A DNA stretch of 64,000 nt from CAVSKL01 sp963728475 [NCBI: Candidatus Eiseniibacteriota bacterium] (GTDB taxonomy: Bacteria > Eisenbacteria > RBG-16-71-46 > JABDJR01), in the NCBI GenBank assembly GCA_963728475.1, contig CAVSKL010000002.1, forward strand, positions 496,001 to 560,000, in the 5' to 3' direction. Below the pieces are notes generated by a model. The model was not told the DNA's origin. It saw only the letters and a list, made by a program, of their open reading frames with translations, and did not search any database. Positions 1-64,000 of the stretch are shown here, in pieces. Each line of letters begins with the position of its first letter. The stretch's first letter is position 1. The position numbers and the translations under genes were made by a program.

Positions 1-1
1 C

Positions 2-964
2 GAGGCCGGCCTCGTGCAGCAGGACGCCGACCGGGTCTACTTCGAGGTTCCGCACCCCGTCCGCTTCCAGCGCCGGGGAGCGGAGATCCTGGGGCTACCC
101 TACGACGGCCTCCGGATCTCCTTCACCATCCAGTACGACAACCGGGTGATCGGCACCCAGTTCGCCACCTTCGACGTGGTGCCCGAGACCTTCCGCGAAC
201 AAATCGCCCCCGCCCGCACCTTCGTCCTGCAGCGCGAGGTGGAACAGCTCCTGGCCGCGGGGATGATCCAGGGGGGAAAGCTCGAGAACGCCATCGTGGT
301 CTCCGAGGAAAGGGTCGTGAACAAGGAGGGGCTCCGGTTCCGGGACGAGTTCGTCCGGCACAAGGTGCTCGACCTCCTCGGCGATCTCACCCTGCTCGGC
401 CGGCCGCTCCGCGGGCACGTCCTGGCCTGGCGGTCGGGCCACGAGAGCCACGTGCAGTTCGTCAAGGAACTGGCCGAGGCCGAACGCCGGGCCTCGGGAT
501 TCGATCTGCCGCCGCGGCCGGACGGCAGCGGCGCCTACTGGGACATCGAGGCGATCACCCAGATCATGCCCCACCGCTATCCGTTCCTCCTGGTGGACCG
601 CATCGTGGAGCTCACCGACGAGCGGGTGGTGGGAATCAAGAACGTGACCATGAACGAGCCGTACTTCACCGGCCACTTCCCCGGCCACCCCATCATGCCC
701 GCGGTGCTCATCATCGAGGCCATGGCCCAGACCGGGGGGGTTCTGCTCCTCAACAAGGTGGAGCGGCCGCGCGAGAAGCTCGTATATTTCATGGGGATCG
801 ACGGCGCCAAGTTCCGGCGTCCGGTTCGTCCCGGAGACCAGCTTCGCTTCGAGCTGGAAATGCTCAAGCTCAGGGGTCGCATCTGCAAGATGGCGGGCAA
901 GGCGTTCGTGGACGGGAATCTGGTCGCCGAGGCCGATCTCCTGTCCAGCGTCGTGGACCGCTAG
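2..964 (+). CDS. lpxC-fabZ: Bifunctional LpxC-FabZ fusion (5' truncated by window edge)
   Basis: The reading frame is open to the left edge, so the N-terminal half of LpxC lies outside the window. The visible part has the LpxC C-terminal domain: GKLENAIV, RHKVLDLLGDL with the zinc-binding His and Asp (about residues 116 and 120 of the visible part), and SGH with the general-acid His. A complete FabZ domain follows, with MPHRYPFLLVDR (catalytic His) and GHFPGHPIMPAVLIIEAMAQ (catalytic Glu). LpxC deacetylates UDP-3-acyl-GlcNAc, the committed step of lipid A synthesis; FabZ dehydrates 3-hydroxyacyl-ACP. The fusion joins two enzymes competing for the 3-hydroxyacyl-ACP pool and is known from Bacteroidetes and relatives. 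First visible gene of the lpx operon; lpxA follows after 10 nt. Confidence 0.95.
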   Translation, partial: EAGLVQQDADRVYFEVPHPVRFQRRGAEILGLPYDGLRISFTIQYDNRVIGTQFATFDVVPETFREQIAPARTFVLQREVEQLLAAGMIQGGKLENAIVVSEERVVNKEGLRFRDEFVRHKVLDLLGDLTLLGRPLRGHVLAWRSGHESHVQFVKELAEAERRASGFDLPPRPDGSGAYWDIEAITQIMPHRYPFLLVDRIVELTDERVVGIKNVTMNEPYFTGHFPGHPIMPAVLIIEAMAQTGGVLLLNKVERPREKLVYFMGIDGAKFRRPVRPGDQLRFELEMLKLRGRICKMAGKAFVDGNLVAEADLLSSVVDR

Positions 965-974
965 GAGAGAGTTC

Positions 975-1748
975 ATGGCAGAGATCGCCGCAACCGCAGT
1001 CGTAGACCGCCTCGCCGAACTGGACCCGGACGTCGAGGTCGGCCCCTACGCCATCATCGGCCCCCACGTACGGATCGGAGCCGGCTCCACCGTGGGCGCG
1101 CACGCCTTCCTGGACGGTTACACCGAGATCGGCCGCCAGTGCCGGATCTTCCCCCACGCGGTAGTGGGGACGCCTCCCCAGGATCTCAAGTTCCGGGGGG
1201 AGAAGAGCTGGCTCCGGATCGGCGACCGCACCGTGATCCGGGAGTTCGCCACCTTGAATCCGGCCACCGCCGAGGGACAGGCCACGACGGTGGGCACCGA
1301 CTGCCTGCTCATGGCCTACTCCCACGTGGCCCACAACTGCCATCTGGGCAACTTCGTGATCCTGGCCAACTCGGTGAACCTGGCCGGCCACGTCCGGGTG
1401 GACGACTACGCCATCATCGGCGGAGTGACCCCGGTCCACCAGTTCGTGCGGATCGGCATTCACGCCTTCATCGGCGGCGGCTCCCGCATCCCCATGGACG
1501 TGGCTCCCTACTCCAAGGTGGCCGGCAACCCCGCCCGCGCCTTCGGCCTGAATGCGGTGGGGCTGGCCCGGCGCGGGTTCCCCCCCGCGACCCTGGCCGC
1601 GCTCAAGTCCGCCTACCGCCTTTTCTTCCGGAGCCGGCTGAGGGTGGAGGAAGCGGCCGAGCGCGTCCGCGTGGAGGTGCCTCCCCTGCCCGAGGTCGAC
1701 GTCCTGGTCGAGTTCATGTTGACCTCGGAGCGCGGCGTGACCCGGTGA
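975..1748 (+). CDS. lpxA: UDP-N-acetylglucosamine acyltransferase LpxA
   Basis: 257 residues, close to the usual ~260. The first ~190 residues show the hexapeptide repeats of a left-handed beta-helix (for example VRIGAGSTV, TEIGRQCRI). The catalytic His falls in YSHVAHNCHLGN (about His120, equivalent to E. coli His125). A C-terminal helical region follows. The enzyme transfers 3-hydroxyacyl from ACP to UDP-GlcNAc in the cytoplasm, the first step of lipid A synthesis. The start has an AGGAGAG ribosome binding site at 964-970. Its stop overlaps the GTG start of the following oxidoreductase. Because that neighbour could be GnnA-like, the natural substrate might be UDP-GlcNAc3N rather than UDP-GlcNAc; this is inference only. 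Confidence 0.96.
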   Translation: MAEIAATAVVDRLAELDPDVEVGPYAIIGPHVRIGAGSTVGAHAFLDGYTEIGRQCRIFPHAVVGTPPQDLKFRGEKSWLRIGDRTVIREFATLNPATAEGQATTVGTDCLLMAYSHVAHNCHLGNFVILANSVNLAGHVRVDDYAIIGGVTPVHQFVRIGIHAFIGGGSRIPMDVAPYSKVAGNPARAFGLNAVGLARRGFPPATLAALKSAYRLFFRSRLRVEEAAERVRVEVPPLPEVDVLVEFMLTSERGVTR

Positions 1749-2749
1749 GCGCCGGTTCCGGACGCCTCGAGGTGGTGGTGCTGGGGGTGGGGTACCTGGG
1801 CGCCCGCCATGCCCAGAAGCTCGCCGCTTCGGAGGGATTCCACCTGGCCGCGGTCTACGACGCGGTCCCCGAGCGGGCCCGCGCGGTGGCCTCGGAGCTG
1901 GGATGCGAGGCCGCGGAGAGCCCCGAAGCGGCCCTGCGCCGGGCCGAGGTCGCGGTGGTGGCCACCAGCACCCCGTCCCATCGCGGGGCGGTGGAGTCCG
2001 CGCTCTCCGCCGGGAAGCCGGTCCTGGTCGAGAAACCGATCACCGGACGGGTGGCCGACGCCCAGGCGCTGGTCGATCTGGCCCGCGAGCGGGACCTTCC
2101 CCTCCACGTGGGGCACGTGGAGCGCTTCAACCCCGCGCTTCGCGGGCTGGTGGGACGCATCCCCGCCCCGCTCTTCGTGGAGAGCCACCGGCTCGCCCCC
2201 CTGGTCCCCCGGAACCTCGATCTGGACGTGGTCCAGGACCTCATGGTGCACGACCTCGACCTCGCCATCGCCTTCGTGGGGGAGGAGCCGTCCGCGGTGG
2301 ACGGGGTGGGGGTGGCGGTGCTCACCGAGCGGGTGGACATCGCCAACGCCCGGCTGACCTTTCCCTCGGGCGCGGTGGCCAACCTGACCGCGAGCCGGGT
2401 GTCGATCGAGCGGACCCGCAAGTTCCGCATGTTTCTCCCCGGCGCCTACGTCTCCGCCGACTGCGCCGCCCGCACCGGCCACGTCTACCGGCTCAAGGAG
2501 AGCGCCTCGCGCGAGGAGATCCTCCGCGACGCGTTCCGTTCCGCCGGCCCGGTGGAGATGGCCCGGCTCCTGGATCACCGGGTCGAGGGGCCGGGGGGCG
2601 AGGACCCGCTGAGCGCCGAGCACGAGGCCTTCCGGCGCGCGGTCTTCGGGCTTCCCCACGAGGGGGTGACCGGCGAGGCGGCGCTCCGGACCCTGCGCGC
2701 CATGGTCGCGGTGGAAGCGGCGATCGCGAGGCGGTTCGGGGGCTCCTGA
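1745..2749 (+). CDS. Gfo/Idh/MocA-family NAD(P)-dependent oxidoreductase in the lpx operon
   Basis: 334 residues from a GTG that overlaps the lpxA stop. The N-terminal Rossmann fold has GVGYLGARHAQKL, followed by EKPITGRVADAQ (the conserved EKP of the family) and GHVERFNPAL. The C-terminal half is the alpha/beta dimer domain. Genes of this family between lpxA and lpxB are known in several phyla. One characterised member, GnnA, oxidises the 3-OH of UDP-GlcNAc so that GnnB can aminate it for amide-linked lipid A. No GnnB-type aminotransferase is visible here, so the GnnA assignment is only a possibility. Family membership is secure; the substrate is not. Confidence 0.85.
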   Translation: MSAGSGRLEVVVLGVGYLGARHAQKLAASEGFHLAAVYDAVPERARAVASELGCEAAESPEAALRRAEVAVVATSTPSHRGAVESALSAGKPVLVEKPITGRVADAQALVDLARERDLPLHVGHVERFNPALRGLVGRIPAPLFVESHRLAPLVPRNLDLDVVQDLMVHDLDLAIAFVGEEPSAVDGVGVAVLTERVDIANARLTFPSGAVANLTASRVSIERTRKFRMFLPGAYVSADCAARTGHVYRLKESASREEILRDAFRSAGPVEMARLLDHRVEGPGGEDPLSAEHEAFRRAVFGLPHEGVTGEAALRTLRAMVAVEAAIARRFGGS

Positions 2750-3876
2750 TGGCCTACCGCCTCTTCGTCTCGGCGGGAGAGGCCTCCGGCGACCGGCATG
2801 CGGCGGGGCTGGTGCGCGCGCTCCGCCGGCGGGTGGGGGATCTGGAGATCCGCGGCCTGGGGGGCCCGCAGCTCGAGGCCGAGGGGGCGGCGCTGTTGGC
2901 CCGGATCGAGGACCTCTCGGTGCTGGGCTTCGCCGAGGTCGCGCGCAAGCTCCCGTTCTTCCGCCGCCTGATGGCGCGGGCGATGGAGGAGATCGCCGCC
3001 TTCGATCCCCACCTGGTGCTCCCGGTGGACTATCCCGGGTTCAACCTCCGCCTGGGGCGGCGGGCGCGGGCGCGCGGGCGCCGGGTCGCCTACTACATCG
3101 CCCCCCAGGTGTGGGCGTGGCGACGCGACCGCCGCCCGGGGATCGGCCGCGCGGTGGACAAGCTCCTGGTGGTGTTCCCGTTCGAGGAGCCGCTCTTCCG
3201 CGAGGCGGGGATCGACGCCGAATTCGTGGGGCATCCGCTCCTGGACGAGATGCCCGAGCCGACCCCGCCCGAAGCGGTGCGCGGACTCCTGGGGGTGGGC
3301 GCCGAGGCCCCGCTCCTCGCGCTTCTCCCCGGAAGCCGTCCCCAGGAGGTGGGCCAGATCCTGCCGCTTCTGGCCGCGGGAGCCCGGCGGCTGGCCGGGC
3401 GGGGGGTGCGGGCGGCGGTAAGCCGTGCCCCGGGCCTGGCCGAAGCGCACTTCGCTGCGGCCCGGGCCGCCGGGATCCCGGTCTGGACCGGGGCCGCCGC
3501 CGCCCTGGCCCGGGCCGCCGACGCCGCCCTGGTGGCCAGCGGGACCGCCACCCTGGAGACCGGGCTCCTGGGCACCCCGCTGGCCGTGGTCTACCGCACC
3601 GGGCGGGTGAACTGGGAGATGGCCCGGGCCCTGGTCAAGATCCGCACGGTGGGGCTGGTCAACATCGCGGCGGGAGGGAACCGGATTCCGGAACTCCTGC
3701 AGGGGGCCCTCACCCCCGAGCGGGTGGCCGGGACCGCGGAACGGCTCTTGTTCGACCCCCGCGAGCGCGAGGAGCAACGCGCCTACCTGGCGCCCCTCCG
3801 GGAGCGCCTGGGGGGTGGGGGAGCCGCGGAGAAGGCCGCGGAGGCGGTGGCGCGGTTCCTGGAGGGGGGCGCGTGA
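2749..3876 (+). CDS. lpxB: Lipid-A-disaccharide synthase LpxB
   Basis: 375 residues, typical length. It starts with MAYRLFVSAGEASGDRHAA, the diagnostic LpxB N-terminus, and contains VDYPGFNLRLGRRA, YYIAPQVWAWRRDR and LLPGSRPQEV. This GT19 enzyme joins UDP-2,3-diacylglucosamine and lipid X at the inner face of the inner membrane. The ATG overlaps the previous stop (TGATG), implying translational coupling. No LpxH, LpxI or LpxG pyrophosphatase is visible in the window; it must lie elsewhere. Confidence 0.97.
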   Translation: MAYRLFVSAGEASGDRHAAGLVRALRRRVGDLEIRGLGGPQLEAEGAALLARIEDLSVLGFAEVARKLPFFRRLMARAMEEIAAFDPHLVLPVDYPGFNLRLGRRARARGRRVAYYIAPQVWAWRRDRRPGIGRAVDKLLVVFPFEEPLFREAGIDAEFVGHPLLDEMPEPTPPEAVRGLLGVGAEAPLLALLPGSRPQEVGQILPLLAAGARRLAGRGVRAAVSRAPGLAEAHFAAARAAGIPVWTGAAAALARAADAALVASGTATLETGLLGTPLAVVYRTGRVNWEMARALVKIRTVGLVNIAAGGNRIPELLQGALTPERVAGTAERLLFDPREREEQRAYLAPLRERLGGGGAAEKAAEAVARFLEGGA

Positions 3877-4538
3877 GCAACCGCCTCGAGCGGCGCGTCC
3901 GGGGGCTGGGGCGGTGGCTGGGGGCGGGGGCGGGGGCCTCGGTGCTCCGGCTGAGCGCCCGGTGGACCCGGACCGCGCTTCTTCATCAGGAACGTGAAGG
4001 GGATGCGCTAAACAATTACCATTCGGTGATTTATGTTTTGTGGCATGGACGGTTCTGGCTCCCGGCGGCGGTGCTTGGGCGCTCGGGGGCGGCGATCCTG
4101 GTGAGCCTTTCCGAGGACGGCGAGGTGATCGCGCGGGCGGCCGAGCGCCTGGGGTTCCGCACCGTGCGCGGGAGTTCGAGCCGCGGCGGGCGCGAGGGCC
4201 TCCGGGAGATGGAAGCGCTCCTGCGCGACGGGGTGTCGGTGGCGCTCACCCCCGACGGGCCGCGGGGACCCCGCCGTCGCGCCCAGATGGGCGCGGTGGC
4301 CCTGGCCGCGCGCACCGCGCGGCCCCTGGTGCCGGTGGGGGCGGCGGCGCGGCCCGCGTGGGCGCTCCGCTCCTGGGACCGGTTCCAGGTGCCGCGGCCG
4401 GGGGCTCGCGGCGCCATCGTCTACGGGCCCTCCCTCCAGGTTCCGGCGGGGGGGGACCTGGAACCCTGGCGGCGGCGGTTGGAGGCCGCGTTGACCGCGG
4501 CCGAGGCCGAGGCCGACCGGGCGGTGGGGGCGCGGTGA
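3873..4538 (+). CDS. Lysophospholipid acyltransferase-like protein (DUF374)
   Basis: 221 residues from a GTG overlapping the lpxB stop. Shows the DUF374 signatures: LWHGRFWLPA near residue 55, SLSEDGEVIA, RGSSSRGG and LTPDGPRGPRRR. The family is related to membrane glycerophospholipid/lipid A acyltransferases and often sits in lpx/waaA operons, so it may act as a late lipid A acyltransferase; that role is inferred from position. The N-terminus is amphipathic and probably peripheral to the membrane. Bases about 3979-4047 (HQEREGDALNNYHSVIYVLW) use AT-ending codons (CTA, AAT, ATT, TAT, GTT, TTG) that are rare in the neighbouring genes. Confidence 0.85.
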   Translation: MSNRLERRVRGLGRWLGAGAGASVLRLSARWTRTALLHQEREGDALNNYHSVIYVLWHGRFWLPAAVLGRSGAAILVSLSEDGEVIARAAERLGFRTVRGSSSRGGREGLREMEALLRDGVSVALTPDGPRGPRRRAQMGAVALAARTARPLVPVGAAARPAWALRSWDRFQVPRPGARGAIVYGPSLQVPAGGDLEPWRRRLEAALTAAEAEADRAVGAR

Positions 4539-5791
4539 AGCCGGCGCTGGCCGCCTACCGCTTCCTCACCCGGGCCGCCGAGCCCCTGACCCCCCTGCTT
4601 CTGCGGGTAGGGGCCGGGGAGGAGCCCGTGGAGTTTCATCGGGAGCGGGCCGCCCGCGCTCCCGCCGCCCGGGGCGCGGTGTGGTGGCACGCCGCCTCGC
4701 TGGGAGAGGTGGCGGCCCTGGATCCGCTCCTCGAACGCGCGCGGGCCCGGGGCCTGGCCGCGAGCTTCTCGGTGACCGTCAACACCGCCGCCGGGCGCGG
4801 CGCCGCCCGCGAGCGCTGGGGGGAGCGGGCCGCGCTGGCCCCGCTCGACCTTCCCGGCGCGGTGCGCCGCGCCTTCGATCTCCGCCGCCCCCGGGCCCTG
4901 ATCCTCATCGAGACCGAGCTCTGGCCCAACTGGCTCCTGGCCGCCGCGGAGCGCGGGGTGGCGGTGGGGATCGCCAACGGACGCCTCTCCGACCGCTCGT
5001 TTCCGCGTTACCGGCGCCTGGCCGCGGTCTTCCGCCCGCTCATGGCCAGCCTCCGCGCGGTGGCGGCCCGGACCGAGGCCGACCGCGACCGGTTCCTGGA
5101 GCTGGGAGCGCCGCCGGAGGCGCTCCGGGTGACCGGGAACGCCAAGCACGACCGCCTGGCCGTGGCCGCCCCCGCCGCGCTCCCCTGGCCGGCGTCGCCG
5201 GTGCTCACGGTGGGGAGCCTCCGCCCCGGCGAGGAGGCGCCGGTCCTGGCCGCGTTCGAGCGGTTGCGCGCGCGCGTGCCGGGGCTCCGGTTGGTGCTGG
5301 CGCTCCGCCACCCCGGGGCGTGGGACGCGCTCGACCGGGACCTGGCCGGCCGCGGCTTCCGTCCCGCCCGGCGGAGCCGTCCCGCTCCCGGGGACCGCGA
5401 CGCCGACGTGCTCATCGTGGACACCCACGGCGAGCTCCCCGGCCTCTACGCCGCCTCCTCGGTGGCGCTGGTCGGCGGCACCCTGGTCCCGGTGGGCGGG
5501 CACAACGTGCTGGAGGCGGCGATGGCCGGGGTCCCGGTGCTGTTCGGGCCACACCTGGGCAACGTGGCCGAGGAGGCCCGTGCCCTTCTGGAAGCCGGCG
5601 CCGCCCGCACCGTGGGCGACCCCGACGAGCTGGCCCGGGCCGCCGCTTCGTGGCTCGGCGACGACGACGCCCGCCGCCAAGCGGGAGCGCGCGCCCGCCG
5701 GGCCGCGGAATCGCTCCGGGGGGCCTCGGAGCGGACGCTGGACTGGCTGGTGGAGCGGGGCGTGCTTTTCCCCGAAGCCCAACCCCGATGA
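4535..5791 (+). CDS. waaA: 3-deoxy-D-manno-octulosonic acid transferase (Kdo transferase)
   Basis: 418 residues, usual for WaaA/KdtA (GT30). Key features: WWHAASLGEV with the conserved Glu of the acceptor site, ILIETELWPNWL, GNAKHDRL and, in the C-terminal GT-B domain, VGGTLVPVGGHNVLEAA. It adds CMP-Kdo to lipid IVA at the cytoplasmic face of the inner membrane. The GTG overlaps the preceding stop and lpxK starts inside its stop codon, so expression is coupled. Whether it adds one or two Kdo residues cannot be read from sequence. Confidence 0.95.
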   Translation: MKPALAAYRFLTRAAEPLTPLLLRVGAGEEPVEFHRERAARAPAARGAVWWHAASLGEVAALDPLLERARARGLAASFSVTVNTAAGRGAARERWGERAALAPLDLPGAVRRAFDLRRPRALILIETELWPNWLLAAAERGVAVGIANGRLSDRSFPRYRRLAAVFRPLMASLRAVAARTEADRDRFLELGAPPEALRVTGNAKHDRLAVAAPAALPWPASPVLTVGSLRPGEEAPVLAAFERLRARVPGLRLVLALRHPGAWDALDRDLAGRGFRPARRSRPAPGDRDADVLIVDTHGELPGLYAASSVALVGGTLVPVGGHNVLEAAMAGVPVLFGPHLGNVAEEARALLEAGAARTVGDPDELARAAASWLGDDDARRQAGARARRAAESLRGASERTLDWLVERGVLFPEAQPR

Positions 5792-6837
5792 AGCGCCCGC
5801 CCTGGGAAACGGACCCCCCGCCGGTCTGGGCGCGGGCGGCGGCGGTCCTCTACGGCGCGGGGGCGGCGCTCCACCGCGGCGTCTATGCGGCCGGGCTCCG
5901 GGCCTCGATCCGGCTCCCGGTGCCGGTCGTGAGCGTGGGGAATCTCGCGGTGGGGGGGACGGGCAAGACCCCGGCGGTGCGGGCGCTGGCCGAGGCGGCG
6001 CTCCGGGCGGGCCGGCGCCCCGCCATCCTCACCCGAGGCTACGGCGGGACCCGGGCCGGGATCCTCCGGAGCGGCGCCTGGTCCGGCGGCCCCGCCCGCG
6101 CCGCGGAGGCGGGGGACGAGCCGCTGTGGCTGAGCCGCGCCCTTCCCGGGGTGCCGGTGGGGGTGGGCCCGGACCGGGCGGCCTCGGGGCGGGCGCTCCT
6201 CGCCGCGGGGGAGACGGTGGACGTCTTCCTTCTCGACGACGGGTTCCAGCACCGGCGCCTGGCCCGCGACGCCGACCTGGTGCTGGTCGACGCCGCGGCC
6301 CCGTTCGGAAACGGGCGGCTCCTTCCCGCCGGGCGGTTACGGGAGCGGCCGGCCGCGCTGTCCCGGGCCGCGGTGATCCTGGCCGCCGGGGCCTCGGGCA
6401 AGGTCCCCGCCGCCACCAGGTCGCTCCTCGCCCGCGTCGCCCCCCGGGCGGAGATCCTGGGCGCGCGCCCGCGTCCGGGCCCGCTCCGGCGGCTGGGGGA
6501 AGAGGGGGCGGCGCCCGATCCGCGCGGGCTCGCGGTGCGGGCGGTGGCGGGGATCGCGCGGCCGGAACGGCTGGCGGAATCGCTGGCCGAGGCGGGGGCG
6601 CGGGTGGTGGCGCTCTCCCGCTATCCCGACCATCACCGGTTCGGGGCGGCCGAGGCGCGCTCCGAGGAGCGGGCGGCGGCGGCGGTGGGGGCGCGGCCGG
6701 TCACCACCGCCAAGGACGCGGTGCGGCTGGAGGGGGTGGCCGATCCGGAGGGGGGCTGGCTGGTGCTCGAGATCGTGCTCGAGGTCGAGGGGGGATGGGA
6801 CCGGCTGTGGTCGCGGCTCACTTCCCCCCCCGGGTGA
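5788..6837 (+). CDS. lpxK: Tetraacyldisaccharide 4'-kinase LpxK
   Basis: 349 residues. VSVGNLAVGGTGKTP (about residues 48-62) is the unusual LpxK P-loop, and LLDDGFQHRRLARD is the Walker B-like DDGFQH motif containing the catalytic pair. SRYPDHHRF and TTAKDAVRL near the C-terminus are family hallmarks. The N-terminal ~35 residues form the membrane-associating segment. It phosphorylates the 4' position of the lipid A disaccharide. Last gene of the operon; a perfect dyad follows 21 nt downstream. Confidence 0.95.
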   Translation: MKRPPWETDPPPVWARAAAVLYGAGAALHRGVYAAGLRASIRLPVPVVSVGNLAVGGTGKTPAVRALAEAALRAGRRPAILTRGYGGTRAGILRSGAWSGGPARAAEAGDEPLWLSRALPGVPVGVGPDRAASGRALLAAGETVDVFLLDDGFQHRRLARDADLVLVDAAAPFGNGRLLPAGRLRERPAALSRAAVILAAGASGKVPAATRSLLARVAPRAEILGARPRPGPLRRLGEEGAAPDPRGLAVRAVAGIARPERLAESLAEAGARVVALSRYPDHHRFGAAEARSEERAAAAVGARPVTTAKDAVRLEGVADPEGGWLVLEIVLEVEGGWDRLWSRLTSPPG

Positions 6838-6857
6838 GGGCCGGGGGGCAGGAAAGA

Positions 6858-6889
6858 CGCGGGGGGCGGTCCCGGGACCGCCCCCCGCG
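6858..6889. terminator. Perfect 32-nt palindrome between convergent genes, likely bidirectional terminator
   Basis: The half-site 6858-6873 (CGCGGGGGGCGGTCCC) is exactly complementary to 6874-6889, giving a 16-bp uninterrupted dyad. It lies between lpxK (+) and the lipoprotein gene (-). There is no T-run on either side, so it would act as a GC-rich U-less terminator or RNA-stabilising hairpin. Confidence 0.6.
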
Positions 6890-6918
6890 CAAGCGCACGC
6901 CCGGATCGCGGACGGGGC

Positions 6919-7545
6919 CTAGTTGTCCGCGAACTGCCCGATACGGACGGTGAGTTCGCGGGTCACGTCCACCGCGTCCCCGCTCGTCTCTTCCTCGCCG
7001 TGGAAGGTGAGCTTGACGATCACCCCGAACTCCACCGAGCTGGTCACGCAACCGCCTCCCTGCGGCCCGAGGCAGGAGACGGGGGGGATGATCTTGTAGC
7101 CGCCCGGCATCACCAGGACGAACCCCTCGGCGCTCCCGTTGATCGGGACCCGCACGTTCATCGCGCCGCGGAAGTTCTTGAGATCCACGGTGCCGTCGCC
7201 GTCGAGGTCCAGGCCGTCGGCATGGTTGGGATCCTCGAACACCAGATCGTAGCTGGTGAAGTGGACGGAGCCGAAGGGATCGCCCGGCGACACCGTGATC
7301 GCCGGATCGTGGGGGCGGTCCACGAAGGTGACCTCGACCACGTCCACCGGGATGAAGTCGTCGATGGGGTCGTTGGGCTTGGTCCCGTAGTTGTAGACGT
7401 CGCTCATGAGCGGCGAGTTGTTGTTGAGCGACTGCACGTCGATGATGTTGCGGGTGTCGCCGCCCTGTTCCTTGCAGCCCGAAAGGCCGATGCCGGCGGC
7501 GGCCACCAGCAGGGGCACCCAGGCCAGACGAAGACGGTTGTTCAT
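6919..7545 (-). CDS. Predicted lipoprotein of unknown function
   Basis: 208 residues. Starts MNNRLRLAWVPLLVAAAG and has a lipobox LSGC with Cys24, so it should be processed by signal peptidase II and anchored in the envelope. The start is supported by AAGGAGGAGAG a few bases upstream. The mature part is acidic and beta-rich. It carries DLDGDGTVDL near the middle, resembling an EF-hand/dockerin-type calcium loop, and two Cys residues (SCLGPQGGGC) that could form a disulphide. I do not recognise a family. Monocistronic, convergent with the lpx operon and divergent from nadB. Confidence 0.75.
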   Translation of the reverse strand: MNNRLRLAWVPLLVAAAGIGLSGCKEQGGDTRNIIDVQSLNNNSPLMSDVYNYGTKPNDPIDDFIPVDVVEVTFVDRPHDPAITVSPGDPFGSVHFTSYDLVFEDPNHADGLDLDGDGTVDLKNFRGAMNVRVPINGSAEGFVLVMPGGYKIIPPVSCLGPQGGGCVTSSVEFGVIVKLTFHGEEETSGDAVDVTRELTVRIGQFADN

Positions 7546-7870
7546 CCTCTCTCCTCCTTGTCGAACAGGCCTCCGGGTCGAGTGCGCGGAAGCGGATGGC
7601 GCGACCGCAATGCCGCGGCGCCGGCGACGAACCCGGGTTCGTCCGCCGCGCCGGAGGGCGGCGAAAACCGTCCCGGGGCGTGCCCCTCTCGGCGGCGGGC
7701 GCCTTTCACGTCGTTCCGGTATCGGAACCCCCGGGGGCGGACTGAATCCCGGGTGGGGTCCCGGTCCGGGCCTGGGGGTTTTAGCCCTCCGCTTGTGGGG
7801 GCGGGAGGCTTCCGGTATCATCGACGGTTGTCCTCGTACCTTGAGCATTCACTTTCAATTGGAACCCCGA
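7546..7870. other. 325-nt intergenic region between lipoprotein gene and nadB
   Basis: No ORF with coding character. The left part holds the Shine-Dalgarno of the leftward lipoprotein gene. The right part holds a promoter for nadB (7793-7821). The rest is GC-rich with no clear hairpin or repeat. Confidence 0.6.
7793..7821 (+). promoter_or_regulatory. Sigma-70 type promoter upstream of nadB
   Basis: TTGTGG at 7793-7798 and TATCAT at 7816-7821 with a 17-nt spacer. The predicted start is about 40 nt upstream of the nadB ATG. Confidence 0.5.
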
Positions 7871-9532
7871 ATGGTCGCCGAGTCCCCGCGTCATACCGAT
7901 ACCCTGGTCATCGGCACCGGCCTCGCCGGGCTCTGGTGCGCGCTTTCCGCCAGCCGGTGGGGCGAGGTGACCGTGGTCACCAAGAAGGCCCGGGCCGAGT
8001 CCAACACCAACTACGCCCAGGGAGGGATCGCCGCGGTCCTCGATCCCGAGGACGATCCCTCCCTCCACCTCGAGGACACCCTGGTGGCGGGAGCGGGGCT
8101 CTGCCATCCCGGCGCGGTGCGGCTGGTGGTGGAGGAGGGCCCCCCCCTGGTCCGGGACCTGGTCGGAATGGGGGTGGAGTTCACCCGGACCGGGGACGGA
8201 GGCCTGGCCCTGGGGCGGGAGGGGGGACATTCCCGCCGCCGCATCGTGCACGCCGCCGACCGCACCGGGGCGGAGGTGGAGAAGGCGCTGCTGGCGGCGG
8301 TGGCCTCGCGGCCCAACATCCATCTCCTGGAGCACCACTTCGCGGTGGACCTGATCATGGCCTCGCGCTCCTCGCGGGGAGCCTCGCAGGACGGCGAGGC
8401 ATGCTGGGGGGCCTACGTGCTCACCCCCGACCACCGCTCGGTCATTCCCTACCAGGCCAAGGCCACGGTGCTGGCCTCGGGGGGAGCGGGCAAGGTCTAC
8501 CTCTATACCACCAATCCCGACGTCGCCACCGGGGACGGCCTGGCCATGGCCTTTCGGGCGGGGGCCCGGGTCTCGAACCTGGAGTTCGTCCAGTTCCACC
8601 CCACCAGCCTCTATCACCCCCACGCCCGCCGGTTCCTGATCACCGAGGCGCTCCGCGGCGAGGGGGCGGTGCTCCGCTCCCTGGACGGGGTGGAGTTCAT
8701 GAAGAGCCACGATCCCCGGGGCGAGCTCGCCCCGCGCGACATCGTGGCCCGGGCCATCGACCGGGAGATGAAGACCCGCGGGCACGATCACGTGTGGCTG
8801 GACGCGACCGGGCTCGGAAAGCGCTTCCTGGAGAAGCGTTTTCCCCAGGTCATGGCGGGGTGCCGCGCCTACGGGATCGATCCCGCCCGCGAGCCGATCC
8901 CGGTGGTGCCCGCCGCCCACTACATGTGCGGCGGGGTCCGCACCGACCTTCACGGCGCCACCGACCTTCCCCGGCTCTACGCGATCGGCGAGGTCGCCCA
9001 CACCGGGCTCCACGGGGCGAACCGGCTGGCCTCGAACTCGCTGCTCGAGGCCCTGGTCTTCGCGGACCGCGCGTCGCGCCATCTGCGGCCGCTGCTCGCG
9101 GGGGACCGGGTGCCCGACGCGGACCCCTGGGTGGCCCCCTCCACCGGCGTCCCCCGGGAGGACGTGATCATCAACCACAACTGGGACGCGGTGCGCCGGC
9201 TCATGTGGGACTACGTGGGCATCGTGCGATCCGACGAGCGGCTTTCCGGGGCGGCGCCCCGCCTCGCGCTCATCCGCGAGGAGGTGGACCGTTTCTATCG
9301 CCGGTTCGTGGTGGACCCCGATATCCTGGAACTGCGCAACATCGCCCTCGTCGCCGACGTCATCCTCCGCCTGGCCACCGCGCGCAAGGAGAGCCGGGGG
9401 CTCCACTTCAATCGCGACCACGCCGCCGTCGACGACGGCACCTACCGGCGCGACTCGGTGCTGGGACGGCTGGGCGAGGTGAGCTGGGGTGATACGATAC
9501 GGGACGGGGCCCCCATGGCGGGAACGGCGTGA
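7871..9532 (+). CDS. nadB: L-aspartate oxidase NadB
   Basis: 553 residues. FAD-binding IGTGLAGL (about residues 14-21), NTNYAQGGIAAV, GREGGHSRRRIVHAADRTG and GANRLASNSLLEALVF are all characteristic of NadB within the succinate dehydrogenase/fumarate reductase flavoprotein family. It oxidises L-aspartate to iminoaspartate, the first step of de novo NAD synthesis. nadA and nadC are not nearby, though nadK occurs at the other end of the window. The ATG was chosen because it lies downstream of the predicted promoter and right before the FAD domain; its ribosome binding site is weak. The stop overlaps the next start. Confidence 0.95.
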   Translation: MVAESPRHTDTLVIGTGLAGLWCALSASRWGEVTVVTKKARAESNTNYAQGGIAAVLDPEDDPSLHLEDTLVAGAGLCHPGAVRLVVEEGPPLVRDLVGMGVEFTRTGDGGLALGREGGHSRRRIVHAADRTGAEVEKALLAAVASRPNIHLLEHHFAVDLIMASRSSRGASQDGEACWGAYVLTPDHRSVIPYQAKATVLASGGAGKVYLYTTNPDVATGDGLAMAFRAGARVSNLEFVQFHPTSLYHPHARRFLITEALRGEGAVLRSLDGVEFMKSHDPRGELAPRDIVARAIDREMKTRGHDHVWLDATGLGKRFLEKRFPQVMAGCRAYGIDPAREPIPVVPAAHYMCGGVRTDLHGATDLPRLYAIGEVAHTGLHGANRLASNSLLEALVFADRASRHLRPLLAGDRVPDADPWVAPSTGVPREDVIINHNWDAVRRLMWDYVGIVRSDERLSGAAPRLALIREEVDRFYRRFVVDPDILELRNIALVADVILRLATARKESRGLHFNRDHAAVDDGTYRRDSVLGRLGEVSWGDTIRDGAPMAGTA

Positions 9533-9915
9533 GCGGCGTGAGCGACCAGGAAGACTACGAAACCGCCCTCGACCGGGTGCTGGAGTCCGATCCCCGCTAC
9601 GATCGCGCGGCCTACCTGTTCGTGCAGGCGGCCCTGGATTTCTTCCAGCGCCGGCACCGCGAGGGGCGGCGGGGGCTGCACGTGAGCGGCGCGGAAGTCC
9701 TGGAGGGGATCCGGGAGCTGGCCATCGCGGAGTACGGGCCGATGGCCCGCTCGGTGCTCAATTCCTGGGGAATCCTGCGGGGGGAGGACGTGGGTGAGGT
9801 GGTCTACAACCTGATCGGGGTGGGCCTGATGGCGAAGACCGACGAGGACCGCAAGGAGGACTTCGCCGGGGTGATGGCGTTCGACGAGAGCCTGGACCGA
9901 GACACCTCCTGGTAG
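9529..9915 (+). CDS. Minf_1886-family conserved hypothetical protein
   Basis: 128 residues, GTG start overlapping the nadB stop (a second GTG lies 9 nt later). The YETALDRVLESDPRYDRAAYLFVQAAL opening (start and middle of the motif at about residues 10-36), the GAEVLEGIRELAIAEYGPMA segment and the WGILRGEDVGEVVYNL segment match the small family called Minf_1886, known mostly from PVC and related bacteria. Function unknown. No membrane segment or signal peptide. Its position directly before hsp20 and lon suggests a link to protein quality control, but that is positional inference. Confidence 0.75.
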   Translation: MSGVSDQEDYETALDRVLESDPRYDRAAYLFVQAALDFFQRRHREGRRGLHVSGAEVLEGIRELAIAEYGPMARSVLNSWGILRGEDVGEVVYNLIGVGLMAKTDEDRKEDFAGVMAFDESLDRDTSW

Positions 9916-9926
9916 GAGAGACGAAC

Positions 9927-10352
9927 GTGGCAGCGGGAAAGTTCGAGGACCGATGGGGCAACTTCCGTGACCTGGTCGAGCACCTCTTCCTGGAGCCCGG
10001 GCGGAGCAGCGTGGAAGCGGACGTGGTGTGGTATCCGGCCACCGACGCCTACGAGACCGAGGAGGAGTTCGTGATCCGCATGGATCTGAGCGGGGTGGCC
10101 CGCGAGGAGATCCAGATCCTCATGCGGAGCCGCATCGTTCACGTGAGGGGGATCCGCCGCGACGGCTCTCCCGAGGGCCGCAAGACCTTTCACAAGATGG
10201 AAATCGCCATGGGTCCGTTCGCCCGGAGCATCCAGGTTCCGGAACGGTTCGCCCGCTCCGAGGCCGCGGCCTCGTACCGCGACGGCGTGCTGGAGATCCG
10301 CCTGCGCGCCCGCCCCCGGGCCAAGGACGAGCTGAAGATCGAGGTGGAGTAG
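9927..10352 (+). CDS. Small heat shock protein, Hsp20/alpha-crystallin family
   Basis: 141 residues from a GTG with AGGAGAG upstream. Residues ~35-135 form the alpha-crystallin domain: FVIRMDLSGVAREEIQI, VHVRGIRR and the family-typical A-x-Y-x-D-G-V-L-E-I at ASYRDGVLEIRL. ATP-independent holdase that keeps unfolded proteins soluble. It lies 6 nt before lon, pairing a holdase with an ATP-dependent protease in one transcript. No obvious heat-shock promoter or CIRCE element was seen. Confidence 0.93.
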   Translation: MAAGKFEDRWGNFRDLVEHLFLEPGRSSVEADVVWYPATDAYETEEEFVIRMDLSGVAREEIQILMRSRIVHVRGIRRDGSPEGRKTFHKMEIAMGPFARSIQVPERFARSEAAASYRDGVLEIRLRARPRAKDELKIEVE

Positions 10353-10358
10353 AGAACC

Positions 10359-12929
10359 ATGGCCGAATCGACCATCACCGTCCAGACCGACTCCGGGCAG
10401 TCGCTTCAGATCCCCATCGAGCTGCCTCTGGTCCCCTTGCGGGACGTGGTGGCGTTCCCCTACATGATGTTTCCGCTGGTGGTGAGCGAGCGCGCGCTCC
10501 TCGACCTGGTGGATGAGGCGCTGGCCGGGACCAAGATGATCGGGCTGTTCACCGTGCGCGGCCTCCCCGCTCCGGAAGGGGCGCGGCCCGCGGGCGAGAA
10601 CGCCTCCCGGGACGGCGGCGAAGCGGGGGCGGAGGAGGGGGCCGGGTCCGGGGACGGGAACGGCGCCCGCACCGGCACCGTGACCTCGGTCCGCGAGTTG
10701 AGCCCGGTCGGCACCGCCGCCATCATCCACAAGATGCTCCGCTTCCCCGACGGCGGCATGCGCCTCCTGGTCCAGGGGGTGGCCCGCATCCGCCTGGTGG
10801 AGACGGTGCAGCAGCGGCCGTTCCTCAAGGGCCGGGTGGAAGTGGTGTCGGCGGGCAAGTCCGGCTCGCGGCGGGCCGAGGCGCTCCGGCGCAACGCCCT
10901 CGAGCTTTTCCAGAAGCTGGTGGACGCCACCGGCTATCTTTCCGACGAGTTGAAGGTGGTGGCGCTCAACATCGACGATGCCGGCCGCCTCGCCGATTTC
11001 CTGGGGGCCAACCTCAATCTGGAGCTGGACGACAAGCAGGCGGTGCTGGAGGAAGAGGATCCCGAGAAGCGCCTGGAGCGGGTGACCGCGTTCATGGTCC
11101 GCGAGCTGGACATCCTCGCCCTCGGCCGGCGGATCCAGGACCAGGTGCAGAACGAGATGGAGAAGACCCAGCGCGAGTTCTACCTCCGCCAGCAGATGAA
11201 GGCGATCCAGAAGGAGCTGGGGGGCGAGGAGGAGAACCCGGAGCTGGCCGAGATCAAGAAGGCGCTGGACGAATCAGGCATGCCGGAAGCGGCGCGCGAG
11301 GCCGCGGTGAAGGAGTTCGACCGGCTCAAGGTGATGCCCCCCCAGGCCGCCGAATACACGGTGGCCCGCACCTATATCGACTGGATGCTCCAGGTGCCGT
11401 GGAAGGAGCTTGATCGCCCGCCCATCGACGTCAACCGGGCCGAGCGCATCCTGAACGAGGACCACTACGACCTCGGCGAGGTGAAGGAGCGGATCCTGGA
11501 GTACCTGGCGGTGCGCAAGCTCACCCGGCATCCCCGGAGCCCCATCCTCTGCCTCTCCGGCCCCCCCGGGGTGGGCAAGACCTCCCTCGGCCAGTCCATC
11601 GCCCGCGCCCTCGGCCGCCCCTTCGTGCGGCTGAGCCTGGGGGGATTGCACGACGAGGCGGAGATCCGCGGCCACCGGCGCACCTACATCGGGGCCATGC
11701 CGGGCCGGATCGTGCAGGGGGTGATCACCGCCAAGGCCCCCGACCCCGTGTTCATGCTCGACGAGGTGGACAAGGTGGGCGCCGACTTCCGGGGCGACCC
11801 CACCTCCGCGCTCCTGGAAGTGCTGGATCCGGCGCAGAACAACAGCTTCCAGGACAATTATCTGAACGTGCCCGTCGACCTCTCGCGGGTGCTCTTCATC
11901 ACCACCGCCAACGTCCTCTACTCGATCCCGGGGCCGCTCCGCGACCGCATGGAGGTGATCGAGATCCCCGGGTACACCACCGCCGACAAGGCGGAGATCG
12001 CCCGGCGCTACCTGGTCCCCCGGGCCCTGGAGGACAACGGCATCGGCTCCTCCCACCTCCGCTTCACCAAGTCCGCGCTCACCGCCATCGCCAACGAGTA
12101 CACCCACGAGTCGGGGGTGCGCGAGCTGGAGCGGCAGATCAACCGGGTGGCGCGCAAGGTGGCCACCCGGGTGGCGCGGGGACGGAAGGTGCGGGTGTCG
12201 GTCTCGGGCAGGAACCTGGCCGAGTACCTGGGGACCAAGAAGGTCTACCGGGAGCGCCGGGAACGGAAGAACCGGGTGGGGGTGGTGACCGGGCTCGCCT
12301 GGACCCCCTACGGCGGGGAGATCCTGTTCGTGGAGGCCACCCGGATGCCGGGGCGGGGGAACCTCACCCTCACCGGCCAGCTCGGAGACGTGATGCGGGA
12401 GTCGGCGATGGCCGCCCTCTCCTACGTGCGCGCCCACGCCGAGGAACTCGCCGGCGGCGACCCCCACTTCGAGAAGTTCGACGTCCACATCCACGTGCCC
12501 GCCGGCGCCATGCCCAAGGACGGCCCCTCGGCGGGAGTGGCCATGGTCACCGCGCTCTCGTCGCTGGTCAGCGGCCGGCGGGTGCGCGCCGACACCGCGA
12601 TGACCGGCGAGATCTCGCTCCGCGGCAACGTGCTCCCCATCGGGGGGGTGAAGCAAAAGGTGCTGGGGGCGAAGCGGGCGGGCCTGGCGCAGATCATCCT
12701 TCCCGCCGCCAACCACGCCGACCTCTCCGAGGTCCCCGCGGACGTCCGGAAGTCGATGCGCTTCGTCCTCGCCGAGACCATCGACGACGTGCTCTCGCAC
12801 GCCCTGATGGGGCCGGGGAACCGCACCGGGAAGAAGCGGGGCAGGAAGAAGACGCCCGGCCGGCGCACCAAGGCGTCTCCGGCGCGTCCCCGGGGCACGA
12901 AGGCGGACGCCGGCCCCGCCCGGGATTGA
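10359..12929 (+). CDS. lon: ATP-dependent protease Lon
   Basis: 856 residues. Order: N-terminal substrate-binding domain (PLVPLRDVVAFPYMMFPL), helical region, AAA+ module with GPPGVGKT (401-408) and FMLDEVDKVG, then the protease domain with catalytic Ser about 724 in KDGPSAG and Lys about 765 in GGVKQKV. An unusual Gly/Glu-rich insertion of ~40 residues interrupts the N-terminal domain around residues 70-110. A basic tail (KKRGRKKTPGRR) ends the protein, which may contact DNA or polyphosphate. Degrades misfolded and regulatory proteins in the cytoplasm. The last bases overlap the start of the GT9 gene. Confidence 0.96.
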   Translation: MAESTITVQTDSGQSLQIPIELPLVPLRDVVAFPYMMFPLVVSERALLDLVDEALAGTKMIGLFTVRGLPAPEGARPAGENASRDGGEAGAEEGAGSGDGNGARTGTVTSVRELSPVGTAAIIHKMLRFPDGGMRLLVQGVARIRLVETVQQRPFLKGRVEVVSAGKSGSRRAEALRRNALELFQKLVDATGYLSDELKVVALNIDDAGRLADFLGANLNLELDDKQAVLEEEDPEKRLERVTAFMVRELDILALGRRIQDQVQNEMEKTQREFYLRQQMKAIQKELGGEEENPELAEIKKALDESGMPEAAREAAVKEFDRLKVMPPQAAEYTVARTYIDWMLQVPWKELDRPPIDVNRAERILNEDHYDLGEVKERILEYLAVRKLTRHPRSPILCLSGPPGVGKTSLGQSIARALGRPFVRLSLGGLHDEAEIRGHRRTYIGAMPGRIVQGVITAKAPDPVFMLDEVDKVGADFRGDPTSALLEVLDPAQNNSFQDNYLNVPVDLSRVLFITTANVLYSIPGPLRDRMEVIEIPGYTTADKAEIARRYLVPRALEDNGIGSSHLRFTKSALTAIANEYTHESGVRELERQINRVARKVATRVARGRKVRVSVSGRNLAEYLGTKKVYRERRERKNRVGVVTGLAWTPYGGEILFVEATRMPGRGNLTLTGQLGDVMRESAMAALSYVRAHAEELAGGDPHFEKFDVHIHVPAGAMPKDGPSAGVAMVTALSSLVSGRRVRADTAMTGEISLRGNVLPIGGVKQKVLGAKRAGLAQIILPAANHADLSEVPADVRKSMRFVLAETIDDVLSHALMGPGNRTGKKRGRKKTPGRRTKASPARPRGTKADAGPARD

Positions 12930-13945
12930 CCGCGCCGCGCCGCCTGCTCATCCGCCTGGGTTCCCTGGGCGACGTCGTCCTCGCCACCGCCGCCGCCAAC
13001 GCCGCGCGCGCGCGGTGGGGGGACCGATGCCTGGACGTGCTGGTGAAGGAGGAGTGGGCGCCGCTCTGGGAGAACCATCCCGCGGTGGAGCGGATCCTGG
13101 CGTGGGAGCGGGCCGACCGCGACCTCGGCGGCCTTCGCAAGTGGGGCTCGAGGCTCCGCGAGGCGCGCTACCTGGAGGCGGTGGATCTCCAGGGCACGCC
13201 GCGCACCCGCACCCTCCTCACCCTGGCCGGCGTCGTCCGGGTGCGGCGGGCCCGCCGCCGCGAGCTTTCCCGGAGGCTCCTGGTCCGGACGAAGCGGCTG
13301 GGCCCGCCTCCGGACTTCCGCATGGCGGACGCGTTCGTGGAGGCCGCCGTCCCCGGGGCCCACGCGGTCCCTTCGCTCCATCCCGGGGCCGCCGCCCGCG
13401 CCCGGGCCGCGGAGCTGGCGGGCCCGGCGGCGGTGGGGCTGGTGCCGGGGGCGACCCGCGCCACCAAGCGCTGGCCCCTGGACCGGTTCGTGGCGGTGGG
13501 AAAGGACCTGGCCGCGCGGGGCCTCGGGCCGGTGGCGGTGTTCTTCGGACCCGGCGAGGACGCCCTCGCCGCCGGCTGGCGCGAGCGCTGGCCCGGCGGG
13601 GGCTGGATCGAGGTCCGGGCCGGGCTCCCCACCGTGGCCGCGATCCTGGGACGGCTGGGCGCGGTGGCCACCGGGGACACCGGCCTCATGCACGTGGCGG
13701 CGGCGGTGGGGACACCGGTGGTGGCGCTGTTCGGCCCGACCGTGCGATCCTTCGGGTTCGCGCCGGCGGGCGAGGGGCACCGGGTGGTGGAGCGGGATTT
13801 GCCGTGCCGGCCGTGCTCCCTCCACGGTGGACCCCGATGCCCGCTCGGACACTTCCGGTGCCTGTTGGAGATCGAGCCGGACGAGGTCCTGGCGGCGCTC
13901 CGGACCGCGCTCGATGCGCGCGGCGCCTCCGCCGGCCCGTCCTGA
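12926..13945 (+). CDS. Glycosyltransferase family 9 (heptosyltransferase-like)
   Basis: 339 residues from a TTG that overlaps the lon stop. GT9 features: RLGSLGDVVLATAAANAA at the N-terminus, GATRATKRWP (donor-binding loop) and GDTGLMHVAAAVGTPVVALF. A Cys-containing segment (CRPCSLHGGPRC) near residue 290 is typical of LPS heptosyltransferases. Probably adds ADP-heptose to the LPS inner core or a similar sugar to an outer-membrane glycolipid, at the cytoplasmic face of the inner membrane. The exact acceptor is unknown. Consistent with the lpx/waaA operon upstream. Confidence 0.87.
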   Translation: MTAPRRLLIRLGSLGDVVLATAAANAARARWGDRCLDVLVKEEWAPLWENHPAVERILAWERADRDLGGLRKWGSRLREARYLEAVDLQGTPRTRTLLTLAGVVRVRRARRRELSRRLLVRTKRLGPPPDFRMADAFVEAAVPGAHAVPSLHPGAAARARAAELAGPAAVGLVPGATRATKRWPLDRFVAVGKDLAARGLGPVAVFFGPGEDALAAGWRERWPGGGWIEVRAGLPTVAAILGRLGAVATGDTGLMHVAAAVGTPVVALFGPTVRSFGFAPAGEGHRVVERDLPCRPCSLHGGPRCPLGHFRCLLEIEPDEVLAALRTALDARGASAGPS

Positions 13946-13975
13946 ACCGGCTTTCGCACCCTGGAGACACACACC

Positions 13976-15166
13976 ATGCCCCGACTCGTCCTGCTGGGAC
14001 TCGGCGAACCCGACCTCGACGTCCTCTCCCGCATCTCGCGCCTGGATCCCCGCCCCGAGGTGCTGGTGGTCCATCCCGATCCGGAAGCGCTCATCCTCCG
14101 CCTGGCCGGGGTGGCGCAGTATCCCGCCCTCACCGAGCCGCCGCGCCCCCGGCCGGACGACGTGGTGCTGGTGCCGGAGGGGAACGTGGCCTCGGTGGCC
14201 GAACTGGCCGCGCCCTTCCGGGCGGTGGGGGCGCGCATCCTGGTCCCCACCAGCCTCCGGGCCGGCATGCGCTCCCTGGACGAACTGCTGCAGCCGGCGG
14301 TGGCTGTGCGCCGGGTCGGTAACGGCGGGGCCGCCCCGTTGGCGATGGCCGAGCCTTCGAACGAACCCGAGCCGAAGCCGGTAACGTCTGGGGAATCTGG
14401 GAGTTCCCCCATTGTGAACGCCTCGCCCGAACCGGCGCCGGCCCCGGCCCCCGGGCGCCCGGGGGGCGGGGGGCCGGGTGCGGGCGGCGGCCCCCCCACC
14501 GACGTGTGGGAGCGCCCCGAGGCCTCCTTCCGCTATCTGATCGAGTCCTCGGTGGGTTCCGGCCGCCGCGTCATCCTGTGGTGGAACGGCATGACCGACG
14601 TCTGGGTCCCCTGGGTGTGGACGGGCGCGGCCCCCCCCGCGCACGCCGAGGGGGGTCCGGAGGAGGGGATCGAGATCGCCTCGCAGTGGGGCCGCTTCCG
14701 GCTCAGCGGGGTGAGCGGAGAGCGCGACCGGTTGAACCTGGCCGGGCTGACCCGGGTGGCCGAGGACATGGCCCTCCGGGATCTGGTGCGCTGGCGCCGC
14801 GAGGCCCACGCCCTGGCCGCCCACGGCCTTCCCGACCCCCACGCCGAGGGTCCGGGGCTGGCCTCGTGGTCGGAGCCGGTGCTGGAGCTCCTGGGGGTGG
14901 AGTCGGCGCTGTTCTGGCGGCGCGAGGGCGCGGGCTGGAAGCTGGTGGAGGCCCGGGGTGAGGGGATCGGCTTCTCCGGGAACCTGGTCTTTCCCAAGGA
15001 TCTCTTCTCCGCGACCTTCGAGGGGGCGGACTCCCCGTGGCGGCGGTGGGAGCCCACTCCCGGGGTGCGGCTCCTCCTGGCCGGAGCGGACGAGACCGAT
15101 CCCCACTGGCCGCTCCGGCTCCGCCGGGTGGAGCTGGCGCTGGCCGGAGAGGAACCGGGTTGGTGA
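13976..15166 (+). CDS. Unknown two-domain protein: Rossmann-like N-terminus, proline-rich linker, possible GAF-like C-terminus
   Basis: 396 residues. Residues 1-110 begin LVLLGLGEPDLDVLSRI and look like a small nucleotide-binding or receiver-like alpha/beta domain. Residues ~125-180 are a low-complexity Pro/Ala/Gly linker. Residues ~185-390 (ASFRYLIESSVGSG, WVPWVWTG, LLGVESALFWRREGAGWKLV) resemble a GAF/PAS-type sensory fold, which I cannot confirm by eye. No signal peptide or membrane segment. Its stop overlaps the mutL GTG start, so the two are translationally coupled. The linker region at 14390-14409 contains an inverted repeat GGGGAA-N8-TTCCCC. I do not recognise the family. Confidence 0.7.
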   Translation: MPRLVLLGLGEPDLDVLSRISRLDPRPEVLVVHPDPEALILRLAGVAQYPALTEPPRPRPDDVVLVPEGNVASVAELAAPFRAVGARILVPTSLRAGMRSLDELLQPAVAVRRVGNGGAAPLAMAEPSNEPEPKPVTSGESGSSPIVNASPEPAPAPAPGRPGGGGPGAGGGPPTDVWERPEASFRYLIESSVGSGRRVILWWNGMTDVWVPWVWTGAAPPAHAEGGPEEGIEIASQWGRFRLSGVSGERDRLNLAGLTRVAEDMALRDLVRWRREAHALAAHGLPDPHAEGPGLASWSEPVLELLGVESALFWRREGAGWKLVEARGEGIGFSGNLVFPKDLFSATFEGADSPWRRWEPTPGVRLLLAGADETDPHWPLRLRRVELALAGEEPGW

Positions 15167-16944
15167 TCACGGCTCCCATTCGCGTGCTCCCCGACGCCCT
15201 GGTGGGACGGATCGCGGCGGGGGAGGTGGTGGAACGTCCCGGCTCGGTGGTCAAGGAGCTGGTGGAGAACGCCCTGGACGCGGGGGCGACGCGGATCGAG
15301 GTCGCGGTGGAGGGAAAGCTCACCGGACTCATCCGGGTCTCCGACGACGGCTCCGGCATTCCCGCCGGCGAGCTGCCCATCGCGGTCCACCGCCACGCCA
15401 CCAGCAAGATCGGATGCGACGCCGACCTCGTGCGCATCAAATCCCTGGGTTTCCGCGGAGAGGGGCTGGCCGCGATCGGCGCGGTGTCGCGGCTCCGCAT
15501 GACGAGCCGCGCCGCCGCCGAGGACACCGGGGCGGCGGTCACGGTGGAGGACGGCCGGGTCGGGGCCTCGGAGCCGGCGGCACGGGCGGCGGGGACCACG
15601 GTGGAGGTGCGCGACCTCTTCTTCAACACCCCCGCCCGGCGGAAGTACCTGAAGTCCGAGGGGAGCGAACTCCGCTACATCTCGCAGCTCCTCCAGGCCT
15701 ACGGCCTCGCCCATCCCTCGGTGCAGTTCGTGCTCACCCAGGAGGGGCGCGAGTCGCTGAGCCTTCCCGCCGCCGCCGACCTGCACGAACGCGCGGGGCA
15801 GGTGCTGGGACGGGAGCGGCTGAAGCGGATGGTGGCGCTCGACGAGGAGGCGCGCGACCTCGCTCTGGAAGGCTTTCTGGGCGCGCCCGAGGACTCCCGC
15901 GCCCGCGGCAGCCACCAGACCTTCCTCATCAACGGCCGCTGGGTGACCAGCGTGCTGCTCAAGACCGCGATCCGTGAGGCCTATACCGATCTCATTCCGC
16001 CCGGCCGGCACCCCGAGGCGGTGCTCCACCTCCGGCTCCCGCCCGAGGAGGTGGACGTCAACGTCCATCCCACCAAGCGCGAAGTGCGGCTCCTGCGGGA
16101 GCGCGAGCTCTATCCGCGCCTCATCCGGCTCCTCAAGGACCGGGTGGAGGGGCATATTCCCACCCTTGCTCTCGGCGGCTCCACCCGGGGCGGATGGAGG
16201 CCGGCGCCGGAGACGCTCCGGCCCGGCGACCCCGATCCGGACCAGTCGCGCCTGCGGTTCCCCGCGGGACCGGTGCTCACCGCGGGCGAGGGACGGGTGG
16301 GCGACCGCGAGCGCCCGGTGGTGGTGCCCTTTCCCGGCACCTTCGAGGAGCCGATGGAACCGGAGCCGGAGGCTCCGGCCCTGGCCAACCTGTGGCAGCT
16401 CCACCGGACCTACATTCTGGCCGCGATCGAGGGGGGGCTCCTGATCATCGACCAGCACGCCGCGCACGAGCGCGTGCTCTTCGAGCAGGCGGTGCTGCGG
16501 TTCGAAGGGGCGCCGGCGGCGAGCCAGGAGCTCCTGTTCAGCCTTCCGGTGGAGCTCACCCACGACGAGTTCGCGCTCCTTTTGGAAACCCACGCGGTGA
16601 TGGAGAAGCTCGGCTTCCACCTCGAGGTGGCGGAGGGAACCTCGGTCCGGGTCCATGCGATTCCCGCCGGGCTCCGCGAGTGGCGGCAGGGAGCGCTTCT
16701 TCGCGACGTGCTCGACCACGTGGCCGACCTGCCCACCAGCATGGACGTGACCGAGCGGGTGGCGCGGGCGGTGGCCTGCCAGGGCGCGGTAAAGGCGGGG
16801 CAGAAGCTCACCCTGGAGGAGATGAACGGCCTGGTGGACCAGCTCTTCGCCACCCACAAGCCCCAGGGCGATCCCCACGGACGGCCGGTGTTCCTGCGGG
16901 TCCCGCTCACCGATCTCCACCGGAGATTCGGCCGGTCGGGATGA
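15163..16944 (+). CDS. mutL: DNA mismatch repair protein MutL
   Basis: 593 residues from a GTG overlapping the previous stop. GHKL ATPase motifs: IAAGEVVERPGSVVKELVENA, SDDGSGI, RHATSKI and GFRGEGLAAIGAVS. The C-terminal domain has DQHAAHERVLFE, which fits the metal-binding endonuclease motif DQHAx2Ex4E, so this should be a nicking MutL as in bacteria lacking MutH. The usual C-P-H-G-R-P zinc motif reads DPHGRP here and the A-C-H/R motif reads ACQGAVKAGQ, so metal ligation may differ. The terminal FGR matches the FxR motif. mutS is not in the window. Confidence 0.95.
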   Translation: MITAPIRVLPDALVGRIAAGEVVERPGSVVKELVENALDAGATRIEVAVEGKLTGLIRVSDDGSGIPAGELPIAVHRHATSKIGCDADLVRIKSLGFRGEGLAAIGAVSRLRMTSRAAAEDTGAAVTVEDGRVGASEPAARAAGTTVEVRDLFFNTPARRKYLKSEGSELRYISQLLQAYGLAHPSVQFVLTQEGRESLSLPAAADLHERAGQVLGRERLKRMVALDEEARDLALEGFLGAPEDSRARGSHQTFLINGRWVTSVLLKTAIREAYTDLIPPGRHPEAVLHLRLPPEEVDVNVHPTKREVRLLRERELYPRLIRLLKDRVEGHIPTLALGGSTRGGWRPAPETLRPGDPDPDQSRLRFPAGPVLTAGEGRVGDRERPVVVPFPGTFEEPMEPEPEAPALANLWQLHRTYILAAIEGGLLIIDQHAAHERVLFEQAVLRFEGAPAASQELLFSLPVELTHDEFALLLETHAVMEKLGFHLEVAEGTSVRVHAIPAGLREWRQGALLRDVLDHVADLPTSMDVTERVARAVACQGAVKAGQKLTLEEMNGLVDQLFATHKPQGDPHGRPVFLRVPLTDLHRRFGRSG

Positions 16945-16996
16945 CGGCGGGGGAGGCGCGGGGGCGGCCGCCGGGCGGGGCCGGACGGGGACGGCG

Positions 16997-17917
16997 GTGA
17001 ACGAGCCGCTCCGCGTGCTCCTCGGCCCCACCGCGGTGGGGAAGACGGCGGTGAGCCTCCCCCTGGCCGAGCGCCTCGGCGCCGAGATCGTGTCGGTGGA
17101 CTCCCGGCAGATCTACCGGGGCCTCGCGATCGGAAGTGCGGCGCCCACCGATGCCGAACGCGCGCGCGTCCCCCATCACCTGGTGGAGGCGATCCCCCCC
17201 GAAGAGACCATGACTGCGGGGGAGTACGGGCGGCGGGCCCGGGCCGCGGTGGAGGAGATCGAGTCGCGCGGACGCGCGGCGATCCTGGTCGGGGGCTCGG
17301 GGCTGTACCTGCGCGCGATCCTGGGCGGGCTCGACGAGGAGCTTCCCCGGGACGAGACCGTGCGGGCGGAACTCCGCGCCCGGCTCGCGCGCGAAGGGGT
17401 GGAGGCGCTCTACGTGGAGCTGGCCCGGCTCGATCCCGCCACCGCCGAGGGGATCTCCCCCCGGGACGGCCAGCGGGTGACCCGCGCCCTCGAGATCATG
17501 GCGCTCGCCGGGAAGCCGACCAGCGAACTGCGCACCAAGGGGCGGCGGACCGCGGTGCGGGCGCAGGTGGCGGTGCTCGATCGCGGCCGCTCCGACCTGG
17601 AGGCGCGCATCCGCGCGCGGGTGCGGACGATGATCGAGGGGGGGCTGGAGGGCGAGGTGCGGGACCTGGCGGCCCGCGGCCTGGGCCCCGAGGCGCCCGC
17701 GCTCAAGAGCGTGGGCTACGCCGAGACCCTCCGGTACTTCCGCGGCGAACTCGACCGCGCGGCGTGGGAAGAGGCGATCGCGGTCGACACCCGGCGCTTC
17801 GCCAAGCGCCAGCGCACCTGGTTCCGGTCCCTCCCCGACGCCCGGTGGCTGGAGGTCGCGCCCGGCGAACCACCGGAGACCACCGCGGAGCGGGTGCTTC
17901 GGGCCTGGGGGCGCTGA
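16997..17917 (+). CDS. miaA: tRNA dimethylallyltransferase MiaA
   Basis: 306 residues. P-loop GPTAVGKT (about residues 10-17), then VSVDSRQIYRGLAIGSA, the DSRQ-type motif that binds the tRNA adenine, and VGGSGLYLRAIL. The late segment RRFAKRQRTWFR is conserved in MiaA. Transfers dimethylallyl to A37 of tRNAs reading UNN codons. The GTG start is chosen because the P-loop follows directly; the 52-nt gap after mutL contains no better in-frame start. mutL-miaA adjacency is common in bacteria. Ends 10 nt before the convergent hydrolase gene. Confidence 0.95.
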   Translation: MNEPLRVLLGPTAVGKTAVSLPLAERLGAEIVSVDSRQIYRGLAIGSAAPTDAERARVPHHLVEAIPPEETMTAGEYGRRARAAVEEIESRGRAAILVGGSGLYLRAILGGLDEELPRDETVRAELRARLAREGVEALYVELARLDPATAEGISPRDGQRVTRALEIMALAGKPTSELRTKGRRTAVRAQVAVLDRGRSDLEARIRARVRTMIEGGLEGEVRDLAARGLGPEAPALKSVGYAETLRYFRGELDRAAWEEAIAVDTRRFAKRQRTWFRSLPDARWLEVAPGEPPETTAERVLRAWGR

Positions 17918-17927
17918 CCGGTCCGGT

Positions 17928-19241
17928 TCAGCTCCCGGTGCGGGGAGCGTGGAAGACCGTTCCCCCCTCGCTCCAGTCGAGCCGCGAGATGCTCCCGTCC
18001 GGGCCGGCCGTTCCCCGCACCGTCCCGTAGTCCCGGGGGGAGTAGAACCCGCCACCGGGAAGGGGGAGGAGCACCCAGTCGTTGGAGTAGAGCGCGCCGT
18101 CGTGGAGCCGCAGCTCGAGGCGGGGGCCGTCAGGGATCTGGTAGACGCCCTCCCAGCGCGCGAGCTCGGCGGGCGGGGGCGCCGTGGCGCTCACCTCGGG
18201 GGGAGCCGGGGGCGCCGCCGACCGCCCCGCCATCAGGGCCGGGATGTCGCGCTTCAACGCGTCGGGGGCACCGGTGGAGACGTTCGAGGTGAGCACCGCC
18301 TCCACGCCGGTGGTGCTGTCCCACACCGCCCAGGCCTTGAAGCCGCCGCCGCGTCCGTTGAAGTCGAGCCGCCCGCCTCGCACGAAGGAGAGCCGCACCC
18401 CGTCCCCCAACCTTCCCCGGACCACCGCCTGCACGAAGCGGTCGAGATCGCGGGCGGTGCTCCACACCGAGCCGGCCCCGGCCAGGGCCGAGAAGTCGTG
18501 GAGCGGCGCGTTCTCCATCCCGTGGGGTCCGGGGACGTAGGCCCGGGCGCGACCGGGAAGGAGCCGGCGGCTGTCGGCCTCGGCGGTTCGGGTCATTCCC
18601 AGGGGGTCCAGGAGGCGCGTGGCGAGGAGATCCGCGTAGCTCTGGCCGCTCGCCAGTTCAAGGACCCGGGCCAGAACCTCGTAGCCGCCGGAGCTGTAGC
18701 GGCTCTCGGTGCCGGGAGGGAAGTCCAGGGGGAGCTTCGCCGCCCGCGCCGCCACCTCGGCGGCGGTGTACGGGCGGGTCATCTCGCTGTCCGGAACGAC
18801 CTGGTGCGGAATGCCCGAGCGATGCCGGAGCAGCATGCCCACGGTGATGGAGTCCGCGGCGGGGAACCCGGGAAGCCAGCGGGCCAGCGAGTCCCCCACC
18901 CCGAGCCGCCGGTCCTCGGCGAGCTGGATGGCCAGCACCGCGGTCATGGGCTTGGTCACCGAGGCGATGTCGAAGCGGGTGTCCGGGGTGACCGGCACCT
19001 GCAGCTCACGGTCCGCCTCCCCGAACGAGCGCTCCACCAGGATCCGGTCCCCCCGCCGGATCAGGAGCTGCCCCGAGAGGTCCCCCCGCGCCGCGAGCGG
19101 GCGGGTGTAGGCGTCGACCGCCGCCGCCACCTGCTTTAGCGAGGGCGGGGGGGGCGGCGCCTTCGCGGGGGTGGCGCCGGTGGCGCCGAGGGCGAGGGCA
19201 AGGGGCGCGAGCGTCCGGAACCGGAGCGAGCCGAGCGTCAT
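17928..19241 (-). CDS. Secreted serine hydrolase, class C beta-lactamase family
   Basis: 437 residues. An N-terminal signal peptide (about residues 1-28, ending near TPAKA) precedes a Pro stretch. The SxxK nucleophile motif is SVTK at 94-97 and the second motif YSS lies at 182-184. The family includes penicillin-binding-protein-like peptidases, esterases and class C beta-lactamases; this one has a C-terminal lipocalin-like extension (LARWEGVYQIPDG...), typical of the broad 'serine hydrolase' group rather than true AmpC. Substrate unknown. Start fixed by AGGAGG just upstream. It lies downstream of an AraC-type gene on the same strand. Confidence 0.88.
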   Translation of the reverse strand: MTLGSLRFRTLAPLALALGATGATPAKAPPPPPSLKQVAAAVDAYTRPLAARGDLSGQLLIRRGDRILVERSFGEADRELQVPVTPDTRFDIASVTKPMTAVLAIQLAEDRRLGVGDSLARWLPGFPAADSITVGMLLRHRSGIPHQVVPDSEMTRPYTAAEVAARAAKLPLDFPPGTESRYSSGGYEVLARVLELASGQSYADLLATRLLDPLGMTRTAEADSRRLLPGRARAYVPGPHGMENAPLHDFSALAGAGSVWSTARDLDRFVQAVVRGRLGDGVRLSFVRGGRLDFNGRGGGFKAWAVWDSTTGVEAVLTSNVSTGAPDALKRDIPALMAGRSAAPPAPPEVSATAPPPAELARWEGVYQIPDGPRLELRLHDGALYSNDWVLLPLPGGGFYSPRDYGTVRGTAGPDGSISRLDWSEGGTVFHAPRTGS

Positions 19242-19250
19242 ACGATGCCT

Positions 19251-19279
19251 CCTGGAATGGTGCGGAACCGCGTTCCAGG
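19251..19279 (-). repeat. Inverted repeat covering the Shine-Dalgarno of the serine hydrolase gene
   Basis: CCTGGAA (19251-19257) and TTCCAGG (19273-19279) are perfect inverted repeats with a 15-nt spacer. On the minus-strand mRNA the 3' arm runs into AGGAGG. The element could be a hairpin that limits ribosome access, or an operator for the neighbouring AraC-type protein. Confidence 0.5.
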
Positions 19280-19347
19280 CTACGAAAGCGCTGCCGCCCC
19301 CGTCTTTTCCGGAATGAACCCGGTTGCCCGGCCTGAACCTGCCGGGG

Positions 19348-20271
19348 TCAGTCCCGCCCGACCTGCCGGCGCCGGAACGCACCGGGGGGGACGCCGAAGG
19401 CGCGGCGGAAGGCCCGGGTGAAGTGGGCCTGGGTCGCGAAGCCCGACTCGAGCGCGATCTCGACCAGGGGTCGTGCGGTCTCGAGGAGCGCTTGCCGGGA
19501 GGCCTCCAGCCGGCGCCGCCGGTGGTAGGCCATGGGGGTCGTGCCGAGGTGGCGGCGGAACGCGCGAACCAGGTACACCGGGTGCACCCCGGCCATCCCG
19601 GCCAGGGCTTCGAGGGAGAGAGGACCGGGTCCGCAGGTGTCGAGGTAGCGCCGCATCGGGGCGAGCCAGCCGGGAGCGGCGGGCCGGGCGCCCTCCCCGC
19701 GGAGCGCGGCGGCCAGGAGATCGAGGGCGGCCGCTTCCAGCTCGAGCGCCGACACGTCGTCCTCCCGAAGAAACGCGTCGCGGCAGCGGGCGGCGGGTCC
19801 GGCGAAGGCGTGAGGAGAGGAGGCGCGAACCGCCCGCCCCCGGGCTCCGGCGAGCCAGCCGGCCAGGGGGCCGCCGGGCACGATGCTGAGACAGGTGGTG
19901 CCCCCGGGCTCCATGTCCGCGGTGTGGGATTCCCCCGCGGGATGAAAGTGGACGCTTCCCGCCTCGAACCGGGTCCGCTCACGGCTCCGCTCCTCGAGAA
20001 GCGAGCCGGCGAGAACCAGGCAGAAGTAGGCTTCCCGGTGGTGGTGAGCGGGGATCCTGGTCTCGCCGGGGTAGCGGGAGCGGCGAAGCACGAAGTCGCC
20101 CGCGGTGCGCGTCCGCTCGACGGTGCCGAAGCGCTCCCCCGCGGGGACGGGGACGAAGAGGCTCACCGGACCGGGGGCGCGGTGACGGCCGGGCCCGGAT
20201 GGCGGCGGCAGCGGGGCGGAAACGGCATGGGGATACGGTAGCGCGGACCGCGCTCCGGGACCAAGCGCCAA
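19348..20271 (-). CDS. AraC-family transcriptional regulator with cupin sensor domain
   Basis: Up to 307 residues. An N-terminal cupin-like sensor (about residues 60-135) contains AHHHREAYFCLVLAG and FHPAGESHT, whose His residues could bind a metal or ligand. The C-terminal ~100 residues hold two helix-turn-helix units of the AraC DNA-binding domain: LSLEALAGMAGVHPVYLVRAF and LVEIALESGFATQAHFTRAF. The first 35 residues are Pro/Gly-rich, so the true start may be the GTG at 20166. Probably controls the serine hydrolase gene 106 nt downstream. No ligand can be inferred. Confidence 0.88.
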   Translation of the reverse strand: MALGPGARSALPYPHAVSAPLPPPSGPGRHRAPGPVSLFVPVPAGERFGTVERTRTAGDFVLRRSRYPGETRIPAHHHREAYFCLVLAGSLLEERSRERTRFEAGSVHFHPAGESHTADMEPGGTTCLSIVPGGPLAGWLAGARGRAVRASSPHAFAGPAARCRDAFLREDDVSALELEAAALDLLAAALRGEGARPAAPGWLAPMRRYLDTCGPGPLSLEALAGMAGVHPVYLVRAFRRHLGTTPMAYHRRRRLEASRQALLETARPLVEIALESGFATQAHFTRAFRRAFGVPPGAFRRRQVGRD

Positions 20272-20302
20272 GCCCGGCGCGACGGGGACGGTATCAATCC
20301 TC

Positions 20303-20332
20303 TTGCCGGGCCGCCGCCCCTCTTGCTAGGCT
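20303..20332 (+). promoter_or_regulatory. Probable promoter of tRNA-Gly
   Basis: TTGCCG at 20303-20308 and TAGGCT at 20327-20332, 18-nt spacer, 18 nt before the tRNA. The -10 match is modest; support comes from the same arrangement at the other tRNA genes here. Confidence 0.4.
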
Positions 20333-20350
20333 CCTGCAGCCTCGACGGTT

Positions 20351-20426
20351 GCGGGCGTAACTCAGTTGGTAGAGTGTCAGCTTCCCAAGCTGAATGTCGC
20401 GGGTTCGAATCCCGTCGCCCGCTCCA
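20351..20426 (+). tRNA. tRNA-Gly, anticodon CCC
   Basis: 76 nt including encoded CCA. Acceptor GCGGGCG pairs with CGCCCGC. The anticodon arm is TCAGC-TTCCCAA-GCTGA with anticodon CCC, and the T arm contains GGTTCGAATCC. Reads GGG codons, which are frequent in this genome. Confidence 0.97.
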
Positions 20427-20478
20427 TCTTCCTCGCCGGAGCGGGTTTCCGGCCCCCCCGGCGGAGCCCAGATTCGAC

Positions 20479-20507
20479 TTGACAGGAAGTCCGTAATCTT
20501 TTTAACT
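20479..20507 (+). promoter_or_regulatory. Probable promoter upstream of the DUF512 gene
   Basis: TTGACA (20479-20484) followed after 17 nt by TTAACT (20502-20507), in a conspicuously AT-rich patch between tRNA-Gly and the DUF512 gene. Confidence 0.45.
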
Positions 20508-20571
20508 CCATTGACTTAATGGTCTTGGCCTTGATCGGCGCCGGCGCCTCGGGCGCCCCCGCCCGCGCCCG

Positions 20572-21948
20572 GTGGCGCGGCGCCGCCGGTCCTCCCGGGA
20601 AGGAAAGGTCTTCGTGGAAATCCAGAGCGTGGCGCCGGGGTCCCTGGCCGCCGAGGCGGGGCTGCGGCCGGGCATGCGGGTGGCCGCGGTCAACGGACGC
20701 AAGGTCCGCGACTTCCTCGACCTGGAGCTCTGGCTCGGGGAGGAGGAGCTGGAGCTGGCGGTGGAGGAGCCCGACGTCTTCGGCCGCCCCCGCCCGGTCC
20801 GGATCACCCGGGTCTACGGGCGGAGCCTCGGGCTGCGCTTCGCCGAGCCCCGGATCCGCCTCTGCGGCAACGACTGCCCCTTCTGCTTCGTGGACCAGCT
20901 CCCCGACGGGCTTCGCCGGAACCTCTACTACCGCGACGACGACTACCGCTTCAGCTACCTCTACGGCCACTTCGTCACCCTCACCAACCTCAAGGAGTGG
21001 GAGTTCGAGCGGATCGTGGAGGAGGGGCTCTCGCCGCTCTACGTCTCCGTGCACGCCCTGGACCCCGAGGTGCGCGGTCGGCTCCTGAAGAGCAAGCGCG
21101 CGGGCGAGATCACCCGCCGGATCGAACAGCTCCTCGCCGGAGGCATCCAGCTCCACACCCAGGTGGTGGCGGTGCCCGGGGTGAACGACGGCGCGGTGCT
21201 CGAGGAGACGGTGGAGGGTCTGGCCGCCTATCATCCCGGCGTGCTCTCGGTGTCGGTGGTGCCGGTGGGGCTCACCGCCCATCGCGGGAACCTCCCCGAG
21301 GTGCGGGTCTACACCCGTCCCGAGGCGCGCCGCCTGGTGGAGGAGGTGCGCCGGATGGGGCGCGGCCTCCGGCGCCGCCTGGGCGTCAACTTCTGCTACG
21401 CCGCCGACGAGCTGGTGATCCTGGCCGGGAAACCGATCCCCGCCGCGCCCTATTACGACGGATTCGGCCAGCGCGAGAACGGGGTGGGGCTGGTGCGGAG
21501 CCTGATCGGAACCTTCGCCGGCTCCGCGCCCCGGGGCGCGGAACTCCGCCGCCGCGGGGTGGACCGGGTGTGGATCCTCACCGGGGAGAGCTTCGCCCCC
21601 ATTCTCCTCGACCTGCTTCCCGGGCTCCGCCGCCGCCTCCCCGAGGTGCGGCTGGAGATGGCGGCGGTGGAGAACCGGCTCTTCGGCCGGCCCACCACCG
21701 TGGCCGGGCTCCTGGGCGGCCGCGATCTCCTCGACGCCGCGCGCCCGCGGGTCCGCCCCGGGGACCTCGTGCTCGTTCCCGACGAGTCGGTGAGCGCGGA
21801 AGGCGTCTTCCTCGACGACCTCGCCCCCGCCGACCTCGCCCGCGAGCTGGGGGTGGAGGTGGCGTCGAGCTGGGATCCGGTGTTGGCGCCGCCTACCCGC
21901 TTTCGCGGCCCCCTGCATCCCGCCGAGGCCGCGGTGCTCGCGCCATGA
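20572..21948 (+). CDS. DUF512 radical-SAM-like protein with N-terminal PDZ domain
   Basis: 458 residues from a GTG. Residues ~12-85 form a PDZ-like domain (IQSVAPGSLAAEAGLRPGMRV). C98, C102 and C105 in RLCGNDCPFCFVDQLP give a CxxxCxxC cluster as in radical SAM enzymes. The rest (YYRDDDYRFSYLYGHFVTLTN, SVHALDPEVRGRLL) matches the DUF512 family, often found next to der. Its reaction is not established. The stop overlaps the der ATG, so it is co-translated with der. Alternative upstream starts lack support. Confidence 0.88.
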   Translation: MARRRRSSREGKVFVEIQSVAPGSLAAEAGLRPGMRVAAVNGRKVRDFLDLELWLGEEELELAVEEPDVFGRPRPVRITRVYGRSLGLRFAEPRIRLCGNDCPFCFVDQLPDGLRRNLYYRDDDYRFSYLYGHFVTLTNLKEWEFERIVEEGLSPLYVSVHALDPEVRGRLLKSKRAGEITRRIEQLLAGGIQLHTQVVAVPGVNDGAVLEETVEGLAAYHPGVLSVSVVPVGLTAHRGNLPEVRVYTRPEARRLVEEVRRMGRGLRRRLGVNFCYAADELVILAGKPIPAAPYYDGFGQRENGVGLVRSLIGTFAGSAPRGAELRRRGVDRVWILTGESFAPILLDLLPGLRRRLPEVRLEMAAVENRLFGRPTTVAGLLGGRDLLDAARPRVRPGDLVLVPDESVSAEGVFLDDLAPADLARELGVEVASSWDPVLAPPTRFRGPLHPAEAAVLAP

Positions 21949-23270
21949 GACGCCGCCGGTTGCCGCTGGTGGCGGTGGTGGGGCGGCCCAACGTGGGGAA
22001 GTCCACCTTCTTCAACCGCCTGGTCAGCCGTGGCGACGCGGTGGTGGACGACATGCCCGGGGTTACCCGGGACCGCCGCGAAGGGGAAGCGGAGTGGAAT
22101 TCGCTCCCGTTCCGGGTGGTCGACACCGGGGGGCTGGTCCCCGGCACCCACGACGGGATGGAGGCGGCGATCCTGGTCCAGGCCCGCACCGCCCTCGACG
22201 ACGCCGACCTCATCCTGTTCCTGCTCGACGCGCGGGACGGGCTCACCGCCCTCGACCAGGACATCGCCGAGGACCTCCGCCCCCGGGCGGACAAGGTGAT
22301 CGTGGTCGCCAACAAGGTGGAGAGCGCCCGGCAGGAGGAGGCGGCCCTGGAGTTCGCGTCGCTCGGCCTCGGAAACGCCCGGCTCCTCTCCGGCCAGCAC
22401 GGGCGGGGAACCGGCGATCTTCTCGACGAGATCGTGTCCCGGCTCCCGCGGCGCGATCCCGCCGAACCCGAGGAGGCGGCGATCGGGGTGGCCCTGGTGG
22501 GACGGCCCAACGTGGGGAAGTCGAGCCTGGCCAACCGGCTCCTCGGACACGACCGCTTCATCGTCCACGAGGTCGCCGGCACCACCCGGGATGCGGTGGA
22601 CGAGGGCTTCCGCTACGACGGGACCGAGTTCGTGCTGGTGGATACCGCCGGCCTCCGCCGCCGGAGCCACGTGGCGACGGGGGTGGAGTTCTACTCCACC
22701 CTCCGCACCCGGCGGAGCCTGGAGCGCTGCGACGTGGCGCTGCTGGTGCTCGACGCCACCGAACCCGTGACCTCCCAGGACGCGAGGATCGCCTCCATGA
22801 TCGCCGACTTCGGCAAGTCGGCGGTGATCCTGTTCAACAAGTGGGACCTGGTGGAGAAGGCGACCGGCACGGTGGAGCGCATCACCCGGGACCTGCGGGA
22901 GCAGTTTCCCCGGCTCTCCGGCTCGCCCATCCTCTTCGTGTCCGCGAAGTCCGGCCTCAGGGTGCGGCGGATTCCCGCGGCGGTCCGCGAGCTGTCCGTC
23001 GAGCGGCGCACCCGCATCGCCACCAGCTTCCTGAACGAGGTGCTGAAGGAGGCGGTGGACCGGGTCCAGCCCCCCATGCGCCGGAACGGCCGGTCGCTGC
23101 GGCTCTACTACGCCACCCAGGTCGCCGATTCCCCGCCCCACTTCGTGATCTTCTCCAACAGCCCCGAGGAGGTTCCCGCCGCCTACCGGAGCTACCTCCG
23201 GAACGTGTTCCAGGACCGGCTGGAGCTCAAGGCGACCCCGCTCCGCCTGGACTTCCGGCCGAGGCGCTGA
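21945..23270 (+). CDS. der: Ribosome-associated GTPase Der (EngA)
   Basis: 441 residues with two tandem G domains. Both start with GRPNVGKS and carry G3 motifs VDTGG and VDTAG, with G4 motifs ANKVE (variant) and NKWD. A C-terminal KH-like domain ends the protein (RNVFQDRLELKATPLRLDFR). Essential factor for 50S ribosomal subunit assembly. Note that the G4 motif of the first domain reads NKVE instead of NKxD, with Glu in the base-specificity position. First gene of the der-plsY-gpsA-merR run. Confidence 0.96.
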   Translation: MRRRRLPLVAVVGRPNVGKSTFFNRLVSRGDAVVDDMPGVTRDRREGEAEWNSLPFRVVDTGGLVPGTHDGMEAAILVQARTALDDADLILFLLDARDGLTALDQDIAEDLRPRADKVIVVANKVESARQEEAALEFASLGLGNARLLSGQHGRGTGDLLDEIVSRLPRRDPAEPEEAAIGVALVGRPNVGKSSLANRLLGHDRFIVHEVAGTTRDAVDEGFRYDGTEFVLVDTAGLRRRSHVATGVEFYSTLRTRRSLERCDVALLVLDATEPVTSQDARIASMIADFGKSAVILFNKWDLVEKATGTVERITRDLREQFPRLSGSPILFVSAKSGLRVRRIPAAVRELSVERRTRIATSFLNEVLKEAVDRVQPPMRRNGRSLRLYYATQVADSPPHFVIFSNSPEEVPAAYRSYLRNVFQDRLELKATPLRLDFRPRR

Positions 23271-23273
23271 ACC

Positions 23274-23933
23274 ATGGCGTTCCTTCTTTTTTCCCTGGTG
23301 GCCGCATTTTTCCTGGGATCGCTTCCGTGGGGGCTATGGGCGGGACGGCTCCGCGGGGTGGACGTGCGCCGGCACGGGAGCGGAAACCTGGGGGCCACCA
23401 ACGTCTACCGGGTGCTGGGCTGGAAATGGGGGGTGGGGGTGCTCCTTCTCGACGTCGCCAAGGGGACCGCGGCGGTGGCCCTGGCCCGCGCCGCCGCTCC
23501 CGCGGGGGCGGCGGGGGCGGGCCCGGCGGCGGCCGGCCTGGCCGCGGTGGCCGGACACATGCTCACCCCCTTCGCCGGTTTCAAGGGGGGAAAGGGAGTG
23601 GCCACCGGGCTGGGGGTGATCCTGGGCCTGGCCCCGGGGGCGGGAGCGATGAGCTTCGCGGTGTGGGTCGCGGTCATGGCCATGACGGGATGGGTCTCGG
23701 TGGCCTCCGGGATCGCCTCCCTCTTCCTGCCCGCGTTCGTGGTGGTGACCCGCGCCGACCTCGGACCGCGGTACCCCTGGGTGCTGGCGCTCTCCGCTCT
23801 CATCTGCGCCCTGGTCCTGGTCCGCCACCGCAGCAACTGGAAGCGGGTGTCGGAGGGACGGGAGCAGGCGATCTGGGAGCACCGTGCCGAGACCCCCGAG
23901 GGGGGCGCCGCCCCTCACGGAGAGACGCGGTGA
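23274..23933 (+). CDS. plsY: Glycerol-3-phosphate acyltransferase PlsY
   Basis: 219 residues with about five membrane segments. The three cytoplasmic motifs are visible: GSLPWGLWAG, RRHGSGNLGATNVYRVLGW and GFKGGKGVATGLG. Transfers acyl from acyl-phosphate to glycerol-3-phosphate, the first step of phospholipid synthesis. Its partner PlsX is not in the window. The next gene, gpsA, makes the glycerol-3-phosphate substrate, and the two overlap by 4 nt. Confidence 0.95.
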   Translation: MAFLLFSLVAAFFLGSLPWGLWAGRLRGVDVRRHGSGNLGATNVYRVLGWKWGVGVLLLDVAKGTAAVALARAAAPAGAAGAGPAAAGLAAVAGHMLTPFAGFKGGKGVATGLGVILGLAPGAGAMSFAVWVAVMAMTGWVSVASGIASLFLPAFVVVTRADLGPRYPWVLALSALICALVLVRHRSNWKRVSEGREQAIWEHRAETPEGGAAPHGETR

Positions 23934-24946
23934 GGGTCGGCGTCCTCGGCCTCGGGTCGTGGGGCACGGCGCTGGCCGCGCACCTCGCCCGGAACGGGCA
24001 CCGGGTGGCGGGATGGACCCACGACCCCGCCCAGCGCGAGGCGCTCCGCCGCGACCGCGAGAACCGGAAGTACCTGCCGGGGATCGCGCTCCCGGAGCCG
24101 GTCCGGATCGTGGACCGGCCGTCCGAGGCCCTGGCCGGCGCCGACGCCGCCCTCCTCGCGGTGCCGACCTTCGCCCTGCGCGAGACCGTGCGCGCGGCCC
24201 GGGCCGGCCTCGCCGGCCGGCCGGTGGTGAACGTGGCCAAGGGGCTCGAGGTGGGCTCGCTCCGCCTTCCCCTGGAGATCCTGGCCGAGGAGCTGGGGCC
24301 GGGCGCCCCCGCGGTCTCGCTGGTGGGGCCGAGCCACGCCGAGGAGGTGGCCGCGCGCCATCCCACCGCGGTGGTGGCGGCCTCGCGCCACCCGCGCGCG
24401 GGCGTCCTCGCCCAGGATCTCTTCGCGGACGAACGCTTCCGCGTCTACACCAACGACGACGCGGCGGGGGTGGAGCTGGCGGTCGCGCTCAAGAACGTGA
24501 TCGCGCTGGCGGCGGGGATCTCCGCCGGCCTCGGCTACGGGGACAACACCCTGGGAGCGCTGGTCACCCGGGGGCTGGCGGAGATGGCGCGGCTGGGGGC
24601 GTGCCGGGGGGGGCGCCCCGAGACCTTTTTCGGCCTGGCCGGGGTGGGGGACCTGGTCACCACCGCGGCCAGCCGCCACAGCCGCAACCGCCGGGTGGGG
24701 GAGGCGGTGGGGCGGGGACGGCCGCTGGCCGAGGTGCTGGCGGGGATGAGCATGGTCGCCGAGGGGGTGCCCACCACCCGCGCGGCTCGGGATCTGGCGC
24801 GCGCCGCGGGGGTGGACGTCCCCATCGTGGAGCGCGTGTACGCCGTGTTGTTCGAGGGCGAGGATCCTCGCGAGGCCCTCCGGGCGCTCATGACCCGGGA
24901 GCCCAAGGCCGAGGATCCGGCGCCCGTCCCACCGGAGGGGGCATGA
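23930..24946 (+). CDS. gpsA: NAD(P)-dependent glycerol-3-phosphate dehydrogenase GpsA
   Basis: 338 residues from a GTG overlapping the plsY stop. VGVLGLGSWGTALAAHLARNG is the nucleotide-binding start (the GxGxxG-type loop at residues ~6-12). VAKGLE, VGPSHAEEVA and ALKNVIALAAG (with the catalytic Lys) are conserved. Makes sn-glycerol-3-phosphate from dihydroxyacetone phosphate for PlsY. The C-terminus overlaps the merR start by 4 nt. Confidence 0.96.
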   Translation: MRVGVLGLGSWGTALAAHLARNGHRVAGWTHDPAQREALRRDRENRKYLPGIALPEPVRIVDRPSEALAGADAALLAVPTFALRETVRAARAGLAGRPVVNVAKGLEVGSLRLPLEILAEELGPGAPAVSLVGPSHAEEVAARHPTAVVAASRHPRAGVLAQDLFADERFRVYTNDDAAGVELAVALKNVIALAAGISAGLGYGDNTLGALVTRGLAEMARLGACRGGRPETFFGLAGVGDLVTTAASRHSRNRRVGEAVGRGRPLAEVLAGMSMVAEGVPTTRAARDLARAAGVDVPIVERVYAVLFEGEDPREALRALMTREPKAEDPAPVPPEGA

Positions 24947-25323
24947 AACAGAAGGCGGAGTCGAAGATCTACTACTCGATCAGCGAAGCCTCGGCCATGA
25001 CCAAGGTCAAGCCGCACGTGCTGCGCTACTGGGAATCGCAGTTCCGCATGCTCCGGCCCCGGAAGAACAAGGCCGGAAACCGCATGTACAAGAAGAAGGA
25101 CCTGAAGCTGATCCTGCTGATCAAGGAGCTGCTCTACGACAAGGGGTTCACCATCGCCGGGGCCAAGAAGAAGCTCTCGGACGAAAAGGACGCCGTCCGG
25201 GACCAGCTCGAGTTCAGCTTCAACGACGTGGACCGGGCGGCGCTGTTGCTCGAGGTCAAGCGCGAACTCCAGCACCTGCTCCGCGACCTCGGGAGCGCCC
25301 CGCGCAAGGGCGGGGGCTTGTAG
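24943..25323 (+). CDS. MerR-family transcriptional regulator
   Basis: 126 residues. Winged-helix MerR DNA-binding domain at the N-terminus (YYSISEASAMTKVKPHVLRYWE), then NRMYKKKDLKLILLIKELL and a C-terminal coiled-coil dimer helix (LLLEVKRELQHLLRDLG). No effector domain or metal-binding cysteines. Small MerR-like proteins after gpsA are widely conserved, but their targets are mostly unknown. Its TAG stop codon is part of the -35 box of the downstream tRNA-Pro promoter. Confidence 0.9.
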   Translation: MKQKAESKIYYSISEASAMTKVKPHVLRYWESQFRMLRPRKNKAGNRMYKKKDLKLILLIKELLYDKGFTIAGAKKKLSDEKDAVRDQLEFSFNDVDRAALLLEVKRELQHLLRDLGSAPRKGGGL

Positions 25324-25347
25324 CTCGCGCCGGCCCTCGTGTATAGT
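25318..25347 (+). promoter_or_regulatory. Promoter of tRNA-Pro(GGG)
   Basis: TTGTAG (25318-25323, overlapping the merR stop) and TATAGT (25342-25347), 18-nt spacer. The same TATAGT box occurs before the second tRNA-Pro gene. Confidence 0.6.
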
Positions 25348-25428
25348 CTTCCGACCCCAACCGCCCGTATGAAGTTCACCCGGACCCCGGTCCGGAGCTT
25401 CCGGCGACGGTTCGCGCGGATTTCCGGT

Positions 25429-25505
25429 CGGGGCGTGGCGCAGCCTGGTAGCGCACTTGCTTGGGGTGCAAGTGGTCGCTGGTTCAAATCCAGTCGCCCC
25501 GACCA
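25429..25505 (+). tRNA. tRNA-Pro, anticodon GGG
   Basis: 77 nt with encoded CCA. Acceptor CGGGGCG pairs with CGCCCCG. Anticodon arm CTTGC-TTGGGGT-GCAAG gives anticodon GGG, and the T arm is CTGGTTCAAATCCAG. The C1-G72 pair and A73 fit bacterial tRNA-Pro. Confidence 0.97.
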
Positions 25506-25515
25506 ATCTACTCGC

Positions 25516-25603
25516 GGCCCGGCGGGCTCCGCCGGGTCCGGCCCGCGCCCGGGATGGGCCCCCCGCGCGGGGGCGGTCCCGGATCGGCGGGCTCTCTTTT
25601 TTT
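25516..25603 (+). terminator. Hairpins and T-run after tRNA-Pro(GGG), possible terminator
   Basis: A hairpin CCCGGCGG-GCT-CCGCCGGG (25518-25536) follows the tRNA, then a second GC hairpin at 25559-25573, then a run of seven T (25597-25603). The T-run is not directly attached to either stem, so efficiency is uncertain. Confidence 0.35.
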
Positions 25604-25622
25604 GTCCCGAAGGGAACGCGCG

Positions 25623-26345
25623 GTGAACCCCGAGGCCTCGGACGGGACCTGGGCGGTGGTTCCCGCCTACGACGCCGGCGACCCCCTGATCGCGGTCGCC
25701 GGGGAGGCGGGGCGGATCCTGGGTCCGGACCGGGTGCTGGTGGTGGACGACGGCTCCACCGACGGCGCTCCCGCCCGCGCCCGCGAGACCGGAGCCCGGG
25801 TCCTGGTCCACCCGGTCAACCGGGGGAAGGGGGCGGCGCTGGCCACCGGGTTCGCGGCGGCGCTGGCGGAGGGGGCGACCGGGGTGGTGACCCTGGACGC
25901 CGACGGCCAGCACGACCCGGCCTGGATCCCGCGCCTCCTGCGGGCGGCGCCGGGGGCGGACGTGGTGGTGGGCTCGCGGATGCGGGACCCCGGCCCCATG
26001 CCCCGGCTCCGGGTGGCGGTGAACCGCTTCACCTCGTGGGTGGTGAGCGGGCTGGCGGGGACGCGGTTGACCGACAGCCAGTCGGGCTTCCGGTGGATCT
26101 CGGCCGCGGTGCTGCGGGCGGTGCCGCTGGAGTCGGAGCGGTTCGACGCGGAGTCGGAGATCCTGATCAAGGCGTCGCGGCTGGGGTTCCGGATCGTCGA
26201 GGTCCCCATGCCCGCGGTCTACGGCGAGGAGCGGAGCAAGGTGCACCCGGGCCGGGACACGGTGCGGTTCGTGCGCCTGGTGGCGCGGAGCTTCCGGTGG
26301 CGCCGCGAGATGGCGGCGCTCCGGCGGAGCGGAACGGGGACATGA
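25623..26345 (+). CDS. Glycosyltransferase family 2 (dolichyl-phosphate mannosyltransferase-like)
   Basis: 240 residues from a GTG. WAVVPAYDAGDPL, VLVVDDGSTDGA, NRGKGAALATGF and LDADGQHDPAW (metal-binding DxD-like) show a GT-A fold of the DPM1/DPG-synthase subgroup. No C-terminal membrane segments, so it is soluble or peripheral. Probably loads a sugar on a polyprenyl phosphate carrier at the cytoplasmic face. The donor is unknown. It starts an apparent operon with surE and pcm, overlapping surE by 4 nt. Confidence 0.88.
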   Translation: MNPEASDGTWAVVPAYDAGDPLIAVAGEAGRILGPDRVLVVDDGSTDGAPARARETGARVLVHPVNRGKGAALATGFAAALAEGATGVVTLDADGQHDPAWIPRLLRAAPGADVVVGSRMRDPGPMPRLRVAVNRFTSWVVSGLAGTRLTDSQSGFRWISAAVLRAVPLESERFDAESEILIKASRLGFRIVEVPMPAVYGEERSKVHPGRDTVRFVRLVARSFRWRREMAALRRSGTGT

Positions 26346-27094
26346 AACGGATCCTGGTCACCAACGACGACGGCATCCACGCGCCGGGCCTGCGCGCCCT
26401 GGCCGAGGCGCTTTCCCCCCTGGCCGAGGTCTCGGTCATGGCTCCGCTCACCGAGCAGAGCGCCAGCTCCCACGCCCTCACCCTCCATCACCCGCTCCGG
26501 GTCAAGGACCTGGGCGGCCGCCGGTTCGCGGTGGAGGGGACCCCCACCGACTGCGTGCTGCTGGCGGTGCGCGAGTTCCTGGACGCGCGGCCCGACCTGG
26601 TGGTGAGCGGGATCAACCAGGGGCCCAACATGGGCGAGGACGTGATCTACTCGGGAACGGTGGCCGCGGCCATGGAGGGGTCCATCCTCGGCATTCCCTC
26701 CCTGGCGGTGAGCCTCGCCTCCTGGGAACATCACGACTTCGACGGCGCCGCCCGGGTGGCCGCCTCGGTGGTGGCGCGGCTCCTGGAGGCCGACCTTCCC
26801 CGCCGCTTCCTCATCAACATGAACGTCCCCCCCCGCGCCCGCGGGGAGATGCAAGGGTTGCGCATCACCCGCCTGGGGAGCCGGGTCTACAACGACGCCA
26901 TCGTCCGCAAGACCGATCCCCGCGGACGCGACTACTACTGGATCGGGGGCTCCACCCCGAGCTGGGTCCGCTCCCCGGAGAGCGACTTCGCCGCGGTGGA
27001 GGAGGGTTGGGTCTCGGTGACCCCGCTGCTTCTCGACATCACCGACGCCCAGGCCTTCGACGCGCTCCGGGGCCTCGGGCTGGGGCTCCCGTGA
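26342..27094 (+). CDS. surE: 5'/3'-nucleotidase SurE
   Basis: 250 residues. MKRILVTNDDGIHAPGL at the N-terminus contains the metal-binding NDDG. SASSHALTL, PTDCVLL and SGINQGPNMGEDVIYSGTVAAA are the other SurE active-site motifs. Divalent-metal nucleotidase that dephosphorylates nucleoside monophosphates, associated with stationary-phase survival. Translationally coupled to the GT2 gene before it and pcm after it. Confidence 0.96.
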   Translation: MKRILVTNDDGIHAPGLRALAEALSPLAEVSVMAPLTEQSASSHALTLHHPLRVKDLGGRRFAVEGTPTDCVLLAVREFLDARPDLVVSGINQGPNMGEDVIYSGTVAAAMEGSILGIPSLAVSLASWEHHDFDGAARVAASVVARLLEADLPRRFLINMNVPPRARGEMQGLRITRLGSRVYNDAIVRKTDPRGRDYYWIGGSTPSWVRSPESDFAAVEEGWVSVTPLLLDITDAQAFDALRGLGLGLP

Positions 27095-27753
27095 GCGAGC
27101 GCCGCGACTACCCCCTCGCCCGCGAACGGATGGTCGAGGAGGAACTCCGCGCCAAGGGGGTGACCGACGAATCGGTTCTGCGCGCGGTGCGAACCGTGCC
27201 GCGCCACCGTTTCGTCCCCGAGGCCATGGAGCGCGACGCCTACGGCCCCAGCGCGCTGCCCATCGGGGAGGGGCAGACCATCTCCGCCCCCCAGATGGTC
27301 GGGCTCATGAGCCAGGCGCTGCAGCTCCAGCGCGGTCACAAGGTGCTGGAGGTAGGGACCGGTTCCGGTTACCAGGCCGCGGTGCTGGCCGAGATGGGCG
27401 GCCGGGTGATCACGGTGGAGCGGGCGCCGGAGCTGGCCCGCCGCGCCCAGCGGGTGTTCCAGGAACTCGGGCTCACCGGGATCGTGGTCAAGGTGGGGGA
27501 CGGGAGCGTGGGGATGAAGGAGACCGCCCCCTACGACCGGATCGTGGTCACCGCCGCCGCCCCCCGGGTGTCGCGCCCGCTCCTGGAGCAGCTGGTGGAC
27601 GGGGGCATCCTGGTCGCCCCGGTGGGGGACCGCCTGGAGCAGACGCTCATGCGCTACACCCGCGATCCGGGCGGGATCCGGGAGGAGGCGCTCACCCGCT
27701 GCGTGTTCGTGCCGCTGGTGGGGCGGGAAGGTTTCCCCGGAGACCCCGCTTGA
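27091..27753 (+). CDS. pcm: Protein-L-isoaspartate O-methyltransferase
   Basis: 220 residues from a GTG overlapping the surE stop. VPRHRFVPEAMERDAYGPSA and LPIGEGQTISAPQMVGLM form the substrate-side motifs; VLEVGTGSGYQAAVLAEMG is the SAM-binding motif I. Methylates isoaspartyl residues to start repair of aged proteins. surE-pcm adjacency is classic in bacteria. Confidence 0.96.
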   Translation: MSERRDYPLARERMVEEELRAKGVTDESVLRAVRTVPRHRFVPEAMERDAYGPSALPIGEGQTISAPQMVGLMSQALQLQRGHKVLEVGTGSGYQAAVLAEMGGRVITVERAPELARRAQRVFQELGLTGIVVKVGDGSVGMKETAPYDRIVVTAAAPRVSRPLLEQLVDGGILVAPVGDRLEQTLMRYTRDPGGIREEALTRCVFVPLVGREGFPGDPA

Positions 27754-28253
27754 GAGAAGCCCTCATTCACGCCCTCGGGTTTCTCCCCCCCGAGTGGACG
27801 ACCCTGGTGATCAGCATGCTCCCGATCGTGGAGCTCCGGGGCGCGATCCCTTATGCGATCGGGGTGGCCCATCTTCCCTGGCCGGAGGCTTACCTCCTGG
27901 CGGTGGCGGGCAACCTGGTGCCGGTGGTGCCGATCCTCCTTCTCATCGGGCCGGTGACCCGGTGGCTGGACCGGCTCCCCGGCTTCGGTCGCTTCTTCGA
28001 GTGGCTCTTCGCCCGCACCCGGCGCAAGAGCGGTCCGGTGGACCGGTACGGCCCCTGGGGGCTGGCGCTGTTCGTGGCCATCCCGCTTCCCGCCACCGGC
28101 GCCTGGACGGGGGCGCTCCTGGCCTTCCTTCTGGGGATCCGCTTCCGCCGCTCCTTCCCGGCGATCACCGCCGGGGTGCTGGTGGCGGGGATGGTGGTGA
28201 CCCTGGCGGTGACCGGGGTGGTCGGGTTGGGAGGACTTCTTTCCGGCCGGTGA
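27750..28253 (+). CDS. Small multidrug export-like membrane protein (COG2426)
   Basis: 167 residues from a TTG overlapping the pcm stop. At least four hydrophobic segments: about residues 10-40, 45-70, 100-125 and 135-160. The patterns [15 protein letters not shown] and [16 protein letters not shown] are typical of the 'putative small multi-drug export' family PF06695, whose transport function is not well proven. It occupies the place that nlpD takes in the enterobacterial surE-pcm-nlpD-rpoS order. Confidence 0.82.
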
Positions 28254-28267
28254 ACCCGTTGGGGGGC

Positions 28268-28296
28268 TTGCGGGAACCGTCCGCGATCCCTATAGT
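28268..28296 (+). promoter_or_regulatory. Promoter of tRNA-Pro(CGG)
   Basis: TTGCGG (28268-28273), 17-nt spacer, TATAGT (28291-28296). Predicted transcription start about 50 nt before the tRNA. Confidence 0.65.
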
Positions 28297-28351
28297 TACT
28301 CGCTCCCGTGACCGGGGCGCCCGGCGCCGCCGGTTCCGGAACGACATCGGT

Positions 28352-28428
<77 letters not shown>

Positions 28429-28509
28429 TTTTCAGCTCTCATCCGCCGGCAGGCCCGCGACCATCCGTCCCCCCTCCCCGGTCGTGCCGCCGGATCGCGA
28501 GGCGGCCCC

Positions 28510-28791
28510 ATGCCCCACGCCACCCTCCGCGCCGTGGTCCACGGGCGGGTCCAGGGCGTCTTCTTCCGGGCCTCGACCCGGTCGGAGGCGGAGCGCCTGG
28601 AACTGGGCGGCACCGTCCGCAATCTCGACGGCGGGGCGGTGGAGGTGTTCGCGGTGGGGCCTCGGGCGGGATTGACCCGGCTCCTGGACTGGCTCCGTCA
28701 CGGCCCTCCCGCCGCCGAGGTGGACCGGGTCGAAGCCGAGTGGGGGGAGACCGGCGATCCGCCCCCGTCCCGCTTCGATGTGACCGGCTGA
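28510..28791 (+). CDS. acyP: Acylphosphatase
   Basis: 93 residues, the usual size. GRVQGVFFRAST provides the phosphate loop with the catalytic Arg, and GTVRNLDGGAVEVFA the catalytic Asn. Hydrolyses carboxyl-phosphate bonds such as acetyl phosphate or 1,3-bisphosphoglycerate. It lies 11 nt before the sigma factor gene. Confidence 0.94.
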   Translation: MPHATLRAVVHGRVQGVFFRASTRSEAERLELGGTVRNLDGGAVEVFAVGPRAGLTRLLDWLRHGPPAAEVDRVEAEWGETGDPPPSRFDVTG

Positions 28792-28802
28792 GGAGGCACT
28801 CC

Positions 28803-29864
28803 ATGCCCGAGCGCGCCAGCTTCGACGAACGGCTGAACCTCGCCCTGGAGACCGGGCGCCGGCGCGGGTATCTCCTCCAGAGCGAGCTGGACGCGCTCCT
28901 CGCCCACCGGCGGTTCGAGGAGACCGCCTTCGACCTGTTCCTGGACGTGACCCGCCAGGTGGGAATGGAGATCCGGGAGGACGTGCCCCTCGAGGAGGGC
29001 CCCCCCGACAAGGCCCTCATGGACTCCTTCCACCTCTACCTGCGGGACGTGGGCCGCTACCCGCTCCTCACCCCGGAGGAGGAGCTCCGGTTCGGGCGGG
29101 AGATGCGGGAGGGGACCACCCCCCACAACCGGGAAGAGGCGCGGAAGAAGCTCATCGTGTCCAACCTCCGGCTGGTGGTGAAGATCGCCCGGAGCTACGC
29201 CAACCGCGGGGTGCCCTTCCAGGATCTGATCGAGGAGGGGAACCTGGGGCTGATCGCGGCGGTGGACCGCTTCGACTACGCCCGCGGGTTCCGCTTCTCC
29301 ACCTACGGCTCGTGGTGGATCAAGCAGGCCCTGGCCCGGGGGGTCGCCAACCAGGCCCGCACCGTCCGGATCCCGTTCCACGTGATGCAGCTCGTGAACC
29401 GGTACCTGGCGGTGGAAACCCGCCTCCGCGCCCGCGCCGATCACGCCCCCACCCTCAAGGAGGTGGCGGCGGAGCTGGGGGAGCCGGTGAAGCGGCTGAA
29501 GCGGGTGCGCCACCTCATCGACAGCATCAAGAACCTGGACTACGAATCCTCGTGGGAGGCGATGGGGTCGCTGGCCGACACCGAGCTGGCCGATCCCCCG
29601 GTGGGGTTCGAACAACAGGTGGAGCGGCTCCTGGAACACGAGCGGCTGAACCGGCTCATGGGGCGGCTCTCGAGCCGCGAGGAAACCGTGCTCCGCATCC
29701 GCTACGGGTTCTCCGACGGCGAGGCGCGGTCGCTCGCCGCCACCGGCGAGGAGCTGGGGGTGAGCCGGGAGCGGATCCGGCAGATCGAGAAGCGGGCGCT
29801 GGAGAAACTCAAGAAGTACATCGACCTGGCCGAGGCGGGGACCAGGCTCGAGGACATCCATTGA
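28803..29864 (+). CDS. Sigma-70 family RNA polymerase sigma factor (RpoD/RpoS group)
   Basis: 353 residues with a GAGGAGG ribosome binding site. An N-terminal acidic helical segment (residues ~10-65) looks like a short region 1.1. DSFHLYLRDVGRYPLLTPEEE is region 1.2. FQDLIEEGNLGLIAAVDRFDY, FRFSTYGSWWIKQALARGV form regions 2.1-2.4. Region 4.2 is GEELGVSRERIRQIEKRALEKLKK. There is no large non-conserved insert between 1.2 and 2.1. It could be a group 2 (RpoS-like) factor or a compact primary sigma. The surE-pcm neighbourhood favours a stationary-phase role, but the presence of region 1.1-like sequence argues for caution. Confidence 0.93.
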   Translation: MPERASFDERLNLALETGRRRGYLLQSELDALLAHRRFEETAFDLFLDVTRQVGMEIREDVPLEEGPPDKALMDSFHLYLRDVGRYPLLTPEEELRFGREMREGTTPHNREEARKKLIVSNLRLVVKIARSYANRGVPFQDLIEEGNLGLIAAVDRFDYARGFRFSTYGSWWIKQALARGVANQARTVRIPFHVMQLVNRYLAVETRLRARADHAPTLKEVAAELGEPVKRLKRVRHLIDSIKNLDYESSWEAMGSLADTELADPPVGFEQQVERLLEHERLNRLMGRLSSREETVLRIRYGFSDGEARSLAATGEELGVSRERIRQIEKRALEKLKKYIDLAEAGTRLEDIH

Positions 29865-29905
29865 ATGCCGGACCCCCCCCGCCTCCGGAGTTCCAGGAAA
29901 CCGAC

Positions 29906-30427
29906 ATGAACCTCAAGGAACGCATCCGCGACGTGCCCGATTTCCCCCGGCCGGGGATCGTGTTCAAGGACATCACCCCGCTCCTCCTGGATCCGGCGGC
30001 CATGACCGAGGTGGAGGACCGCTTCGCCCGTGCCTTCGCCGGCGCCGGGGTGACCCGGGTGGCGGGCATCGAGAGCCGGGGCTTCATCTTCGGCGCCGCC
30101 CTGGCCCGGCGGCTGGGGGTGGGCTTCATCCCCATCCGGAAACGGGGAAAGCTCCCCGGCGAAGTGGTCGGGGAGAGCTACTCCCTGGAATACGGCACCG
30201 ACACGATGGAAGTGCAGGCGGACGCGGCCGGGCCCGGCGACCGGGTGCTGGTCGTGGACGACCTTCTCGCCACCGGGGGGACCGCGGGAGCGGCGGTGCG
30301 GCTGATCGAGAAGCTCGGGGCCGCGGTGGCCGGCCTGGCCTTCGTGGTGGAGCTTGCTTTCCTGAACGGGCGGGCCGCGCTGGACGGGAGACGGGTCGAG
30401 GCGCTGGTGGTCTACGAGGGGCCGTAG
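29906..30427 (+). CDS. apt: Adenine phosphoribosyltransferase
   Basis: 173 residues. RIRDVPDFPRPGIVFKDITPLL is the Apt N-terminus (start at residues 6-27), GIESRGFIFG the adenine-site loop, and VLVVDDLLATGGTAGAA the PRPP-binding motif. Salvages adenine to AMP. AGGA lies upstream of the ATG. It follows the sigma gene after 41 nt. Confidence 0.95.
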   Translation: MNLKERIRDVPDFPRPGIVFKDITPLLLDPAAMTEVEDRFARAFAGAGVTRVAGIESRGFIFGAALARRLGVGFIPIRKRGKLPGEVVGESYSLEYGTDTMEVQADAAGPGDRVLVVDDLLATGGTAGAAVRLIEKLGAAVAGLAFVVELAFLNGRAALDGRRVEALVVYEGP

Positions 30428-30474
30428 CGGGCGGAAGGCGCTTCCGTTCCCGGCCCGGAGCCGGCGCCGCCGGT

Positions 30475-30502
30475 TTGCCGCCTCCCCGGAGCCGGTGATA
30501 GT
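30475..30502 (+). promoter_or_regulatory. Probable promoter of the CheB-CheR-kinase gene
   Basis: TTGCCG (30475-30480), 16-nt spacer, GATAGT (30497-30502). The ATG is 41 nt downstream, with AAGGGA as ribosome binding site. Confidence 0.5.
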
Positions 30503-30543
30503 CTTCAAGTGAAGTCGGGAATCCGGAACCCGGGAAGGGAACC

Positions 30544-33500
30544 ATGGACCGCAGCAACCGCCCCCCGGGCGGTTCGGGCAGAGCATCGGAGGGGGCCGCT
30601 CGCGACCGGGACACCCTCCGTCCCGGCGCCGGGGCGAAGCCGGTTCCCGTGGTCGGCATCGGCGCCTCGGCGGGCGGGCTCCGCGCTCTCAAGCTCTTCC
30701 TGAGCGCGGTCCCCCACGATTCCGGCCTCGCCTACGTCGTCGTCGTCCACCTCTCCCCCGAACACGAGAGCCACCTGGCCGATCTGCTCCAGGCGGCCAG
30801 CGGGATGCCGGTCGAGCAGGTGAACGAGGACACCGTCCTCGAGGCGAACCGGGTCTACGTGATTCCCCCCAACGCGAACCTCAACACCATCGACACCCAC
30901 CTCCGCCTCTCCGATCTGGAGGAGAACCGCGCCGAGCGCGCCACCATCGACCACTTCTTCCGGACCCTGGCCCGGGCCCACGACGGGAAGGCGATGGGGG
31001 TCATTCTCAGCGGAACCGGTTCGGACGGGACCCTGGGACTCCGGGTGATCAAGGAGGAGGGGGGACTGACCGTCGCCCAGGATCCGTCGGAGGCGGAGTA
31101 CGACGGCATGCCGCGCAACGCCATCGCCAGCGGGGTGGTGGACCTGGTGCTCCCGGCGGGGGAGATGCCGGAGGCGCTCATCCGGTTCGCCCGCACCGAA
31201 CCGAAGATCCCGCCGTTTTTCGCCGGGGACCGGGAACCCGCGGACGAGTCGGAAATGAAGGAGAAGGCCGAGGCCCCGGAGCGCCTCCTGCACCAGATCT
31301 TCTCCAGGATCCGCGCGGTCACCGGCCGCGACTTCAGCCATTACAAGCGGACCACCCTCATGCGCCGGATCCGCCGCCGGATGCAGATCCACAACATGGA
31401 GGAGCTCCGCGCCTATCTCGAATTCATCCAGGGCCGGGAGGACGAGGCCCGCCAGCTCGCCGACGACCTCCTCATCATCGTCACCCAGTTCTTCCGGGAT
31501 ACCGCCGCCTTCGATCTGCTGACGTCCAAGGTGATCCCCCGCCTGTTCGAAGGCCGGGGGCCCGAGCATTCCGTGCGGATCTGGTCGGTGGGGTGTTCGA
31601 CCGGCGAGGAGGCCTACTCGCTCGGAATCCTGCTCCTGGAGGAGGCGTCCAGGCGCGAGAATCCTCCCCAGGTGCAGGTCTTCGGCAGCGACCTTCACGG
31701 CGCCGCCCTGAAGAAGGCGCGGGAGGGGCTGTTCCCGGAGACGATCCAGGGGGACCTCAGCCCGACCCGGTTGCAGCGGTTCTTCACCCGGGAGGCGAAC
31801 GGCTATCAGGTCCGGAAGAACCTCCGGGAGCGGATCGTCTTCGCCCCGCACGATCTGCTCAGGGATCCCCCCTTCGCCCACATCGACCTCATCAGCTGCC
31901 GCAACCTCATGATCTATCTCGATCGCAACGCCCAGCGGGACGCCCTCACCTTGTTCCACTACGCGCTGAACCCCGGCGGTTACCTGATGCTGGGAACGAG
32001 CGAGACGGTCGAGCGGTCGCATCTCTTCGCGCCGGAGAGCAAGGAACACGCCCTCTACCGGCGCCGGAAGGCTCCGGTCCAAGAGCTGCCGCTCCCGCTC
32101 CCCCGGCCGCCCTTCCCGGCCGGCCGTCCAGACGGCGCCTCCCCGGCCGGCCGTCCGGACGGCGCCTCCCCGGCCGGCGTGCCGCGGCTCACCCGCCACC
32201 CTCACGGCGAAACCCACCGGGACCTGGTCGAGCGGTACGGCCCCCCCACCGCGCTGGTGAGCGAGGACTTCCAGGTCGTGCACTCCTCCCGGGGCGCGGG
32301 CCGGTTCCTCCGGCTCCCCGGCGGGGAAGCGACCCATGGAGTGTTGAAGCTGGTCCTGGAACCCCTGAGGATCGAACTCCGGGCGGTCCTCCACGCGGCC
32401 CGGGAGTCGGCCGAGACGGTCAAGTCCATGCCGATCGCGGTCGCGCTCGACGGGAAGCCGCGCTCGGTGGTTCTCCGGGCGCGGAAGGTGGCGGGGGAGG
32501 ACCCGGCCTCGGAGTTCTTCTACCTGGTGATCTTCGACGAGATGGGACCGGCGGAGGAGAACGAGGTCCCGGTGGTCAGCCCCGGCTCGGAAGCCACCAT
32601 CCGCGATCTCGAAGGGGAGCTGAGCCTGACCAAGGACCGCCTGCGCACCGCGGTCGAGGAATACGAGACCTCCCAGGAGGAGATGCAGACCTCGTTGGAG
32701 GAGCTGCAGAGCACCAACGAGGAGTTGCGCTCCACCCTCGAAGAGCTGGAGACCAGCAAGGAAGAGCTCCAGAGCGTCAACGAGGAGCTGACCACGGTCA
32801 ACCAGGAGAACCGGCATCGGGTGGAGGAGCTGAGCCAGCTGACCGCGGATCTCCAGAACCTGCTCGCCGCGACCGACATCGCGACCCTCTTCCTGGACCG
32901 GGAGCTTCACATCGTCCGCTTCACCCCCCAGGTGAGCGAACTCTTCAACATCCGCCATTCGGACCAGGGGCGCCCCCTCGGCGACCTCACCCACCGCCTG
33001 GGCTACGACGAACTCCAGGAGGACGCCCGCAAGGTGCTTCAGCGGCTCGTCCCGGTGGAGCGCGAGGTCAAGAGCCGGGAGGGCCGGTCGTACCTGACCC
33101 GGATCCTGCCGTACCGCACCGCCGACGACCGGATCGAGGGGGTGGTGATCACCTTCATCGACATCACCAAGCTGCTCTGGACGGAGGACGCCCTCCGGCG
33201 AAGCGAGGAGAGCTACCGGGTTCTTTTCGATTCGCTCGACGAGGGTTTCTGCGTGATGGAGGTGCTCTTCGACGAAACCGGCCGGGCCGAGGATTGCCGT
33301 TTCCTGGAGGCGAACGCGGCCTTCGCGGTTCAGATGGGGATCCCGGGCGCGGTCGATCACCGGCTGCGGGAGCTGGCGCCGCCGCTCGAGGAGTCCTGGT
33401 ACGAGGCTTACGGCCGGGTGGCGACTTCGGGGAAACCGGCGCGGTTCCAGATGACGGCCGAATCCCTGGAGCGGATCCTGGACGTGTACGCCTTCCGGGT

Positions 33501-34761
33501 GGGGGAGCCGGAGAAGCGGCGGGTGGCGGCGCTCGTCCGGGACATCACCTCGCAGAAGGAGGCGGAGAGCCGGTTGCGCGACGCGCGCGACGAGCTGGAG
33601 GGCCGGGTCATGGAGCGCACCGCCGAACTCGAGGAGCAGGCGGTGCGGTTGCGCGGCCTGGCCCGCGAACTGTCCTCCACCGAACAACGGGAACGGCGGC
33701 GCCTGGCCGGAATCCTCCACGACGACCTTCAGCAGTGGCTGGTGGCGGCGAAGCTCCGGCTCGCCGCCCTCTCCCCGGACCGGCTCGATCCCTCGGTGGC
33801 CGGGATCCCTGGGGAGGCCTCCACCATGATCGATCTCGCAGTCGCCTGCGCGCGGGACCTGGCCCAGGAACTCGAACCTCCGGTCCTGTACGAGGAGGGG
33901 TTGGTCCCGGCGCTCCGGTGGCTGGGGGAGGAGATGTCGCGGCGGTACCGGCTCGCGGTGACGGTCAGCGGCGACGGGGACGGGCCCCGCCCCAGCGAGG
34001 AGATCCTAGGATTCCTGTACCAGAGCACCCGGGAGCTTCTGTTCAACGTGGTCAAGCACGCCGGAGTCCACGAGGCGGAGGTGCGGGTGGAGGTGGCGGG
34101 GCCGGGCCTGCGGATCCTGGTGGGAGACCGGGGGAAAGGGTTCGATCCCGGGAGCCAGGCGCCGAGGTCGCCGGAATCCGGGATCGGCCTCCATACCCTG
34201 CGGGAGCGGGTGTACGGACTCGACGGGAGGATGGTGATCGATACCCGGCGGGGGGCGGGCACCCGGGTGACGATCGAGATGCCGGTCCCGCCGGAGCCGG
34301 CCCCGGAGGAGCGCCCGCGGCGCCGGGGGGGCGCCGGACGGCGCCCGAGTTCCGGATCGGGGACGCCGGAGCGGCGGGTGCGGGTGCTGGTCGTGGACGA
34401 TCACACCGTGGTGCGCCAGGGGATCACGAGCCTTCTCGGGGAAGACCCCCGGCTCGAGGTGATCAGCGAGGCGGGGGACGGGCTGGAGGCGATCGCCTCG
34501 ATCCGGAAGAGCCGGCCGGACGTGGTCCTGCTCGACGTGAACATGCCGCAGATGAACGGGGTGGAGGCGGCCCGGCAGATCCGGCGGGACTGGCCCGGGA
34601 TCGCGGTGATCGGCATCTCCGCCCAGGCCGACGACGCGGTCGGCCGCACCATGCTGGAGGCGGGGGCCACCGCCTTCCTGCCCAAGAGCGCCGGGGTGGA
34701 CCGGATGATCGCGGTGGTGCTGCAGGCGGCCTCGGACGGGGAGCAACCGGCGCCGGCCTGA
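30544..34761 (+). CDS. Giant CheB-CheR-PAS-histidine kinase-receiver fusion protein
   Basis: 1405 residues. Order: CheB methylesterase (~36-205; catalytic Ser42 in GIGASAGG, His in VVHLSPEHES, Asp in SGTGSDGT); CheR methyltransferase (~250-510; SAM site WSVGCSTGEEAYSLG, SCRNLMIY); a Pro/Gly linker with a tandem repeat; a PAS-like domain (~545-680); a long coiled coil (~685-775); two more PAS domains (~775-875 and ~885-1000); HisKA_3 dimerisation with phospho-His about 1059 in GILHDDLQQ; HATPase_c with STRELLFNVVKHA and GIGLHTLRERV; and a NarL-type receiver (~1278-1400) with phospho-Asp about 1331 and no output HTH. No membrane segment, so cytoplasmic. No MCPs or CheA nearby. Probably an alternative signalling protein whose target regulator is elsewhere. 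Confidence 0.92.
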   Translation: MDRSNRPPGGSGRASEGAARDRDTLRPGAGAKPVPVVGIGASAGGLRALKLFLSAVPHDSGLAYVVVVHLSPEHESHLADLLQAASGMPVEQVNEDTVLEANRVYVIPPNANLNTIDTHLRLSDLEENRAERATIDHFFRTLARAHDGKAMGVILSGTGSDGTLGLRVIKEEGGLTVAQDPSEAEYDGMPRNAIASGVVDLVLPAGEMPEALIRFARTEPKIPPFFAGDREPADESEMKEKAEAPERLLHQIFSRIRAVTGRDFSHYKRTTLMRRIRRRMQIHNMEELRAYLEFIQGREDEARQLADDLLIIVTQFFRDTAAFDLLTSKVIPRLFEGRGPEHSVRIWSVGCSTGEEAYSLGILLLEEASRRENPPQVQVFGSDLHGAALKKAREGLFPETIQGDLSPTRLQRFFTREANGYQVRKNLRERIVFAPHDLLRDPPFAHIDLISCRNLMIYLDRNAQRDALTLFHYALNPGGYLMLGTSETVERSHLFAPESKEHALYRRRKAPVQELPLPLPRPPFPAGRPDGASPAGRPDGASPAGVPRLTRHPHGETHRDLVERYGPPTALVSEDFQVVHSSRGAGRFLRLPGGEATHGVLKLVLEPLRIELRAVLHAARESAETVKSMPIAVALDGKPRSVVLRARKVAGEDPASEFFYLVIFDEMGPAEENEVPVVSPGSEATIRDLEGELSLTKDRLRTAVEEYETSQEEMQTSLEELQSTNEELRSTLEELETSKEELQSVNEELTTVNQENRHRVEELSQLTADLQNLLAATDIATLFLDRELHIVRFTPQVSELFNIRHSDQGRPLGDLTHRLGYDELQEDARKVLQRLVPVEREVKSREGRSYLTRILPYRTADDRIEGVVITFIDITKLLWTEDALRRSEESYRVLFDSLDEGFCVMEVLFDETGRAEDCRFLEANAAFAVQMGIPGAVDHRLRELAPPLEESWYEAYGRVATSGKPARFQMTAESLERILDVYAFRVGEPEKRRVAALVRDITSQKEAESRLRDARDELEGRVMERTAELEEQAVRLRGLARELSSTEQRERRRLAGILHDDLQQWLVAAKLRLAALSPDRLDPSVAGIPGEASTMIDLAVACARDLAQELEPPVLYEEGLVPALRWLGEEMSRRYRLAVTVSGDGDGPRPSEEILGFLYQSTRELLFNVVKHAGVHEAEVRVEVAGPGLRILVGDRGKGFDPGSQAPRSPESGIGLHTLRERVYGLDGRMVIDTRRGAGTRVTIEMPVPPEPAPEERPRRRGGAGRRPSSGSGTPERRVRVLVVDDHTVVRQGITSLLGEDPRLEVISEAGDGLEAIASIRKSRPDVVLLDVNMPQMNGVEAARQIRRDWPGIAVIGISAQADDAVGRTMLEAGATAFLPKSAGVDRMIAVVLQAASDGEQPAPA
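32116..32178 (+). repeat. 27-nt tandem repeat in the interdomain linker
   Basis: Two full copies (32116-32142 and 32143-32169, differing at one base) and a 9-nt partial copy, encoding PAGRPDGAS twice and then PAG. In frame, so copy-number change would lengthen the linker by nine residues without frameshift. Confidence 0.85.
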
Positions 34762-34788
34762 TGCGGCGCGGCGCGGGAGGGGGAGGGA

Positions 34789-35562
34789 TCAGTCCGTTCG
34801 GGAGAGGGGAGCGGGGCTCCGGCGCCGTCCGGTCCGCCCGAAGACCCGGCGGCGGAGCGCGGCCAGATCGAGCTTCAGGAACGCCGTCCCCCCCGAGAAC
34901 TTCTGGTTCGCAATCTTGGCTTCGCCGTAGAGGCGGGCCTTGTAATGGACCGGGTACTCCACCAAGGTCAGCCCGAGGTTCCACGCCCCCAGGATCAGCT
35001 CATGGTCCCCGTACTTGTCGTAGCCCGCGCAGAACGCGGCGTCCCGGAGCTCCAGGAAGCGCGTCTTCCAGAGCCCCTTGGTCCCGCAGAGGGTGTCGGT
35101 GAAGCGCTTCCCCGTGATCACGCTCACCAACGCCGCGAAGAACAGGTTGGCCAGGTAATTGGGCCGCTGCATCGCGCCCGCTTCCATCCGGTAGCGGAAC
35201 CGGGTGGCGTTGAGGAAAACGTCGGGGGAGCGGGCCAGGATGTCGTAGGCCCCGGGAAGCTCCTCCGGCGGCACGGTGATGTCGCCGTCCAGGATCATTA
35301 CGATGTCGCCCCACGCCCGCTCGAACCCCTGCCACACCGCCGGCTTCTTCCCCTTCCCCTCCTGGGTGAAGTAGCTGATCCGCTTCCCCGGGAAGGCGCT
35401 CTTCACCCGCTCCAGCTCCTCCACGGTACCGTCGGTGGAGTTCCCGTCCACGAACAGAAGCTCCACCTCGGTCCCGAAGTCCGGCATCCGCCGGACCGCG
35501 GGCTCGATATTTCCCTTCTCGTCCTTGGTGGGGATGACCACGGTCAGGGTGGGCCGGATCAT
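34789..35562 (-). CDS. Glycosyltransferase family 2
   Basis: 257 residues. LTVVIPTKDEKGN, LLFVDGNSTDGT and MILDGDITVPPEELP (metal-binding DGD) show a GT-A fold. The C-terminal part carries a conserved GTKGLWKTRFLEL segment and has one weakly hydrophobic region (LFFAALVSVITG). Resembles enzymes that transfer sugars to undecaprenyl phosphate or to growing polysaccharide. Its ATG overlaps the stop of the epimerase gene (fcl-like), so it belongs to the gmd operon. The gene converges on the giant CheB-CheR gene, only 27 nt apart, with no obvious terminator. Confidence 0.87.
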   Translation of the reverse strand: MIRPTLTVVIPTKDEKGNIEPAVRRMPDFGTEVELLFVDGNSTDGTVEELERVKSAFPGKRISYFTQEGKGKKPAVWQGFERAWGDIVMILDGDITVPPEELPGAYDILARSPDVFLNATRFRYRMEAGAMQRPNYLANLFFAALVSVITGKRFTDTLCGTKGLWKTRFLELRDAAFCAGYDKYGDHELILGAWNLGLTLVEYPVHYKARLYGEAKIANQKFSGGTAFLKLDLAALRRRVFGRTGRRRSPAPLSRTD

Positions 35563-36500
35563 GGGTCGCAATGCTCCCGGTACCAGCCCACGGTGCGGCG
35601 GAGGCCCTCCTCGAGGCCCACTTGCGCGACGAAACCGAACCGCTCCCGGGCCCGGCTCACCTCCAGGCTCCGGCGGGGCTGGCCGTCGGGCTTGGAGGGG
35701 TCCCACCGGACCGAGCCGGCGAACCCGGTGAGCCGGGCGACGGTCTCCACCAGCTTTCTGATCGGGGTCTCCACTCCGGAGCCCAGGTTCACCGGCTCGG
35801 GGTCGTCGTAGCGTCCGGCGGCGAGCACGATCCCCCGGGCGGCGTCGTCCACGTAGAGGAACTCGCGGGTAGCGCGGCCGGTGCCCCACACCGCGACCTC
35901 GTCGCGGCCCGCCTCCGAGGCCTCGAGGAATCGCTTGATGAGGGAGGGGATGACGTGGCCGTGCGCCTCGTCGAAATGGTCCCCGGGTCCGTAGAGGTTG
36001 GTGGGGATGAGGTGCACCGAACGGAAGCCGTACTGGCGGCGGTAGGTCTGGCCCTGGACCAGGAGCATCTTCTTGGCCAGGCCGTAGGGCCCGGTGACCT
36101 CGTCGGGATAGCCCTTCCAGAGGTCCTCCTCGCGGAAGGGGACCGCGGTGATCTTGGGGTACTCGCAGGTAGTGCCCACGGTCACGAAGCGCTCGACCCC
36201 GGCCCGGCGCGCCTCTTCCATGAGCTGAAGCCCCATGAGCGCGTTCTCGAAGAAGAGCTCGCCGGGGCGTTCCAGGTTGAGCCCGATTCCGCCGATCCGG
36301 CCGGCCACGTGGATCACCGTGCGGGCGCCGCGCACCACCCGCGCGCAGGCCCCCCGGTCGCGGAGGTCGGCCTCGGTGGAGGAGGGGAGCCGGAGGACGT
36401 CCCCGGCCAGCCCCCGGTCGCGGAGCGCCGCCGCCACCCGGCCGCCCAGAAAGCCGCCGGCTCCGGTGACCAGGACGGGGGTCGCGAGTTCGTCGGCCAC
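35559..36500 (-). CDS. NAD-dependent epimerase, GDP-L-fucose synthase-like
   Basis: 313 residues from a GTG. VLVTGAGGFLGGRVAAAL is the NAD-binding motif, VIHVAGRIGGIGLN and GTTCEYPKI fit GDP-fucose synthase-like short-chain dehydrogenases, and YGLAKKM is the catalytic YxxxK. With gmd directly upstream, the two probably convert GDP-mannose to GDP-L-fucose (or a related 6-deoxyhexose such as GDP-rhamnose) for surface glycans. An alternative is a GDP-4-keto-6-deoxymannose reductase. The start was chosen because it sits 8 nt after the gmd stop and just before the Rossmann fold. Confidence 0.82.
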   Translation of the reverse strand: MADELATPVLVTGAGGFLGGRVAAALRDRGLAGDVLRLPSSTEADLRDRGACARVVRGARTVIHVAGRIGGIGLNLERPGELFFENALMGLQLMEEARRAGVERFVTVGTTCEYPKITAVPFREEDLWKGYPDEVTGPYGLAKKMLLVQGQTYRRQYGFRSVHLIPTNLYGPGDHFDEAHGHVIPSLIKRFLEASEAGRDEVAVWGTGRATREFLYVDDAARGIVLAAGRYDDPEPVNLGSGVETPIRKLVETVARLTGFAGSVRWDPSKPDGQPRRSLEVSRARERFGFVAQVGLEEGLRRTVGWYREHCDP

Positions 36501-36508
36501 GGGCAGGC

Positions 36509-37534
36509 TTAGGCGGTGTCCCGCGCCGCCCTCTCTTTGCGGGCGGCGAGGAGGTCGGACTCCATCATGATCCGGACCAGGTCCTGGAAGCTGGACGCGG
36601 GCCTCCATCCCAGCGCCTCCCGGGCCTTGGAAGCGTCGCCCTCCAGGTGCCAGACGTCCGAGGGGCGGAGGTAGCGCTCGTCGATCCGTACGTAGTCTTG
36701 CCAGTCGAGGTTCACGTGCCGGAAGGCCAGCTCCAGAAAGTCGCGCACGGTGTAGGACTCCCCGGTGGCGATCACGAAGTCGTCGGGGGTGTCGTGCTGC
36801 ATGATCCGCCACATCGCCTCCACGTACTCGGGGGCGTAGCCCCAGTCGCGCTTGGCGTCGAGATTTCCCATGTAGAGGTAGTCCTGGAGGCCGAGGGCGA
36901 TCCGCGCGGCGGAGCGGGTGATCTTGCGGGTAACGAACGCCTCGCCCCGGCGGGGAGACTCGTGGTTGAATAGGATCCCCGAGCAGGTGAAGAGCCCGTA
37001 CCCCTCGCGGTAGTTCCTGGCCACGTGGTGCGAGAACACCTTGGCCGCGCCGTAGGGGCTCTGGGGCTCGAACGGGGTGCTCTCGCTCTGACGCGGCGGA
37101 GCCGCCCCGAACATCTCCGAGGAGGAGGCCTGGTAGAACTTCGAGTGCGGGCTCTCCAGCCGGATCGCCTCCAGGAGCCGGAGCGTCCCCAGGGCGGTCA
37201 CGTTGGCGGTGTATTCGGGGATGTCGAAGCTCACCCGCACGTGGCTCTGGGCGGCCAGATGATAGATCTCGTCCGGCTGGAGCTTGGCCACGAGCGAGGT
37301 CAACACGTTGGAGTCGGCCACGTCGCCGTAGTAGAGCTGGAAATGGGATCCCGAGGCCTGGGGACCGGGGTAGAGCGCGTCGATCCGCTGCCGGTTGAAC
37401 ACGCTGACCCGGCGCACGATGCCGTGGACGTCATATCCCTTCGCCAGAAGGAGTTCGGCGAGGTAGGAGCCGTCTTGGCCGGTGATCCCGGTGATCAACG
37501 CCCGTTTCGTCCGCGTGGGGGAGGTGTCGGTCAT
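36509..37534 (-). CDS. gmd: GDP-mannose 4,6-dehydratase
   Basis: 341 residues. [19 protein letters not shown] (NAD-binding), [31 protein letters not shown] (catalytic Ser/Glu) and [17 protein letters not shown] (YxxxK) are diagnostic of Gmd. The C-terminal [22 protein letters not shown] also matches. Converts GDP-mannose to GDP-4-keto-6-deoxymannose. No Shine-Dalgarno precedes the ATG, and an extended -10 promoter lies only 9 nt upstream, suggesting a leaderless transcript. Confidence 0.96.
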
Positions 37535-37543
37535 AGGCGCATA

Positions 37544-37552
37544 ATTCTATCA
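37544..37552 (-). promoter_or_regulatory. Extended -10 promoter of gmd
   Basis: On the minus strand TGATAGAAT: an extended -10 (TGn) followed by TAGAAT. No TTG -35 is evident. The -10 ends 9 nt before the gmd ATG, so transcription would start within a few bases of the start codon. Confidence 0.45.
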
Positions 37553-37599
37553 GAACCGGAGAGGGGCGGGGTGGGCCGGATGCGGGGACGGGGAGCGGA

Positions 37600-37628
37600 T
37601 TGACCGGGACGGGCCCGTCGCCTATAAA
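37600..37628 (+). promoter_or_regulatory. Strong sigma-70 promoter for the GT87 gene
   Basis: TTGACC (37600-37605), 17-nt spacer, TATAAA (37623-37628), the closest match to consensus in this stretch. It sits back to back with the gmd promoter in the 168-nt divergent region. Confidence 0.65.
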
Positions 37629-37702
37629 CTCCCCCGGGCCGCCCGATCGCGGCTCCGGTTCGGGGATGGGCCCCGTCCGCACCCGCCGAGGCGACGCCAT
37701 CC

Positions 37703-39022
37703 ATGCCGATCTCCCCCCCGCTCCCGAATCGCGGCGTCCGCCTGCTGGTGGCCCTGGTCCTGGCGCTCTCGGCCGGGGTGGTGCTGGTCCGCGAGCTTCC
37801 CGGTTCCAGCCACCCCGTCCCCAAGGACTTCGCCCAGTACTACGTGGCGGGCAAGGTCATCCTCGCCCACGAGCCCGGCGCCCTGTACTTCACCGACATC
37901 GTGACCGGTCTCACCACCGACCGCTTCCCCGGGAACCGCTTTCAGGAGATCGCCGCCGCCTCCGGCATCCAGGAATCGAGCTACTTCATCTATCCCCCGT
38001 GGGTGGGGGCCCTCTACGCCCCGGTCACCGTGCTCTCCCCCTACCGCGCGCTGGTCGCGGTCTACCTGGCGAGCTGGATCCTGACCGTGCTCGCCCTCGC
38101 GCTCCTGGCCCGGGAGCTCCCGCGCTGCGGATGGGCGGCCTCGGCCGCGGTGTTCGCGCTCCTCATCCAGACCGAGTCCTACCTCCAGGCGATCCGCGCC
38201 GGCCAGGCCAGCATTCCCGTGCTCCTGCTCCTGGTGCTGTTCGCGCGCGCCCTCTGGCGCCACCGGGACACGGAGGCGGGAATCTGGCTCGCCCTCCTGA
38301 TCGGGATCAAGCTCTTCCCGGTTCTCTACCTCCCGTACCTGGCAGTGGCCCGCCGCGGGAAGGCGCTCATCGCCACCGCGGCGTCGGGGGCCGTGCTCCT
38401 GGCGTTCAGCGTGGCGGTGGCGGGGGTCCCCGCGCATCTCCGGTTCCTCGGGCTGATGCTTCAATACATCCGCTACAGCACCACCCTCGCTTCGAACCAG
38501 TCGGTGACCGGCTTCTTCTTCCGGCTCCTGGCCCCCGCCGATGCCCGCCACTGGACCGTCCTTCGCATCCCGCCCGAGGTGGCCTGGCCCTCCCGGATCA
38601 CCGTGCTGGCCTGGATGGGGGCCACCCTGTGGCTGGTGGACCGGCTCCGCCGCCGGGGAGGGGCCTGGTGGGAGCCTCTGGCCTTCTCCCTGGCCACGGT
38701 GTGGGTGTTCTCAAGCGCGGCCAACGTGTGGGTTCACCACCTGGTGGGGCTGGCCCTGCCGTTCGCGGTGGGGGGAGCGGCGCTGCTCGACCGCGCCGGG
38801 AGGAGCCGGCGGCGGGACTGGGCCCTGTGGGGCGCGGGCTGGGCCGGGCTCCTTCTCTTTCCCGCGTTCTCCCGGCTGGGGGCGGCGGGAAACCGGTACC
38901 CCTTCCTGCTCCTGGCCTCGCTTCCGCTCGCGGGGGCGGTGGCGCTCTACCTGCTTCTCTTCCGGTTGTCGCTGGCGGAGGGCGTCCGGGGCGGCGCCGC
39001 GGCCCGGTCCGAGGCCGTGTGA
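37703..39022 (+). CDS. Polytopic glycosyltransferase, GT87/DUF2029-like
   Basis: 439 residues, about ten membrane segments. The N-terminal loop has KDFAQYYVAGKVI with acidic/aromatic residues where lipid-linked-sugar GT-C transferases keep their catalytic Asp (DFxxYYxAG is typical of GT87 mannosyltransferases), and YFIYPPWVGALYAP follows. Such enzymes use polyprenyl-phosphate sugars on the outer face of the inner membrane. The substrate is not determinable. It faces gmd across a divergent promoter region, in the polysaccharide island. Confidence 0.83.
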   Translation: MPISPPLPNRGVRLLVALVLALSAGVVLVRELPGSSHPVPKDFAQYYVAGKVILAHEPGALYFTDIVTGLTTDRFPGNRFQEIAAASGIQESSYFIYPPWVGALYAPVTVLSPYRALVAVYLASWILTVLALALLARELPRCGWAASAAVFALLIQTESYLQAIRAGQASIPVLLLLVLFARALWRHRDTEAGIWLALLIGIKLFPVLYLPYLAVARRGKALIATAASGAVLLAFSVAVAGVPAHLRFLGLMLQYIRYSTTLASNQSVTGFFFRLLAPADARHWTVLRIPPEVAWPSRITVLAWMGATLWLVDRLRRRGGAWWEPLAFSLATVWVFSSAANVWVHHLVGLALPFAVGGAALLDRAGRSRRRDWALWGAGWAGLLLFPAFSRLGAAGNRYPFLLLASLPLAGAVALYLLLFRLSLAEGVRGGAAARSEAV

Positions 39023-39027
39023 CCCCG

Positions 39028-39036
39028 TGCTAGAAT
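39028..39036 (+). promoter_or_regulatory. Extended -10 promoter before the large membrane protein gene
   Basis: TGCTAGAAT: TGn followed by TAGAAT (39031-39036), just after the GT87 stop. No -35 box. Similar in form to the gmd promoter. Confidence 0.4.
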
Positions 39037-39109
39037 CATCGCCTTTCGCCGCCGGGCCCGGTATGCGGTTCGCGTCCCGGCGGCCACCCGTGATCGAAAG
39101 GGACCCGGG

Positions 39110-41083
39110 TTGACGCCTTTCCTGCTGGTGGTGCTGGCGGCCTACGCCCTGACCGTGGCCGGGTGGATCCCGGCGGCGGCGGCGGTGACGGGAACCGCGG
39201 CCGCGTTCCTGTTCCCGGGCACGGCGGTCCTCGCCGCCGGGGGCACCCCCCGCTCCCGGGTCCGCGACTGGGCGGCGGGGCCCGCCCTGGCCCCGGCGGT
39301 CCTGGGGCTGGCGGCCTGCCTGGCGCTGCTGACCGGGGCCTCGGTGTCCCGCTACGTGGAGGGGACCGTCCTGGGAACGGGAGTGGCCCTGATCGTGCTG
39401 CGATGGACGGAGCGCGCCCGGCCCGAGGACGACGAGGAGGCGGGCCGGGGGGCGTGGCTGGCCGGCCTGGCCCTGGCCGCGGTGGTGGCCGCGGTGCTGG
39501 TCCCGCATGCCGGGCTCCGCACCGGCTCCGACGCCTGGTTCCACACCGCGGTGGTGGCGGAGATCCGGCGCGCGGGAATCCCCCCCGACGACCCCTATTT
39601 TGCGGGCCTTCCCCTGCAATATTTCTGGTTCTATCACACCGCCCTTCTCGCCCTGGGGACGGCGGCGGGCTGGAGTCCGCCCGACGCCATGGCGCTGCTG
39701 AACGGGCTGGGGACGCTCCTCTGCGTGGTGTTCGCCGCCCGCGCCATGCGCGCGACGGGCCTCCGGCCGGCGTCGGGGGCGTGGGCGGGGGCGATGTTGC
39801 TTCTCGGCATGGGGGGCCTCTTCTGGCTCTTCTTCCCGGTGAAGGTGCTCCGGGTCTTCACCGGAAGCGTCCGCGGGGGGAACGAGCTTCACCGCCTGGT
39901 CGAGTTCACCCCCTTCACCGTCGACCGCGTGACCGGCCTGGTGCGGATCCTCATGAGCTCCAGCTTCATGCTCCGCAAGTTCCTGGTGGGGACGGCGGTG
40001 CCCTGGAGCCTGGCGCTCTCCCTGGCCGCGGTGGACGGTGCGATCCGGTATCTGCGAGGGGGGAGCCTTCGCCATCTCTACCTGGTGTTCCTGGCCGGAG
40101 CGGGCGCGTTCGCGTTCCACACCGTGGTGGGGGGAGTGCTGGTGGGCGCGCTGGCGGCGGGGGCCGGCCTGGCCCTGGTGCTCGGACCGGGAGCGCGGGG
40201 GCGGGCGGCGGCTCTGGGCGCGGTCGCGGCGGGCGCGCTCGCGGTGTGTCTGCCGTATCTGCGAAGCGTGCTCCAGGCCGGGAACCGGGCGCCCATCTTT
40301 CCGGTGGGGCTCCACCCCATGCTTCTGCTTTCCCTTCCCTTCTCGGTGGCGGGGGTGGCCGCGCTCTCCCTGCCCGTTCTGGCGCGGTGGTGGCGGGTGC
40401 GCACCCCGGTCCATCTCTTCCTCATGGGGTGGACGGGGGCCGCGGTTCTCTACGGCCTGTTCGGGACCCTCCCCGGGGCCAACCAGTACGACAAGACCAC
40501 CCTGGTGCTGTTCGTTCCCCTGGCCCTGGCCGCGGGGGGGGCGGTGCCGCTCCTCTGGGAACGGTGGCGGGGGCGGCGGGGGCGGCGGATTCTGCTCGCG
40601 GTGTTCCTGGTCCTCTTCCTCGTCCCCGAGAACGCGCTTTTCACCGCCGCCTTCTGGCACGACTCGGCCCCTCCCGCGGTGACCCCGGACGAGGCCGCCC
40701 TCTACGACTGGATCGGGAGCGGGACCCCTCCCGAGGCCGTCTTCCTGGACTCCGACGACCGCGCCGACGTCCTGGTCCTCGGTCCCCGCCGCCAGTACTG
40801 GGGAATCCCCTCCTACGCCCGCCAGTGGGGCTACGACCCGGCGGAGATGGCGGCGAGGCGCGGGGTCCGGGACGCGGTCTACGGCCCCGAGGCGCCCGCC
40901 CGCGCCGCGATCGAGCCCGCCCTCGCCCTGGGGTTCCCGCTCTACGTGGTGGCGCGGGAAGGGGACACCCCGGGCATCATCGCCCGGCTGGACTCGCGGC
41001 CGTCGCTCTTCCAGGAGGTATTCCGGCACGGATCGGTGGCGGTGTTCCGGGTCTCCCCCTCGCCGGGGACGGCGGCTCCGTGA
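39110..41083 (+). CDS. Large polytopic membrane protein, GT-C/PMT-like, unknown substrate
   Basis: 657 residues from a TTG (no better in-frame start downstream of the predicted promoter). About 12-13 membrane segments fill residues 1-510; a soluble C-terminal domain of ~140 residues (DEAALYDWIGSGTPPEAVFL...) is probably extracytoplasmic. GLRTGSDAWFHTAVVAEIRR carries acidic/His residues in the first large loop as in GT-C enzymes. The layout resembles uncharacterised proteins annotated as glycosyltransferase family 39 or YfhO-like. I cannot name the reaction. Neighbours point to surface polysaccharide or glycoprotein modification. Confidence 0.72.
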   Translation: MTPFLLVVLAAYALTVAGWIPAAAAVTGTAAAFLFPGTAVLAAGGTPRSRVRDWAAGPALAPAVLGLAACLALLTGASVSRYVEGTVLGTGVALIVLRWTERARPEDDEEAGRGAWLAGLALAAVVAAVLVPHAGLRTGSDAWFHTAVVAEIRRAGIPPDDPYFAGLPLQYFWFYHTALLALGTAAGWSPPDAMALLNGLGTLLCVVFAARAMRATGLRPASGAWAGAMLLLGMGGLFWLFFPVKVLRVFTGSVRGGNELHRLVEFTPFTVDRVTGLVRILMSSSFMLRKFLVGTAVPWSLALSLAAVDGAIRYLRGGSLRHLYLVFLAGAGAFAFHTVVGGVLVGALAAGAGLALVLGPGARGRAAALGAVAAGALAVCLPYLRSVLQAGNRAPIFPVGLHPMLLLSLPFSVAGVAALSLPVLARWWRVRTPVHLFLMGWTGAAVLYGLFGTLPGANQYDKTTLVLFVPLALAAGGAVPLLWERWRGRRGRRILLAVFLVLFLVPENALFTAAFWHDSAPPAVTPDEAALYDWIGSGTPPEAVFLDSDDRADVLVLGPRRQYWGIPSYARQWGYDPAEMAARRGVRDAVYGPEAPARAAIEPALALGFPLYVVAREGDTPGIIARLDSRPSLFQEVFRHGSVAVFRVSPSPGTAAP

Positions 41084-41126
41084 ACCGGAGCCGGCGGCGA
41101 TCCTGTCCGGCGGCGGGGGGGCGGCG

Positions 41127-42239
41127 ATGAGGATCTGCCTGGTGTCGCTCCCCGCGCTTGCCCTCCACGCGCGGGTCCCGGGCCGGGGCTGGGGTGGGGC
41201 GGAGACCAAGGCCGCCCTCCTCGGCGAGACGCTGGCCGCGCGGGGGCACGAGGTCTCGGTGGTGGTCACCGACTTCACCGGGGCGGCGCGGAGCGCCGAA
41301 CGCCTGACCTCCCTCCGGGTCGTCAACGCCTACGCCCTCGACGACGGAATCCCGGGACTCCGGTTCCTTCCGCGTTGGCGGGCCTTCCACCGGGCGCTGG
41401 CCGAAGCCGGCGCCGAGGTCTACCTCCAGGGGTGCGCGGCGGCCGCCACCGGGCAGACCGCCTTCTTCTGCCGCCGCCGCGGACGCGCGTTCGTGTTCGC
41501 CACCGCCAGCGACAGCGACGTGGATCCGGCCCGGGTGCGCCTCGCCGCGCGCGACCGGCGCCTCTACGCCTACGGGCTGCGCCGCGCCGACCGGGTGGTG
41601 ACCCAGCATCGCGCTCAGGCAGACGCGCTCCGGCGCGGCTACGGCATCGACTCGGTGACGATCGCGACGCCGGCGCGGATCCCCCCACGGACCGGGACCC
41701 CCGGCTCGCCTCCGGCGGTGGTGTGGATCGGCTCGATCCGGCCGGTGAAGCGGCCGGATCGGTTCCTGGCGCTGGCCCGCCGGTTCCCCGGGGTGCGGTT
41801 CCGCATGCTGGGGGGAGCGTCCCCCGGCGAGGGGGCCCTCTACGCCCGGCTCCAGGAGGAAGCGCGCGCGATCCCCAACCTGGAGTTGCTGGGGCTGGTC
41901 CGGGACGTCTCGCCGCCGCTGGAGGAGGCGTGGGCGCTCCTGAACACCTCGGCGGTCGAGGGGCTCCCGAACACGTTTCTGGAAGCCTGGGCCCGCGGGG
42001 TTCCCACCGTGTCCCACGTCGATCCGGCGGGGGTGGTGACCGCCTACGGCCTGGGGCTCGTCGCCCCCGAGGGGGAGGAACCGCTGGCCGGAGCGCTCTC
42101 GCGGTTGCTCGGCGACCGCGCGCTCCGGAACCGCCTGGGGGCGGCGGGCCGGGAGTACGTCGTGCGCGAGCACGCTCCCGAGGGGGTGGCCGACCGGTTC
42201 GAGGCGGTGTTCGAGGCGGTCCTCCGGGCGCGCCGCTAG
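41127..42239 (+). CDS. Glycosyltransferase family 4
   Basis: 370 residues, GT-B fold. The N-terminal domain starts MRICLVSLPALALHARVPGR and contains GWGGAETKAALLGETLAARGHE. The C-terminal domain has VWIGSIRPVKRPDRFLALA and NTSAVEGLPNTFLEAWARG, where EGLPN is the GT4 EX7E-type donor site. Donor and acceptor unknown. Ends 13 nt before the convergent membrane protein gene. Confidence 0.9.
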   Translation: MRICLVSLPALALHARVPGRGWGGAETKAALLGETLAARGHEVSVVVTDFTGAARSAERLTSLRVVNAYALDDGIPGLRFLPRWRAFHRALAEAGAEVYLQGCAAAATGQTAFFCRRRGRAFVFATASDSDVDPARVRLAARDRRLYAYGLRRADRVVTQHRAQADALRRGYGIDSVTIATPARIPPRTGTPGSPPAVVWIGSIRPVKRPDRFLALARRFPGVRFRMLGGASPGEGALYARLQEEARAIPNLELLGLVRDVSPPLEEAWALLNTSAVEGLPNTFLEAWARGVPTVSHVDPAGVVTAYGLGLVAPEGEEPLAGALSRLLGDRALRNRLGAAGREYVVREHAPEGVADRFEAVFEAVLRARR

Positions 42240-42252
42240 CGACCGCCGGCCG

Positions 42253-44709
42253 CTACCGCTCCAGGACCTCCACCGTATCCACCGGGGCGCCCGCATACAC
42301 GTCGCGGTCGCTCAGGTAGTCGGCGGGGACGGTGTTGGGCATGTTGGGAAAGACGTTCACCGACACCGACACCGCATAGCGCCCGGGGGCGAGGGTTTCC
42401 GGCACCCGGAGGTGGACGGCATCGGTGACCAGGTGCCCCGGCAGCCAGCGGTCGGGAGCGATCCGTCCCCGCCCCGGCACCCAGTCGTAGCGGAACCGGT
42501 AGCGGCGGTGCTCCAGGAACTCGAAGAGCTTCCGGGCCGGCTTGGGCGCGGGGAAGCCGGCGCCGGGCGGGGAGAGCGCGTCGAAGCGAACCGAGGCCGT
42601 CCATCCCGAGGGGCGAACCGGTCCCGCGGCCAGGCTCCAGTCCACCCGCACCTCCAGGCTGTCCCCGGCGGCCACCTGGGCGGGGAGGACGGAGGCGTCG
42701 AGCACCGCCAGCCCGTCGCGCTGGAAGAGGGTGTCGCCGGGAGCGGCCGCCGGCCCTGCGTCGAAGGGGACGCCGGTGGCGGGGACGCCGGTCGATTCGG
42801 GCCGGAAGAGCCACATCCCGGAGTCGCGCGCGGCCAGGGTGAAGGCGGGGGAGGCGGCGAAGGCCCGCGCCCGCTCCCGGAGGAGGGACGGGTCCACCCG
42901 GGCGTAAATGGTGTCCACCGGGCGGTCGAAGCCGGCGTTCACCAGCACGAAGTCGGCCCCGGCCTCGCGGGCCAGGGAGGCCGCCACCGCGGGGAGGGTG
43001 GCCGGGCTCAGCACGTCCCGCGCGGTGACGATGCGCGCGACGGCGAGCGAGTCGTTGGGGGAGGAGTGCTGGTCGAGGGTCGCGGTGACCTTGAGCGGGG
43101 TGAAGGCGGGAATCAGGTACGCGGTCACCGGGTCGCTCAGGATCACCGACCGCGGGGGGATCTGCGCGGCCAGCCGTTCCAGGGCCGGGCGCCACCGGAG
43201 CGCGTCGGCGCTCCCGTCCGCCCGCCGCGCGGGAACGGTGAGCCAGGTGAGAGGCGCGGCCTTGAGCGCGGGAGGCACGAGCCCCACCAGCACCAGCGCC
43301 CCGGCCACGATCGCCCCCGCGGGGCGGCGGCGCGCCACCGTCCGGTCCACCGCCTCGGCCAGCACCGCCGCGGCCAGGATGCCGGGCGGGACCAGCCAGA
43401 ACAGCCGGAACACCAGGTAGCTCAACCGCGCGCGCTCCACCGGCACCAGGAAGGGATTGAGGGTCAGAAAGAGCACCAGGAGCGCCCCCCACCACAGGAC
43501 GAACCGGGCGCGGTTCCGGAGCCAGGCCCGGATGAACAGGGCGAGGAACGCGGGGTAGGCCACCAGCCCCGCCGTCCCCACGTCGCGCCAGAGCCGGAGG
43601 GGATCGGCCAGGTAGCGGCCGCGGCCGAGGAGGAGCATCCCCTGAAGCTCGGTATGGATCGGGTTGGCCGGAGCGTAGAGCCGGTACCGCAGGAGGAGGT
43701 AGGGGAGGAGGAGCACCGCCGCGCTCCCCGCGGCCAGGAGCAGCGTTCCGAGGCCTCGGCGCCGGTCCCCGCGGACGATCAGGACCGCCGCCAGCGCCAG
43801 CCCCCCGAACGCGGCCAGGAAGACCAGGTACATGGCGTGCACTGCCACCGCCCCGAACATGAGGAGGCCGGCCGCCACCGCCTTCCGCTTCCCCCCCTGG
43901 CGGAGAGCGATGAGGATCGCGGCCGCCGCGCTCCAGAACAGCGTCTCCCCGAGCTGGTTCGGATAGGGGCTGATCCCCAGGATGCCCGCCCCGATCCCGC
44001 CGTTCCAGGTGAGCAGGAGGAGCCAGGAGCCGACCGCCGACCAACCCGGCCCGAAACCGAACCCGCGGGCGAACAGGTAGCCCGCGAGGAGCAGGAGCGG
44101 AGCGGTGACCGCGGGGAGCAGGAGCCAGAAGTCCACCGGATCGAGCCCGGCGGTCTGGGAGAGGGCGGCGTAGACCGGGTGCAAGAGGCCCTTGCGGGGA
44201 TCGGCCCCGAGGAGGCCGGCGCCGGCGTGGAAGGCCTCGGTGGGGAAATAGGAGCCCGAGGCCAGGATCTCGCGGAGTGTGCCCACGTGGTCGGGGACGT
44301 CGGAGGTGAAGCGGAAGGGGGACCCGGCGTGGATCCCGGCCGCGGCCAGGAGCACCACCGAGGCCACCATGACCAGGTTGGCGATCAGGAGCGAGGTTCT
44401 CGGCTCCGCGGGGGCCGCCGCCGCCCGCGAGCGGGGCCCGAGCGGCACCACCGGGATCAGGATCCACACCAGCGACACTCCCGCCGCCCCGGCCAGGACG
44501 AGGTAGAGCCGGTCGGCGGGAAGCCCCACCACCCAGCCCACCAACGCCAGCCCCACCGAGACGGTGATCCCCAGCGCCGCCGCCACCGCCGCCCGTCCCG
44601 CCCAGTCCCGGGGGGAGATGATGTCGAAGAAGGGGGCGAGCGCGATCCCGGGCAGGATCCACACCGCGGCGGCGAACACGAAGCCGAGCGCGTGGGCGAG
44701 GGGAGTCAT
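42253..44709 (-). CDS. Large polytopic membrane protein with extracytoplasmic C-terminus
   Basis: 818 residues. Around 12-14 membrane segments (residues ~1-500), including SPFRFTSDVPDHVGTLREIL in the first big loop, where acidic residues resemble GT-C catalytic loops. Residues ~500-650 are a mixed alpha/beta domain and ~650-818 a beta-sandwich-like region (LEVRVDWSLAAGPVRPSGWTASV). Overall shape is like the 39110-41083 protein, but the sequence is distinct. Function unknown; likely sugar transfer or glycan assembly. The ATG overlaps the stop of the GT4 gene upstream by 4 nt. Confidence 0.72.
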   Translation of the reverse strand: MTPLAHALGFVFAAAVWILPGIALAPFFDIISPRDWAGRAAVAAALGITVSVGLALVGWVVGLPADRLYLVLAGAAGVSLVWILIPVVPLGPRSRAAAAPAEPRTSLLIANLVMVASVVLLAAAGIHAGSPFRFTSDVPDHVGTLREILASGSYFPTEAFHAGAGLLGADPRKGLLHPVYAALSQTAGLDPVDFWLLLPAVTAPLLLLAGYLFARGFGFGPGWSAVGSWLLLLTWNGGIGAGILGISPYPNQLGETLFWSAAAAILIALRQGGKRKAVAAGLLMFGAVAVHAMYLVFLAAFGGLALAAVLIVRGDRRRGLGTLLLAAGSAAVLLLPYLLLRYRLYAPANPIHTELQGMLLLGRGRYLADPLRLWRDVGTAGLVAYPAFLALFIRAWLRNRARFVLWWGALLVLFLTLNPFLVPVERARLSYLVFRLFWLVPPGILAAAVLAEAVDRTVARRRPAGAIVAGALVLVGLVPPALKAAPLTWLTVPARRADGSADALRWRPALERLAAQIPPRSVILSDPVTAYLIPAFTPLKVTATLDQHSSPNDSLAVARIVTARDVLSPATLPAVAASLAREAGADFVLVNAGFDRPVDTIYARVDPSLLRERARAFAASPAFTLAARDSGMWLFRPESTGVPATGVPFDAGPAAAPGDTLFQRDGLAVLDASVLPAQVAAGDSLEVRVDWSLAAGPVRPSGWTASVRFDALSPPGAGFPAPKPARKLFEFLEHRRYRFRYDWVPGRGRIAPDRWLPGHLVTDAVHLRVPETLAPGRYAVSVSVNVFPNMPNTVPADYLSDRDVYAGAPVDTVEVLER

Positions 44710-45896
44710 GCCGCCCCCCGCCCCGCGGCCAGGCGCCGGTAAAGGTCCAGGTGGGCTTCGGCCACCACCTCGAACCCGTAGCGGCTCTCGGCGTCGGCCC
44801 GGGCCCGGGCCCCGAACGCCTCCCGAAGGCCGGGGTCGGTGAGAAGCGCCATCGTCCGTTCCGCGAACCCCGCCGCGTCCTCCTGTTCCACCACGTATCC
44901 GGTGGCCCCGTCCCGCACGCTCACGTCGGTGGAGCCGGGGATGCGGGTGACCACGCAGGGGGTCCCGGTGGCGATCGACTCCAGCAATACGTTGGGAAAT
45001 CCCTCGAGCCGGGTCGGAAAAACAAACACATGGGCGGCGGCGTAGAGGCGGGGAGCGTCCTCGCGGGGGCCCAGGAACTCGACCCGTCCGGCCAGGGGGG
45101 GGCGCGAGGCCCGCTCGCGGCAGGCGGAAGCGAAGCGGCCGGCCGCGGCGGGCTCCTCCGGGAACTGAAGCGGTCCCGCCACGTAGAGGCGGGCTTCCGG
45201 AATCCGCGCCAGCACCCGCTCCCAGGCGTCCAGCAAGAGGTCCACCCCCTTCCGGCGGAGCACCGCCCCCACGAAGAGCGCGCGCGGCACCTCCCGCGGC
45301 CACCCCAGGGCCTCCGCGGCCGCCTCGCGGTCGGCGGGGGGGCGGAAGCGCTCCACCGAAACCCCCACCGGGATCTGCGCCACCCGCGAGGCCCCGATCC
45401 CCGCCCGGGGAAAGGTGGCGGCCAGGGCCGGGGAGATGGCGACGAACGCGTCCGCCCCCGCGTAGGCCCGGAAGCGCCACCCCGCGAGCCGTCCCCGCCC
45501 CTTCAGGGTCGCCGGATCGTCGGCGCCGAGGAGGGTGGCGGTGACCACCGTCTTCAGGCCCAGGCGGCGGGCCGCGGGGATCGCGTAGACGAATCCGGCG
45601 GGGGCGCCGTGAACGTGGAGGACGTCGAAGCGGTCCCGGTGGGCGCGCAGGTACCCGAGGAACGCGCGATGCCCCCACCGCAGGGCGAGGGGATTCCGGG
45701 TCACGGGAAGGGGAAACCGGCGGACCGGCACCGGGCCCTCCTCCTGGTCGGGGGCCCCGGCGGCGCGGGCGGTGGCGATGGTCACCCGGGCCCCGCGCGA
45801 GTTCAGCACCCCGGCGAGGGCCTCGATCTGGCGGCCGTGGCCGGTGAAGGCCGGCCGGAACCGCTGGATCCACATCAGCACCCGGGGCCCGCTCAC
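44706..45896 (-). CDS. Glycosyltransferase family 4
   Basis: 396 residues from a GTG overlapping the flippase stop. GHGRQIEALAGVLNSRGARVTI is the acceptor-side N-terminus; LFVGAVLRRKGVDLLLDAWE and PTRLEGFPNVLLESIATGTP (EGFPNVLLE is the GT4 EX7E motif) are the donor site. Part of a flippase-GT4-membrane protein operon on the minus strand. Confidence 0.92.
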   Translation of the reverse strand: MSGPRVLMWIQRFRPAFTGHGRQIEALAGVLNSRGARVTIATARAAGAPDQEEGPVPVRRFPLPVTRNPLALRWGHRAFLGYLRAHRDRFDVLHVHGAPAGFVYAIPAARRLGLKTVVTATLLGADDPATLKGRGRLAGWRFRAYAGADAFVAISPALAATFPRAGIGASRVAQIPVGVSVERFRPPADREAAAEALGWPREVPRALFVGAVLRRKGVDLLLDAWERVLARIPEARLYVAGPLQFPEEPAAAGRFASACRERASRPPLAGRVEFLGPREDAPRLYAAAHVFVFPTRLEGFPNVLLESIATGTPCVVTRIPGSTDVSVRDGATGYVVEQEDAAGFAERTMALLTDPGLREAFGARARADAESRYGFEVVAEAHLDLYRRLAAGRGAA

Positions 45897-47365
45897 GGCC
45901 GCATCACTCCCTTGAGCAGCGACGAGACCTCGGTCACCGCCCCGTTGGCGCGCTGGAGCAGCCACAGGCCGGGCGCCAGCAGGAGCAGGAACACGGCCTC
46001 GCGCGCCGCCACCGAGGCCACCGGATGGCCGAGGTCGAGGAGGGGCCAGGCGTTGATCAGGAGGGCGGCGGCCAGCACGTAGAGGTAGGGGAGATAGAGC
46101 CGGAGCAGTTTCACCGGAATCGACCTGGAACGGAACCGCAGGTACCGGTAGGCGAGGATCATGGCCGCCGACGCGTAGAAGAGGTAGCTGACCGCGGTGG
46201 CCATGGACACCCCTTCGATGCCGTGGCCGGTCCGGAGCGCCAGATAGTTGAGGGCGAGGTCGATCCCCACCGCGCACGCCTGCACCCCCATCAGCGCCCA
46301 GTAGCGGTCGGCGGCGATGAGGAAGGTGGTGGCGCTGGTGACCAGGGAGAGGAAGAACGTGCCCATCACCAGGATCCGGGCGCTGTCGAGGCCGGGCAGG
46401 TAGGCGGGGAGGATCGCCCCCACCACCGGGATGCCCAGGAAGATGGCCGCGGTGAAGGGGGGGAGCACGTAGGAGAGCATCCGGGTGGGGAACTCGATGT
46501 AGCGGGGGGGAGGCAGCTCCCCTTCCGGGATCGCGGCCAGCCGCTCCCGGAAGCTGGGAAAGAGCACGTACTCCAGGCTCTGGGGGATGTAGTAGACCAT
46601 GGTCGCGCAGAACACCCCGATCATGTAGAAACCCAGCGCCCGCGTGTCGAGGAAGCCCACGATCAGGAAGCGGTCCGCGGTCTGGAGAAGGAGAAAGGTG
46701 AGGGTGGAGACCACCAGCGGAAAACCGCGCCCGATGAGCCGGGCCACCAGCGGCGGGTTCCAGGCCGGAGCGAACCGGAAACGGTTGCGGCGGGCGAGAA
46801 GGATCCCGGCGACCAGGAACGCGGTCCCCTGGCCCAGGAACACCCCGGTGACCCGGAACGGGATGACCAGCGCGATCACGAAGATCATGTCCAGGAACTG
46901 GAGGATGCTGAACGAGAGGGCGGCCTCGTTGAACCGGCTCCGGGCCCGGAGGAGGACGGTTCCGTACTTGAAGAACTGCTGGCACACCATGGCGTAAGCG
47001 AGCGCCGGCACCGCCGAGGCCACCGCGGAGGTTCGCCCCCGCAGCGCCACCGTCACCCCCACCCCGAACAGCAGGATGAGGGTCACCACCGCGGTGAAGC
47101 CCGCCGACTCCGCCCGCCGCACCTCCTCCTCCTCGTTCCGGGAAAGGTGCACCGGGAGCGACTTGGTAAGCCCGCCGAAGATCCCGAGGTCGGCGTAGGC
47201 GCTGTAGCTGAGGAAGACGGCCAGGATGCCCAGGACCCCGTAGAGATTGGGTCCGAGGAGCCGCGCCACCAGGATCCCCTTCACCAGCGCCAGGGCGCGG
47301 ACGAAGTAGCGGCTGAGGGTGAGGGTGAGGAGGCCCCGGAGGAATTGGGAGTTTTTTTGCGTCAA
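45893..47365 (-). CDS. Polysaccharide/O-antigen flippase (MATE/Wzx-like)
   Basis: 490 residues from the TTG at 47365, with 12-14 membrane segments. FVRALALVKGILVARLLGPNLYG at the first helix is typical of Wzx/PST flippases; LILVMG-type and FYMIGVFC helices follow. Moves undecaprenyl-linked oligosaccharide across the inner membrane. A GTG at 47500 would add 45 low-complexity Arg/Ala/Gly residues but lies upstream of the predicted transcription start, so the TTG is preferred, although it lacks a clear ribosome binding site. Confidence 0.85.
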   Translation of the reverse strand: MTQKNSQFLRGLLTLTLSRYFVRALALVKGILVARLLGPNLYGVLGILAVFLSYSAYADLGIFGGLTKSLPVHLSRNEEEEVRRAESAGFTAVVTLILLFGVGVTVALRGRTSAVASAVPALAYAMVCQQFFKYGTVLLRARSRFNEAALSFSILQFLDMIFVIALVIPFRVTGVFLGQGTAFLVAGILLARRNRFRFAPAWNPPLVARLIGRGFPLVVSTLTFLLLQTADRFLIVGFLDTRALGFYMIGVFCATMVYYIPQSLEYVLFPSFRERLAAIPEGELPPPRYIEFPTRMLSYVLPPFTAAIFLGIPVVGAILPAYLPGLDSARILVMGTFFLSLVTSATTFLIAADRYWALMGVQACAVGIDLALNYLALRTGHGIEGVSMATAVSYLFYASAAMILAYRYLRFRSRSIPVKLLRLYLPYLYVLAAALLINAWPLLDLGHPVASVAAREAVFLLLLAPGLWLLQRANGAVTEVSSLLKGVMRP

Positions 47366-47674
47366 GTGCGGTGGTCCGGTTGGTCGGCCGGGGCGCACCC
47401 CGGTGGCGGTCCGGAGCGCGGCCGCCGGCGCCGTGGCCCGGCCACGACCCCGCGCGCGCCCGGTTGCGGGCCGTAAGCCGTTAATTGTCCTGGAGTTCAC
47501 GCGTCGTGTCAACCGTGGCCTGGAAGGGGACGGGGGGACGGCATAAGCCGATTCGAGAATAGGAATCTCCCCGTCTTCCGCGCCGGTGGGATGATCCGCC
47601 CGGTGCCATGGGTCTCCTCCCCGGGGAGGCCGGGGCGGGGTCCGCCGGCGCTTGCAACAAGGCAGGTGAACGCC
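47366..47674. other. 309-nt divergent intergenic region
   Basis: Holds the leftward flippase promoter (47484-47512). A 14-nt perfect palindrome CCTCCCCGGGGAGG lies at 47616-47629, 46 nt before the rightward gene; it could be an operator or a weak hairpin. No promoter of the usual type was clear for the rightward gene and no ORF with coding character was seen. Confidence 0.5.
47484..47512 (-). promoter_or_regulatory. Sigma-70 promoter of the flippase operon
   Basis: On the minus strand TTGACA (47512-47507), 17-nt spacer, GACAAT (47489-47484). This is a near-consensus promoter and places the start of transcription near 47477, after the GTG at 47500. Confidence 0.65.
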
Positions 47675-48940
47675 ATGACCCTCCACTTGGAAACCCTGAA
47701 GATCCTCGTCGACCGGAAGGGCGTGGTCGAGATCCGCGGGATCGCCCACGGGGAGAACGAGGCCCGCCGGCTGGCCGGCGAGCTCAGCCTCCCGCACTTT
47801 CACGCCGTCAACTTCCTCAACACCGCGATCCGCACCGACCCCCTCCCTCCGGAGGTGGTGCAGGCGATCGAGGCCAGGGCCCGGAGCGCCGGCTACCATC
47901 TCGAGGAGGTGGGTGACCTGGAGGTGATCCACGCCCGGGAGGCGATCCCCGTGGTTCCGGGGGGGGAGGACGATCCCTCGCTGACCTCCACCGTGGCCGC
48001 CCTCCACCAGCACCAGCTCACGCCCACCTCCCGCCAGAAGCTCCTCCTGCCCCTGGCCGTGGTGGGGGTGGTGGCGTTCTTGGCGGCGGTGGGCGGGGTG
48101 ATCCGGGACCACGCCACCCGAAGCTACTCCCGGAAGCCCTCCCTCGCCGACGTGGTGGCGCTGGCCGCCCGGCCGCCGGCCGCGCAGAACGTGATCGCCG
48201 GGCTCGTCGATCCCGACGACTCGCGCTACGCGGAGATCTCGGTGGTCTCCTGGCCGTACTGGAGCGGCAAGGCCGCCGTCATCGACGGGTACTACGTCCG
48301 CATCCCGGGGCTGGTGGAGCCCTCCATCGAGGCGCTGGTGAAGGGGGAGAAGGGGGCGGCGGAACTGGTGTTCCAGTTCGACACCTCCCGGCGGGACGGG
48401 AACCGCATCCACCTCGACGGAATCGCGCGCGGGGGGATCCTTACCCGCGACGTGAACCTGGAGGCGGAAATCATCCCGATCGCGACGGCGGGGGAGGCGC
48501 CCTCCATCCGCACCGATCCGGGCACGGCCGGCTACTTCGACGGCACCGCCATCCACTACGACCGGGACGCCACCTTCAGCGGGGTGGGGAAGGTGGCGGT
48601 GAAGGGGTTCGTGCTGAAGACCCCGGAGGGCTGGTGCGTGGCCGGCGACAACCAGCGGATGGCGCTGACCGGCCCGTTCAGCCCGGGTCTGGCCGCCATC
48701 CTCGAGGACCTGGCGGTGACCGAATCCGACCTGGCCGGGCTCGCCTCGGGCAAGGTCTCCACCGACCGCAGGATTGAGCTCAACGCCCGGCGCGCCACCT
48801 GGTACCTGAACCTCGCGGAAGTCTACCCCTGGACCGAAGGGGGGCGCCCGGGCCGCCGCCAGCTCACCCGGGAGGTGGGGGGCGCCACCGTGGACGGGGT
48901 GCTGCTTCGCCGGGTGTACGTGCGCGGCACCGCCGCCTGA
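47675..48940 (+). CDS. Unknown membrane-anchored protein with possible BON-like N-terminus
   Basis: 421 residues. Residues ~5-90 (LKILVDRKGVVEIRGIAHGENEARRL) resemble a BON-type domain, which I cannot confirm. A membrane helix at ~127-147 (LLLPLAVVGVVAFLAAVGG) follows a Pro/Thr linker. The large C-terminal part (150-421) is probably extracytoplasmic and beta-rich, with no recognised motif. AGGTGAAC precedes the ATG. No operon partner: it is followed by a hairpin and tRNA-Arg. Confidence 0.7.
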   Translation: MTLHLETLKILVDRKGVVEIRGIAHGENEARRLAGELSLPHFHAVNFLNTAIRTDPLPPEVVQAIEARARSAGYHLEEVGDLEVIHAREAIPVVPGGEDDPSLTSTVAALHQHQLTPTSRQKLLLPLAVVGVVAFLAAVGGVIRDHATRSYSRKPSLADVVALAARPPAAQNVIAGLVDPDDSRYAEISVVSWPYWSGKAAVIDGYYVRIPGLVEPSIEALVKGEKGAAELVFQFDTSRRDGNRIHLDGIARGGILTRDVNLEAEIIPIATAGEAPSIRTDPGTAGYFDGTAIHYDRDATFSGVGKVAVKGFVLKTPEGWCVAGDNQRMALTGPFSPGLAAILEDLAVTESDLAGLASGKVSTDRRIELNARRATWYLNLAEVYPWTEGGRPGRRQLTREVGGATVDGVLLRRVYVRGTAA

Positions 48941-48946
48941 TCTGGG

Positions 48947-48968
48947 GGGGCCGGGATGGGCCGGCCCC
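48947..48968 (+). terminator. GC hairpin after the unknown membrane protein gene
   Basis: GGGGCCGG (48947-48954), loop GATGGG, CCGGCCCC (48961-48968). An 8-bp perfect stem directly after the stop codon but without a T-run. Confidence 0.4.
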
Positions 48969-49043
48969 TGTGGGGGGGGGCGGGGATCCGCCTCCCCCGG
49001 CCGGAGACGCGCCGGAGCGCGGGGGGAAACCGGACGGTTCCGG

Positions 49044-49072
49044 TTGCCATGCCCCCGGCGCTCTGGTACATT
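49044..49072 (+). promoter_or_regulatory. Promoter of tRNA-Arg
   Basis: TTGCCA (49044-49049), 17-nt spacer, TACATT (49067-49072). The tRNA begins 38 nt after the -10 box. Confidence 0.55.
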
Positions 49073-49110
49073 CGCGCACTTCGTTGTCCGGCTTGGATTT
49101 ATGTATTTGG

Positions 49111-49187
49111 GCCCCCGTAGCTCAGGCGGATAGAGCAGCGGTTTCCTAAACCGCGTGCCGGGTGTTCGAGTCACCCCGGGGGCACCA
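49111..49187 (+). tRNA. tRNA-Arg, anticodon CCT
   Basis: 77 nt with encoded CCA. Acceptor GCCCCCG pairs with CGGGGGC; anticodon arm GCGGT-TTCCTAA-ACCGC with anticodon CCT; T arm GGTGTTCGAGTCACC. Decodes AGG, a codon that is rare in a genome of this composition but still needs its own tRNA. Confidence 0.96.
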
Positions 49188-49316
49188 CTTCCGCGGCCTC
49201 AATTTGTGCTGGAATCGCCTCGCGGGGTGTGTAGTAACCTCATGGACCCCGAACCGCTCTAGGACTCGAACCCGATGAGGTTGAACGCCATGAAAACGAC
49301 ACTGGAGGGAGTGAGC

Positions 49317-49628
49317 ATGTGGCAGTGCGACAACTGCGGGTACACCGACGAGAACGGGACCACCTTCGAGGAAGAGGTGAGCGAGGACAATCCCGCGGAG
49401 GTCGTGCGCTACTGTCCGGAGTGTGGGAGCGACGAGGTCTACGCCGTGGATGACGACGAGGAAGAGAACCTCGACGAGGACGAGGAGGACGACGACTTCG
49501 AGGACGACGACGAGGAGGATCTGGACGAAGACGAGGACGAGGACGAGGATTGGGACGACGACGAGGATGAGGAAGACGAAGACGAAGACGAGTTCGAGGA
49601 GGAGGAGGAGGGGGACGACGAGTGGTGA
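49317..49628 (+). CDS. Small zinc-ribbon protein with extremely acidic C-terminal tail
   Basis: 103 residues. The ATG at 49317 is preferred because GGAGGGA lies 8 nt upstream; in-frame ATGs at 49275 and 49290 have weaker sites. WQCDNCGY and YCPECGSDE give a CxxC...CxxC zinc ribbon in the first ~40 residues. The last ~60 residues are almost only Asp and Glu, encoded by runs of GAC/GAG. A tail like this could mimic nucleic acid, bind cations or contact basic ribosomal proteins, but no family or function is recognised. Sits alone between tRNA-Arg and tRNA-Val. Confidence 0.8.
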   Translation: MWQCDNCGYTDENGTTFEEEVSEDNPAEVVRYCPECGSDEVYAVDDDEEENLDEDEEDDDFEDDDEEDLDEDEDEDEDWDDDEDEEDEDEDEFEEEEEGDDEW

Positions 49629-49655
49629 TCGCCCCTCCGGTACACCCGTGCGACC

Positions 49656-49683
49656 TTGACACCGAATCTCCCTCTGGTATTCT
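49656..49683 (+). promoter_or_regulatory. Promoter of tRNA-Val
   Basis: TTGACA (49656-49661), 16-nt spacer, TATTCT (49678-49683). The -35 box is a perfect consensus hexamer. Confidence 0.6.
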
Positions 49684-49700
49684 CCTCGTCCGGTTTTCGC

Positions 49701-49777
49701 GGGCGATTAGCTCAGTTGGTTAGAGTGCTTGCTTGACATGCAAGAGGTCACTGGTTCGAGTCCAGTATCGCCCACCA
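49701..49777 (+). tRNA. tRNA-Val, anticodon GAC
   Basis: 77 nt with encoded CCA. Acceptor GGGCGAT pairs with ATCGCCC; anticodon arm CTTGC-TTGACAT-GCAAG with anticodon GAC; T arm CTGGTTCGAGTCCAG. 162 nt upstream of thrS. Confidence 0.97.
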
Positions 49778-49842
49778 GGGCAACCCCCCGGCCCTGAGTC
49801 GCGCGACGTCGGGGGAACGATCCCATCGCCGGATCTCGAGTG

Positions 49843-49864
49843 ACGCAGGCCCCGGGGCCTGCGT
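49843..49864 (+). terminator. Perfect 22-nt palindrome in the thrS leader
   Basis: ACGCAGGCCCC followed directly by its exact reverse complement. It could terminate tRNA-Val transcription or act as a structured leader of thrS. No long T-run follows (ACTTGTTTG), so it is a weak terminator at best. Confidence 0.4.
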
Positions 49865-49939
49865 ACTTGTTTGGGGCGGTCTTCCCGGCCGAGTCCCGGC
49901 CGGGGCGGTCGCCCCCCGGCCCAAGGAGAGGTGAGGGCC

Positions 49940-51853
49940 ATGCCCAAGGTCACCGTGCTGCTCGCTGACGGGAAGAAGGAACTCGACCTGGCCGAGGACG
50001 CCACCTATGGCGACGCCCTCCGGGCGGCGGGGGCCTCCGCCGACGCCTACGCGGTGAAGTCGGACGGCCGGCTGACCGGCCTCTACGAACGGGCGGCGGC
50101 GGGGGCCGAGGTGCTCCCGGTGGGCTTCGACGACGCCGACGCCCGGGACCTCTACCGCCACAGCTCCGCCCACATCATGGCCTCGGCGGTGGAGGAGCTC
50201 TTCCCCGGGACCAAGTACGCCATCGGTCCCGCCATCGAGGACGGTTTCTTCTACGACTTCGAGACCGAGCGCCCCTTCACCGAGGACGATCTCCGCCGCA
50301 TCGAGGACAAGATGCGCGAGATCGTCGACCGGGACCTGGCCTTCACCAAGACCATGGTGGACAAGGCCGAGGCGATCCACGACTTCGAGGAGCGGGGCGA
50401 CCGGTTCAAGGTGGAGATCCTGCACGGTATCGCCGATCCCCGGGTCTCCATCTACCGGCACGGCGACTTCGTGGACCTCTGCACCGGGCCCCACCTTCCC
50501 TCGACCGGAAGGCTCCATGCGTTCAAGCTCCTGTCGGTGGCCGGATCCTACTGGCGCGGCGACTCCGACCGCGACCGGCTGCAGCGCATCTATGGGACCT
50601 CCTGGTACACCCAGGACCAGCTCGACGCCTATCTCCACCGGCTGGAGGAGGCCAAGCGGCGCGACCACCGCAAGCTGGGAAAGGAACTGGACCTCTTCTC
50701 CCTCCACGAGGACGTGGGGGGCGGCCTGGTGTTCTGGCATCCCCGGGGGGGCCGGGTGCGCAAGGTCATCGAGGACTTCTGGCGGGAGCGGCACCTGGCC
50801 AGCGGGTACGAGATCGTCTACTCGCCCCACGTGGGGCGCGCCGGCCTGTGGGAAACCTCGGGCCACCTGGGCTTCTACCGGGAATCCATGTACCCGCCGA
50901 TGGAAATGGACGACCTGGAGTTCTACGTGAAGCCCATGAACTGCCCCTTCCACATCAAGATGTACCAGAACTCGCTCCACTCCTACCGCGAGCTGCCCAT
51001 GCGCTGGGCGGAACTCGGCACCGTCTATCGTTACGAGCTGCCGGGGGTCCTGCACGGGCTGATGCGGGTGCGCGGGTTCACCCAGGACGACGCCCACCTG
51101 TTCGTGCGCCCGGACCAGATGGAGGCGGAGATCGAGCGGGTCCTGGCGTTCTGCCTGGACATGCTGCGGGCGTTCGGGTTCAGCGAGTTCGACCTCTACC
51201 TGTCCACCCGGCCCGAGAAGGCGGTGGGGGAGCCCGAGCAATGGGAAGCGGCGGAGGCCGCGCTGCGCAAGGCCCTGGTCGCCACCGGGCTTCCCTTCGA
51301 CGTGGACGAGGGGGGCGGCGCCTTCTACGGCCCCAAGATCGACATCAAGATCAACGACGCCATCGGCCGGGCCTGGCAGTGCAGCACCATCCAGTTCGAC
51401 TTCAACGAGCCCGCCCGGTTCGACATGAGCTACATCGGGGACGACGGGGACAAGCATCGCCCCTACATGATCCACCGGGCGCTCCTGGGCTCGCTGGAGC
51501 GGTTCTTCGGTATCCTCATCGAGCACTACGCAGGGCTCTTCCCGCTGTGGCTGGCCCCCACCCAGGTCCGGATCCTCCCCATCAGCCCCCAGAATCTGGA
51601 GTACGCCGAGAGCGTCCGGGCGGAGCTGGCGGGGAAGGGGGTCCGGGTCGAGGTGGACGAGCGCAACGAGAAGATCGGGGCCAAGATCCGGGACGCGGAG
51701 ATGCTCAAGGTGCCCTATATGCTGGTGGTGGGGCGGCGGGACCAGGAGGCGGGCAAGGTCTCGGTCCGGCGGCACGGGGGGGAGGATCTGGGGGCGATGG
51801 AGCGTCCCGCCTTCCTCGAGAAAGTTCTTGCCGAAGTCGAGGCCCGTCAATAA
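49940..51853 (+). CDS. thrS: Threonyl-tRNA synthetase
   Basis: 637 residues. N-terminal TGS domain (residues ~1-65), the HxxxH editing domain (RHSSAHIMASAVEELFPG), a class II core with MNCPFHIKMY, FTQDDAHLF and YMIHRALLGSLERFF carrying the zinc ligands Cys, His and His, and the C-terminal anticodon-binding domain (RILPISPQNLEYAESV). Attaches threonine to tRNA-Thr in the cytoplasm. AAGGAGAGGTGA precedes the ATG. First gene of the classical thrS-infC-rpmI-rplT-pheS-pheT cluster. Confidence 0.97.
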   Translation: MPKVTVLLADGKKELDLAEDATYGDALRAAGASADAYAVKSDGRLTGLYERAAAGAEVLPVGFDDADARDLYRHSSAHIMASAVEELFPGTKYAIGPAIEDGFFYDFETERPFTEDDLRRIEDKMREIVDRDLAFTKTMVDKAEAIHDFEERGDRFKVEILHGIADPRVSIYRHGDFVDLCTGPHLPSTGRLHAFKLLSVAGSYWRGDSDRDRLQRIYGTSWYTQDQLDAYLHRLEEAKRRDHRKLGKELDLFSLHEDVGGGLVFWHPRGGRVRKVIEDFWRERHLASGYEIVYSPHVGRAGLWETSGHLGFYRESMYPPMEMDDLEFYVKPMNCPFHIKMYQNSLHSYRELPMRWAELGTVYRYELPGVLHGLMRVRGFTQDDAHLFVRPDQMEAEIERVLAFCLDMLRAFGFSEFDLYLSTRPEKAVGEPEQWEAAEAALRKALVATGLPFDVDEGGGAFYGPKIDIKINDAIGRAWQCSTIQFDFNEPARFDMSYIGDDGDKHRPYMIHRALLGSLERFFGILIEHYAGLFPLWLAPTQVRILPISPQNLEYAESVRAELAGKGVRVEVDERNEKIGAKIRDAEMLKVPYMLVVGRRDQEAGKVSVRRHGGEDLGAMERPAFLEKVLAEVEARQ

Positions 51854-51856
51854 GAT
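51828..51856 (+). promoter_or_regulatory. Promoter of the infC operon overlapping the thrS stop codon
   Basis: TTGCCG (51828-51833), 17-nt spacer, TAAGAT (51851-51856). The -10 box contains the thrS TAA stop. Transcription from here gives infC its own leader of about 350 nt. Confidence 0.55.
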
Positions 51857-52213
51857 TACGGGTTCGCGCAAGTAGAAGCGCCAGCTTCTCTCCCGGCGGC
51901 GGGTCCGGCTTTGCGGACCGCCGGCCGGCCGGGTTCCTCCCACGGGAGGGCGCTCACGATCTCGCAGGAGGCGCCGCCGGGACCCCGGGTCCCCGGGCGG
52001 GCCGTTTCCGGGGGCGTTGCCCCCGGCGGGCGCGGGGGAGAGCCCCGCTCCCGGCGGCGGAATCGTAGGCGGAGCCGGCGCTTGGCGCGGCTCCGCCTTT
52101 TTCGTTTGTGGGGGCGGAGGGGGGCGGGGAACCGCCCCGGGACCATTCCGGGTGGGGCGGAGCGGGCGTACCGGCCGCCTCCCGGCCCGGGAGTCGCACA
52201 GGAGGATCGGATA
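51857..52213 (+). promoter_or_regulatory. Structured 5' leader of infC-rpmI-rplT
   Basis: A 357-nt non-coding leader with a series of hairpins: AGAAGC/GCTTCT (51874-51889), GGTCCG/CGGACC (51902-51919), an intrinsic terminator (52068-52102), and GGGGCGG-GGAA-CCGCCCC (52121-52138). AGGAGG at 52200-52205 sets the infC start. Such layouts in other bacteria control IF3/L35/L20 expression by L20 binding or attenuation. Here the regulator is inferred only from position. Confidence 0.6.
52068..52102 (+). terminator. Intrinsic terminator/attenuator in the infC leader
   Basis: Stem GGCGGAGCC (52068-52076) and GGCTCCGCC (52089-52097), 9 bp perfect, 12-nt loop, then five T (52098-52102). It is 112 nt before the infC start, the textbook position for transcription attenuation. 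Confidence 0.75.
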
Positions 52214-52780
52214 ATAGCAAAGAAAGAAGATCAGGTACGGGTGAACGAGCGGATTCGGATCCCCAACGTCCGCGTGGTGGACGAGGAGGGGAACCAGGTC
52301 GGGGTGATGTCCTCGTACGAGGCCCTCAAACTGGCTCGCGAGCACGGGCTCGACCTGGTGGAGGTGTCGCCGAACGCGTCGCCGCCCGTCTGCCGGATCA
52401 TGGACTTCGGAAAGCACAAGTACGAGCTGGCCAAGAAGTCGGCCAAGGCCCGGAAGGCCCAGCACCGGATCCAGGTCAAGGAAGTCAAGTTCCGACCCAA
52501 GATCGACGACCACGATTTCGATTTCAAGGTCGGCCACGCGCGCGCGTTCCTGGACGAGCGGAACAAGGTGAAGTTCACGGTCATGTTCCGGGGCCGGGAA
52601 ATGGCCCACTCGGAGCTGGGCCGGGAACTTCTGCTCCGGGCCGCGCACGACCTCGAAGACATCGGGACGGTGGAGAGCACTCCGCGCATGGAGGGCTACA
52701 CCATGACGATGTACATGATCCCGAGACGGGACAAGGGGCGCGACGGGAAGCCGGCGGGCCCCGGAGAAGAAGAAGCCTGA
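52214..52780 (+). CDS. infC: Translation initiation factor IF-3
   Basis: 188 residues. [17 protein letters not shown] and [34 protein letters not shown] (the PPVCRIMD core) form the N-domain and linker; [19 protein letters not shown] and [13 protein letters not shown] the C-domain. The frame has no ATG/GTG near a Shine-Dalgarno: AGGAGG (52200-52205) stands 8 nt before an ATA codon at 52214 (another ATA at 52211). infC classically uses rare start codons (AUU), which IF3 itself discriminates against, so AUA is the likely start. A GTG at 52241 lacks a ribosome binding site and would trim the N-terminus. Confidence 0.9.
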
Positions 52781-52815
52781 CCGCCGGGGCCGCGGGCCCG
52801 GACGGGGAGACAACG

Positions 52816-53013
52816 ATGCCGAAGATGAAGACGAATCGAGGCGCGGCCAAGCGCTTCAAGATGACGGCCTCGGGTCGCATCAAGCGACACAAGGCCTTCC
52901 ACAGCCACATCCTGACCAAGAAGGACACCAAGCGTAAGCGCAACCTGCGCCAGGGCGTCATGGTGGACCCCGCGGACGAGGACCGGATCAAGAGGATGCT
53001 GCCCAACGGCTAG
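52816..53013 (+). CDS. rpmI: 50S ribosomal protein L35
   Basis: 65 residues, highly basic. [20 protein letters not shown] and KRNLRQG are conserved in L35. Lies between infC and rplT as in most bacteria. Ribosome binding site GGGAG upstream. Confidence 0.97.
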
Positions 53014-53098
53014 CCGGGGGCCGGGCCCTTCGCGCCCCTCGCCCCTCGCCCTCCGTCGAAACCGTCCGAGCAGTCCGTAAGGGCAGAAGGAGAACGAC

Positions 53099-53458
53099 AT
53101 GCCACGCGCACGTGGAGTAGTGCCGGGACGCGCCCGGCGCAAGAAGGTGTTGGCCGCCGCCAAGGGAAACTTCAGCGGCCGGTCGCGTCTGTTCAAGAGC
53201 GCGAACGAGACCGTCCTGCGAGGCCTCCAGTTCGCCTACGAGCACCGGAAGCGCAAGAAGCGCGATTTCCGGCGCCTGTGGATCGCCCGCATCAACGCCG
53301 CCGCCCGGGAGAACGGGCTGTCCTACAGCGTGTTCATCAACGGCCTCAAGCGGGCCAACGTGTCCATCGACCGCAAGGTGCTGGCCGAGCTCGCGGTGCG
53401 GGACACCGAGGCGTTCAAGGAGCTGGCCGCGGTGGCCCGGGAGGCGGCGAGCGCGTAG
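53099..53458 (+). CDS. rplT: 50S ribosomal protein L20
   Basis: 119 residues. MPRARGVVPGRARRKKVLAAAKGN and RDFRRLWIARINAAARENG are L20 signatures. In E. coli and B. subtilis L20 represses its own operon by binding the leader; the leader before infC is a candidate site here. AGAAGGAG lies upstream of the ATG. pheS starts 3 nt after its stop. Confidence 0.97.
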   Translation: MPRARGVVPGRARRKKVLAAAKGNFSGRSRLFKSANETVLRGLQFAYEHRKRKKRDFRRLWIARINAAARENGLSYSVFINGLKRANVSIDRKVLAELAVRDTEAFKELAAVAREAASA

Positions 53459-53460
53459 CC

Positions 53461-54483
53461 GTGTCCGACGCCACCGACGTCCTCAGCGAGGTCGCGCGCA
53501 TCCGTGACCAGGGGGTCCGCGACATCCGGGGCGCCGCCGACGCGGGCGCCCTGGAAGCGGCGCGGGTGAAGCACCTGGCCCGCAAGGCCCCCCTGAACGG
53601 GATCCTGCGGGGACTGAAGGACCTCCCTGCCGCCGAACGGGGCGGGGTCGGAGCCGCCGCCAACGCCGCCCGCCGCGCGCTGGAGGAGGCGGTGGCCGCC
53701 CGGGAGCGCGATCTGGCCGCCGCCGGCCGGGAGCCCGGCCTCGATCCCACCCTCCCCGGCGTCCGGCCTCCGGTGGGCCGCTCCCACCTCATCACCCAGG
53801 TGGAGGAGCGGGTGCTGGAGATCTTCCGCGGCATGGGGTTCTCGGTGGCGCGGGGCCCCGACGTGGAGGACGACTACCACAACTTCCAGGCCCTGAACTT
53901 TCCGCCCGGGCATCCCGCCCGCGAGACCCAGGACACCTTCTTCATCGACGAGGACACGGTGCTGCGCACCCACACCTCGCCGGTGCAGATCCGGGTGATG
54001 GAATCGACGCCGCCGCCCATCCGCAAGGTGTTCCCGGGGCGGGTGTACCGCCGCGAGACCCAGGACGCCACCCACGCCTCGGAGTTCCACCAGGTGGAGG
54101 TCCTCTACGTGGACCGCGCAGTGGCCATGCCCGACCTCAAGGGCACCCTCTCGCGGTTCGCCCGCTCCATGTTCGGCGAGCACCTCGACGTCCGCTTCCG
54201 CCCCTCCTACTTCCCGTTCGTGGAACCGGGGGCGGAGCTGGACATCACCTGCTTCCAGTGCCTGGGATCCGGCTGCCGGCTCTGCCGGCACAGCGGCTGG
54301 ATCGAGATCCTGGGCGCGGGCATGGTGCATCCGCAGGTGCTTCGCAACGTGGGCTACGACCCCGAAGAGGTCTCCGGCTACGCGGCGGGCATGGGGGTGG
54401 AGCGCATCGCCATGCTGCGCCACGGCGTGCCCGACGTCCGCCTGCTCCTCGAGAACGACCTTCGTTTCCTGACCCAGTTCTGA
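53461..54483 (+). CDS. pheS: Phenylalanyl-tRNA synthetase alpha subunit
   Basis: 340 residues, GTG start 3 nt after the rplT stop. GRSHLITQVEERVLEIFRGMGF opens the class II core; PDVEDDYHNFQALNFPPGHPAR (starting ~residue 140), RTHTSPVQIRVM and FRPSYFPFVEPGAELDI are the catalytic motifs. The GMGVERIAMLRHGVPD motif 3 ends the domain. Works as an alpha2-beta2 tetramer with PheT. A proximal Shine-Dalgarno is not evident, consistent with coupling to rplT. Confidence 0.96.
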   Translation: MSDATDVLSEVARIRDQGVRDIRGAADAGALEAARVKHLARKAPLNGILRGLKDLPAAERGGVGAAANAARRALEEAVAARERDLAAAGREPGLDPTLPGVRPPVGRSHLITQVEERVLEIFRGMGFSVARGPDVEDDYHNFQALNFPPGHPARETQDTFFIDEDTVLRTHTSPVQIRVMESTPPPIRKVFPGRVYRRETQDATHASEFHQVEVLYVDRAVAMPDLKGTLSRFARSMFGEHLDVRFRPSYFPFVEPGAELDITCFQCLGSGCRLCRHSGWIEILGAGMVHPQVLRNVGYDPEEVSGYAAGMGVERIAMLRHGVPDVRLLLENDLRFLTQF

Positions 54484-54534
54484 CCGCGAGCGGGAGGCCG
54501 GGCCCGCACTCCGGCGTCCCGCAGGGAGAACGAC

Positions 54535-56940
54535 GTGCGCTTCAGCCTGAACTGGATTCGCGACTACGTGGACGTGGAGGAGGACCCCGCGGTCCTCGCC
54601 CATCGCCTCACCATGGCCGGCCTCCCGGTGGACCGGGTGGAACGGCCGGCCCCGCTGCCCGCGAGCGTGGTGGTGGGGAAGGTGCTGGAGGTGCGCCGCC
54701 ACCCCAACGCCGACCGCCTCTCGCTCTGCCGGGTGGACGCGGGGAACGGCGAGACGGTGGAGGTGGTGTGCGGCGCCCCCAACGTGCGCGAGGGGATGTT
54801 CAGCCCCCTGGCCCGGGTGGGCACCACCCTCCCCAACGGCATGACCCTGACCCGGGCCAAGATCCGGGGCGAGGTCTCGGAGGGGATGCTGTGCTCGGCG
54901 GTCGAGCTGGGCGTGGGCGAGGACAAGGCCGGCATCATGGAGCTGGGGCCGGCCGAGCCCGGCACCCCGGTCTCCCGCGTGCTGGGGACGGGGGACGTGG
55001 TGCTGGAGATCGACGTCCCCTCCAACCGCGGCGATTGCCTGAGCCACGTGGGGCTGGCCCGGGAGATCGCCGCGCTCACCGGCGGCTCCCTGCGTCCGCC
55101 CGAGGCCTCGGTGAAGGAAGCCGGCGCCCCGGTCGAAGGCGTGTTCTCGGTGGAGGTGGAGGACGCCGCCGATTGCCCGCGCTTCACCGCCCACCTGGTG
55201 CGCGGGGTCAGAATCGCCCCCTCTCCGGCCTGGCTGGTGAAGCGGCTGGAAGCGGTGGGACAGCGCGCGATCAACAACGTGGTCGACGTCACCAACTTCG
55301 TGATGCTGGAGCTGGGGCAGCCGCTCCATGCCTACGACCTGGCCCGGCTCGCCACCGGGCGGATCCTGGTCCGCCGCGCCCGCGCCGGGGAGACCCTCAC
55401 CACCCTCGACGGGGTGGACCGCCGGCTCGAGGCCGGCGTGCTGGTGATCACCGACGGGGACCGCCCCATCGGGGCCGCCGGGGTCATGGGCGGGGCCGGC
55501 ACCGAGGTCCACGATGGCACCACCGAGGTGCTGCTGGAGGCGGCGTGGTTCAAGCCGCAGCGGGTGCTGCGGGGATCGCGGGCGCTCCGCCTCGACACCG
55601 AGGCCGCCATCCGGTTCCGCCGCGGGGTGGATCCGGCGGGGGTCGCCGGCGCCGCCCGGCGCGCGGCCATGCTCCTGGCCAAGGTGTCGGGAGGGACGGT
55701 GGCTCCGGGGATGGTGGAGGCGGTGGACGCCGCCTTCCTGGAACCGGCCCGGGTCTCGCTCCGTCCGGCCAAGGTGGGGGAGACGCTGGGCGAGGCCGTC
55801 GACCCCGACGAGGTCGCCGGCCGGCTGGTGTCGCTCGGGTTCCGGTGCGAGCGCGAGGACGAGCCGTGGACGGTGACCGTGCCCACCTGGCGGCGCGACG
55901 TGCTGGAGGAGTGCGACCTGGTGGAGGAGGTGGCCCGCCACCGCGGCTACGACGCGATCGGATCCCGGATGGCCAACGTGAGCGGGGTGGACGCGCCGGT
56001 GCAGCCGGAGGAGGTGCGCCGCCGGCGGGTGGGGGAGTTGCTGCGCGGGCTCGGCTTCCACGAGGCGATCACCCCCGTGCTCACCCGGCGCGAGGCGGCG
56101 GGGGAGGTGGGGATCGACCCCGAGACCGCCGGAGCCGCGTTCGTCCCCCTGGACGAGGCCTTCAGCAGCGAGGCCGAGGGACTCCGGGTGAGCCTGGTGC
56201 CGTCGCTCCTCGACGCCGCCGCCCGCAACCTGCGCCACGGCACCCCCGAGGTGGCGCTCTACGAGCTGGGCAAGACGTTCGACCGGCGCTCCGGCGGCAA
56301 GCTTCCGGTGGAGACCGAATGGGTGGGGCTGGTGGCGGTGGGGGGAGGATTCGCGCCCTCGCGGGAGCGCGCCCGCCGCTCGCTCGATTTCCTGGAGTTC
56401 AAGGGTTTCGTGGAGGCGCTTCTTGCCTCGCATCAAATTGACTCGCCCCGGTGGCGGCCTTATGATCGCCTGGATTTGGCGCCGGCCGGCTCGATCGGAG
56501 CCTGGGAGGGCGAGCGGGATCTGGGTTTCGTGTGGGAAGCGCCGGAGGCGGTGCGCGAGCGACGGGACCTCGGGCGGCCGGTATTCGCCGCCCAGATCCG
56601 GCTCGACGCCCTTCCCCCGGAAGAGGGGGCGCCCCGGACCTTCCGGGAACTCGCGCGGTTTCCCGCGGTGCGGCGCGACCTGGCCCTGGTGGTTCCCGAC
56701 GGCACCGCCCAGGCCCAAGTCCGTGAGTGGATTCGCGAGGACGCGGGGGAGCACCTCGCCGGACTCGAGCTCTTCGATCATTACCGGGGCAGGCACATCC
56801 CGGCCGGGCACGTGGGGCTGGGATTCAGCCTCACCTTCCGGGCTGTGGACCGCACCCTGGAGGAAAAGGACGTGGACGCCGCGGTGGACCGGATCGTGAC
56901 CGGCCTGCGGCGCCGGAACATCGTACGCCGGGAGGGATGA
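54535..56940 (+). CDS. pheT: Phenylalanyl-tRNA synthetase beta subunit
   Basis: 801 residues from a GTG. N-terminal coiled/B1 domain with the tRNA-binding OB fold (VVVGKVLEVRRHPNADRLSLCRVD), B3/B4 editing domains, B5 domains, the catalytic-like core and the C-terminal FDX-ACB domain (RFPAVRRDLALVVPDGTAQAQV). Editing of mischarged Tyr-tRNA-Phe is expected from B3/B4. Bases around 56420-56480 carry AT-rich codons that coincide with a promoter-like element. Confidence 0.96.
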   Translation: MRFSLNWIRDYVDVEEDPAVLAHRLTMAGLPVDRVERPAPLPASVVVGKVLEVRRHPNADRLSLCRVDAGNGETVEVVCGAPNVREGMFSPLARVGTTLPNGMTLTRAKIRGEVSEGMLCSAVELGVGEDKAGIMELGPAEPGTPVSRVLGTGDVVLEIDVPSNRGDCLSHVGLAREIAALTGGSLRPPEASVKEAGAPVEGVFSVEVEDAADCPRFTAHLVRGVRIAPSPAWLVKRLEAVGQRAINNVVDVTNFVMLELGQPLHAYDLARLATGRILVRRARAGETLTTLDGVDRRLEAGVLVITDGDRPIGAAGVMGGAGTEVHDGTTEVLLEAAWFKPQRVLRGSRALRLDTEAAIRFRRGVDPAGVAGAARRAAMLLAKVSGGTVAPGMVEAVDAAFLEPARVSLRPAKVGETLGEAVDPDEVAGRLVSLGFRCEREDEPWTVTVPTWRRDVLEECDLVEEVARHRGYDAIGSRMANVSGVDAPVQPEEVRRRRVGELLRGLGFHEAITPVLTRREAAGEVGIDPETAGAAFVPLDEAFSSEAEGLRVSLVPSLLDAAARNLRHGTPEVALYELGKTFDRRSGGKLPVETEWVGLVAVGGGFAPSRERARRSLDFLEFKGFVEALLASHQIDSPRWRPYDRLDLAPAGSIGAWEGERDLGFVWEAPEAVRERRDLGRPVFAAQIRLDALPPEEGAPRTFRELARFPAVRRDLALVVPDGTAQAQVREWIREDAGEHLAGLELFDHYRGRHIPAGHVGLGFSLTFRAVDRTLEEKDVDAAVDRIVTGLRRRNIVRREG
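56438..56466 (+). promoter_or_regulatory. Promoter-like element inside pheT
   Basis: TTGACT (56438-56443), 17-nt spacer, TATGAT (56461-56466). It lies inside the coding region 474 nt before the pheT stop, in a stretch of atypically AT-rich codons. It could drive the downstream coiled-coil and zapA genes. Confidence 0.5.
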
Positions 56941-56968
56941 GCCTTCCGGCCGGAGGGATGAACGAACG

Positions 56969-57283
56969 ATGACCGACATCGAGACCGAGGAGGTCACCGG
57001 CGACGAGCATCTCGCCGCGCTCGAGCGGCTGGAGAAGAAGGTGGAACGGGCGCTGGAGGCGGTGTCCCGGATGCGCGAGGAACGCAACGGGCTGAGGGCG
57101 CGGACCGCGGAGCAGGAGGGTGAGATCCGGCGGCTCACCGGCGAGCTCACCGGCTCCCGGGAGACCGGGGAGGAGATCGCCCGGCTGGAGAGGGAACGCG
57201 ACGAGTTGTTGCGGGACCGGGCCGCCACCGCCCGGCGGATCGAGACGATTCTCGAGCGCCTGGACGGGCTCGGCCTCGAGTGA
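56969..57283 (+). CDS. Small coiled-coil protein, ZapB-like
   Basis: 104 residues. Residues ~15-95 are a continuous heptad-repeat coiled coil rich in Glu/Arg/Leu (LERLEKKVERALEAVSRMRE). No other domain. Genes with this form often precede zapA and are proposed to help cell division, but the ZapB identity is by position and shape only. Not a membrane protein. Confidence 0.75.
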   Translation: MTDIETEEVTGDEHLAALERLEKKVERALEAVSRMREERNGLRARTAEQEGEIRRLTGELTGSRETGEEIARLERERDELLRDRAATARRIETILERLDGLGLE

Positions 57284-57319
57284 TTTCCGGCGCCCGGCGC
57301 CGCCACAGGGGGACCACGC

Positions 57320-57613
57320 ATGGCGAAGACGGTCAACGAGACCTCGGTTCAGATCCGCGGGTCCTCGTACCAGATCCGCACCGATCTCAGCCCGGAGACC
57401 CTGACCCGCATCGCTCACTACGTGGTCGGGAAGATGGACGAGCTGGACCCCAAGGGGACCGCCCCCCCCGCCCGCCTCTCCGTGCTCGCATCGCTCAGCA
57501 TCGCCGGCGAACTCCTCGACGAACAGGAACGTCAGCGCGCGATGCGCGCGGCGGTGAGCGCGCGGTTGACGCGGCTGGAGGAACTGCTGGACTCCGCGCT
57601 CGGCGCGGACTAA
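57320..57613 (+). CDS. zapA: Cell division protein ZapA
   Basis: 97 residues. VQIRGSSYQIRTDLSPETLTRIAHYVVGKMDEL is the ZapA N-terminal fold (starting ~residue 10), with LSVLASLSIAGELLDEQER beginning the C-terminal coiled coil. Promotes FtsZ bundling at the division site. The downstream region carries a candidate structured RNA, recalling the zapA-ssrS (6S RNA) neighbourhood in other bacteria. Confidence 0.9.
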   Translation: MAKTVNETSVQIRGSSYQIRTDLSPETLTRIAHYVVGKMDELDPKGTAPPARLSVLASLSIAGELLDEQERQRAMRAAVSARLTRLEELLDSALGAD

Positions 57614-57751
57614 CATGGTTTGTGAGCGGCGTAATCCGCGGCTCCGTCGCGCGGAAGCGGACGGGCCGGCCGGCGGCGGCGCCGGCGGACGACAACACTG
57701 ACAAGGCTTTGAGCGGCCCGGAAGCCCGCTTCCGGATCGCGGGAAACGGAT

Positions 57752-57780
57752 TTGAAGATTCCCTGCCCTGTCCGTGATGA
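57752..57780 (+). promoter_or_regulatory. Promoter of the candidate RNA after zapA
   Basis: TTGAAG (57752-57757), 17-nt spacer, TGATGA (57775-57780). The predicted start (~57788) coincides with the beginning of the paired 5' end of the RNA. Confidence 0.55.
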
Positions 57781-57787
57781 CTCCAGG

Positions 57788-57906
57788 TATTTTTGAGCCA
57801 ACACCTAAGCTTCGGGAGCTCGAACTCCGGACGGAGTGACGCCCGCGATGGCGGGAGACGCGAACTCCGGAATAGGGCGCCCACCTCTAAGTTTAGGTTC
57901 AAAAAC
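57788..57906 (+). ncRNA. Candidate structured RNA between zapA and ymdB, possibly 6S RNA
   Basis: The ends pair: TTTTTGA (57790-57796) with TCAAAAA (57899-57905), and CCTAAGCTT (57804-57812) with AAGTTTAGG (57889-57897, one G-U pair), leaving a 7-nt bulge. Inside are hairpins ACTCC-GGAC-GGAGT and CCCGC-GATG-GCGGG and a repeated GAACTCCGGA that could pair alternatively. The AT-rich closing stem stands out in this genome. Its own promoter precedes it. Position after zapA and terminal pairing suggest 6S RNA (an RNA polymerase regulator), but at ~119 nt it is shorter than typical 6S and the central bubble is not convincing. A riboswitch for ymdB/folD is an alternative. Confidence 0.6.
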
Positions 57907-57944
57907 CCGAATCACACGGCATCCGGCGGGGAATTTTCTTTTAC

Positions 57945-58742
57945 ATGAACTTGCTCTTCATCGGCGACGTCGTGGCCAAGCCGGGGCGCCGCGCCCTCCA
58001 GAGCTTCCTTCCCGGGCTCCGCCGCGAGCTCGCGGTGGACGTCATCGTCGCCAACGGTGAGAACCTCGCCGGCGGTTCCGGCCTCACCCGCGACACCGCC
58101 TCCGAGATGTTCGCCTGCGGGGTGGACGCCCTCACCGGCGGCAACCACCTCTTCGACAAGCGGGACTCCCACGACTACATCGACGCCGAGCCCCGGGTGG
58201 TGCGCCCGGCCAACTATCCCCCCGGCACTCCCGGTTACACCCTGGCCTTCGTGGATGCCCCCGGAGGAAAGCTGGCGGTGGGGTGCGTGCTGGGACGGGT
58301 GTTCATGCGCCCGCTCGACGATCCCTTCCGCGCGGTCGATCTCCTGGTGGAACGCGCCCGCGACGGCAACGCCCACTACCTGGTGATGGACGTCCATGCG
58401 GAGGCCAGCTCGGAGAAGATGGCGCTGGGCTGGTACCTGGACGGCAAGGCGTCGCTGGTGGCGGGCACTCACACCCACGTGCCCACCGCCGACGAGCGGA
58501 TTCTGCCCAAGGGCACCGCCTTCATCACCGACGTGGGGATGACCGGGCCTTACGATTCGGTGATCGGGATGGAGAAGGACTCGGTCCTCGCCCACTTCCG
58601 CACCGGAATGCACCACCGCTTCCAGCCCGCCTTCGGGGACGTCCGTCTCTACGCCGTGCTGGTGGAGCTGGACGAGGCCACCGGAAGGGCGCGCTCCATC
58701 CGCCGGGTGGAGCGGCGGCTGGCCGACGAGGAGAGATCATGA
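57945..58742 (+). CDS. ymdB: Metallophosphoesterase, YmdB family
   Basis: 265 residues. MNLLFIGDVVAKPGRRAL, VANGENLAGGSG, TGGNHLFDKRD, MDVHAEASSEKMAL, GTHTHVPTADERI and GMTGPYDSVIG contain the metal-binding residues of the YmdB-type phosphodiesterase family (TIGR00282), one member of which cleaves cyclic nucleotides. Physiological substrate unknown. The ribosome binding site is poor. The next gene, folD, starts inside its stop codon. Confidence 0.92.
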   Translation: MNLLFIGDVVAKPGRRALQSFLPGLRRELAVDVIVANGENLAGGSGLTRDTASEMFACGVDALTGGNHLFDKRDSHDYIDAEPRVVRPANYPPGTPGYTLAFVDAPGGKLAVGCVLGRVFMRPLDDPFRAVDLLVERARDGNAHYLVMDVHAEASSEKMALGWYLDGKASLVAGTHTHVPTADERILPKGTAFITDVGMTGPYDSVIGMEKDSVLAHFRTGMHHRFQPAFGDVRLYAVLVELDEATGRARSIRRVERRLADEERS

Positions 58743-59638
58743 CCGCGCGCATCATCGACGGAAGGGCCCGGGCGGAGGAGGTGCATCGCGAGGCGGGGGA
58801 GCGGGCGCGCGCGCTCCGCGACCGCGGCGTCGTTCCCACCCTGGCCATGATGAGGATCGGCGACGACCCCGCTTCGGTGGTGTACCTGCGCAAGAAGACC
58901 GAGGCCTCGGAGTCGGTGGGCGTGGCCGCGCGGGAAGTGGTGCTGCCGGCCGACGCCACCCAGAAAGAGGCCACCGACGCCCTGCGCGCCCTGAACGAGG
59001 ACCCGGCGGTGCACGGGGTGCTGCTCCAGCTTCCCGTCCCTCCGCGGATCGACGCGGTGGCGCTCCTGGAACTCATCGATCCCGACAAGGACGTGGACGG
59101 CTTCCACCCGGTGAACGTGGGGAAGCTGGTGCGGGGGGAGCCCGCGTTCGTCCCCTGCACCCCCCTCGGCATCCTCTACCTCCTCCGGCGCGAGGAGGTG
59201 ACGCTTCCCGGCGCGGTGGTGGCGGTGCTGGGGCGCTCCAACGTGGTGGGCCGTCCGCTGGCGAACCTGTTGAGCCAGAAGGGGGAGGGGCGGGACGCCA
59301 CCGTGATCCTCCTCCACAGCCGGAGCCGCGAACCCGAGCGCTTCACCCGGCTCGCCGACGTGCTGGTGGCGGCGGCGGGACGGCCGGGGGTGGTCACCCC
59401 GGAGATGGTGAAACCGGGGGCGGTGGTGGTGGACGTGGGCATCCACCGGGTGCCCCATCCCGGGAAGCCGGGCAAGATGAAGCTGGTCGGCGACGTCGCC
59501 CCCGGGGTGGACGAGGTGGCCTCGCTCCTCACCCCGGTGCCGGGGGGAGTGGGCCCCATGACCGTGGCCATGCTCATGCGGAACACCGTCGACGCCGCCT
59601 CGGGGTCGGTCACCCGCCCCTGGGAGGATCCGGAGTGA
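58739..59638 (+). CDS. folD: Bifunctional methylenetetrahydrofolate dehydrogenase/cyclohydrolase
   Basis: 299 residues. Y49 and K53 in VVYLRKKTEASESVG are the catalytic Tyr-Lys pair; VHGVLLQLPVP, DPDKDVDGFHPVN and GRSNVVGRPLANLL (NADP loop) are FolD hallmarks, as is VPGGVGPMTVAML near the C-terminus. Interconverts methylene-, methenyl- and formyl-THF in the cytoplasm. Overlaps ymdB by 4 nt. Confidence 0.96.
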   Translation: MTARIIDGRARAEEVHREAGERARALRDRGVVPTLAMMRIGDDPASVVYLRKKTEASESVGVAAREVVLPADATQKEATDALRALNEDPAVHGVLLQLPVPPRIDAVALLELIDPDKDVDGFHPVNVGKLVRGEPAFVPCTPLGILYLLRREEVTLPGAVVAVLGRSNVVGRPLANLLSQKGEGRDATVILLHSRSREPERFTRLADVLVAAAGRPGVVTPEMVKPGAVVVDVGIHRVPHPGKPGKMKLVGDVAPGVDEVASLLTPVPGGVGPMTVAMLMRNTVDAASGSVTRPWEDPE

Positions 59639-59678
59639 CCGAGGGCGGTCCCGGGCCGGCGCCTCCGGACCTCCGGCG

Positions 59679-61061
59679 GTGAGCGAGCAACCCGCGGTCC
59701 TCACCGTCAGCGAGATCACCGGCGCGATCAAGCGAACGCTGGAGGCCGGCTTCGGCCGGGTGAGCGTGCGCGGCGAGATCTCGGGACTCCGCCGGCCGGC
59801 CTCGGGGCACCTGTATTTCACCCTCAAGGATTCCGACGCCCAGCTCCGGACGGTGATGTTCCGCGGCGCGGCGATCGGGCTCCGCTTCCTGCCCGCCGAC
59901 GGGGTCGAGGTGGTGGCGGAGGGGGAACTCTCCCTCTACGAGCCCCGGGGCGATCTCCAGCTCATCGTGCGACGGATGGTCCCCTCCGGCCTCGGCGCGC
60001 TCATGCAGGCGTTCGAGGCGCTCAAGCGCCGGCTGGCCGGGGAGGGGCTTTTCGACCCCGCCCGCAAGCGGCCGCTCCCGCTCTTTCCCCGGGTGATCGG
60101 CATCGTCACCTCGCCCACCGGGGCCGCGGTGCGCGACCTGGTCCACGTGATCGCCCGGCGGTGGCCGCCGGCGGAGATCGTGCTCGCTCCCGCCCGGGTC
60201 CAGGGCGAAGGGGCGGCGGAGGAGATCGCCGCCGCCCTCGGCCGGCTCGACCGGTGGGGGGGCGCCGACGTCTTGATCGTGGGCCGGGGCGGCGGGAGCC
60301 TGGAGGACCTGTGGGCCTTCAACGAGGAACCGGTGGTGCGGGCCATCGCCGCCTGCCGCACCCCCACGGTGTCGGCGGTGGGGCACGAGATCGACGTCAC
60401 CCTCGCCGACCTGGCCGCCGATCTTCGGGCCGCCACCCCGTCGGCGGCGGCGGAGCTGGTGGTGCCGGACCGGATCGAGGTGGCCCGCGCGCTGGCGGCG
60501 GCGGCGGCGAAGATGGCCGCGCGGCTCACCCGGGAACTGGGCGAGCGGCGGCTCCACCTGAAACGTTTGGCCGGGGCCTACGGGTTCCGCCGTCCGGAAC
60601 TCTTCCTCCGGCGCGAGGAACAGCGGGTGGACGAGCTGGCGCTCCGGCTCCGCCGAAGCGCGGTGCGCCGGACCGAGGCCAAGCGCCGGGACGGATGGGA
60701 AGCGGCGCGGCGGCTGGCCGCGCTGGAGCCCGGAGCCCGGGTCCGGTCCCTGCGAAGCTCGGCGGGGGGGCTGGCCGCCCGCCTGCGGCACGCGGCGGCG
60801 GTGTCGGTGCGGACCGCTCGCCAACGGCTGGAGGCCCGGACCCGGGCCCTGGATGCCCTCGATCCCACCGCGGTGCTCGCCCGGGGCTACTGCCTGGCCC
60901 GCGATCCGGTGAGCGGCCGGCTGGTGACCGCGGCGGGGGGGCTTGCCGAGGGTGCGCCCCTGGTGGTGCAGTTCAGGACGGACCGGGCCCGCACCCGGGT
61001 GGAACGGGTGGAGACGGGCGGCCCGGCGGAACCCGAAGGCTCGGGGAAGGAACGCTCATGA
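59679..61061 (+). CDS. xseA: Exodeoxyribonuclease VII large subunit
   Basis: 460 residues from a GTG. N-terminal OB-fold (VRGEISGLRRPASGHLYFTLKD), then FPRVIGIVTSPTGAAVRDLVHV, LIVGRGGGSLEDLWAFNEE and VSAVGHEIDVTLADLAADLRA, the catalytic block, and a long helical region for XseB binding. Degrades single-stranded DNA to oligonucleotides. Overlaps xseB by 4 nt. Confidence 0.96.
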   Translation: MSEQPAVLTVSEITGAIKRTLEAGFGRVSVRGEISGLRRPASGHLYFTLKDSDAQLRTVMFRGAAIGLRFLPADGVEVVAEGELSLYEPRGDLQLIVRRMVPSGLGALMQAFEALKRRLAGEGLFDPARKRPLPLFPRVIGIVTSPTGAAVRDLVHVIARRWPPAEIVLAPARVQGEGAAEEIAAALGRLDRWGGADVLIVGRGGGSLEDLWAFNEEPVVRAIAACRTPTVSAVGHEIDVTLADLAADLRAATPSAAAELVVPDRIEVARALAAAAAKMAARLTRELGERRLHLKRLAGAYGFRRPELFLRREEQRVDELALRLRRSAVRRTEAKRRDGWEAARRLAALEPGARVRSLRSSAGGLAARLRHAAAVSVRTARQRLEARTRALDALDPTAVLARGYCLARDPVSGRLVTAAGGLAEGAPLVVQFRTDRARTRVERVETGGPAEPEGSGKERS

Positions 61062-61426
61062 CCGACAAGAAGAGGAGCCGCGCCCCCCGGAAGGCGGCGG
61101 AGAAGGCTCCGCCCGGGGCGGCCTCGGGCGAGGCCGCCTTGAGCTTCGAGGAGGCGCTGGCCCGGCTCGAGACCATCGTCACCCGGCTCGAGGACGGCGA
61201 GGTGCCGCTGGAGGAGAGCATCCAGGCCTACGCCGAGGGGACGAAGCTGGTGCAGGCGTGCCTGGCCCGGTTGGACCGGGCCGAGACCCTGATCCGCGAA
61301 CTCTCCGAGAACGCCGGGGGCTTCCGGCTGGAGGCCTCGCGCCTGGGCGGCGGGGAGGAGGCGGACGCGACCGAGGACGAGGGGGAGGACGAGGAGGACG
61401 AGGGGGATGACGAGCTCCCGTTCTGA
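61058..61426 (+). CDS. xseB: Exodeoxyribonuclease VII small subunit
   Basis: 122 residues, longer than the usual ~80. The core SFEEALARLETIVTRLEDGEVPLEESI and YAEGTKLVQACLARLDRAE is standard. Extra parts are a basic Ala-rich N-terminus (~28 residues) and an acidic C-terminal tail (EGEDEEDEGDDELPF). Coats the XseA helical stalk. Its last 20 nt overlap the ispA start. Confidence 0.93.
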   Translation: MTDKKRSRAPRKAAEKAPPGAASGEAALSFEEALARLETIVTRLEDGEVPLEESIQAYAEGTKLVQACLARLDRAETLIRELSENAGGFRLEASRLGGGEEADATEDEGEDEEDEGDDELPF

Positions 61427-62372
61427 GCCGGGGCTGGACGCGCGGGCGTTCGCCGCCTACCTGGACCGCGCCGCGGTTCGCACCGAGGCCTCGCTCGGCA
61501 GGCTCCTGCCGCCGGCCTCGGCCAAGCCGCGCCTCATCCACCAGGCCATGCGCTACACCGCGCTCTCGGAGGGGAAGCGGCTCCGGCCGGCCATGGTGCT
61601 CCTGGCCTACGAGGCGTGCGGGGGACGGGGCCGGAAGGCCGACCCGGTGGCGGCGTCGATCGAGATGGTGCACGCGTTCTCGCTCATCCACGACGATCTC
61701 CCCGCCATGGACGACGATGATTTCCGGCGGGGCAAGCCGTCCAATCACAAGGTATTCGGCGAGGGGGTGGCCATCCTGGCCGGGGACGCGCTCCTCACCC
61801 TCGCCTTCGAGACCCTGGCCGCGCAGGCCCGGCCGCGGGCCCTGGGTCCGGCGGCCGCGGCCCGGCTGGTGGCGGAACTCTCCGAGGCCACCGGGAGCCG
61901 TGGGGTGATCGGCGGCCAGGTGCTGGACCTCTTGTCGGAGGGGAAACGGGTGTCGCCGGCGGTCCTCGACTACATCCACCGCCGGAAGACCGGCCGGCTC
62001 TTCACCGCGTCCCTCCGGCTGGGCGGACTGGCGGCGGGAGCCGGCCCCGCCGCGCTTCGGCGGATCACCGGCTACGGCGAGTCCCTGGGGCTGGCGTTCC
62101 AGATCGTGGACGACGTGCTGGGGGCGGCGGGCACCTTTCGCGAGCTGGGCCGCGACCCCGGGCGCGACCGGGCCCGGGGGAAGGTCACCTATCCCTCGGT
62201 GCGGGGGATGGCCGGTTCCCACCGGGCGGTGGACCGGCTCCTGGCCCGCGCCCGGTCGGAGGCGGACCGGCTCCCCGGCCGGCAGCGACTCTTCCGGGGA
62301 CTGGTGGAGGTGGTCGACGCCCGCCGCCGCGGCCCGGACGGCCTCCCCCTCCGGGAGAAGGAGAGCCGATGA
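61407..62372 (+). CDS. ispA: Polyprenyl (farnesyl/geranylgeranyl) diphosphate synthase
   Basis: 321 residues, all-helical prenyltransferase. The first Asp-rich motif is HDDLPAMDDDD and the second, normally DDxxD, reads DDVLG, with Gly in the last acidic position. GKRLRP (pyrophosphate site), GGQVLDL and KTGRLF are conserved. The spaced DDx4D first motif fits bacterial FPP/GGPP synthases. Chain length cannot be set by eye. Its ATG lies within xseB; the xseA-xseB-ispA order is standard in bacteria, feeding undecaprenyl carriers and quinones. Confidence 0.92.
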   Translation: MTSSRSEPGLDARAFAAYLDRAAVRTEASLGRLLPPASAKPRLIHQAMRYTALSEGKRLRPAMVLLAYEACGGRGRKADPVAASIEMVHAFSLIHDDLPAMDDDDFRRGKPSNHKVFGEGVAILAGDALLTLAFETLAAQARPRALGPAAAARLVAELSEATGSRGVIGGQVLDLLSEGKRVSPAVLDYIHRRKTGRLFTASLRLGGLAAGAGPAALRRITGYGESLGLAFQIVDDVLGAAGTFRELGRDPGRDRARGKVTYPSVRGMAGSHRAVDRLLARARSEADRLPGRQRLFRGLVEVVDARRRGPDGLPLREKESR

Positions 62373-62806
62373 AGCACGTGATCGCCTCCGCGCCCTACCT
62401 GGTCGCCCTGAGCGCGGGATTCCTGGTCCAGCTCTACAAGTTTCTGGCGGAGATGGTCTTCAACCGGAGGGTGAACTTCACCCGCCTGGTCTCCACCGGC
62501 GGCATGCCCAGCTCGCACTCGGCGAGCGTGGCCGCGCTCACCACCGCGGTGGCGTTCCGGGAGGGGGCGGGGTCCACGATCTTCAGCGTCACCCTCTTCT
62601 TCAGCCTCGTCATCATGTACGATGCGGCGGGGCTCCGCCGGGCGGCGGGGATGCAGGCCCGGGTGCTGAACCGCATCGTGGAGGACCACTACCGGCACCG
62701 GGAGCTTCTCGCCGAGCGGCTGACCGAACTCTTGGGGCACACCCCGTTCGAGGTCCTGGTGGGAGCGGCGGTGGGCGTGCTCTACGGCCTGGTCTGGTAC
62801 ATCTAG
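62369..62806 (+). CDS. DUF212 family membrane protein (divergent PAP2-like)
   Basis: 145 residues with 3-4 hydrophobic segments. GGMPSSHSASVAALTTAVA and YDAAGLRRAAGMQARVLNRI are DUF212 (PF02681) signatures; the SSHS part recalls PAP2 phosphatases. Probably acts on a lipid phosphate, but the reaction is unproven. ATG overlaps the ispA stop, so possibly connected with prenyl-phosphate metabolism. Confidence 0.88.
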   Translation: MKHVIASAPYLVALSAGFLVQLYKFLAEMVFNRRVNFTRLVSTGGMPSSHSASVAALTTAVAFREGAGSTIFSVTLFFSLVIMYDAAGLRRAAGMQARVLNRIVEDHYRHRELLAERLTELLGHTPFEVLVGAAVGVLYGLVWYI

Positions 62807-62814
62807 GAGGCGTC

Positions 62815-63687
62815 ATGGCCCCTCCCAAGCGCGTGTCGGTGCAGGCCAACCTCTTGAAACCGGAGGCGCTCGGCGTGGTGCGCCGGATCACCGGCCGGCT
62901 GGAGGCGGGCGGGGTGGAGGTGCTGCTCAAGCACGACCTCGCCGCCGCTCTGGGCAAGCGGGGGAACGAGGACGGGTTCCTGGACCGGACCGAGCTCCTC
63001 CTGTGCCTGGGGGGGGACGGCACCCTGCTGAACGCGGTGCGCGCGCTGGAGGGGCGCGAGGTGCCGATCCTGGGGGTGAACCTGGGAGGCCTCGGATTCC
63101 TCACCGCGGTCCCCTCGGACGAGATCGACCCCTGCCTGGACGCGGTGCTGGCCGGCGCCTACCGGCTGGAGACCCGGCCGCTCTTGCGCGCGTTCACCGA
63201 GGATGAAGCGGGGCGGCGGCTCGAGCTCCACGCCTTGAACGACGTGGTGGTGGACGAGGGGACCTTCAACCGGCGGGCGGTGGTGCTCAAGATGACCATC
63301 GACGGCGCCTACGTCGGCACCTTCACCGCCGACGGCCTGGTGGTGTCGACCCCCACCGGCTCCACCGCGTACTCCCTCTCCGCCGGCGGGCCCATCGTCC
63401 ACCCCGCGTTGGGGGCGCTGGTGGTGACCCCGATGTGCGCCCACTCGCTGGCCATCCGGCCCCTGGTCTTCGGCGACGACGAGGAGGTGGAGGTGGAGAA
63501 TCTCCTCCCGGGGGTCTTTCTCAAGATCACCGCCGATGGCCAGGACGCGCACCGGGTGGCCCCGGGGGCGCGGATCCGGATCGGCCGCTCCCAACGCCGG
63601 GTGGTGCTGGCGTTCCTGGGACGGCGCCCGTACTACGAGATCCTGCGCACCAAGCTGAACTGGGGCGGGATACCGAAGAACCGGTAG
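62815..63687 (+). CDS. nadK: NAD kinase
   Basis: 290 residues. LLLCLGGDGTLLNAVRAL (GGDGT, ATP/metal site), LGVNLGGLGFLTAV, LNDVVVDEG (the NE/D-type motif) and STPTGSTAYSLSAGGPIV (NAD-binding) are diagnostic. Phosphorylates NAD to NADP in the cytoplasm. GGAGG is 4 nt before the ATG. Confidence 0.96.
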   Translation: MAPPKRVSVQANLLKPEALGVVRRITGRLEAGGVEVLLKHDLAAALGKRGNEDGFLDRTELLLCLGGDGTLLNAVRALEGREVPILGVNLGGLGFLTAVPSDEIDPCLDAVLAGAYRLETRPLLRAFTEDEAGRRLELHALNDVVVDEGTFNRRAVVLKMTIDGAYVGTFTADGLVVSTPTGSTAYSLSAGGPIVHPALGALVVTPMCAHSLAIRPLVFGDDEEVEVENLLPGVFLKITADGQDAHRVAPGARIRIGRSQRRVVLAFLGRRPYYEILRTKLNWGGIPKNR

Positions 63688-63688
63688 C

Positions 63689-64000
63689 ATGCCCGCGGGC
63701 CCGCTCTGGATCCTCTCCCTGGTCGGCACCGCGGCCGGAAGCTGCCCGGCGCTCTACCTTCGCTCCCTCCTCACCGTCGGCCTCCTCGCGCTGGCCGCGT
63801 TCGCCGCGGCCCGGCGGGGGACGCGCGCCGGGGCGCTGTTGTGGATCGTGGGGGGGGCGTTCGCGGCGGCGGCGTGGTGGCTGCGCGACCGGAACCTTCT
63901 CCTCGGCGACTCCCGGGTGTGGATCCAGAACGCGGATTTCCTGCGCGGGCACCTCCCCGGCTACCGATCCCCGCTGGCCGCGGTGGTCCTGGGGTGGGTG
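63689..64000 (+). CDS. Membrane protein, truncated by the window edge
   Basis: Open frame from ATG at 63689 to the right edge (104 codons), starting MPAGPLWILSLVGTAAGSC. Two or three hydrophobic helices (about residues 5-20, 25-40, 45-65) and a short loop DSRVWIQNADFLRGHLPGY, then a further hydrophobic start. Looks like the N-terminus of a polytopic membrane protein; the loop resembles those of GT-C type transferases, but too little is visible to name it. Follows the nadK stop by 1 nt. Confidence 0.65.
   Translation, partial: MPAGPLWILSLVGTAAGSCPALYLRSLLTVGLLALAAFAAARRGTRAGALLWIVGGAFAAAAWWLRDRNLLLGDSRVWIQNADFLRGHLPGYRSPLAAVVLGWV

Follow-up and report, generated by a model that had tools for sequence, protein, structure and literature searches.

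The locus downstream of zapA in the 64,000-nucleotide stretch of DNA that we analysed (hereafter, the window) raises the question of whether the structured RNA encoded there belongs to the 6S family or represents a new RNA. A preliminary description of the sequence had allowed for either, with the 6S RNA regarded as divergent. The search that it proposed with the Rfam 6S model (RF00013) returned a match of 92.5 bits (E-value in the window 3.9e-17) that spans model positions 1–187 of 187 and has twice the gathering score of 46.4 bits. Because the match covers the whole model, the length of the ssrS gene can be set at approximately 180 nt. 6S RNAs are described as rod-shaped molecules of 160–200 nt (PMC8414754), and the window RNA has this architecture, with 45 standard pairs distributed along a 180-nt rod with a closing stem, a central bubble and an apical arm (Table 1). 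Six of the 51 pairs of the RF00013 model are non-standard or missing in the window RNA, which counts against the assignment. The minimum-energy fold of the matched segment (−81 kcal/mol) was not equalled by any of 200 shuffled sequences (z −5.42), and the rod was retained in a 321-nt fold (z −3.79; 0 of 100 shuffles), in a window with a G+C content of 70–74% (8-kb steps). We are all but certain that the RNA downstream of zapA is a canonical 6S RNA (ssrS). It is a new member of the family, ordinary but for an unusually strong predicted central switch helix. The finding can therefore be put down to a housekeeping RNA, with likely ends at 57757 and 57936.

Table 1. Features of the 6S RNA locus, in window coordinates.
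Feature	Position	Strand	Support or pairing
zapA, usual upstream neighbour of 6S	57320..57613	+	PF05164, 48.6 bits (cut-off 23.8)
6S RNA gene (ssrS), ~180 nt	57757..57936	+	RF00013, 92.5 bits; fold z −5.42
Closing stem, 5' side	57758..57775	+	pairs with 57916–57934; 16 standard pairs
Helix beside central bubble, 5' side, with conserved TGAGCC (57794–57799)	57790..57799	+	9 pairs with 57896–57905
Predicted template position for product RNA initiation	57802	+	alignment with E. coli U44
Predicted central bubble collapse helix, 5' arm	57803..57812	+	pairs with 57889–57898 in minimum-energy fold
Apical arm, with both facing GAACTCCGGA copies	57814..57882	+	Rfam alignment, minimum-energy fold
Predicted central bubble collapse helix, 3' arm; competes with 57797–57799 of the open form	57889..57898	+	
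Helix beside central bubble, 3' side, with conserved GGTTCA (57896–57901)	57896..57905	+	pairs with 57790–57799
Closing stem, 3' side	57916..57934	+	pairs with 57758–57775
ymdB-like phosphoesterase gene	57945..58742	+	PF13277, 336 bits

The preliminary description was right to place a structured RNA behind zapA. It misjudged the size at ~119 nt, which it called unusual, because the inner pairing was mistaken for the closing stem. What it took for an AT-rich closing stem is pairing that flanks and spans the central bubble, and the 3' side of the true closing stem falls outside the coordinates that it covered (57752–57906). It also assigned the RNA a promoter of its own, TTGAAG-N17-TGATGA. The first hexamer (57752–57757) begins 5 bases ahead of the RNA, the second (57775–57780) lies within it, and the pair scores 5 of 12 relative to the consensus. 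A separate new RNA of ~119 nt, with the AT-rich inner stem as its closing stem and transcribed from this promoter, would agree with the stability of the inner unit, since positions 57786–57906 alone beat the shuffles (z −3.52; 0 of 200). Yet the RF00013 match is full length, the outer stem that such an RNA leaves out covaries in 12 of its 16 pairs, and the TGATGA of its promoter sits inside the RNA. On these three grounds we rejected the 119-nt unit together with its promoter, and regard this reading as having practically no chance of being correct. The repeat reported earlier, GAACTCCGGA, is present at 57822 and 57862. TCCGGA reads the same on both strands, which lets the two copies sit opposite one another as the two sides of one apical-arm helix. 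One opposite-strand copy elsewhere in the window brings the matches to three (0.32 expected).

Conservation of the 6S structure was assessed in a plain MAFFT alignment of 42 rows, comprising the window RNA and the 6S RNAs of 41 relatives with scores over the Rfam cut-off. Twelve of the relatives came from genomes reached via ymdB relatives (22 searched, 13 with a match); these ymdB relatives were among the matches listed, and closer ones may exist. The other 29 belong to the phylum that includes G008 (an Acidobacteriota record), where 166 of 247 genomes had a match and 148 a match over the cut-off. The 41 are the best-scoring matches, and L108 was dropped as below the cut-off. The window 6S is 46.1–60.6% identical to these relatives and shares conserved motifs with them and with E. 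coli ssrS. When its Rfam structure (45 standard pairs) was mapped onto the alignment, 77.4% of the cells were paired, versus 69.4% in shuffles and no more than 47.8% after the structure had been slid. Furthermore, 33 of the 45 pairs had changes on both sides with pairing kept, and none of 500 shuffles reached any of the five covariation measures. The 12 closing-stem pairs that changed on both sides yet still paired bear out the expectation, voiced in the preliminary description, that the two ends of the RNA would pair in relatives; the inner stem to which it had applied this was not the closing stem. The helix beside the bubble had 83.3% of its cells paired and such changes in four of its nine pairs. 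The inner arm was less regular, with multi-pair helices that keep 48.5–90.4% of cells paired. Because the same model had served to pick the relatives, the covariation supports the assignment to the 6S family and is no independent proof of it. A consensus fold computed from the alignment alone included both closing stem and apical hairpin and missed the helix beside the bubble, which counts against the assignment.

A 6S RNA was found in four of the 20 ymdB loci scanned, which were taken from at least 80. In the phylum of G021 (a Latescibacterota record), strict filters that lose weak matches left no above-cut-off 6S match in any of 64 genomes. The same phylum contained one weak, below-cut-off match (33.5 bits), in G021 itself. 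It also contained the best match to the PheT protein of the window, in G039 (44% identical). The window would therefore come from a different phylum or be an exceptional member of this one. A blastn search of plasmids with positions 57700–57960 gave no match, and a scan of viral contigs identified no relative of ymdB.

The gene neighbourhood is also consistent with a 6S RNA, as the preliminary description had suspected from the zapA-ssrS location. A zapA gene on the same strand lies no more than 400 bases upstream of 6S in 32 of the 41 genomes. A ZapB-ZapA-6S-(YgfA) array is known in beta- and gamma-proteobacteria, as described in PMC7641849. E. coli K-12 likewise has zapA upstream of 6S; its annotated order is zapA-ssrS-fau (ygfA), whereas the window has ymdB next. 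Upstream of zapA lie pheT and a short ZapB-like gene, and downstream of ymdB are folD, xseA, xseB and a farnesyl diphosphate synthase gene. The short coiled-coil gene adjoining zapA (56969–57283) barely passed the Pfam ZapB threshold (32.9 bits, cut-off 31.5). Between zapA and 6S we also identified a perfect inverted repeat, CCGGAAG-CCCG-CTTCCGG (57718–57735), without a trailing T run.

The start of ymdB only 9 bases past the end of the 6S match could point to a leader element that controls ymdB translation, with no free regulatory RNA. A putative ribosome-binding site for ymdB, GGCGGGGAA (57926–57934), lies in the closing stem and would fit such a role. However, ymdB is not the steady neighbour of 6S; zapA is. 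The ymdB gene follows 6S within 300 bases in three of the 41 genomes and within 4000 bases in 19. In 14 genomes the distance is 1.6–1.8 kb, and L013, the one of these that was read, has an RNase Y gene (PF12072) in between. The window keeps the common order of zapA followed by 6S and has ymdB immediately after it, as in three of the 41 genomes. We consider a dedicated ymdB leader very improbable and retain the reading as a 6S RNA. The overlap of GGCGGGGAA with the 3' side of the closing stem is an observation in its own right. Because the possible ribosome-binding site (ATG at 57945) is within the stem, folding of the 6S RNA could hide it, and control of ymdB could still be a side effect of 6S in this genome.

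Neither hexamer scoring nor a consensus scan revealed a recognisable promoter just upstream of the 6S RNA, which counts against the assignment. Immediately before 57757, no hexamer pair exceeds 4 of 12, a score that 90% of 2000 randomly chosen window positions match or surpass, and the stricter consensus scan of positions 57600–58060 found no promoter-like site. Since 19 of the 41 relatives reach at least 8 of 12 just upstream of their 6S RNAs, the score of the window is on the weak side. Transcription may proceed from an unrecognised promoter, or the RNA may be cut from a zapA-6S-ymdB transcript.

As described in published accounts, 6S RNA competes with promoters for the housekeeping holoenzyme, which is freed via the synthesis of a short product RNA (PMC8414754; PMC8876501; PMC12005410). 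By analogy with the family, the rod of the window RNA would mimic an open promoter and bind the RNA polymerase holoenzyme carrying the housekeeping sigma factor. The polymerase would then copy a short product RNA from the 6S template and be released. We infer that the role of the window 6S is to sequester the housekeeping polymerase until the product RNA is made. The product RNA of E. coli is reported to start at U44 (PMC8876501), and C57802 of the window aligns with this base. From this alignment, the product RNA is predicted to start opposite C57802 with the sequence 5'-GUUGGCUCAAAAAU; the predicted start can also be given as GUUGGCUC. With less confidence, we propose that the helix beside the bubble gives way to the product RNA, so that the freed 3' strand may pair with the 5' bubble strand and form a collapse helix (57889–57898 with 57803–57812) that would help release.

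Two ways of rearranging the bubble are described in PMC8876501. In E. coli-type 6S, a hairpin forms in the 3' bubble strand during release, whereas a central bubble collapse helix has been inferred for B. subtilis 6S-1 and for the 6S RNA of Aquifex. The window RNA resembles E. coli K-12 ssrS in its RF00013 membership, the TGAGCC and GGTTCA motifs beside the bubble and the CGGCA in the closing stem. It differs in its 3'-strand hairpin, which is weak (−1.7 kcal/mol, versus −5.2 kcal/mol in E. coli by the same measure). 6S RNAs from the phylum of G008 (Acidobacteriota; L013) share with the window their motifs, length and, in most of those examined, an upstream zapA. Most of them have a 3'-strand hairpin of the ACCTG...CAGGT type, unlike the window, which is at most 60.6% identical to any aligned relative. 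To compare bubbles more broadly, we used a set of 103 rows: the 42 aligned sequences, 40 matches from the phylum of G008 (the 42 that ranked next, less two longer ones in G114 and G127), 20 controls and E. coli. The controls, from 26 matches, were 15 Bacillus/Neobacillus and five Alphaproteobacteria sequences, two of the latter below the cut-off. Among the 83 non-control rows, which include the window and E. coli, 71 have a 3'-strand hairpin of −2 kcal/mol or stronger.

The minimum-energy fold of the window RNA shuts the central bubble with the ten pairs of the collapse helix. As a duplex, the helix has an energy of −11.9 kcal/mol, and the next among the 42 aligned sequences has −6.7 kcal/mol. 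Four of 60000 shuffles, which preserve base composition only, reached −11.9 kcal/mol, a frequency that becomes ~0.007 after allowing for the 103 sequences. When the 5' arm was extended by three bases, the window ranked first of the 103 at −14.6 kcal/mol (next, −11.1; E. coli, −2.8); this figure overstates the helix because the three added bases are part of the apical arm, and −11.9 kcal/mol is the cleaner value. The collapsed form is predicted to be 2.5 kcal/mol lower than the open form (−81.0 vs −78.5) and to remain when the product-RNA site is masked. The window was also the only one of the 83 non-control rows in which the collapse pairing stood out (p<0.05). None of the 15 Bacillus/Neobacillus rows did so, which indicates that the measure does not detect the published B. 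subtilis helix.

The sequence of the window RNA would suit a collapse-helix way of release. As described in PMC8876501, the 5' bubble strand of B. subtilis 6S-1 pairs with the 3' strand of the adjoining helix, and by this description the window RNA is alike. Its helix differs from that of 6S-1 in having ten uninterrupted pairs and in being favoured in the predicted free RNA. A more far-reaching and rather unlikely scenario is that the 6S of this lineage swapped the E. coli-type release hairpin of the 3' bubble for a very stable ten-pair collapse helix competing with the open bubble in the free RNA. Such a 6S would be bistable, with polymerase binding governed both by its folding and by the synthesis of product RNA. 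If real, the collapse helix would offer a natural variant for studying how 6S RNA releases RNA polymerase. In the predicted free RNAs, the expected collapse pairs exceed the TGAGCC pairs in 10 of the 42 aligned sequences, which, like the Bacillus/Neobacillus result, counts against collapse-helix release in the window RNA. Collapse itself is therefore not specific to the window, but its strength is.
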